In this document: one piece after another, positions 1 to 43,874 of the stretch
Position numbering within the stretch: the first letter of the stretch is position 1
How the letters are laid out: every line of letters starts with the position of its first letter
NCBI GenBank assembly: GCA_027307195.1
Contig: DAHUXL010000031.1
Location: 1-43,874 of the forward strand
DNA from: Rhodanobacter sp.
Lineage (GTDB): Bacteria; Pseudomonadota; Gammaproteobacteria; Xanthomonadales; Rhodanobacteraceae
Direction: 5' to 3'
Length of the DNA: 43,874 bases
The notes under the pieces: model-generated
Told to the model about the DNA's origin: nothing
Database searches by the model: none
What the model saw: the letters and a program-made list of their open reading frames with translations, nothing else
Made by a program: the position numbers and the translations under genes

Positions 1-1
1 C

Positions 2-547
2 AACCTGATCTGGATCGATCTGGAGATGACCGGCCTCGACACCGACAACGACTCGATCCTCGAGATCGCCACGGTAGTCACCGACAAGGAGCTGAATGTG
101 CTGGCCGACGGCCCGGTATTCGCGATACGTCACGAGATCGACCGGCTGGAGTCGATGGACAGCTGGAATACCAACCAGCACCACAAGTCGGGTCTGTGGC
201 GACAGGTGCTGATCTCGGAAACCGATCACGCGATGGCCGAGCAGGCCACGGTCGATTTCCTGCGCGCGTGGGTGCCACCGGGCAAGTCGCCGATGTGCGG
301 CAATTCGATTTGCCAGGACCGCCGTTTCATGCATCGGCAGATGCCGCGGCTGGAGCGCTACTTCCATTACCGCAACCTGGACGTGTCCACGCTCAAGGAG
401 CTGGCGCGGCGCTGGGCCCCGGAGATTGCCAAGAGTGTCGGCAAGGAGTCGGCGCATACGGCGCTGTCGGACATCCGCGATTCCATCGCCGAACTGCGCC
501 ACTACCGCCGTTTCATGGGCGAGCTGGGCGGCAAGGTCGAGGCCTGA
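2..547 (+). CDS. orn: Oligoribonuclease, 5' end truncated by window edge
   Basis: Frame open from the window edge reads [38 protein letters not shown]-like DEDD exonuclease motif; [14 protein letters not shown] near the C-terminus. Confidence 0.95.
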
Positions 548-600
548 GTGCGCCATCGGTTGCCGGATCCAGCAAGGTAATCACCAGTGAGGTAATCAGC

Positions 601-1512
601 ATGTCGAACGATCTGTTTGCGACGGTACTGGATTGTGCCGGGCGTCCGTTGCGGCTGGATCGTGCGCGGGTGGTCGGTATCCTCAATGTCACACCCGATT
701 CGTTCTCCGACGACGGTGCGCATGCCAGCGTGGAAGCCGCCGTGGCGCATGGTTTGCGCATGGCGGAGGAGGGTGCCGACATGCTCGATGTCGGCGGCGA
801 ATCCACCCGACCCGGTGCGGCTGATGTACCCGTCGAGGAAGAGCTGCGCCGCGTGCTGCCGGTGATCGAGCAGCTGATCGCGCGGACCACGCTGCCGATC
901 TCGATCGACACTTCCAAGCCAGAGGTGATGCGCGCCGCGGTGGTGGCTGGCGCCGGTATGATCAACGACGTGTACGCCTTGCGCCGCGATGGTGCGATGG
1001 ATGCGGTTGCCGAACTGGGCGTCCCCGTGTGCCTGATGCACATGCAGGGCGAGCCGCGCAGCATGCAGGCCGATCCGCATTACGCCGACGTGGTCGGCGA
1101 AGTGCACCGTTTTCTGACCGACCGGCTGTTCGCCTGCGAGCTGGCCGGAATCGACCGGCGCAAGGTGCTGGTCGACGTCGGTTTCGGTTTCGGCAAGACG
1201 CTGGAACACAACCTGGCACTGCTGTGCGCACTGGAACGCTTCAGCAATCTGGGCAGTGGCGTGTATGCGGGGCTGTCGCGCAAGTCGATGATCGGCACGC
1301 TGACCGGACGAACCGAACCGGCCGATCGCGCGGCAGGTTCCGTCGCCGCCGCGCTGATCGCGGTCCAGCGCGGGGCGCGGATGGTGCGCGTGCACGATGT
1401 GGCTGCCACCGTGGATGCGCTTGCGGTGTGGCAGGCCGTGCATGCGGCCGACGTGGTGCCGCGACGTGATGACAAAAAGCCCGCGATGCCACGCTGGCCT
1501 GACGACGATTGA
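601..1512 (+). CDS. folP: Dihydropteroate synthase
   Basis: ATG at 601; [46 protein letters not shown] motifs. Confidence 0.96.
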
Positions 1513-1585
1513 GCGCCGCGGCGAGGACAGGGCGGCGCTATGCTGCGCGGCAGGGACAGGGAAACCCCATGGGACGATGGACACG

Positions 1586-2938
1586 ATGAATCAACGCAAA
1601 TATTTCGGTACGGATGGTATTCGCGGACTGGTCGGGCAGTGGCCGATCAGTGCGGATTTCATGTTGCGACTGGGCCGCGCCGTCGGCAGCGTGCTGGCGC
1701 GCGAAGGCAAGGAACGGCCCCAGGTGTTGATAGGCAAGGACACCCGCATCTCCGGTTACATGTTCGAGGCGGCGCTGGAAGCCGGCCTGGTGGCGGCCGG
1801 TGCGGATGTGGGCCTGCTCGGCCCGATGCCGACGCCGGCAGTGGCGTTCCTGACCCGCTCGATGCGGGCCCAGACCGGCATCGTGATCAGCGCCTCGCAC
1901 AATCCACACCACGACAACGGCATCAAGTTCTTCTCCGCCAACGGCGAGAAGCTGTCCGATGCGGTCGAACTGGCGATCGAGCAGGAAGTCGACGCCGACT
2001 TCGTGACTGTGCCGTCGGAGCAGCTTGGCAAAGCCACCCGGGTCAGCGATGCGGTGGCGCGTTATGCCGAATTCTGCAAGGCCACGGTGGCGGAGGATTT
2101 CAGCCTGCGTGGCCTCAAGATCGTGCTGGACTGCGCGCATGGCGCGACCTATCAGGTCGCCCCCAAGGTGTTTGCCGAACTGGGTGCCGAGGTGCTGGCG
2201 ATCGGCGACAAGCCGGACGGCTTCAATATCAATCACAACGTCGGTTCGACCCATCCGCAGGCCTTGCAGCAGGCGGTGCTGGCGCACGGTGCCGATATCG
2301 GTATCGCGTTCGACGGTGACGGCGACCGGGTAATGCTGGTCGACCGGCATGGCGCGTTGGCTGATGGTGACGACATCCTCTACGTGCTGGCGCGCAGCCT
2401 GCATGCGCAGGGGCGGCTCAAGGGGCCGGTGGTTGGCACCTTGATGAGCAACTACGGTCTGCAGCTGGCGTTGGCGGAACTCGACGTACCGTTGATACGC
2501 GCCAACGTTGGCGATCGCTATGTAATGCAGCAACTGAAGCAGCATGGCGGCATGCTCGGCGGTGAAACGTCCGGCCATATCCTGAGCCTGGACAGGGCGA
2601 CTACTGGCGACGGCATCGTTGCCGCACTGGCCGTACTGGAGGCGTTGACCTCGTCCGGTCAGGATCTGGCCACGGCCCGTCAGGGCCTGAAGAAATTGCC
2701 TCAAGTCATGCTCAATGTGCGCGCCAACGGCGCTCGCGAGGCGCTGTCCAGCAGCGAAGTGCAGCTGGCGTTGGCCGAGGCGGAGCAAACCCTGCAAGGT
2801 CGTGGTCGGGTTGTGCTGCGGGCTTCCGGTACCGAACCGCTGGTGCGCGTCACCATCGAGGGCGCTGATGCGGCGGAAGTGCAGCAGTTGGCAGAAAGGC
2901 TCGCGGGGATTGTAAAATCCGCAGCCGAACGCTCGTGA
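1586..2938 (+). CDS. glmM: Phosphoglucosamine mutase
   Basis: [14 protein letters not shown] start; [20 protein letters not shown] active-site serine loop; [23 protein letters not shown] at 1577 is also possible. Confidence 0.96.
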
Positions 2939-3036
2939 ACCTGTAGCAGTACTAGGTCGCCATGGATTGGCCCGACGTGCCCCGCTTTTGCGGTCGCGGA
3001 TGATTTGACCGCACGTCAACCTTGTGGACTACAGCC

Positions 3037-3969
3037 ATGAAGCATGTTCCCACCCTCGATATCCGTCGTTACGACACCGACCGCGATGCATTTGTCGCTG
3101 AGCTCGGGGCGGCCTACCGTGAATTCGGTTTTTGCTGCATCAGTGGCCACGGCATTCCACGCGAGCTGATCGACAGTTCCTACAACGTGTTCCAGCGCTT
3201 CTTCGCGCTGCCGACCGAAACCAAGACGAAGTACCACATCGTTGGCAGCGGCGGTGCGCGTGGCTACACGCCGTTCAAGGTGGAGACCGCCAAGGACAGC
3301 CAGTACGCCGACCTGAAGGAGTTCTGGCACATCGGTCGGGAGATTCCGCGCGACTCGAAGTTTGCCGACGTGATGCCGCCGAATCTGTGGCCGAGCGAAG
3401 TGCCGGATTTCAAGCAGTACGGCTACGGCTTGTACGAGGCACTGGATCAGCTCGGCACCCGCGTGTTGCGCGCGTTGGCGCTGCATATAGATCAGCCGGA
3501 AAACTTTTTCGAGGACAAGACCGACGTCGGCAACTCGATCTTGCGCCCGATCCACTATCCGCCGATCACCCAGGACAACATTCCGAACGTACGCGCCGGT
3601 GCGCACGAGGACATCAACTTCATCACCCTGCTGGTCGGTGCCAGCGCCGAGGGGCTGGAAGTGCTGAGTGACGGCGAGTGGTTGCCGATCACCACCGAGG
3701 GCGATGCGATCGTGGTGAACATCGGCGACATGCTGCAGCGGCTGAGCAACCACGTGTATCCGTCCACTTCGCACCGGGTGGTCAATCCGCAGAACGAGAA
3801 CGCGCGCAAGCCGCGTTACTCGGTGCCGTTCTTCCTGCACCCGAACCCGGATGTAGTGCTCGATCCGCTCGATTCGTGCATCACGCCGGACAATCCGCGT
3901 CGCTACGACACCTCGATCAGCTCGCACGAATACCTGCTGCAGCGGCTGCGCGAGATCAAGCTGATCTGA
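3037..3969 (+). CDS. Isopenicillin N synthase-like 2-oxoglutarate/Fe(II) oxygenase
   Basis: N-terminal DIOX_N-like segment (FGFCCISGHGIP), AHEDINFITLL, SNHVYPSTSHRVVNP...PRYSVPFFLHP (HxD...H and RxS). Confidence 0.88.
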   Translation: MKHVPTLDIRRYDTDRDAFVAELGAAYREFGFCCISGHGIPRELIDSSYNVFQRFFALPTETKTKYHIVGSGGARGYTPFKVETAKDSQYADLKEFWHIGREIPRDSKFADVMPPNLWPSEVPDFKQYGYGLYEALDQLGTRVLRALALHIDQPENFFEDKTDVGNSILRPIHYPPITQDNIPNVRAGAHEDINFITLLVGASAEGLEVLSDGEWLPITTEGDAIVVNIGDMLQRLSNHVYPSTSHRVVNPQNENARKPRYSVPFFLHPNPDVVLDPLDSCITPDNPRRYDTSISSHEYLLQRLREIKLI

Positions 3970-3973
3970 GGCT

Positions 3974-4645
3974 TCAAGCCATCCAGAAAAAGACGGCGGT
4001 CATTCGTTTGGTCGCCGTTTCCTGTCCCCAGTACGCCGTGGCGCTATGGATCAGGTTGGCCTTGTAGACCAGTAACCGGTTGAAGCGATGCGCCACGCGC
4101 ACGTCTTCGGCAAATGCATTCGGTTGCACGAAACGATTGCCCAGCGCCTCGGCCAGGTTATGGTGCGGCGGCATCACGACGTTGCCGCCGAGCTGGCCAC
4201 CGGGCATGCGCTGGCGGTAAAAGCTGGTGCCGCACTGCTCGGGCACGTCGGGATTGAGATACAGGACCGCGGCGTAGCGGCACAGATTCGTCGAGTCGGT
4301 ATGCGGTTTGGCGGCGCCTTCGAGCGAGCCGACCACCTGCACGCAATTGTGATTGAGCTTGGTGCCGGCCTCCGTCTGCTCGACCCAGACCTTCTTCGCG
4401 CCGGTCAGCCGACACACCTTCGCGTCCAGCGCTGCCAGTTCGTCGTCCAGCAACGCGGGAATCGCGCGCATGCCGGGCCATACCTCGCCGGTGTAGGGAT
4501 AGCCCAGCTCCCAGTCGGTCTTGGCCAGGCAGCGCGCACGTATTTCATCCGCATTCGGCAGTGCGTCGTCCACCACCCAGTAATCGCGACCCTCGACAAG
4601 TTTGCGATAAGGCAATGGACGCATCTGGGTCGGAAACAGGGACAT
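3974..4645 (-). CDS. 2OG-Fe(II)-like oxygenase, resembles DUF6445 family
   Basis: AKPHTDSTNLCRYAAVLYLNPDVPEQCGTSFYR and LLVYKANLIHSATAYWG...KRMTAVFF (HxD...H). Start MSLFPTQMRPLPY chosen; ORF is open to 4702. Confidence 0.7.
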   Translation of the reverse strand: MSLFPTQMRPLPYRKLVEGRDYWVVDDALPNADEIRARCLAKTDWELGYPYTGEVWPGMRAIPALLDDELAALDAKVCRLTGAKKVWVEQTEAGTKLNHNCVQVVGSLEGAAKPHTDSTNLCRYAAVLYLNPDVPEQCGTSFYRQRMPGGQLGGNVVMPPHHNLAEALGNRFVQPNAFAEDVRVAHRFNRLLVYKANLIHSATAYWGQETATKRMTAVFFWMA

Positions 4646-4708
4646 GCTGGTGGATGCCGAGGTGAAGGGTCGGGAAACATTAGCCGATGCGGCAATGCAC
4701 ATCCGTGC

Positions 4709-5524
4709 CTATACGCTGGTATTGCGGTAACGCTTCGATTCGCGTGCGGAAAGCCACATGGCCAGCCGATCAGGCATCAATTGCACGATGGTCTTGATGG
4801 TTCGATTGACCCGGCCCGGGATGTACACGGCATCGCCGCGCTCGACCGCTGCAATGCCCTGGCGCACCACGTCTTCCGCGCTAAGCCACATGAAGCCGGG
4901 CAGCTTGTCCATCTTGTCGCGGGTTCGTGTGACGTCGTGGAACTCCGACCAGGTGAAGCCCGGGCACAACGCGCAGACGTTCACCCCAGCCGTGCGGTTC
5001 TCTAGCGCCAGCGACTGCGAGAACTTGATCAGGTATGCCTTGGTTGCGGCGTACAGCGTATGTCCGGCCGGGCCGGGCACATGTCCGGCAAGCGAGGCGA
5101 CGTTGATGATGCGGCCGTAGCCACGCTGGCGCATGCCCGGCAACAACCGCCAAGCCAACTCGGTCGGTGCAGTCAGCAGTACCTGCAGAAAGTCGGTGTG
5201 GGCTGCCCAGTCGTTGGCGTCGAACGTGCCGGGCAGGCCATAGCCGGCATTGTTGATCAGCCAGTCCATCTGCAGGCCGTGCTGATTCAGCGCGTCCGCC
5301 AGCTCCTGCGGCGCGGCTGGATTGGCAAGATCATGCGGCAGCACGGTTACCTTGGTGTCGTGCTGCCCACGCAGTTCGACGGCCAGCGTTTCCAGTCGAT
5401 CGGCGCGGCGTGCAGTCAGCACCAGATCATGGTTGAGTGCGGCGAGTTGCCGGGCAAACGCGGCACCGATGCCGGACGAAGCGCCGGTGATCAGGCTGAG
5501 TGGACGGGAAGGTGTCATGGTCAT
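4709..5524 (-). CDS. Short-chain dehydrogenase/reductase family protein
   Basis: LITGASSGIGAAFARQLA cofactor motif, NNAGYG, YAATKAYLIKFSQSLA catalytic YxxxK. Confidence 0.9.
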   Translation of the reverse strand: MTMTPSRPLSLITGASSGIGAAFARQLAALNHDLVLTARRADRLETLAVELRGQHDTKVTVLPHDLANPAAPQELADALNQHGLQMDWLINNAGYGLPGTFDANDWAAHTDFLQVLLTAPTELAWRLLPGMRQRGYGRIINVASLAGHVPGPAGHTLYAATKAYLIKFSQSLALENRTAGVNVCALCPGFTWSEFHDVTRTRDKMDKLPGFMWLSAEDVVRQGIAAVERGDAVYIPGRVNRTIKTIVQLMPDRLAMWLSARESKRYRNTSV

Positions 5525-5643
5525 TCCAGGTAACGGATCGTCATTCTTGACCGCGCTGGCTGATCGACGCCAGCCGTCCGATCGGTTTGCCGAGACTGAG
5601 ACCCATCGGTAAGCTTGTAGTTTGATTGCAACGGAAGCAGACC

Positions 5644-6411
5644 ATGCGCAAGAAATTTGTCGCCGGCAACTGGAAAATGCACGGCAGCCATTCGATGACC
5701 ACGGCGCTGGTCAGCGACATCGTTGCTGCCAAGCCGGATTCCATTGATGTCGCCGTGTTTCCGCCGTTTCCTTATCTAGCCGAGCTGGCCCGGCAGCATG
5801 CCAGTTCCGGGCTTGGCATCGGTGCGCAGGATGTCAGCGAACATGAAGGGCAGGGTGCTTATACTGGCGAGGTGTCTGCGGCCATGTTGGCGGATATCGG
5901 TGCGCAATGGGTACTGGTAGGTCATTCCGAACGCCGCCAGTATCACGCTGAGAGCAATGAACTGGTCGCACGCAAGTTTGCCGCGGCACGTGCTGGTGGC
6001 CTTACACCAATCCTGTGCGTCGGCGAGACGCTGGAGCAGCGCGAAGCCGGCGAGACCGAGGCGGTCATCGCTCGCCAGCTGCAGGCCGTGCTGGCCATCA
6101 ATGGGATTGCCAGCTTCGATACGGGAGTGATTGCCTACGAGCCGGTCTGGGCGATCGGCACGGGGCGCACGGCCAGCCCGGAACAGGCACAACAAGTGCA
6201 TGCCTTCATTCGTAGCCAACTGGAAAAGGAAGATGTTATGATTGCCCGTCTGACCCGACTGCTTTACGGCGGCAGCGTCAAGGCGGCCAATGCCGCGGAA
6301 TTGTTCGCGCAAGCGGACGTGGATGGTGGGCTGATCGGCGGTGCTTCTCTGGCCGCATCCGACTTCCTTGGAATCTGCGCCGCGGCGCATCAGGCGCTAC
6401 AGGCTCAATAG
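5644..6411 (+). CDS. tpiA: Triosephosphate isomerase
   Basis: MRKKFVAGNWKMHGS, VLVGHSERRQYH, AYEPVWAIGTGRTAS, LYGGSVKAANAAELF. Confidence 0.97.
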   Translation: MRKKFVAGNWKMHGSHSMTTALVSDIVAAKPDSIDVAVFPPFPYLAELARQHASSGLGIGAQDVSEHEGQGAYTGEVSAAMLADIGAQWVLVGHSERRQYHAESNELVARKFAAARAGGLTPILCVGETLEQREAGETEAVIARQLQAVLAINGIASFDTGVIAYEPVWAIGTGRTASPEQAQQVHAFIRSQLEKEDVMIARLTRLLYGGSVKAANAAELFAQADVDGGLIGGASLAASDFLGICAAAHQALQAQ

Positions 6412-6418
6412 AAACCTT

Positions 6419-6877
6419 ATGTTCGTCATTTTCAGCGTGTTTTACATTCTGATCGCTGCGGCGATGATCGTGCTGATCCTGCTGCAGAACGGCGCAGGCG
6501 CCGAGGCCGGTTCCGGTTTCGGCGGAGGCGCGTCGGCTACGGTGTTCGGTGCGCGTGGCTCGTCCACGTTCCTGACTCGTGCCACGGGAGTCCTTGCTGG
6601 GCTGTTCTTCCTGCTCAGTCTCGGCATGGGCGTCTACCTGCATGGCAACGGCGCTCCGCGCAGCAAAGCCACCGATCTGGGTGTCATGGCTGCGCTTGCC
6701 GACAAGCCGGCTGCCGCCAAGACCGCACCTGCCGCGCCGGCTGGCTCGGAAGTGCCGTCGGCTGTCCCTGCTGCAACCAACACCGCCGTACCGGCTTCCC
6801 TGCCGGCGGCAACCCCCGCCCCGACCCAAGGTCAGGGCGAGGTGCCGGCAGCTGCGAAGCCGCCGGCCAAGCACTGA
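6419..6877 (+). CDS. secG: Preprotein translocase subunit SecG
   Basis: MFVIFSVFYILIAAAMIVLILLQNGAGAEAGSGFGGGASATVFGARGSSTFLTR; Ala/Pro-rich C-terminal tail. Confidence 0.95.
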   Translation: MFVIFSVFYILIAAAMIVLILLQNGAGAEAGSGFGGGASATVFGARGSSTFLTRATGVLAGLFFLLSLGMGVYLHGNGAPRSKATDLGVMAALADKPAAAKTAPAAPAGSEVPSAVPAATNTAVPASLPAATPAPTQGQGEVPAAAKPPAKH

Positions 6878-6888
6878 GCAACACACCT

Positions 6889-6973
6889 GCCCAGGTGGCG
6901 GAACTGGTAGACGCACTACCTTGAGGTGGTAGCGACGTAAGTCGTAGGGGTTCGAGTCCCCTCTTGGGCACCA
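6889..6973 (+). tRNA. tRNA-Leu (anticodon GAG), CCA encoded
   Basis: Acceptor arms GCCCAGG/CTTGGGC-A-CCA, anticodon stem CTACC/GGTAG with loop TTGAGGT, long variable arm, GGTTCGAGTCC T-arm. Confidence 0.96.
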
Positions 6974-7014
6974 ATAGAAGAGCTCCAGTGAATATCACTG
7001 GAGCTCGATGGAAA

Positions 7015-7042
7015 CAAAAAACCGCCTTCGGGCGGTTTTTTG
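7015..7042 (+). terminator. Intrinsic terminator downstream of tRNA-Leu
   Basis: aaaaaACCGCCttcgGGCGGTtttttt hairpin with U-run. Confidence 0.88.
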
Positions 7043-7303
7043 TTTGTGGATAGATGGGAGGTCTGTCCAGTGCGAACGCGGGTCAAGGGTGTGCCATGGT
7101 GCCAAGAGGGGACTCGAACCAGCGCAGCGATGTGTGAGCAGTCAGAGCAGGAATCGTGCGCCGTGATCCCGTACATGCTGTGTGGGTGCCAGCCGACATA
7201 ACCGCAGTTTTCGGCATGGCACATTGCGCTCCATTGATGACACTCGCTGCGTGTATCTGCCCCGTCGGGCCGTTGCCGTTTCATCGCTGAATGGGGAGCT
7301 GGC

Positions 7304-7549
7304 ATGGTGACGATTTCGCTCAAGCAATCGGCTGCAGGCCGTTGGCGTGTCTGTCGTTGGCAGATCGCGCTGTTCAATGATCTGCCACTGGGATCAGCGA
7401 TCAGGCTGGCGAGGGAAATGGCGCGTGATGAACATCACCGCATGGGGCATCAGGTATGCGTGAAAATACCGGGCCCGAGTTCCACGATCGTGCTGGCGCG
7501 TTATGCAGATGGCATTGGTGCGCGTGTGGCCAGCGCGAAGATCGCCTGA
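7304..7549 (+). CDS. Small conserved-looking hypothetical protein (81 aa)
   Basis: Only sizeable ORF between tRNA-Leu and the response regulator; MVTISLKQSAAGRWRVCRWQIALFNDLPLGSAIRLAREMARDEHHRMGHQVCVKIPG resembles small DUF2188-like folds; not confirmed. Confidence 0.4.
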   Translation: MVTISLKQSAAGRWRVCRWQIALFNDLPLGSAIRLAREMARDEHHRMGHQVCVKIPGPSSTIVLARYADGIGARVASAKIA

Positions 7550-7730
7550 GTTTGGCTGGTGGTGAGTTACGGTGCCGAAGCAGGATGACGGGTATGGCCG
7601 GAGCCCATGAGCCGTTGGTGACGCTGTGCGGTGACAAATCTTGTCGTATTGCACACAAGGGGCTGCGGATTGCTTGCAATAGGGTGCTGCGCAGCCTAAT
7701 TTCAGGAAGCCCAACCAAGGAGGGCGTCAA

Positions 7731-8384
7731 GTGATCAATGTGGTTCTGGTGGACGATCACGAGCTGGTTCGTACCGGCTTCCGGATGATTTTGCAGCAGC
7801 AGTCGGATATCAACATCAGTGGTGAGGCAGGTACGGCCGAGGAAGGTCTGCGCCTGATCCGCACGCTGACACCAGACATTGCTCTGGTCGATGTGCACAT
7901 GCCTGGCATGAGCGGCATTGAACTCACCGAGCGCGTGTGCCGTTCGAAACTGTCCACGCATATCGTCATCGTGACGGTGGTAGACGATGCACGCTTTCCA
8001 AAGCGTCTGCTTGATGCCGGTGCGCTGGGTTACCTGACCAAGGGCTGCAGTGCCGACGAGCTGGTGTCTGCGGTACGTCAAGTGGCCGGCGGTCGACGTT
8101 ACCTGGCCCCGGCGGTTGCGCAGCAGCTCGCATTGGCCACACTCGACGGCAGTGCGTCGCCGTTCGATGTGTTGTCCAGTCGCGAGCTGGAAGTGGCGAT
8201 GATGCTGGTGCGCGGCAAGCCGCTGACGATCATCGGCGAGCAACTCAATTTGAGCCCGAAAACCGTATCGACCTACAAGCAGCGTCTGATGGAAAAGCTG
8301 CATGTGGATCATGTGCTCAGCCTGGCTCACCTGATGACAGTGCATGGGCTGATCGATACGCCGAATCATCGCGTAGGCAATTGA
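7731..8384 (+). CDS. LuxR-type response regulator of the GacA/UvrY type
   Basis: VVLVDDHELVRTGFRMIL, VDVHMPGMSGIE, FPKRLLDAGALGYLTKGCSADELVSAVRQVAGGRRYLAPAVAQQLAL, LSSRELEVAMML...QLNLSPKTVSTYKQRLMEKL; closely resembles the GacA pattern. Confidence 0.9.
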   Translation: MINVVLVDDHELVRTGFRMILQQQSDINISGEAGTAEEGLRLIRTLTPDIALVDVHMPGMSGIELTERVCRSKLSTHIVIVTVVDDARFPKRLLDAGALGYLTKGCSADELVSAVRQVAGGRRYLAPAVAQQLALATLDGSASPFDVLSSRELEVAMMLVRGKPLTIIGEQLNLSPKTVSTYKQRLMEKLHVDHVLSLAHLMTVHGLIDTPNHRVGN

Positions 8385-8429
8385 ATACGCGGTGGTTGCC
8401 AAGACCCTTGATTGCGGCATGAGTCAGGG

Positions 8430-8465
8430 CAATAAAAAACCGGACTTGCGTCCGGTTTTTTATTG
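8430..8465. terminator. Bidirectional intrinsic terminator between response regulator and rne
   Basis: caataaaaaaCCGGACttgcGTCCGGttttttattg, symmetric A/U tracts. Confidence 0.92.
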
Positions 8466-8487
8466 CATGGAACAGTGAGGCGGCAAC

Positions 8488-11400
8488 TCAGCCGTGCGAG
8501 TCGCTCTTGTGCTCGCTGTTTTCGTCATCAGGCAGAACCGTTGCCGGCTTGCTTTCTTCGTGGCTCGACGCAGCCGGTTTTACCGGATGGATCGGCTGGG
8601 CCAGCAGATCACCCTGTTTCGGTAATGGCAGCGAAGAAACCGGGCTGGCAACCGCCGGCTTTTCCGGCACGCTGACCGACGGGGGCGGCGCCACAACGCT
8701 GGCGGGTTTGCTGACCGGCTCGATGACGGGAGTCACTGCTGCCGGAGTCGGCTGTACTGTCGGCTGAGCACGGGGCTCGTGGACAGGCTGGCTGATCGGC
8801 GTTGCAGTCGGCGTTACGGCAACCGGCATGACGGCTAAGGGCGCAGGAACGTTGGTGGTATCTGCGGTTGTGTCAATACGGTCAAAACCGGCGACAGCTG
8901 TGGGTATGACTTGTGGTGTGCTGCTGGTCGGAATTGGAGCCGTTGCTGTTGAATTCGCCTGATCGGGGATCGGCGGCAGGGTAGGCAGATTGAAGGCCGT
9001 CATGGTTGGCGCGGCAGCGTTGACCGCAGCGGCAGCTGGTGGGGTGATCGTCGGCTTCGGCTGGTTATCCATTGCCGAAGGGGCGGTCGCGCTGACAGCC
9101 GCGGTCTTCTCGACGGGCTGCGGAGCAACCGGGTGGTGAACTTCGGCTGCCGGTGCTGGCGTAGTGTCATCTGCCGCACCGACTGTCGAGTTGACTGCAC
9201 CCGCCGCTGTCGCGCGGGCAGCGAAAGATGCATGTGACGGTTCGCTGCGGGTTGTCGCAACGGTGCCAATGGCTTCATCGCGGTCCTCATCATCGAGTGC
9301 ACGTGCCTGCGCGGTGTCGAGCTCCGTACCGTTCGGAACGGCCTCGTCATGGCGGCGCCGACGACGACCACCGCGCCGACCGCGGCGACGACGCGACTGG
9401 CTGCCATCTGCGTCGAGAGCATCATCGGCGGATTCTGGTGCAGCCGATGCGGCCAGCGGTGTGAGCAGTTCGGCTTCCTTGGCGGCGGCGTCCAGCGGCG
9501 CGGCGAGCGGACGTTCGCTGGCGGCAGGACGTGGCTGACGCTCGATCTTCGGCTGTGGTGGATTGGGCTTGCGCTCGGTCCGCGCCTGGTTGCTTTCGGT
9601 TGCGACAGGCTTTGGTTGACGTTCCGCCTTCGCGGTCTGCACTTGTGCCTGCTGCGACTGGCGCGGCTGCGCCTCGTTGTTGCGCTGGCGGTTGTTCCTG
9701 GCCTGCTGCTGTGCGCCGGCTTTCGACGGATTCTGCTGCGCCGGTTCGCGCCGCGGCTGACGCGACGAAGATGCATTGGAGGTATTGCCGGCGCGAGTGC
9801 CGCGCTCGTCACGACGATTGCGGTTGTTGTCGCGGTCGCTGTCATCGGTACGTTTCGGTGCCGGTGCCGGAGTCGCGGCTTCGGCACTGCGGAACCAGCC
9901 AAGCAGGCGCGAGATAATGCCGCCCGTCGGTGCCGTGCGGGTGGTCGTCGCCATGGCTGGCTGGCGACGGGCTGCTGGCGCAGCAACTGCGGCTGGCGGT
10001 GCGACTTCCTCGCGCAGCGGAGCGGGGCTGGAGGGCACGACGCCGCTCACGGCGGGCTGCTCGCTGCTGCCCAGAGTCTGGCCCATCTTGGGAAGTTCGG
10101 CGGTCTCCACCGTGGTCAGTCGTTCATAGCTGGGTTTGCTGTGCTCGCCCATGTCCGCTTCGCGGATACGCTGGATCTCGATATGCGGTGTTTCCAGCTT
10201 CTCGTCCGCAACGATCATCACGTGCACCTTGTGGCGCAGTTCGATCTCGACCACGCTGGCGCGCTTCTCGTTGAGCAGGAAATTGACGACGCTCGAGGGC
10301 GCCTGCACCAGCACCTGGCCGGTGTTGTCCTTCATCGCGTGTTCTTCGATGAGACGCAGGGTCGACAGCGACAACGATTCCACGCCACGGATATGGCCAT
10401 GGCCTTCGCAGCGTGGGCAGACGATCTGACTCGCTTCGCCGAGGCTGGGGCGCAGGCGCTGGCGCGACATCTCGAGCAGGCCGAAGCGCGAGATGCGGCC
10501 GATCTGCACGCGGGCGCGATCCTGCTTCAGTGCCTCCTTCAGGCGATCTTCCACTTCGCGCTGGTGCTTGGGACTGTCCATGTCGATGAAATCGATCACG
10601 ATCAGGCCGCCGGCATCGCGGATGCGCGCCTGGCGGGCGATTTCCACCGCGGCTTCGCAATTGGTGTTGAACGCGGTCTCCTCGATGTCGCTGCCCTTGG
10701 TGGCCTTGGAGGAGTTGATGTCGATCGCGGTCAACGCTTCGGTCTGGTCGATCACGATCGAGCCGCCCGAGGGCAGGCGTACTTGGCGGTCGAACGCGCT
10801 CTCGATCTGCGTTTCGATCTGGTAGCGCGTGAACAGCGGGGTGTCGTCCTTGTACAGCTTGAGCTTGCGCAGCGCGTTCGGCATTACCTGCTGCATGAAG
10901 TCGCGAGCGTCGTTGTACAACGATTCCTCGTCGATCAGGATCTCGCCGATGTCGCTGCGCAGGTAGTCGCGCAGGGCGCGAATGAACAGCTTTGATTCCT
11001 GATAGATCAGGAACGGCGCGCGCTGCTTGTTGGCCGCTTCGGAGATCGACTTCCACAGCTGCAGAAGATAATCGAGATCCCATTGCAGCTCTTCGGCGTC
11101 GCGGCCGAGGCCGGCGGTGCGCACGATCAGGCCGACATCGTCGGGTACGGTGACGTGGTCAAGCGCTTCCTTCAGCGCCTGCCGATCCTCACCCTCGATC
11201 CGGCGCGAAACGCCGCCGGCCTTCGGGTTGTTCGGCATCAGCACCATGTAGCGACCAGCCAGGCTGATGAACGTGGTGAGGGCAGCGCCCTTGTTGCCGC
11301 GCTCTTCCTTTTCCACCTGAACGACCACTTCCTGACCTTCCTTGATCAGTTCGCGGATGCTGGACTTGTGCGGGTCCAGGCCCGGCGTGAAGTACTCGCG

Positions 11401-11622
11401 GGAGATTTCCTTCAGCGGCAGGAATCCGTGGCGTTCGGCTCCGTATTCGACGAAGCAGGCTTCGAGTGAAGCCTCGACACGGGTGATACGACCCTTGTAA
11501 ATATTGGACTTTTTCTGTTCCCGCGAAGGGATTTCAATGTCCAGGTCGTACAGGTTCTGGCCATCGACAATGGCCACGCGCAACTCTTCACGCTGAGTCG
11601 CGTTGATCAACATACGTTTCAT
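8488..11622 (-). CDS. rne: Ribonuclease E
   Basis: [31 protein letters not shown]1 domain; [28 protein letters not shown] Zn-link; long Arg/Pro/Ala-rich C-terminal tail with [14 protein letters not shown]. Confidence 0.97.
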
Positions 11623-11713
11623 GCTAGTAATCCTCGGCTTGCCGCGCGTCGCGTGCCGCGGTGGCGCCTCAATTGGCGGCCTGCCGGGGATCGCGCCGCT
11701 GCGGTTAAGCGGC

Positions 11714-11740
11714 AAAAAAACGGCACCGTTTACGGTGTCG
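11714..11740 (-). terminator. Intrinsic terminator in rne 5' leader
   Basis: Minus-strand RNA CGACACCG-UAAA-CGGUGCCG-UUUUUUU (8-bp stem with one A-C mismatch), about 92 nt upstream of the rne start. Confidence 0.65.
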
Positions 11741-11926
11741 GGATGATTCGGTCAGCTGCGCCTGCCGCCCCGATACCTCATGGCATCGGACAAATAGCAG
11801 CCCAAACCGTTACGATGAAAGGGAGCCGCGACCGGTCGCCAAGGCAACCGGCGCAATCCTCGCCGACGTTACGGGCAGGCACTCGACCCGATCCAGACAC
11901 CGATGGGCAGAATGTGGCGCCCGTCG

Positions 11927-11955
11927 AGTATCCTATTTCAGCAGGTTTTTTTCAA
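11927..11955 (-). promoter_or_regulatory. Candidate sigma-70 promoter for rne leader
   Basis: Minus strand TTGAAA-N17-GATACT (5/6 and 4/6 matches). Confidence 0.45.
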
Positions 11956-12953
11956 TGCAGACGGCAATTTCCCCCGACGCACCTCACGGTGTACGTCAAG
12001 TCGCGATCGGTCCCGAGCGTGACGGCCAGCGCATCGACAATGCGCTGGTGACCCTACTCAAGGGCGTGCCCAAGAGCATGATTTACCGGCTTTTGCGCAC
12101 CGGCCAGGTACGCGTGAACGGCAAGCGGGCGAAGCCGGACACCCGTCTCGCAGACGGTGATACGCTGCGCATCCCTCCGGTGCGGGTGGCGGAACGGCCC
12201 GAGGGCAATGCACCTGCCACCGGTCTGGTGGCCTCGGTAGCCGACGCCGTCATTTTCGAAGACAAGCACTTTCTGGTCATCGACAAGCCTGCCGGCGTGG
12301 CCAGCCATGGCGGCAGCGGGGTCAGTCATGGCGCGATCGAGCTGTTGCGCGCGGCACGGCCGCAGGAGCATCTGGAACTGGTGCATCGACTCGATCGCGA
12401 TACCAGTGGCGTGCTGGTTTTTGCCAGGACGCGGGCTGGGCTTACCGGCTTGCAGGCGGCGATCCGTGCAGGTCAAGTCACCAAACAATATCTGTGCCTG
12501 ATGCTCGGCCATCCGTCCAAGGCGAAGTTCGACGTCAATGCGCCGTTGCTGAAATCAGTATTGCAAGGCGGCGAGCGGATGGTGCGGGTGGCCGATAACG
12601 GCAAGCCGTCACTGACCTTTTTCCGGGAAATGGAGCAGTACCCCGGCGCCCGTCTGATGCAGGCTACCTTGGGCACGGGGCGTACCCATCAGATCCGCGT
12701 GCATGCGGCGCACATCGGCCATCCGTTGGCCGGCGATCCGAAGTATGGCGACAAGGAGATGAACAAACGGTTCCGCGAGATGGGCCTGAACCGGATGTTC
12801 CTGCATGCCGCGCACATGAGTTTCGAGTTGGATGACCGCGCTTACAGTTTCTCCACGCCGCTGCCTGATGACTTGAAGACGTTTCTCGATGTGCTTGCCA
12901 TCAAGGGCAAGCGACTCGTCTATTCGCGGGACAAGTCGCGTACGGATTTCTGA
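11955..12953 (+). CDS. rluC: 23S rRNA pseudouridine synthase RluC family
   Basis: S4 domain RIDNALVTLLKGVPKSMIYRLLRTGQVRVNGKRAKPDTRL; LELVHRLDRDTSGVLVFAR catalytic motif; GRTHQIRVHAAHIGHPLAGDPKYG. Confidence 0.93.
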   Translation: MQTAISPDAPHGVRQVAIGPERDGQRIDNALVTLLKGVPKSMIYRLLRTGQVRVNGKRAKPDTRLADGDTLRIPPVRVAERPEGNAPATGLVASVADAVIFEDKHFLVIDKPAGVASHGGSGVSHGAIELLRAARPQEHLELVHRLDRDTSGVLVFARTRAGLTGLQAAIRAGQVTKQYLCLMLGHPSKAKFDVNAPLLKSVLQGGERMVRVADNGKPSLTFFREMEQYPGARLMQATLGTGRTHQIRVHAAHIGHPLAGDPKYGDKEMNKRFREMGLNRMFLHAAHMSFELDDRAYSFSTPLPDDLKTFLDVLAIKGKRLVYSRDKSRTDF

Positions 12954-13295
12954 TCAGCGCGCCAGCAAGGCCTCGACCCGTGCGGCACAGATGAAGTCGT
13001 TCAACGACAGTCCGCCGGCGTCATGGGTCGACCACAACACCTGGCAATGGCTGTAACCGGCTTCGAGGTCGGGGTGATGATCCTCATGGTTGGCCATGAA
13101 GCCCACCGCGTTGATGAAACCCAAGGTGTGGTGGAAGTCGGCGAACTTGAAGTCCTTGACGATGGCCATGCCATCGTCGCGCAGCTGCCAGCCCCGCAGT
13201 TGCCGCAACAGTCCCGCTACCTGTGCGGTGTCGAGCGCATGCTCTTTGCCTTTGCGCGGCTGGCAATGCTGCGTGGCCAGATCATTGGCGTTCAT
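12954..13295 (-). CDS. phhB: Pterin-4a-carbinolamine dehydratase
   Basis: FKFADFHHTLGFINAVGFMANHEDHHPDLEAGYSHCQVLWSTHDAGGLSLNDF. Confidence 0.93.
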   Translation of the reverse strand: MNANDLATQHCQPRKGKEHALDTAQVAGLLRQLRGWQLRDDGMAIVKDFKFADFHHTLGFINAVGFMANHEDHHPDLEAGYSHCQVLWSTHDAGGLSLNDFICAARVEALLAR

Positions 13296-13448
13296 GTGAA
13301 TCTCCGTGCGGGCTGAAAGTCAGGGATGCGAAGGGTCGGAGCTGCGCGCGCAAATGTCAAAGCGGACATCAAACTAGAAACAGGACTAAAATGGTGCTGT
13401 TTCGCTGGCGGAGTTCGCCGGCGCCCGTTTGGTGACACTGGAGCAGGC

Positions 13449-14057
13449 ATGATCGATATTTCGGAGCGCGCGCAACAGCACTTTCTGCGGCTTCTCTCAC
13501 AACAGGGCATCGATGGCCTGAGCATCCGCCTGCGGGTCACGGCAGCCGGTACGCCAGCGGCCAGCTGCGAACTCGAGTTCTGCGAGCCGGCCGACCTTGC
13601 CGGTGGGGAATGGACGATCGAGTGTGCCGGCTTCAACTTTCACATCGACGGCGACAGCGCCAGCTGGCTGGATAACGCGACCATCGATTTCGAGGCCAAT
13701 GCCACCGGTGGTCAGCTCAATATCCGCGCGCCGAAGATCAAGGGCGACGTGCCTGGTGCGGCGGCAGGGTTGGTCGAGCGGGTGCGCTATGTGCTTGAGG
13801 CCGAAGTGAATCCGAAACTGGCTTCACACGGCGGCCGGGTTACGTTGCTGGAGATCAGTGCCGACGGTGCGGTGCTGTTGCAGTTTGGCGGTGGTTGCCA
13901 TGGCTGCGGCATGGTCGACGTGACGCTCAAGCAGGGCGTCGAAAAGACCTTGCGCGAGCGCGTGCCGGAAATCACTGCGGTGCGCGACGCGACCGATCAT
14001 GCCGGCGGCGAAAAGCCGTATTACAGCAAGGCCGAGGGCAAGTCTGCGATCGCCTGA
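13449..14057 (+). CDS. nfuA: Fe-S biogenesis protein NfuA
   Basis: MIDISERAQQHFLRLL; degenerate A-type domain followed by NifU domain with GGGCHGCGMVDVTLKQGVEKTL. Confidence 0.94.
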   Translation: MIDISERAQQHFLRLLSQQGIDGLSIRLRVTAAGTPAASCELEFCEPADLAGGEWTIECAGFNFHIDGDSASWLDNATIDFEANATGGQLNIRAPKIKGDVPGAAAGLVERVRYVLEAEVNPKLASHGGRVTLLEISADGAVLLQFGGGCHGCGMVDVTLKQGVEKTLRERVPEITAVRDATDHAGGEKPYYSKAEGKSAIA

Positions 14058-14085
14058 GCCAACCATGGCCGTACTGCCGGATGCA

Positions 14086-14114
14086 CAAAGGCCCGCCAGA
14101 GCGGGCCTTTGTTT
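14086..14114 (+). terminator. Intrinsic terminator after nfuA (possibly bidirectional)
   Basis: caaaGGCCCGCcagaGCGGGCCtttgttt. Confidence 0.8.
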
Positions 14115-14137
14115 GTCATGCGACAGGACGAGCCGAC

Positions 14138-14491
14138 TTACTTGGCGCCCTCGACATGACCTTGCAGGGTATCGAGCTTGGTCGGCAGGCTGGAGAAGTA
14201 GGCGGCAACGTCCTCGATATCCTGGTCGGACAGGGTGGCCACCATGCCCTTCATGATCGGATTCTCGCGCTGACCGTCCTTGTACTCGTGCAGCACTTGC
14301 TGCAGATACAGGTTGTACTGGCCGGCGAGGCGCGGGTATTGCGGATCGACTGCATTGCCGTCGACACCATGGCAGGCGAAGCAGGTGGCTGCTTTCTGCT
14401 TGCCGTTTTCAGCATTGCCATTGGCCAGCAATTGGGTGGAGGCGAACGCCAGCATGGCGCCGAATGAAAGCAGGGTAAGCGCACGTTTCAT
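14138..14491 (-). CDS. c-type cytochrome, cytochrome c4-like single-heme
   Basis: Signal peptide MKRALTLLSFGAMLAFASTQLLANG; CFACH heme motif; YPRLAGQYNLYLQQVLHEYKDGQRENPIMKGMVATLSDQDIEDVAAYFSSL. Confidence 0.9.
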   Translation of the reverse strand: MKRALTLLSFGAMLAFASTQLLANGNAENGKQKAATCFACHGVDGNAVDPQYPRLAGQYNLYLQQVLHEYKDGQRENPIMKGMVATLSDQDIEDVAAYFSSLPTKLDTLQGHVEGAK

Positions 14492-14509
14492 GCGGAAAGT
14501 CCTTGGCAA

Positions 14510-14842
14510 CTACTTGGCGAGGCTGGAAAGATAGGCGGCGACGTTCTGGATGTCCGTATCGGACAAACTCTGCGCCTGTGCACCCATGGTCGGATGCTTG
14601 CGATCGCCACTCTGGTAACCATGCAGTGCATTGACGATGTACTGCTCGTTCTGTCCGGCGATTTTCGGCACCGGATATTGCGGGTAGGCATTGGTGTAAC
14701 CAGGTACGCCGTGGCAACCGGCGCAGGTGTAAATCAGTTCACGTCCGGCAGCCTTGTCACCTTCAGCGTGTGCACTGGCAGCGGCGAAAAGGGCTGTGGC
14801 CGCGGCCATGCCAAGCAATTGCAGTCGAGTCATCGAGATCAT
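14510..14842 (-). CDS. c-type cytochrome, cytochrome c4-like single-heme
   Basis: Signal peptide; CAGCH heme motif; YPVPKIAGQNEQYIVNALHGYQSGDRKHPTMGAQAQSLSDTDIQNVAAYLSSL; start MISM or MTRL (14833). Confidence 0.9.
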   Translation of the reverse strand: MISMTRLQLLGMAAATALFAAASAHAEGDKAAGRELIYTCAGCHGVPGYTNAYPQYPVPKIAGQNEQYIVNALHGYQSGDRKHPTMGAQAQSLSDTDIQNVAAYLSSLAK

Positions 14843-15131
14843 TCCCACGAGTACGGCGGGTACAGGGTGATATAAGTCGCCAAGTATAGACGTTGCGTCA
14901 CGGCGCGGACAACACTTCACGCGTGTGCACTGCATATTCGCGCGGTGCTCATCGACATCCCATGCATCCCATGCCGCCTTTCAGGATTCCTGGCGAAAAC
15001 CATAAAGAATGTGGAAGCTCATGTGTTGTTCGATGCACCTGTCACCGATGGAGTTACCCATGCTTCATCGGATGGCATTGGTACTGAGGCCTTCGGCCGC
15101 ATATACTGGTCGGGTCAAAATCGTTTTCCCC

Positions 15132-15486
<355 letters not shown>

Positions 15487-15490
15487 ATAA

Positions 15491-15527
15491 ACAAAAAGCC
15501 CTTGATGATCATCAAGGGCTTTTTTGT
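15491..15527. terminator. Bidirectional intrinsic terminator between ssrA and smpB
   Basis: acaaaaaGCCCTTGATgATCATCAAGGGCttttttgt-type symmetric hairpin. Confidence 0.9.
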
Positions 15528-15548
15528 TGCGCGATCCCTTGCGTGGCT

Positions 15549-16040
15549 TCAGGCACTGCGGTTGTGCGAGCGCATGGTGCGCTGCTTCTCGATCTGCCAG
15601 TCACGCTGCTTCTCGGTGTCGCGCTTGTCGTGTTCCTGCTTGCCGCGGGCGAGGCCGATCTCGACCTTGACCTTGTTGCCCTTCCAGTACATCGCCGTGG
15701 GCACCAGTGTGTAGCCCTTGCGCTCGACGGCGCCGACCAGCTGATCGATTTCCTTGCGATGCAGCAGCAGTTTGCGGGTGCGTCGATCTTCGGCGATGAC
15801 ATGGGTGGAGGCACTGATCAACGGCGGGATGGAGGTGCCGATCAGGAAGATCTCGTTCTTCAGGACGACCGCGTAGCTGTCGCCAAAGTTGATTCGCCCG
15901 GCACGCAATGCTTTCAGCTCCCAGCCTTGCAGGGCAATGCCGGCCTCGAAACGCTGGTCGATGTGGTATTCGAAACGGGAGCGCTTGTTGAGCGCGATGG
16001 TGCTGCCGCCCTTGTTGTCTTTATCCTTCGCCTTGGCCAT
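15549..16040 (-). CDS. smpB: SsrA-binding protein SmpB
   Basis: IALNKRSRFEYHIDQRFEAGIALQGWELKALRAGRINFGDSYAVV...RKLLLHRKEIDQLVG...GLARGKQEHDKRDTEKQRDWQ. Confidence 0.97.
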   Translation of the reverse strand: MAKAKDKDNKGGSTIALNKRSRFEYHIDQRFEAGIALQGWELKALRAGRINFGDSYAVVLKNEIFLIGTSIPPLISASTHVIAEDRRTRKLLLHRKEIDQLVGAVERKGYTLVPTAMYWKGNKVKVEIGLARGKQEHDKRDTEKQRDWQIEKQRTMRSHNRSA

Positions 16041-16123
16041 GTCCGTTAAACTCGGGCCTTGTTGCCCTGATGCCGATTCCGCCGCATACCGGGCCAAACC
16101 AAGCGTGATGTGAAGAGGTTGCC

Positions 16124-16555
16124 GTGATCGAAATCCGTCGCAGTGCACTGGTGAAGTATTCGCCGATGCAGATGTTCGACCTGGTCAATGAAGTTGAAGC
16201 ATACCCAAAGCGTTTCCCCTGGTGTGCCGGTGCCGAAGTGCTCGAGCGTGAGAATGATGTGCTGGTGGCGCGGCTGGATCTCAAGTTTGCCGGGTTCCGC
16301 CAGAGTTTCACCACGCGCAATTCGGTCGATCCGCCCAGACGCCTGCAGATGAGTCTGGTCGATGGTCCGTTCCGCAGCCTCGAAGGCGTGTGGGAATTCA
16401 TCGCATTGGGTGATGCCGGTTGCAAGGTCGCGTTCGCGCTGGACTTCGATTATGCGGGGCGGCTTGGCGGGAGTGCGTTGAAGCTTGGCTTTCAGGGGTT
16501 GGCAGGGCGCATGGTTGACGATTTCTGTCGGGAGGCCGAACGAGTCTATGGCTGA
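16124..16555 (+). CDS. ratA: RatA/COQ10-type START-like ubiquinone-binding family protein
   Basis: GTG start; IEIRRSALVKYSPMQMFDLVNEVEAYPKRFPWCAGAEVLERE; adjacent to smpB and rnfH as in other gammaproteobacteria. Confidence 0.9.
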   Translation: MIEIRRSALVKYSPMQMFDLVNEVEAYPKRFPWCAGAEVLERENDVLVARLDLKFAGFRQSFTTRNSVDPPRRLQMSLVDGPFRSLEGVWEFIALGDAGCKVAFALDFDYAGRLGGSALKLGFQGLAGRMVDDFCREAERVYG

Positions 16556-16826
16556 GCGCACGATCACGGCAGAGGTGGTTTATGCGGCTGCCGGACAGCA
16601 GATCCTGCGCCGGGTCGAGCTGGCCGAAGGCAGCACGGTAGAGCAGGCGATCGACGCTTCAGGAATAGCCGGGGTGCTCCCGGAGGGAGCGATCGACGCG
16701 CGCCACCTCGGTATTTTCGCTTGCAGGGTGGCGCCGGATCAGGTCGTGCAGAACGGTGATCGGATCGAAATCTATCGGTCGCTCATGCTCGGTCCGATGG
16801 AAGCGCGCCGGCGACGCGCCCGTTGA
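16548..16826 (+). CDS. RnfH-family ubiquitin-like protein
   Basis: MAERTITAEVVYAAAGQQILRRVELAEGSTVEQAIDASGI...GIFACRVAPDQVVQNGDRIEIYRSLMLGPMEARRRRA. Confidence 0.9.
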   Translation: MAERTITAEVVYAAAGQQILRRVELAEGSTVEQAIDASGIAGVLPEGAIDARHLGIFACRVAPDQVVQNGDRIEIYRSLMLGPMEARRRRAR

Positions 16827-16869
16827 GTCGGGATCGGGAGGGTAGACGCTGCCCGATCCATGGCGGTGA

Positions 16870-17328
16870 TCAGTGGCCGTCGTTGTTGCCCTGGCCGAAG
16901 CCGCCGCTGTCCTTGTTGTCGTTCGGGGACTTGCTCTTGTCGCCCTCGGTCTCGTTGACCGGGTAGCCGGCGTTGTACTTCTTGCTGTCCTTGACCAGTT
17001 GCTGGGCATCCTGTGCGAAGAAGTCGCCCTCGGTGCGCACCAGCGTGTCGTTGTTGAAGGTCAGCGTGAATGTACGCACCTTGATCGGGCTGCCGCGATG
17101 CGAAAAGGTGGACACATAGTCCCAGCGACTCTGATCGAACGGCGTGCTGACCGAAGGCGTGCCCATCAGCACCAACACTTGATGCTTGGTCATGCCGGGC
17201 TTGAGCTGATCCACCACTTTCTTGTCGAGCAGGTTGCCTTGCTGCACGTCGGGTGTGTAGACGATATGGCAGCCGGCGATGGAGAGCGCCAGCATGGCGA
17301 AAACCAGCAGGGTGATCAGCTTTTGCAT
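16870..17328 (-). CDS. bamE: Outer membrane assembly lipoprotein BamE
   Basis: Lipobox LSIAGC; IVYTPDVQQGNLLDKKVVDQLKPGMTKHQVLVLMGTPSVSTPFDQSRWDYVSTF. Confidence 0.94.
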   Translation of the reverse strand: MQKLITLLVFAMLALSIAGCHIVYTPDVQQGNLLDKKVVDQLKPGMTKHQVLVLMGTPSVSTPFDQSRWDYVSTFSHRGSPIKVRTFTLTFNNDTLVRTEGDFFAQDAQQLVKDSKKYNAGYPVNETEGDKSKSPNDNKDSGGFGQGNNDGH

Positions 17329-17404
17329 GCGTGTTGCGTCCGGATCGTAAAGGTGTCGGATGATACACTACCGGCCTGGAAACGCCGTGTGCGGAGAGTG
17401 GGTC

Positions 17405-17827
17405 ATGGAACAGGAAACCAAAGAGCTGCGCCGGGTTGGCCTCAAGGTGACCCATCCGCGCATGCGCATCCTGCAGATTTTCGACGAGGAAGGGGTGCAG
17501 CACCTCACGGCCGAAGACGTCTACAAGAAACTGCTTGCCCACCAGGAAGATATCGGCCTGGCAACGGTGTATCGCGTGCTCACCCAGTTCGAGGCGGCAG
17601 GCATCATCGTCAAGCACAATTTTGAAGGCGGGCAGGCTGTCTACGAGCTTGATCGTGGCAAACATCACGACCACATGATTGATGTGGACAGCGGGAAAGT
17701 GATTGAGTTCGTCAGCGAGGAGATCGAGCGCCTGCAGCACGAGATCGCCGCACGGCATGGCTATGTGATCGAGGATCACAGTCTGGTGCTGTATGTGCGG
17801 CCAAAGCATCACCCACGCAAAAGCTGA
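17405..17827 (+). CDS. fur: Ferric uptake regulator Fur
   Basis: GLKVTHPRMRILQIF, HLTAEDVYKKLLAHQEDIGLATVYRVLTQFEAAGI, KHHDHMIDVDSGKVIEF. Confidence 0.96.
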   Translation: MEQETKELRRVGLKVTHPRMRILQIFDEEGVQHLTAEDVYKKLLAHQEDIGLATVYRVLTQFEAAGIIVKHNFEGGQAVYELDRGKHHDHMIDVDSGKVIEFVSEEIERLQHEIAARHGYVIEDHSLVLYVRPKHHPRKS

Positions 17828-17885
17828 GCAAGCAAGACCGGCAATGCCGGCCTGTGGCTCCTGCTGGAGTTTTCGAGCAGTGCGC

Positions 17886-18090
17886 ATAAAAAAGCCGCGA
17901 GGAGGACTCCTGTCCGCCCGCGGCTGCTCCCCTACCTGTCCCAGTCGGCGTACGCGATCGACTCGCGATGGCCTGCACTCGTCGCCAGGTAGCGGCGAAA
18001 CGGCATCCTGCCGTTGTTTCAGAGCCCCCGTCCCCACGGTGACTCTGATCCGCCATCTTGCGATGGCAGCTCCCCCACATCGATGAACCG
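17886..18090 (-). ncRNA. Candidate structured sRNA or 3'UTR RNA, CsrA/Rsm-titrating-like
   Basis: Eight GGA on minus strand (plus-strand TCC at 17908, 17913, 17928, 17939, 18006, 18031, 18049, 18071); hairpin AACGGCA-GGA-TGCCGTT; terminator AGCCGCG..GGAC-AGGA-GUCC..CGCGGCU-UUUUU. Confidence 0.5.
17888..17925 (-). terminator. Intrinsic terminator of the minus-strand RNA
   Basis: Stem AGCCGCG/CGCGGCT with inner GGAC-AGGA-GTCC hairpin, followed on the minus strand by a T run. Confidence 0.75.
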
Positions 18091-18131
18091 ATCGTAACGA
18101 GCCCTTCACGTTTCCGGTATCGGAAAAATTC

Positions 18132-19730
18132 CTAGTTCTGTCGGCGAGTATCTACGGGACTGTTGTTGCTTCGCAGCAAAATTCTCAGATGCACGCCGGC
18201 ATGTTCGGGGCGCAGGCGGAATTGACCGCCAAGCGAGGTCACACGGTCGCGCATGCCTTGCAGGCCGCGGCCACCACGGGGCAGTCGGCTGGGCAGACCG
18301 GCCCCGTCGTCGCGCAGGTCGAGCACTGCCAGCGCGATACCCTGACGCTCGCCGATACGCAGGCGCAGTCTGAATTCGCTGGCCTGTGCATGCTTGACGG
18401 CGTTGGTTGCGCTTTCCTGCACCAGTCGATAAATCGCGGTGCGCGTATCGTCGTCGAGCAGGCGCGGATCACCGTGCAGTTCGGTGTGGTACGCCATGCC
18501 GGCGGTGTTCAACAGGTCACGGATCGGGCCTTCGTCGAGTGCGCGCAGCAATCCGAACTCGTCCAGCACGGCTGGACGCAGGTCGTCCAGCAGGCGGTGC
18601 AGGGCGCGACGCATGTGCGCCAGAATGGTATTGATCGAGGTACTCATGTCCTCCATGCCGGCCTGGTGCAGGCGCGCCTGGGCCAGCTTTACGTGGGTCT
18701 GGATCGCGGTGATGTTCTGGCCCAGTTCGTCGTGCAGTTCGGCGGCAAGATGCCGTCGCTGGTTTTCGTCTGCCTGCAGGTTGCCGCGGGCGGCGTCGCG
18801 CAATTGATGGGCAAGTTGGTCCAGTCGGCGATTGACCGCGCCCAGATAGACGTTCTGCTCGGCGACCCGCTCGCTGCTTCGCCGCAAGGCATCGGTAGCC
18901 GAACCCAGCATCAAGGCACCGGTGCCGGCGACAGCGAGAAACAGGTAAGCCGCCGCGGTCGACGGGGCGTGACCAAGATGCTGGTCGACCAGGGTCATGC
19001 CGAGACTGGTGATGAGCATCGCCAGGCTGGCGCCGCGCCAGCCGTGGCGAAACGCAAAAAACAGCACCGGTGCCAGTGACAGCACACGGGCAAATTGCGG
19101 TTGCGGTGCGGCCTGTTCAGACAGCACCAGCAGAATCGTCATCGACGGCAACATCACCAGCAGGCCATCCATGAGTAGGCCGGCCAGGGCGCGCTGGTCG
19201 AGCCGGGTGCGCAGCAGCATGATCATCAACGGCACGATCAGCAGGATGCCCAGATAGTGGCTGAGCAACTCCTCGCCGAGTACTCGCAGCATCAGGTCCG
19301 GTGAGTTGGGTGAATGGATCATTGCCAGCAGGGCTGCGTCCACCGCTGTCGTGGCGGTTACTACCAGCACTACGGAGAGCAGCAGTCGAGTCACCTCCTG
19401 TGGACTGTGCAGGCTGGCGTGCAGATTGAATCGCCGTAGCAGCCACAGACTGGCCGCCATCACCAGCGGCTCGGGCAATTCGCCGATGGTGAAACCGCTC
19501 CAGCCCAGTGGCAGGCCATGGGCCACGCTGATGCCCGCGGATGCGGCCAGTTCTGCGCCAAGGAGCCAGCCCCAGTGGCGTATGGGCGTGAGCAGCAACG
19601 CGCCGAAGCGCAAGCCATACGGCAACATCCAGAACGGTTGTACGGTCGGCCACAGCAACAGCCATAGCAGTACATAGCCGGCGGCCAGCAACGGGCCGGA
19701 GTTGGGCAGATGGAATGATTTCAGGCGCAT
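18132..19730 (-). CDS. Membrane sensor histidine kinase with MASE1-like N-terminus and HisKA_3 core
   Basis: Multiple N-terminal TM segments; RRHLAAELHDELGQNITAIQTHVKLA H-box; VQESATNAVKHAQA N-box; DDGAGLPSRLPRGGRGLQGMRDRV G-box. Confidence 0.9.
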   Translation of the reverse strand: MRLKSFHLPNSGPLLAAGYVLLWLLLWPTVQPFWMLPYGLRFGALLLTPIRHWGWLLGAELAASAGISVAHGLPLGWSGFTIGELPEPLVMAASLWLLRRFNLHASLHSPQEVTRLLLSVVLVVTATTAVDAALLAMIHSPNSPDLMLRVLGEELLSHYLGILLIVPLMIMLLRTRLDQRALAGLLMDGLLVMLPSMTILLVLSEQAAPQPQFARVLSLAPVLFFAFRHGWRGASLAMLITSLGMTLVDQHLGHAPSTAAAYLFLAVAGTGALMLGSATDALRRSSERVAEQNVYLGAVNRRLDQLAHQLRDAARGNLQADENQRRHLAAELHDELGQNITAIQTHVKLAQARLHQAGMEDMSTSINTILAHMRRALHRLLDDLRPAVLDEFGLLRALDEGPIRDLLNTAGMAYHTELHGDPRLLDDDTRTAIYRLVQESATNAVKHAQASEFRLRLRIGERQGIALAVLDLRDDGAGLPSRLPRGGRGLQGMRDRVTSLGGQFRLRPEHAGVHLRILLRSNNSPVDTRRQN

Positions 19731-19825
19731 GGACGGATGGTACATGCGCGATCCGCATCGATGAGCCAGCACGATTGTTGACGACGGACGCGCATAAAGT
19801 TCGGATCCATGTGTAAAGTAGCGGG

Positions 19826-20461
19826 ATGTACAGCATTGTTCTGGTCGATGACCACGCCATCGTTCGTGAGGGCTTCAAGCGGCTGATCGAGATGGAGCCG
19901 GATCTTGACGTCGTGGCCGAATGCCGCAGCGCCGATGATGCAGTGGAGGCGGTGGGGCATTGGCGTCCCGATCTGGTGGCGCTGGATCTGTCCTTGCCGG
20001 ACGGCAGCGGTCTGCCGTTGATCGAGCACCTGCTCAGCGTGGCCGCCGAGACACGTATCGTGGTGCTGAGCATGCATGACGGCGAGCCGTACGTGTCCGA
20101 GGCTCTGCGTCGTGGCGCCAGTGGCTACGTGACCAAGGGCGTCGCGCCTGAGGAACTCGTTGCAGGCCTGCGTGCGGTGATGCAGGGCGAGTGCTTCCTG
20201 AGTTCGGATCTGCGCCAGCGCCGGGCCGATCGGCCGAACGCGGCACTTGACCCGATCAACCGTCTGACCGCGCGCGAGCGCGAGGTATTCCTGTTGCTGG
20301 CCGGCGGGCGTGCACCGAAACAGGTGGCGGCGGAACTGGGGATCGGCCAGAAAACCGTCTACATCCATCGCGCCAGCCTGATGGGCAAACTGGGCGCGGG
20401 TTCGGAACTGGATCTGTACCGGATGGCGACCGAACGCGGGCTGTTGCCACCGAACAGCTGA
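19826..20461 (+). CDS. NarL/FixJ (UhpA-like) response regulator
   Basis: SIVLVDDHAIVREGFKRLI, LDLSLPDGSGLPLI, RRGASGYVTKG, LTAREREVFLLLAGGRAPKQVAAELGIGQKTVYIHRASLMGKLGAGS. Confidence 0.93.
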   Translation: MYSIVLVDDHAIVREGFKRLIEMEPDLDVVAECRSADDAVEAVGHWRPDLVALDLSLPDGSGLPLIEHLLSVAAETRIVVLSMHDGEPYVSEALRRGASGYVTKGVAPEELVAGLRAVMQGECFLSSDLRQRRADRPNAALDPINRLTAREREVFLLLAGGRAPKQVAAELGIGQKTVYIHRASLMGKLGAGSELDLYRMATERGLLPPNS

Positions 20462-20478
20462 TCCGGCCCGGGCAGCGC

Positions 20479-22152
20479 TCAGGCGGTCTGCGCCCGCTCC
20501 AGCATCTGCTTGGCGTGTGCCCGCGTCTCACGAGTGATCTCGACGCCACCAAGCATGCGCGCCAGTTCGTCCCGACGGCCACCGGCATCGAGCTTCTCGA
20601 TTTGCGTGCGGGTGGAGTCGCCGTCGCTGTGCTTGCTGACCCGAAGGTGCGCGTGGCCCTGGGCGGCTACCTGAGGTAGATGGGTGACACACAGCACCTG
20701 ACGCTGGGCCCCGAGCGCGCGCAGTTTCTGCCCGACCACTTCGGCCACGGCGCCACCGATGCCGCTGTCGACCTCGTCGAAAATCATGCTGCCGACGGTG
20801 TCCTTGCCCAGGGTGGCGACTTCGATCGCCAGGCTGATACGCGCCAGTTCGCCGCCGGAAGCCACCTTGCGCAACGGCCTTGGCGGTTGGCCGGGATTGG
20901 CGCTGACCAATAGCTCGCAGCGTTCCTGACCTTGCGGGTCCGGCTCTTCTCCAGCAACGGCGTCCAGTTCGATGTGCAGCAGGCCGCCTGCCATGCCCAG
21001 TTCGGTCATCAGTACGCTGACTTCCTCGCCGAGCCGTGTTGCCGCCATTGCTCGCGCCTGACCCAGTTGAGCTGCCGCACGCGTGTAATCGTGCTGCAGT
21101 TGCTGGCGCTGCACAGCCAGTTGTTCCAGCGCATCGCCGGCACCTTCGAGTTCAGCCAGCTCGGTACGCAAGGCGCCGAGCCTGTCGTGCAGCTCGGCCA
21201 GCGGCAAACGATGTCGACGCGACAATTCGTGCAAGCGGGCCAGGTGGTTGTCGACCTCCGTGTAGCGTTCCGGGTCGAGGTCGACGTCCTGCGCATAGCG
21301 GCCGAGGCCATCGGCGGCTTCGCCGAGTTCGATGCCGGCGTTGTCGAGCAGCTCCAGCAGCGGTGCCAGCTTGTCGTCAAGCGCAGCGAGTTTGCCGAGT
21401 TCGGCATGCGCGCGACCCAGCGCACGGCGCAGCGCGAATTCGCTCTCCCCGTCCAGCAGTTCGACCACGCTGGCGCTGCCTTCGGCCAATCGGCCGGCGT
21501 TAGCCAGGCGCCGGTGGCTTGCCTCAAGTTCGCCCAGCTCAGCGGTCGGCAATGCCCATTTTTCCAGTTCGCCCAGTTCATGACGCAGCAGTTCGATGCG
21601 CTGATCGCGATCCTCGCCACCGCTGAGCTTGCGCATGCGTGCACCGAGTTCGCGCCACTGCAGCGCGCCATCGCGTACCTGCGCAAGCAGGTCATCGTGG
21701 CCGGCATAGGCATCCAGCAGGGCCAGTTGGTGCGAGCGCGACAGCAATGCCTGATGCTCGTGCTGGCCATGGATCTCGACCAGCAGCGAAGCGAGTTCAC
21801 CGAGCTGGCGGGCGTTGGCGGGGCGGCCGTTGATCCAGGCCTTGGAACTGCCTTCGGCACGGATCACCCGACGCAGCTGGCAGCCGCCGTCTTCGTCCAG
21901 TTCCTCGCGCTGCAGCCAGTCGCGAGCTTCCGGCAGTTCGGCCAGATCGAACTCTGCAGCCAGTTCGGCGCGATCGCTGCCAGCGCGTACCATGCCGCTG
22001 TCGGCGCGGGCGCCGGCCAGCAGCATCAGTGCGTCGACCAGCAGCGATTTGCCGGCACCGGTTTCACCGCTGACCACGGTCAGGCCGGGACCGAACGCGA
22101 TCTCGGCAGCCTCGACGACAGCAAATTGACGAACGTAGAGCGAAGTGAGCAT
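20479..22152 (-). CDS. recN: DNA repair protein RecN
   Basis: MLTSLYVRQFAVVEAAEIAFGPGLTVVSGETGAGKSLLVDAL Walker A; IFDEVDSGIGGAVAEVVGQKL; coiled-coil middle. Confidence 0.96.
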   Translation of the reverse strand: MLTSLYVRQFAVVEAAEIAFGPGLTVVSGETGAGKSLLVDALMLLAGARADSGMVRAGSDRAELAAEFDLAELPEARDWLQREELDEDGGCQLRRVIRAEGSSKAWINGRPANARQLGELASLLVEIHGQHEHQALLSRSHQLALLDAYAGHDDLLAQVRDGALQWRELGARMRKLSGGEDRDQRIELLRHELGELEKWALPTAELGELEASHRRLANAGRLAEGSASVVELLDGESEFALRRALGRAHAELGKLAALDDKLAPLLELLDNAGIELGEAADGLGRYAQDVDLDPERYTEVDNHLARLHELSRRHRLPLAELHDRLGALRTELAELEGAGDALEQLAVQRQQLQHDYTRAAAQLGQARAMAATRLGEEVSVLMTELGMAGGLLHIELDAVAGEEPDPQGQERCELLVSANPGQPPRPLRKVASGGELARISLAIEVATLGKDTVGSMIFDEVDSGIGGAVAEVVGQKLRALGAQRQVLCVTHLPQVAAQGHAHLRVSKHSDGDSTRTQIEKLDAGGRRDELARMLGGVEITRETRAHAKQMLERAQTA

Positions 22153-22217
22153 GGGCAAGAAACTGATGAGGTCGACGGATTGTAGCGTCAGCCCGGCGAT
22201 GCAAAACATCGCCTCCA

Positions 22218-22246
22218 CTTGCAAGCTGCGCGCGCAGACCTTATTT
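22218..22246 (+). promoter_or_regulatory. Possible sigma-32-type promoter of hrcA
   Basis: CTTGCAA-N14-CCTTATTT; partial match to CTTGAAA-N13-15-CCCCATNT. Confidence 0.4.
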
Positions 22247-22290
22247 CTGTCGGGTCTCAAGGACTGCTACACCATGGATCACCTCAGCGC

Positions 22291-23352
22291 ATGATCAACC
22301 CGCATGGCCACGATCTCGATGCCCGCGCGCGACGCCTGTTGCGCACGTTGATCGCCCAGTATCTGGTCGATGGCGAGCCGGTCGGCTCACGCACGCTGTC
22401 GCGTTCGTCCGGCCTGGACGTGAGTCCGGCGACGATCCGCAACATCATGGCCGACCTGGAAGACGCCGGCCTGGTCGCCTCGCCACATACCTCGGCGGGC
22501 CGCGTGCCGACGCCGCGCGGACTGCGCCTGTTCGTCGACAGTCTGATCGAACTGCAGCCGTTGCCGCATGCCGAGATGGCGCGCCTGCAGCGGGAACTGC
22601 CGCCGGGGCCGACCACGACACGGGACCTGCTCGGCAATGTCTCGACCCTGCTGTCGGCGATGACCCATTTTGCCGGCGTGGTCACGGTGCCTCGCCAGGT
22701 CGATTTCCCGCTGCGGCATATCGATTTCGTACCGCTGCCGGATGCGCGGGTGCTGGTGATCCTGGTATTCACCGACAACCAGGTGCAGAACCGCATCGTG
22801 CAACTGGCCAAGCCTCTGCAAAGCAGCGAGCTGGAGCAAGCCGCCAATTACCTTAACAGCCAGTTTGCCGGGCTGCGCGTGGACGACATCCGCATGCATC
22901 TGCTGGCCGAATTGCGCGAAACCGGCAGCGAGCTCAACCGGCTGCTGGCCAGCACGATGGAACTGGCCACCGCTTCATTCGCACCACAGGCCGGCGGCAA
23001 CGACGTGCTGGTCAGCGGCCAGACCAATCTGATGGCGTACTCGGAACTGTCCGACTTGCCGCGCCTGCGCGAATTGTTCGAGGCGTTTCAGCAGAAGAAT
23101 GAGTTGCTGCAGCTGATGGAAGTCTGCGCCAGGGCACCCGGCGTGCGCCTGTTCATCGGCGAGGAATCTGGCTTCACCGCGCTCGATGGCTGCAGCGTGG
23201 TTACCGCAAGCTACGGTGCGCAGGGGCGCGTGCTGGGCGCGGTCGGAGTGATCGGACCGACGCGGATGGCGTACGAGCGGGTGATTCCGGTGGTGCAGGC
23301 CACCGCCGGATTGCTCAGTGACGCCTTGAATCGCGCCGCCACGACCCTATAA
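22291..23352 (+). CDS. hrcA: Heat-inducible transcription repressor HrcA
   Basis: RARRLLRTLIAQYLVDGEPVGSRTLSRSSGLDVSPATIRNIMADLEDAGLVASPHTSAGRVPT. Confidence 0.96.
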   Translation: MINPHGHDLDARARRLLRTLIAQYLVDGEPVGSRTLSRSSGLDVSPATIRNIMADLEDAGLVASPHTSAGRVPTPRGLRLFVDSLIELQPLPHAEMARLQRELPPGPTTTRDLLGNVSTLLSAMTHFAGVVTVPRQVDFPLRHIDFVPLPDARVLVILVFTDNQVQNRIVQLAKPLQSSELEQAANYLNSQFAGLRVDDIRMHLLAELRETGSELNRLLASTMELATASFAPQAGGNDVLVSGQTNLMAYSELSDLPRLRELFEAFQQKNELLQLMEVCARAPGVRLFIGEESGFTALDGCSVVTASYGAQGRVLGAVGVIGPTRMAYERVIPVVQATAGLLSDALNRAATTL

Positions 23353-23431
23353 CCGCTGCGGGAGGCGGGGTTTCTCGCAAATCTGGACGGTCGGCATGCG
23401 TGCCGGCCATGACAATCGTTTGGAGTAATGC

Positions 23432-23965
23432 ATGCAGAACAACGATCCGCAGTCACCGGGCGCGGCGCCGCCACAAGGCCAGCCGGGTGAGTCGTCGACC
23501 ACTGATCTGGAGAGCCTGCAGGCACGCGTGGCCGAGCTCGAGGCCAACAATGCCGAGTTGCTCGAAACCGTGCTGCGCGAAAAGGCCGAGCTGGAGAACC
23601 AGCGTCGTCGCCTGCATCGCGACCTGGAACAGGCCCGCCGTTTCGCCAATGAAAAGCTGCTGAACGAGTTGCTGCCGGTCTACGACGGGCTGGAGAGTGG
23701 CCTGGCGGTCGAAGGTGGTGACCTTGCCTCGATGCGCGAAGGCATCAATCTGACCCTGAAGGCGCTGTTGAAGGTGGCCGAGAGCCACGGCATGGCGCAG
23801 ATCGATCCACTCGGCCAGCCGCTTGATCCGGAACGCCACCACGCGGTGAGCATGGTCGAGGCGCCGGGGCAGGCGCCGGGCACCGTGGTCAGCGTGCTGC
23901 AGAAAGGCTACGTGCTGAACGATCGTCTGTTGCGCCCGGCGCTGGTCGCGGTGGCCAGGGACTGA
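23432..23965 (+). CDS. grpE: Nucleotide exchange factor GrpE
   Basis: ELENQRRRLHRDLEQARRFANEKLLNELLPVYDGLESGL...GTVVSVLQKGYVLNDRLLRPALVAVA. Confidence 0.96.
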   Translation: MQNNDPQSPGAAPPQGQPGESSTTDLESLQARVAELEANNAELLETVLREKAELENQRRRLHRDLEQARRFANEKLLNELLPVYDGLESGLAVEGGDLASMREGINLTLKALLKVAESHGMAQIDPLGQPLDPERHHAVSMVEAPGQAPGTVVSVLQKGYVLNDRLLRPALVAVARD

Positions 23966-24056
23966 GCCAATCCTGGACTGAATGATTCACTCGCTGGCGT
24001 CTGCCTGAATGGCGCGTCGGGGAGAACAACCAAATCGCATCCGGGGCGTTGCCGGC

Positions 24057-24084
24057 ATTGAATCGCCAGAGCAGACCCCCATCT
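24057..24084 (+). promoter_or_regulatory. Sigma-32-type heat-shock promoter of dnaK
   Basis: ATTGAAT-N13-CCCCATCT, near-consensus for RpoH, about 50 nt upstream of dnaK ATG. Confidence 0.65.
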
Positions 24085-24134
24085 GGAAACCATCGCGGCC
24101 GCGGGGGCCGCAAGCAAATTTGGAGAGCACACTC

Positions 24135-26054
24135 ATGGGCAAGATCATCGGTATCGACCTGGGCACCACCAACTCCTGCGTGTCCGTGATGGACGGCAGC
24201 ACCACCAAGGTCATCGAAAACTCGGAAGGTGACCGCACCACACCATCCATCGTCGCCTTCAACAAGGATGGTGAAGTATTGGTGGGTGCCTCGGCCAAGC
24301 GCCAGAGCGTGACCAACCCGAAGAACACCTTCTATGCGGTGAAGCGCCTGATCGGCCGCAAGTTCACTGACGCCGAGGTGCAGAAAGACCTGCACATCGT
24401 CCCGTACAAGATTGTCGCGCACGACAACGGCGACGCCTGGGTCGAGACCTCCGACGGCAAGAAGATGGCGCCGCAGGAAATCGCCGCCAAAGTGCTGATG
24501 AAGATGAAGAAGACCGCCGAGGATTATCTCGGCGAGACGATCACCGAAGCGGTGATCACCGTGCCGGCGTACTTCAACGACAGCCAGCGCCAGGCGACCA
24601 AGGACGCGGGCAAGATCGCCGGCCTCGACGTCAAACGCATCATCAACGAGCCGACCGCGGCCGCGCTGGCCTACGGCATGGACAAGAAGGGCGGCGACCG
24701 CAAGATCGCGGTGTACGACCTCGGCGGCGGCACCTTCGACGTGTCGATTATCGAGATCGCCGAAGTCGACGGTGAGAAGCAGTTCGAAGTGCTGGCGACG
24801 AACGGCGATACGTTCCTCGGCGGCGAAGACTTCGACATGCGCGTCATCGACTACCTCGTCGACGAATTCAACAAGGAGCAGGGCATCGACCTGCGCAAGG
24901 ATCCGCTGGCGCTGCAGCGTCTGAAGGATGCCGCCGAGCGCGCCAAGATCGAGCTGTCCTCGAACCATCAGACCGACGTGAACCTGCCGTACGTGACGGC
25001 GGATGCATCCGGTCCGAAGCATCTGAACATCAAGCTGACCCGGGCCAAGCTCGAGGCGCTGGTGGAAGAACTGATCAAGCGCACCATCGAGCCGTGCCGC
25101 ACCGCGTTGAATGACGCCGGTCTGCGCGTCTCCGACATCGACGACGTGATCCTGGTCGGTGGCCAGACCCGGATGCCCAAGGTGCAGGAGTCGGTGAAGG
25201 ACTTCTTCGGCAAGGAGCCGCGCAAGGACGTCAACCCGGACGAGGCCGTCGCCGTCGGCGCGGCGATCCAGGGTGGCGTGCTGGGCGGTTCGGTCAAGGA
25301 CGTGCTGCTGCTGGACGTCACCCCGCTGTCGCTCGGCATCGAGACGATGGGTGGCGTGATGACCAAGCTGATCGAGAAGAACACCACGGTGCCGACCAAG
25401 GCGGCACAGACGTTCTCGACCGCCGACGACAACCAGACCGCGGTGACCGTACACGTGCTGCAGGGCGAGCGCGAGCGCGCCAGCGCGAACAAGTCGCTGG
25501 GCAAGTTCGATCTGTCCGGCATCGATGCGGCACCGCGTGGCCAGCCGCAGATCGAGGTCACCTTCGACATCGATGCCAACGGCATCCTGCATGTGTCGGC
25601 CAAGGACAAGAAGACCGGCAAGGAACAGAAGATCGAGATCAAGGCCGGCTCGGGCCTGTCCGAGGACGAGATCGCGCGGATGGTGGCCGATGCCGAGGCG
25701 AACAAGGAAGAGGACAAGAAGTTCCACGAGCTTGTCGCCACCCGCAACAAGGCCGACCAGCTGGTGCACGCCACGCGTACTGCACTGAAGGAGCATGGCG
25801 GCAAGGTGCCGGCTGATCAGCTGAGTAGCATCGAAGGCGCGTTGTCCGATCTTGAAAAGGTCAAGGACGGTGAGGACAAGGCCGCGATCGAGTCCAAGGT
25901 CGAGAAGCTGGAGCAGGTCGCGCAGGCCTTGCACGCGGCTGCACAAGGCGGGCCCGCCGATGCCGGTGCGCAGTCCGCGCCGGGTGGCGGCTCGGCCCAG
26001 CCAGACGACGTGGTCGATGCCGAGTTCACCGAAGTGAAAGATGAAAAGAAGTAA
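24135..26054 (+). CDS. dnaK: Molecular chaperone DnaK
   Basis: [21 protein letters not shown]; full-length Hsp70 with C-terminal [14 protein letters not shown]. Confidence 0.98.
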
Positions 26055-26077
26055 CCGGCAGCCGTAAGTTATGGAAT

Positions 26078-26143
26078 CGACCGTGGCACGGTCGAAATCA
26101 GCAGCCCGCGCCGGGAATTATCCTGGCGCGGGCTGTCTGCTGA
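26078..26143 (+). other. Tandem inverted repeats in the dnaK-dnaJ intergenic region
   Basis: CGACCG-TGGCA-CGGTCG (26078-26094), then AGCCCGCGCC..GGCGCGGGCT with flanking TCAGCAG/CTGCTGA (26098-26143); no U tract. Confidence 0.8.
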
Positions 26144-26204
26144 ATGCAGGATGCGGAACCCTCGGTTTCCATCCTGGGGCGCGAAGAGCAGTGTGGATGC
26201 ATGA

Positions 26205-27332
26205 ATGAGCAAGCGTGATTACTACGAAGTGCTGGGCGTCGAGCGCAGCGTCACCGAAGTCGAGCTGAAGAAATCCTTCCGCCGGCTGGCAATGAAGTTC
26301 CACCCGGACCGCTGCCCGGACGATCCGCACGCGCAGGAGAAGTTCAAGGAGGCCAAGGAGGCCTACGAAGTGCTGTCCGACGCGCAGAAGCGCGCGATGT
26401 ACGACCAGCATGGCCATGCCGCGTTCGAGCACGGCATGGGTGGTCGCGGCGGCGCCGGATTTGGTGATGTCGGCGACATCTTCGGCGACATCTTCGGCGA
26501 CATCTTTGGCCGCAACGGCGGTGGCCGCGGCCGTCCGCGCCGCGGCGCCGATCTGCGCTACATCATGGAGCTGGATCTGGAGGAGGCCGTGTTCGGCGTC
26601 AGCCGGCAGATCGAAGTGCCTAGCCAGGTCAACTGCCATCACTGCAACGGCAGCGGCTCGGAGGACGGCAAGGTCAGCAAGTGCAAGACATGCCACGGCC
26701 ATGGCCAGGTGCGCATGCAGAACGGCATCTTCTCGATCCAGCAGGCGTGTCCGCATTGCGGCGGCACCGGCCAGGCGATCGAGAAGCCGTGCAAGAAGTG
26801 CCATGGCGAAGGCCGGATCGAGGAAACCCGCACGCTGTCGGTGCAGATTCCCGAAGGCGTCGACAACGGCGATCGCATTCGCCTGACCGGGCAGGGCGAA
26901 GCTGGCCCGTCCGGCACGCCGGCGGGCGACCTGTATGTGGAAGTACACGTGCGCGAGCACGCGATCTTCCAGCGTGAAGGCAGCGATCTTTATTGCGAAC
27001 TGCCGATCCGTTTCTCGCAGGCCGCGTTGGGCGCCGAGCTGCCGGTGCCGACATTGGAAGGCGAGGTGCCGATCAGCATTCCACCCGAGACGCAGACCGG
27101 TACCCAGTTCCGCCTGCGTGGCCGCGGCGTCAAGTCGGTGCGCAGCAGTCGCCACGGCGATCTGATCTGCCGCGTGGTGGTTGAAACGCCGGTGCGCCTG
27201 ACCAAGCAGCAGCGTGAATTGCTGGAATCACTGGAAGCCACCTTCGACAGCAACGACGCCGGCAAGCACACGCCGCGCGCGAAAGGCTGGGTCGACGGCG
27301 TGAAGCAGTTCTGGTCAAAAGTCACCGCGTGA
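26205..27332 (+). CDS. dnaJ: Molecular chaperone DnaJ
   Basis: J-domain with [22 protein letters not shown] Gly/Phe region; CxxCxGxG zinc repeats. Confidence 0.98.
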
Positions 27333-27388
27333 TGCAACGGCACACGCGGTAGCATGTGCCGATCGACGGTTTTGACTGGAATGTGCCG

Positions 27389-28189
27389 ATGACCCGACCT
27401 GTTCGCCTCGCCATCAGTGGCGCCTCCGGCCGCATGGGCAGCGCGTTGCTGAGCCTGCTCGGCAATGACGCACGTTTCGAGCTGGTGCATGCGGTAGTGG
27501 CGCCGGGCTCGGCCCACACGGGCCAACCGGTGTTTGCCGGGGATGCGGGCTCATTGCGTTACGCGGATGGCTGGACGCAGGCCCCTGCGCTCGATGTCGT
27601 CATCGACTTCAGTGGTCCGGCCGGCCTGACCTTGGCACTCGATCATTGCCTGGCGCATGGCATGGCATTGGTGAGTGGCACCACCGGCATCGACGCGGCG
27701 CTGGAAGCGCGGCTTGCCAGCGCCGGCAGCAGCATCGCGATCCTGCGCGCAGCCAATTTCAGTCTCGGCGTCGCCGTACTGACGCGGCTGTTGCGTGAGG
27801 CTGCTGTGGCATTACCGGGCTGGGATCTTGAAATCATCGAGGCGCACCACGGCCGCAAGCAGGATGCCCCGTCCGGTACGGCGCTGGTGCTCGGTCACGC
27901 CGCTGCAGCCGCACGCCACACCACGCTGGAAGCGGCGGCGGTATGCAGCCGCGTAGGCCAGACGGGCGAACGCATCGAGGGCAGTATCGGTTTTGCCGTG
28001 GTGCGTGGTGGCGATATTGTCGGTGAGCACACCGCGATGCTGATCGGGCAGGGTGAACGGCTGGAGCTGGCTCATCGCGCCACCGATCGTTCGATCTTTG
28101 CGCGCGGCGCCTTGCAGGCGGCGCATTGGCTGGCTGGCCGTGCGCCCGCGCTTTGGCAGCTTGACGACGTGATAGCCACCAGCAAGTAG
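27389..28189 (+). CDS. dapB: 4-hydroxy-tetrahydrodipicolinate reductase
   Basis: RLAISGASGRMGSAL, SGTTGI, EIIEAHHGRKQDAPSGTAL. Confidence 0.95.
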   Translation: MTRPVRLAISGASGRMGSALLSLLGNDARFELVHAVVAPGSAHTGQPVFAGDAGSLRYADGWTQAPALDVVIDFSGPAGLTLALDHCLAHGMALVSGTTGIDAALEARLASAGSSIAILRAANFSLGVAVLTRLLREAAVALPGWDLEIIEAHHGRKQDAPSGTALVLGHAAAAARHTTLEAAAVCSRVGQTGERIEGSIGFAVVRGGDIVGEHTAMLIGQGERLELAHRATDRSIFARGALQAAHWLAGRAPALWQLDDVIATSK

Positions 28190-28267
28190 CTGGATGTTGT
28201 GAATGCCACTACCGGATCGAATGTTGGCTTGTGCCTCGTGATCCGTACCGTTAGCATTCCCGCACGT

Positions 28268-28410
28268 TGTCATTGGGGAGTAGCCAGCCTCGTCCCCTGA
28301 GGCGCTCGCATCAACATACTTGGTCGTCGCTGTTTTTGACGCCATGGTGCGAACAGCAGCCGCCACCATCGGGTGGCGGTCCTGCCCGGCGAGACCTTTG
28401 GCCATCGACA
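28268..28410 (+). promoter_or_regulatory. yybP-ykoY manganese riboswitch
   Basis: TTGGGGAGTAGCC ... TCAACATACT ... GGCGAGACCTTTGGCC, the diagnostic conserved segments of this class in the right order; flanking TGTC/GACA closing pairs. Confidence 0.93.
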
Positions 28411-28417
28411 TGCTTAC

Positions 28418-28475
28418 CCTAGACCGGGCGAGCGGTGTCGTTGAGCCATCGGTTATTCCGCTCGCCCGGTCCAGG
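28418..28475 (+). promoter_or_regulatory. Putative riboswitch expression platform (SD-sequestering hairpin)
   Basis: CCT-a-GACCGGGCGAGCGG / CCGCTCGCCCGGTC-c-AGG: perfect 14-bp arms (28422-28435 with 28458-28471) plus CCT pairing the AGG just upstream of ATG 28483. Confidence 0.7.
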
Positions 28476-28482
28476 TCATCCC

Positions 28483-29490
28483 ATGTTGCTTACCCTGTGT
28501 CTGTTTCTCGGTTCGGCCGGCGCGATCTATCTCGCCTGCGAATACTTCGTCAACGGCGTCGAATGGTTCGGGCAGAAGCTCAAGCTGAGTGAGACGGCGA
28601 CCGGTACGGTGCTGGCGGCGTTCGGCACGGCGTTGCCGGAAAGCGCGGTGACTTTCGTCGCGGTGATGTTCGGCAAGACAGCCGAGGCGCGCGATATCGG
28701 CGTGGGTGCCGCGATGGGTGGTCCGCTGGTATTGGCCACGATCGCCTATGCGGTGGTCGGCGTGGCGATGTGGTGCAATCGCCATCGGCTGCGGCGGACT
28801 GACCGGATCATCCGGGTCGATCATCGCCGGCTGGCGCGCGATCAATCGTGGTTCCTGGCGATTTTTGTGGTCAAGGTCGGCCTGGGGCTGGTCGTGTTCG
28901 CGTTCAAGCCGCTGCTGGGCGTGCTGTTTCTGGTTGCCTATGCCATGTATGTGTGGCGCGAAATTCGCAGCGACGACAGTGCTCCGGAAGACGAGACACT
29001 TGAGCCGCTGAAGTTTCGCACCAGTCAGATCGATCCGGCCCTGCGCTGGGTGGTGATGCAGACGGTGGCAGCGTTGGTGGTGATTGCAGCCGCATCGCGG
29101 GTGTTCGTCAGCCAGCTCGAAGCCATCGGCGTCGCACTTTCATTGCCGCCGAATCTGGTCGCGCTGCTGCTGAGTCCGGTCGCGACAGAACTGCCGGAAA
29201 CCGTCAACGCACTGATCTGGGTACGCCAGGGCAAGGAGCGTCTGGCGCTGGCGAACATCTCCGGCGCGATGATGATCCAGGCCACCATCCCCAGCTCACT
29301 GGCGATCTTCGCCACGCCATGGCTGTTCGATACGCCGCTGATCGTGGCCGGCGTACTGACCGCGATCGCCATCGTGTATCTGTGGTGGTTGTTCCGCCGT
29401 GGTCGGGTAGACGCACGCTGGCTGTTGCCGGTCGGCCTGCTGTACGGCGTGTTTGCCGGGTTTGTGGCGTGGCACTTTGCCGGCAGATGA
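28483..29490 (+). CDS. CaCA-superfamily sodium/calcium exchanger-like transporter, probable Mn2+-responsive cation exporter
   Basis: Two repeats with alpha-motif-like GTVLAAFGTALPESAVTFVA and LLLSPVATELPETVNALIW; multi-TM; preceded by yybP-ykoY riboswitch. Confidence 0.88.
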   Translation: MLLTLCLFLGSAGAIYLACEYFVNGVEWFGQKLKLSETATGTVLAAFGTALPESAVTFVAVMFGKTAEARDIGVGAAMGGPLVLATIAYAVVGVAMWCNRHRLRRTDRIIRVDHRRLARDQSWFLAIFVVKVGLGLVVFAFKPLLGVLFLVAYAMYVWREIRSDDSAPEDETLEPLKFRTSQIDPALRWVVMQTVAALVVIAAASRVFVSQLEAIGVALSLPPNLVALLLSPVATELPETVNALIWVRQGKERLALANISGAMMIQATIPSSLAIFATPWLFDTPLIVAGVLTAIAIVYLWWLFRRGRVDARWLLPVGLLYGVFAGFVAWHFAGR

Positions 29491-29505
29491 TCCGCGGGAG
29501 CCGGT

Positions 29506-30207
29506 TCAGTCGGGGTGCGAGGCGTTGCGGTCGCGCCCCGCGCCCAGCTTGGTGTCGAGACTGCCGAACAGTTTCTTGAACGCACGCGAGAACTTGCCGC
29601 GCTTCGTCTTGCGCAGCTTTTCTTCTTCACTGGTAAGCCATGCGACCTGGATCACCCGCCGTTCGCCTTCATAGGGCAAATGGCCGTGGAAGGAATTCTC
29701 GCAGCGCTTGAATACGGCAAACTCGCCATACAGCGGGGCCAGTTCGGGCGCAACCATACTGTCGATATCGTCGATCTTGTGCAGGAAGCGCAGACAGCCA
29801 TCGCTGGTGTCGGGCCATTGCGTGTTGAGGTAGAGCAGTGCCGTGGCCACCTTGGACTTGCTGTCGGTATGGATGGTGCCGTGGCGCTTGTTGAGCAGTC
29901 GGCACAATGTCACCAGGGTCGGATACTGGCCAAGGTTGTCGATGCCCAGCCGCTGGCCGATGGCGCTGGCAAAGGCTGGCGTCGTCATGTTTTCGATCAG
30001 CGCGTTCACGGACGGACCGCAGTCGCTCGGGTCATACGGAAAGAAGCCGGCACTGGCATAGCGCGGGAAATCGCGATCCAGGTCGCTGCGCACTTCGTCC
30101 GGCAGCTGGCCGTGCGCCACCATGAACGGGAAGGGCTGGTGCTGCACCGTGGTATCCGGGCGATCAAGTCGGGCGGGATCGAGCAGGACGGCGGCGCTCA
30201 TGGACAT
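29506..30207 (-). CDS. 2OG-Fe(II) oxygenase family protein
   Basis: KRHGTIHTDSKSKVATALLYLNTQW...GCLRFL...AVFKRCENSFHGHLPYEGERRVIQVAWL (HxD...H, R). Confidence 0.8.
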   Translation of the reverse strand: MSMSAAVLLDPARLDRPDTTVQHQPFPFMVAHGQLPDEVRSDLDRDFPRYASAGFFPYDPSDCGPSVNALIENMTTPAFASAIGQRLGIDNLGQYPTLVTLCRLLNKRHGTIHTDSKSKVATALLYLNTQWPDTSDGCLRFLHKIDDIDSMVAPELAPLYGEFAVFKRCENSFHGHLPYEGERRVIQVAWLTSEEEKLRKTKRGKFSRAFKKLFGSLDTKLGAGRDRNASHPD

Positions 30208-30413
30208 TCAGCTCCATTGAAATGGGGCTTAGTGTAGCGCCGACCGATTGGCCGCGATGGGTGCAAAAACGCATGATTCAGACTGCGTAAGGTGGACAGA
30301 AACGCCGCCGCCGCCTATCATTTCCACCCGCCCTGATCCTTTCCTTTCCAAGCTCCACAAGCCAGCAATCCTGCGGCTTGCGGACTTTGCTGCATCTAAA
30401 AGGCGGTTACCGT

Positions 30414-31541
30414 ATGCCTACTCCTGCTCTGCTGGCCCTCGAAGATGGCAGCGTGTTTCATGGTCATGCCGTCGGCGCGACGGGCGAAACCGTTGGCGAG
30501 GTGGTCTTCAATACCGCGATGACCGGTTACCAGGAGATCCTCACCGATCCCTCGTACTCGCGTCAGGTCGTCACGCTGACTTATCCGCACATCGGCAATA
30601 CCGGCGTCAACGCCGAAGATGTCGAATCCACCGCCGTGCACGCCGCCGGACTGATCGTGCGCGACGTGCCGCGCCGGGCCAGCAACTGGCGCAGCAACGA
30701 AAGCCTGCCCGATTATCTGAAGCGTCATGGCACGGTCGCCATCGCCGGCATCGATACCCGCCGGTTGACCCGCATCCTGCGCGACAAGGGCGCGCTGGCC
30801 GGCTGCATCATGGCCGGTGAGCACGTTGACGCCGAGACGGCACTGGCGAAGGCGCGGGCTTTTCCCGGCTTGAACGGGATGGACCTGGCCAAGCTAGTCA
30901 GCACGACCAAGTCGTATGTGTGGAAGCAGGGTGTGTATGACCTGGACCGCACGGCGTTCAATCAACCGGCGATGCGCTTCAAGGTGATTGCCTACGACTT
31001 CGGTACCAAGCTCAACATCCTGCGGCTGCTGGCCGAACAGGGCTGCGAGGTCACCGTGGTGCCGGCGCAGACGCCTGCCGCCGAGGTGCTGGCGATGAAG
31101 CCGGATGGCGTGTTTCTGTCCAACGGTCCCGGCGATCCGGCAGCCTGTGATTACGCGATCGCCGCTACCCGCGAACTGCTCGATGCGAAGATCCCGTTGT
31201 TCGGCATCTGTCTCGGTCATCAGCTGATGGGTCTGGCATTGGGCGCGAAGACACTGAAGATGAAGTTCGGCCATCACGGCGCGAATCATCCGGTGAAGGA
31301 TCACGACGATGGTCGCGTGCTGATCACCTCGCAGAACCATGGCTTCGCGGTCGACCCGGCCACGCTGCCGGCGAACGTGCGGGTGACGCATACCTCGCTG
31401 TTCGATGGTTCGCTGCAGGGTTTCGCGCTGACCGACCGCCCGGCATTCTGCTTCCAGGGACATCCGGAAGCGAGTCCCGGCCCGCTCGACATCGGCTATC
31501 TGTTCCAACGTTTTGCCGCACTGATGCAGGAGGCCCGCTGA
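30414..31541 (+). CDS. carA: Carbamoyl-phosphate synthase small subunit
   Basis: [31 protein letters not shown]; glutaminase [20 protein letters not shown]. Confidence 0.98.
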
Positions 31542-31542
31542 A

Positions 31543-34766
<3,224 letters not shown>

Positions 34767-34770
<4 letters not shown>

Positions 34771-35243
34771 GTCGTGCTCCCATCACCAAGGCCGGTTCGG
34801 AGCGTCTTCGCGCCGAGCTGGAGAGGCTGAAGTCGGTCGATCGCCCGCGCATCATCGCGGCGATCGCCGAGGCGCGTGCACATGGCGACCTCAAGGAAAA
34901 CGCCGAATACCACGCTGCGCGCGAACTGCAGAGCTTCACCGAAGGTCGCATCGGTCAACTGGAGGCATTGCTGTCGACGGCCGAAGTGATCGATGTGACC
35001 CAGCTCAACCCCGGCAACAGGGTAGTGTTCGGCGCCATTGTCGATCTGGAAGATGAGGACAGCGGTGCAGCCGTGACCTATCAGATCGTTGGCGACCTTG
35101 AAGCCGACATCAAACAGCACCTGATCGCGGTATCCTCACCGATTGCCCGTGCGTTGATCGGCAAGAGCTCCGGCGACAGCTTTGAATTCACTGCGCCGAA
35201 CGGCGTCAAGCACTACGAGATCATCGACGTCCGCTACGAATGA
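34767..35243 (+). CDS. greA: Transcription elongation factor GreA
   Basis: [51 protein letters not shown]; overlaps the carB stop by ATGA. Confidence 0.97.
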
Positions 35244-35284
35244 GGGAAGCGCCATGGCGTCCGCTTGCAGTGCGACGGACGCCC

Positions 35285-35313
35285 ACAAAAAAGGCCGCTT
35301 GCGCGGCCTTTTT
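35285..35313. terminator. Intrinsic terminator between greA and rpmJ
   Basis: aaaaaaGGCCGCttgcGCGGCCttttt. Confidence 0.9.
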
Positions 35314-35345
35314 CATGACTTCGTTCGCAACTGGCCCGATTGAGC

Positions 35346-35471
35346 TTAGCGCTGACGAGCCTTGAAACGGGGATTGCTCTTGCAGATCACGAACACCTTG
35401 CCACGACGACGCACAATCTTGCAATCGCGGTGCCGCGCCTTGGCGGACTTCAAAGAGTTAAGCACCTTCAC
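35346..35471 (-). CDS. rpmJ: 50S ribosomal protein L36, YkgO/C-minus type
   Basis: GTG start; translates [41 protein letters not shown]; absent from the supplied ATG-start ORF track. Confidence 0.95.
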
Positions 35472-35532
35472 GGCCAGCTCCTGACACTAAACGAAAATGT
35501 AAGCGGGCAAGTGTAACGAGTCCAATGGTTTA

Positions 35533-36444
35533 TCACAAGTCTGATGCGACGACAGTTTCGGCAACCGTGACCAGAAACTGCTGCAATGCCGGCGAGTGAT
35601 CGCTGGCGCGACTGGCCACTGCCAGCAAGAGGTAAGCGCCAGAGTCTTCCAGCGGTACGTAACTGACTCCGGCCAGCCGCACGGCGCGCATGCTGGCAGG
35701 CACGAGAGCCAGCCCCAGACCCGCTGCGACGAGTGCCAGAAGGCCATTGATCTGCTGTGCGTGCTGGACGATCGTTGGCTGGAAACCTGCCGCAGTCGCC
35801 AGTTTCACCAGTCGGTCGTAAAGCGTGGCGGCGAGTTTGCGCGGTTGCGAAACAAACGCATCACCTGCCACTTCGGCCAGTCGCATGCTGCTGCGGCTGG
35901 CCAGGGGATGGCCGGCGGGCAGGGCAAGCAGCAGGGGTTCGCGATCAATGACACTGAGGCGCAAGTCGCGGGCATCCTGTGCATGAGCCGGTTCATTGCG
36001 AACAAAACCGATGTCGATTTCACCGGCCAGCAGCGCAGCGAACTGAGGCTCCGTATACATCTCACTCAGTTTCAGGCGGACATTGGGCGCGATCTGGCCA
36101 TAGCGCAGCAAGGTCTGTGGCAATGCAGGATGAAACGAGACCGAAACCGTATACGCCAGGCGCAACTGCCCACTGTAGCCGGCGGCGGCGGCGGTCACCT
36201 CGCTGCGCGCCTCATCAGCCATGGCCAGGATCTGTCGGGCTTGCTCCAGGAAGACCCTGCCTGCTTCGGTAAGCGCCACGTGACGCTTGGTGCGCTCCAG
36301 CAAACGTACGCCCAAATCCAGCTCCAACGACTGGATCTGTTGGGACAACGGTGGCTGGGAGAGATGCAGGCGCAGGGCCGCACGGGTGAAGCTCAGCTCC
36401 TCGGCCACGGCGACGAAATAGCGCAATTGGCGAAAATCAAACAT
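35533..36444 (-). CDS. LysR-family transcriptional regulator
   Basis: MFDFRQLRYFVAVAEELSFTRAALRLHLSQPPLSQQIQSLELDLGVRLLERTKRHVALTEAG HTH. Confidence 0.95.
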   Translation of the reverse strand: MFDFRQLRYFVAVAEELSFTRAALRLHLSQPPLSQQIQSLELDLGVRLLERTKRHVALTEAGRVFLEQARQILAMADEARSEVTAAAAGYSGQLRLAYTVSVSFHPALPQTLLRYGQIAPNVRLKLSEMYTEPQFAALLAGEIDIGFVRNEPAHAQDARDLRLSVIDREPLLLALPAGHPLASRSSMRLAEVAGDAFVSQPRKLAATLYDRLVKLATAAGFQPTIVQHAQQINGLLALVAAGLGLALVPASMRAVRLAGVSYVPLEDSGAYLLLAVASRASDHSPALQQFLVTVAETVVASDL

Positions 36445-36701
36445 ATAGCGTTTTTGAATTAATGTGACGCTAAATATATATTAGATACTTTATTGCGTCG
36501 ATCATAAACTCTCTTCCGTCCCGCCACTTCCCCTCCCCCCTAGTGGCGGCGGCCCTCGCCCCGCAGCGACGCTAAATACGATATCTGGTTCAACTCCCCC
36601 CCTGAGCCCATATCGATGCGTCTTCCCTGCGGGGCGCTTTCTTTTGCATTTCCGACGCCGCTGCCTTCCAGGCTGCGGCGTCGGCGTTTCTGGCGATGGA
36701 G

Positions 36702-38735
<2,034 letters not shown>

Positions 38736-38808
38736 TCAAACGATCGTATGAATGTGCCGGTGTTGGGTGTCGAAAAGCAAGCGCCGCGGCAAACTCAGGC
38801 CGGGACGT

Positions 38809-39066
38809 TCATGCCAGCAGCTGGTGCACCAGTGCGATGTAACGGCGCATGGCTTCCTCTTCGGATACGCCATTCAGTTGCGCCCACGCCGCGTGCTTGG
38901 CGGTGCCGACAAAGTCGAAGAAGCCCGGCTGGGTCCGGCGCAGATCGCCCTCCGAGCCTTGCTTGTACAGGGCATACAGCTTCAGCAAGGTGTCGTTGTC
39001 GGGGCGCGTACCCAATTGCTGGATGTCCTCGGCGGCTTGTTCGAATTCGCGGCGAAGATCGGTCAT
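38809..39066 (-). CDS. Acyl-CoA-binding protein
   Basis: LRREFEQAAEDIQQLGTRPDNDTLLKLYALYKQGSEGDLRRTQPGFFDFVGTAKHAAWAQLNGVSEEEAMRRYI. Confidence 0.94.
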   Translation of the reverse strand: MTDLRREFEQAAEDIQQLGTRPDNDTLLKLYALYKQGSEGDLRRTQPGFFDFVGTAKHAAWAQLNGVSEEEAMRRYIALVHQLLA

Positions 39067-39176
39067 AAGGCGGATCGGGCTGGCATGGATGCAGGGAGAC
39101 CGGCTAGATAGCACGCGTTCCCGGTGGGGTCAACGCGTTAAACTTCCGCTTACTCCCGTTCAGCCAGGATCTTGCC

Positions 39177-39857
39177 ATGAGCCATGCCGCGCCCGCTCCC
39201 GTACTCACCATCGACGGGCCATCCGGGTCGGGCAAGGGCACCATCAGCGCCCTCGTGGCAGAGCATCTGGGCTGGCGGCTGCTGGATTCTGGTGCCTTGT
39301 ATCGGGCTGTGGGCTACGCCGCCGGCATGGCCGGGCTGGACTTGTCGGACGTGGATGCCGTGACCCGCTGCGCCCAAGCCACGAAGATCCATTTCCGCGC
39401 AGCCAGTGACGGAAGCCAGACCCGGGTGATCGTCAATGGGCACGACGCCACCGATGAGCTGCGCACCGAAACTGCCGGTGCAGCGGCCTCGGCGATTGCC
39501 TCGATGCCGTCGGTGCGCGAGGCCTTGGTGGCGCTGCAGCTGGGCTTCCGAAAGGCGCCGGGGCTGGTCGCTGACGGGCGCGACATGGGCACGGTGATCT
39601 TCCCGGATGCCGCGTACAAGGTTTTCCTCACGGCGAGCGCCGCCGAACGTGCGAAAAGACGCTATAAGCAGTTGAAGGAAAAGGGACTCAGCGTTACACT
39701 TGGCGGCCTTCAGCGCGAAATCGAGGCGCGTGACAGCCGCGATGCATCGCGCGCGGTCGCGCCCCTCAAGCCTGCCGAAGATGCCGTATTGGTGGACACC
39801 ACCGGGATGGGTATCGACGAGGTCGTCGCGAAAGTACTTGCCGTCGTGCAGCCTTGA
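39177..39857 (+). CDS. cmk: Cytidylate kinase
   Basis: [72 protein letters not shown]. Confidence 0.97.
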
Positions 39858-40035
39858 GTCCAGGTTGCGCGGCGGTTTCTGCGCCCCTGCTGTGGCAGGG
39901 GATTTTGGCCAATGGTGACGACGGTCGGTTCCGAGGAACCACCTGAAGACACCCTCAACCGGTGGACCGGGAAGTTCGTGCGCAACACGTCAACAAGCGC
40001 AACGGGCAACGGTCTTTTCCCACTATGGAATCAAC

Positions 40036-41712
<1,677 letters not shown>

Positions 41713-41731
41713 TCGCAAGCGCGAGCCTGAT

Positions 41732-41760
41732 GCGGGGCGGCACATCGCCGCCCCGCTGTT
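41732..41760 (+). terminator. Probable terminator or attenuator between rpsA and ihfB
   Basis: GCGGGGCGGC-acatc-GCCGCCCCGC-tgttt; strong stem, weak U tract. Confidence 0.55.
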
Positions 41761-41784
41761 TCATGTCACGGACATTGGGGTCCC

Positions 41785-42084
41785 ATGACCAAATCCGAAT
41801 TGATCGAAGCGCTGGCCATGCGCCAGACCCATCTTGCGTTTGCTGACGTCGAGATGGCCGTCAAGAGCGTGATCGAACAGATGAGTCATGCGCTGGCTCA
41901 CGGCGAACGCATCGAGGTGCGTGGGTTCGGCAGCTTCGCGCTGCATTACCGACCGCCGCGCATGGGTCGCAACCCGAAGACGGGCGAAGCCGTGGCATTG
42001 CCCGGCAAGCACGTCCCACATTTCAAACCAGGCAAGGAATTGCGCGAACGCGTCAATCTGGATCTGGAGCAGGAAGCCGGTTGA
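41785..42084 (+). CDS. ihfB: Integration host factor subunit beta
   Basis: [70 protein letters not shown]. Confidence 0.96.
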
Positions 42085-42104
42085 TACGACACAAAAAGTT
42101 GATC

Positions 42105-42140
42105 GAAGGCAGGCGACGCAAGTCGACCTGCCTTCTTTTT
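42105..42140 (+). terminator. Intrinsic terminator after ihfB
   Basis: GAAGGCAGGcgacgcaagtcgaCCTGCCTTCttttt. Confidence 0.9.
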
Positions 42141-42240
42141 GCCTGAAATCCGGAATGTCTGGAGTGGCGTTCTGAATCGTTGCCGCACGGATGGCCTGCT
42201 TTGCCTGTGCCTGTCACGGTCAATCGGGTAAAGTCTCGTC

Positions 42241-42498
42241 ATGCGATTGCTCGCCATCATCATCCTGCTCATCTTCATTGCCGCCGGCATCGTGCTGGGC
42301 GCGCTCAACGCCGATCTGGTCGGCTACGATCTCGCGTTTGCCCGGGTGAAACTGCCCAAAGGCGCTGCCCTGCTGGGGGCCGTGGTGATCGGCTGGCTGC
42401 TTGGTGGGCTTACCGCATGGCTTGGGGTCAGTTCGCGCCAGCGTCGGCAGCATCGCCAGCAATCGCGCGCGGACAAGAAGTTGCCGGCCCAACCATGA
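42241..42498 (+). CDS. lapA: LapA-domain (DUF1049) inner membrane protein
   Basis: Two TM segments, ALNADLVGYDLAFARVKLPKGAALLGAVVIGWLLGGL; immediately upstream of lapB. Confidence 0.9.
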   Translation: MRLLAIIILLIFIAAGIVLGALNADLVGYDLAFARVKLPKGAALLGAVVIGWLLGGLTAWLGVSSRQRRQHRQQSRADKKLPAQP

Positions 42499-43667
42499 AT
42501 CTCATGTATGTGCTGGCTCTGCTGGTGCCAGTTGCGTTTGTACTGGGCTGGTGGGCCTCTCGCCAAGTGGGTGCGCGCCGTTCCGGCGCCGAAGTCAGCG
42601 AGCTGTCCTCGGACTATTTCCGCGGTCTGAATTACCTGCTCAACGAGGAGCAGGACAAGGCAATCGAGGTCTTCCTCAAACTGGCCGAATACAACCGCGA
42701 CACGGTCGAGACGCATCTCGCGCTGGGCAATCTCTTTCGTCGGCGCGGCGAAGTGGACCGGGCGATCCGGCTGCATCAGCATCTGGTGTCGCGGCCTGGC
42801 CTGTCCGATGCCATGAAGACGGTAGCCTTGCTGGAGCTGGGCGAGGATTACATGCGTGCCGGCCTGCTCGATCGCGCCGAAGCGCTGTTTTCCGACCTGG
42901 TGGCGATGGATGCGCACGCGCCTTCGGCATTGCGCCACCTGATCGCGATCTATCAGCACGAACGCGATTGGCACAAGGCGATCGAGCACGCGCGTCGGCT
43001 GGAGGTGATGACCGGCGAGGACGAGGCGCCGATGATTGCCCAGTTCTATTGCGAACTGGCCGATCGTTCGCGCCAGCATGGCGCGCGCGCCGAAGCCCGT
43101 GATTACCTGCATCAGGCGTTCGAGTGCCAGCCTGATTGCGTGCGTGCATTCATGCTGACCGGCCGTCTGCAATCCGAGGATGGCCATCACGTCGAGGCGG
43201 TAACGGCCTACGAGGCGGCGGTGGCTGCCGACATCGCGTTCACTCCGGAAATCCTGCCGCCACTGCTCAACAGTTACGCCCATTCGCAGCAAATGGAACG
43301 TGCCGAAGGTTTCCTGCGCAGCATGCTTGAGCGTTATCACGGCGTCTCGCCGGTCCTGGCGTTGACCCATCTGTATCGGCAGCGCGATGGCGAGCGGGCG
43401 GCGATCGACTTCCTGACAACGCAATTGCGCCTGCGGCCATCGGTGCGGGGTCTGATGGCATTGATCGACGCGACGATGGACAAGATCGAAGGCGAGGCGC
43501 GAGAAAACTTCCTGATTCTGCGCGATCTGACCAAGAAGCTGCTGGAAGGCCAGGCGATGTATCGCTGCAGCCGCTGCGGTTTCGGTGCCAAAGCACATCA
43601 CTGGCAGTGCCCCAGCTGCAAAAGCTGGAGTACGATCCGGCCGATTCACGGCGTCGCCAGCGAGTGA
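42495..43667 (+). CDS. lapB: Lipopolysaccharide assembly protein LapB
   Basis: N-terminal TM, YFRGLNYLLNEEQDKAIEVFLKL TPRs, C-terminal rubredoxin-like YRCSRCGFGAKAHHWQCPSCKSW; ATGA overlap with lapA. Confidence 0.96.
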   Translation: MNLMYVLALLVPVAFVLGWWASRQVGARRSGAEVSELSSDYFRGLNYLLNEEQDKAIEVFLKLAEYNRDTVETHLALGNLFRRRGEVDRAIRLHQHLVSRPGLSDAMKTVALLELGEDYMRAGLLDRAEALFSDLVAMDAHAPSALRHLIAIYQHERDWHKAIEHARRLEVMTGEDEAPMIAQFYCELADRSRQHGARAEARDYLHQAFECQPDCVRAFMLTGRLQSEDGHHVEAVTAYEAAVAADIAFTPEILPPLLNSYAHSQQMERAEGFLRSMLERYHGVSPVLALTHLYRQRDGERAAIDFLTTQLRLRPSVRGLMALIDATMDKIEGEARENFLILRDLTKKLLEGQAMYRCSRCGFGAKAHHWQCPSCKSWSTIRPIHGVASE

Positions 43668-43679
43668 GACGAAATTAGT

Positions 43680-43874
43680 ATGTACACAGCCACGGGATGG
43701 TTGCTGACCAGCTTCCTGATCACGTTGCTGCTGGCGCGCGGCGCGATCGGTTACGCATATCGTCGCGGCATGCTCGATCATCCCGGGCAGCGCCGCTCGC
43801 ATCGTCTGCCGACCCCGCGCGGGGGCGGTATCGGCATCGTCGTGGCGATGTTGATCTGTCTGCCCGGCACGTTG
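43680..43874 (+). CDS. Glycosyltransferase family 4 (WecA/MraY-like), 3' truncated by window edge
   Basis: MYTATGWLLTSFLITLLLARGAIGYAYRRGMLDHPGQRRSHRLPTPRGGGIGIVVAMLI. Confidence 0.8.
   Translation, partial: MYTATGWLLTSFLITLLLARGAIGYAYRRGMLDHPGQRRSHRLPTPRGGGIGIVVAMLICLPGTL

Follow-up and report, generated by a model that had tools for sequence, protein, structure and literature searches.

The 43,874-nt stretch of Rhodanobacter sp. DNA analysed here, hereafter the window, carries on its minus strand a conserved interval of about 197 nt between a sensor kinase gene and fur, and this interval is predicted to encode a small RNA (sRNA) of the sponge type (Table 1). The kinase scored 181 bits against the NCBIfam UhpB model (NF008649, cut-off 408), which makes it a relative and not a member of that family. 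Similarly, the adjacent response regulator scored 160 bits against MctR, 145 bits against UhpA (NF007685, cut-off 258) and 128 bits against UvrY/SirA/GacA (NF007018, cut-off 280), all under cut-off, and it is regarded as a relative of UhpA without belonging to that family or to the UvrY/SirA/GacA family. A second NarL-type regulator, further away in the window, reached 219 bits against the UvrY/SirA/GacA model (cut-off 280, not reached); it is likely the GacA orthologue meant in the original prediction, which had correctly recorded a GacA/UvrY-like regulator in the same window. CsrA is encoded in the genome as a single copy (PF02599, 90.8 bits) in which the VHREEI segment is present. Elsewhere in the window, a tmRNA gene (15132-15486, plus strand, 201 bits) adjoins an ORF of smpB-like appearance (15549-16148, minus strand), and a yybP-ykoY manganese riboswitch (28263-28387, plus strand, 52.7 bits) lies directly upstream of a sodium/calcium-exchanger-family gene (28423-29490).

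Table 1. Features of the predicted sRNA locus and of the regulator genes in the window.
Feature	Position	Strand	Basis or conservation
GacA/UvrY-family response regulator, second NarL-type	7731-8363	+	Best NCBIfam match UvrY/SirA/GacA
fur, convergent, downstream of the sRNA; start codon uncertain	17360..17827	+	Pfam FUR; NCBIfam Fur above cut-off
Predicted sponge sRNA, ~197 nt	17888..18084	-	76-sequence alignment and covariation
Intrinsic terminator, inner tip GGACAGGAGUCC (17904-17915) with SELEX-like ACAGGAGU loop	17888..17922	-	
Linker GGA after the variable domain	17928-17930	-	In 52/76 sequences only
Variable domain closed by long-range helix CCGCUACCU/AGGUAGGGG	17929..17995	-	Helices 4-5
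Hairpin 3, loop CAGGA(U/A/C)G, the CsrB-repeat consensus	17999..18015	-	CAGGA in 72/76
Hairpin 2, tip GUGGGGAC with GGA	18020..18047	-	Tip kept in 76/76
Hairpin 1, GNRA-like loop (GCAA/GUGA/GCGA), without GGA	18051..18068	-	Covariation and loop types
5' leader CATCGATGTGGGGGAG with GGGGGA	18070..18085	-	GGGGGA kept in 76/76
-10-like hexamer TACGAT, in conserved TCGTTANNNT, -12 to -7	18091..18096	-	Column conservation, 61 homologues
Conserved operator TAGGAATTTTTCCGATA, imperfect inverted repeat, centre near -43	18118..18134	-	Near-invariant in homologues
Sensor histidine kinase, MASE1-HisKA_3-HATPase, UhpB-like; start codon uncertain	18132..19772	-	Pfam
NarL-type response regulator, divergent, MctR/UhpA-like, predicted sRNA activator	19826..20461	+	Response_reg and GerE

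The start of the predicted sRNA is presumed to be the A at 18084, on the grounds of the -10-like box and conservation, and its end is the last position of the terminator T-run, at 17888; a covariance model built with the window sequence included scored this interval at 183.6 bits (E 5.9e-57). The individual features from which a CsrA-titrating RNA had originally been proposed were recovered, including eight GGA motifs on the minus strand against two on the plus strand, the perfect hairpin with a GGA loop AACGGCAGGATGCCGTT at 17999-18015, the element GGACAGGAGTCC at 17904-17915 within the terminator stem, the terminator itself (a stem followed by TTTTTT at 17888-17893), the GCCATC-GCAA-GATGGC hairpin within 18051-18068 and the long-range CTACCTG/CAGGTAG pairing in the minus-strand RNA. 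GGA richness as such did not hold as evidence, as eight GGA in about 198 nt compare with a mean of 6.4 in dinucleotide shuffles (P ~0.27). The sRNA fold is more stable than dinucleotide shuffles (z = -4.4), and the complementary strand folds equally well (z = -4.4), so that the strand is not given by folding alone. As for the claim that no ORF explains the interval, mechanically called ORFs do overlap it, but none looks coding, because the homologue alignment contains indels that are not multiples of three. The single-sequence case made from GGA count and folding is therefore weak when taken alone, and the evidence for an sRNA is the conservation of invariant GGA loops and covarying stems among 76 homologues, not the raw GGA count.

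DNA search showed that 32 of the 35 other genomes of the genus carry the interval, and the region is 97% identical at the DNA level to that of a relative (G014). When the kinase protein was used as query, 80 loci were obtained, which belong to Rhodanobacter, Dyella, Frateuria, Fulvimonas and MAGs; in 75 of them the kinase is followed downstream by the operator and the terminator tip. Of the five exceptions, L050 and L108 are cut off within the kinase, and L061, L078 and L095 lack a fur gene beside it; the genomes of L078 and L095 carry the sRNA elsewhere (122 and 119 bits), and in the genome of L061 (G324) the sRNA was not detected anywhere, though kinase and regulator are present. This last genome is a MAG labelled Chitinophagaceae with a kinase 78% identical to that of the window, and mislabelling or mixing of the MAG is likely.

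The compensatory changes with retained GGA loops that the original prediction had named as a check were found in the alignment of the 76 homologous sequences, on which all structure and covariation counts are based. The consensus structure comprises 40 pairs in six helices, with standard pairs in 97.2% of cells, compared with just 34-49% in slid controls. Changes on both sides were observed for 22 pairs, amounting to 304 such cells against a mean of 101 in shuffled alignments, and none of 500 shuffles was as high. As related sequences inflate counts of double changes, a parsimony count was made on the kinase protein tree, in which double changes from one Watson-Crick pair to another, summed over the pairs, arose independently at least 90 times, with 6 to 10 events for each of several pairs of hairpin 2. 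The structure is thus kept by compensatory change while the loops are retained, as expected of the functional class of CsrA-titrating RNAs.

All cells of hairpin 1 are paired, and four of its seven pairs changed on both sides, as did seven of the 11 pairs of hairpin 2 and four pairs in helices 4-5, where 93-97% of cells are paired. The interior of the variable domain differs among homologues and is mostly absent in L049 (4679-4835), a natural variant of 157 nt in total that lacks about 40 nt of this domain and keeps the conserved GGA tips, which suggests that the variable domain is dispensable. In addition to these stems, GGA is present at alignment columns 13, 57, 85 and 196 in 72-76 of the 76 sequences, with mean unpaired probabilities of 0.49, 0.67, 0.99 (hairpin 3) and 1.0 (terminator loop), so that several GGA motifs lie in hairpin loops or single strands, and the G-rich segments GUGGGGGAG and GUGGGG are invariant among homologues. 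In hairpin 3, three further sequences read CAAGGAU, and the base 3' of the loop CAGGA is U in 53 sequences, A in 16 and C in seven, and never G. The inner tip of the terminator is identical in 75 of 76 sequences, whereas the outer stem varies widely. Terminator function requires a stable stem and not a particular loop sequence, and the frozen ACAGGAGU in this loop is for that reason best read as a protein site.

Both loops agree with published rules for CsrA sites. The CsrB repeats of E. coli read CAGGA(U/A/C)G, and the SELEX site of CsrA is RUACARGGAUGU, in which ACA and GGA are always retained and AC pairs with GU (PMC7652899). Hairpin 3 presents CAGGA with U, A or C as the following base, and the SELEX pattern (ACA..GGA..GU, the AC and GU being paired) is matched by ACAGGAGU at the terminator tip. 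The tips of hairpin 2 and of the terminator deviate from the ideal ANGGAN hexaloop, and hairpin 1 has no GGA.

Upstream of the sRNA lies the operator TAGGAAWTTTTCCRATA, near-invariant in 61 equally spaced homologues, and after it comes the conserved TCGTTANNNT. This promoter was identified by comparative alignment and not by sigma-70 scan: no -35 consensus was found at it, and a general sigma-70 promoter scan gave no match at the consensus threshold. When +1 is set at the invariant A at 18084, TACGAT spans -12 to -7 and the operator has its centre at about -43, and this combination of a -10 box and an operator without a -35 element suggests an activator-dependent promoter. The first base of the operator lies 48-50 nt from the sRNA start in all 76 sequences. 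In the window its first TAG doubles as the kinase stop codon, and in L077 and L083 about 90 nt separate the operator from the kinase stop that precedes it. The window genome contains a single match to the operator at up to two mismatches; a search of 40 genomes of the genus showed that matches at zero or one mismatch occur once per genome and fall at the sRNA site wherever coordinates are comparable with the DNA search. The GacA-type palindrome has the form TGTAAG-N-CTTACA. No such element (TGTAAG-N(4-8)-CTTACA, up to one mismatch per half) was found in the window, this promoter included.

The sRNA and the two-component pair are closely associated. The gene order regulator-kinase-sRNA-fur was observed in 73 of 73 loci having all three proteins, and among sampled genomes of the family, the sRNA is present in 15 of 15 with the kinase and absent from four of four without it. 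In several module-free genomes (L158, L162, L165 and L169), recN directly follows fur, and as these genes adjoin where the module is absent, gain or loss between fur and recN seems to have involved the entire block as one unit. By contrast, the GacA-like regulator has relatives in all of the 18 genomes of the order that were tested, whether these carry the sRNA or not.

Clear members of the sRNA family are restricted to the family of the window, which accounts for 61 of the 62 genomes with covariance-model matches among 300 genomes of the order; the remaining match, in G211, is weak (21 bits). Among 274 genomes of the class, the model gave one weak match besides the window's own genome. The matches in G211 (order) and in G563 (class, 24.8 bits) were rejected as members outside the family, their scores being unconvincing. 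The genome-scale search missed three further genera (G266, G258 and G273) in which a kinase relative lies by fur and an operator-like site is present; the model matched in G266 (72 bits) and G258 (21 bits). Distant kinase homologues in another family (35% identity) have neither sRNA nor operator nearby. A second sRNA copy in the window genome was likewise discarded, as just two matches of 16.7 and 14 bits were obtained, which score on both strands and were treated as chance matches; the former (L116 1501-1671; G000 contig C51:3719-3889), centred on a AACGGCAGGACUGCCGUU hairpin with a GGA loop, is probably due to chance.

Considered together, these features make it likely that the interval is an independent sponge RNA gene of about 197 nt, resembling CsrB and RsmZ, which is probably switched on by the adjacent UhpAB-like system. 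The Csr/Rsm-type reading of the original prediction is upheld by the compensatory changes with GGA loops kept, by the presence of CsrA and by the Rfam comparison. CsrB, CsrC, RsmX, RsmY, PrrB_RsmZ and TwoAYGGAY gave no match at gathering scores in the window, and no Rfam family, related or not, matched 17800-18250 at E <= 5. The sRNA represents a new RNA family that very probably acts in the manner of CsrB and RsmZ.

Other accounts of the interval have to be weighed against this. That it is no more than a strong terminator region of chance G-richness, with no regulatory role, agrees with a GGA count not above that of dinucleotide shuffles, and has a negligible probability, being refuted by the family-wide conservation, the invariant loops and the number of compensatory double changes. 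An antisense-type sRNA, whose invariant G-rich leader and loops would pair with C-rich stretches of mRNAs or sRNAs and not with CsrA, would explain why GUGGGGGAG and GUGGGG are invariant, as expected of seed regions; we consider it improbable, as the U/A/C but never G rule of hairpin 3 and the ACAGGAGU tip fit the site rules of CsrA (PMC7652899) and not one complementary target. The original prediction had also allowed for a kinase 3'UTR, a structured part of the kinase mRNA that would sponge CsrA only within that transcript. The sRNA indeed lies directly downstream of the kinase on the same strand, with the operator overlapping the kinase stop in the window, and a precedent exists in RsmU of Xanthomonas, which derives from the comEA mRNA (PMC7694677). 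This version is disfavoured and has only a slim chance of being correct, because the sRNA has its own conserved operator and -10 box at fixed spacing and lies away from the kinase in two genomes. In L148 (G325) and L149 (G326), the sRNA and a recognisable operator, TGGGAATTTTTCCGATT, adjoin fur with no kinase in reach; these separations argue for an independent gene. In L148, the upstream genes, as read from their translations, resemble a MerR-type regulator and a copper-type ATPase. The kinase/regulator pairs of these two MAGs are found on other contigs (L078 and L095), a natural separation of the module.

For the sponge RNA itself, the question of its controller admits two answers. In a classical Gac/Rsm cascade, the operator would be read by the GacA/UvrY-family regulator at 7731-8363, a view favoured by its NCBIfam match and by the precedent of many gammaproteobacteria in which Csr sRNAs are driven by regulators of this kind (PMC7652899). 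We hold this to be unlikely: the sRNA tracks the UhpAB-like pair, whereas the GacA-like protein is indifferent to it and the GacA-type palindrome is absent from the window. The adjacent UhpA/MctR-like regulator is consequently the better guess as controller, and position and co-occurrence, on which this link solely rests, indicate that it probably acts at the operator. According to the model we propose, the MASE1 kinase would phosphorylate this regulator, which would bind the operator near -43 and switch on the promoter; transcription would start at about 18084 and end at the terminator, whose own loop would be a CsrA-type site; and CsrA dimers, bound by the several GGA motifs that hairpin loops and linkers present, would be titrated away from their target mRNAs. 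Whether the UhpAB-like pair, the single operator and the sponge RNA form a self-contained Rhodanobacteraceae module between fur and recN, as a second, Gac-independent entry into the Csr/Rsm system with the sponge RNA as its main or only target, is a proposal to which we give about even odds.

Like CsrB and CsrC of E. coli and RsmX, RsmY and RsmZ of Pseudomonas, the predicted sRNA contains multiple GGA motifs, placed in loops and linkers, and the CAGGA(U/A/C)G repeat; it likewise ends in an intrinsic terminator and has a promoter of its own with a palindromic site upstream. It differs from them in matching no Rfam model, in having the operator TAGGAAWTTTTCC instead of the Gac palindrome and in belonging to a module with its own two-component pair; in addition, it has about five conserved GGA elements, compared with about 18-22 GGA in CsrB. 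RsmU (sRX061), the known RsmA-binding sRNA that Xanthomonas campestris derives from the comEA 3'UTR (PMC7694677), comes from the same order and likewise has a few GGA motifs, whereas the Rhodanobacter sRNA lies at the fur/kinase locus with its own promoter and operator and a covarying multi-hairpin fold, and is not processed from a comEA 3'UTR. The kinase and the regulator are closest to UhpB/UhpA and MctS/MctR, from which they are set apart by scores well under the curated cut-offs, by an RNA gene as conserved partner and by the absence of a transporter from the fur-to-recN block. The logic of a two-component system acting through a sponge RNA on CsrA would be that of BarA/UvrY-CsrB and GacS/GacA-Rsm; here, however, the pair genetically linked to the RNA is UhpAB-like, and the GacA-like regulator, whose gene lies at another site, does not co-vary with the RNA.

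RsmA/CsrA is a global regulator in Xanthomonadales, and the classical sponge RNAs have been reported missing in Xanthomonas, where rsmB homologues were described as absent (PMC3937308) and no homologues came up when CsrB, CsrC and RsmV/W/X/Y/Z were used as queries (PMC7694677). In the open-access literature searched, we found no report of this sRNA in Rhodanobacteraceae. A strongly supported sponge-type RNA family is now available in the related Rhodanobacteraceae, together with an operator and a linked sensor system, and the control of CsrA activity in this family, as well as its signal, becomes directly testable. If the proposed circuit holds, an unrelated RNA family, together with a UhpAB-like two-component system, would have reached the same CsrA-titration logic.
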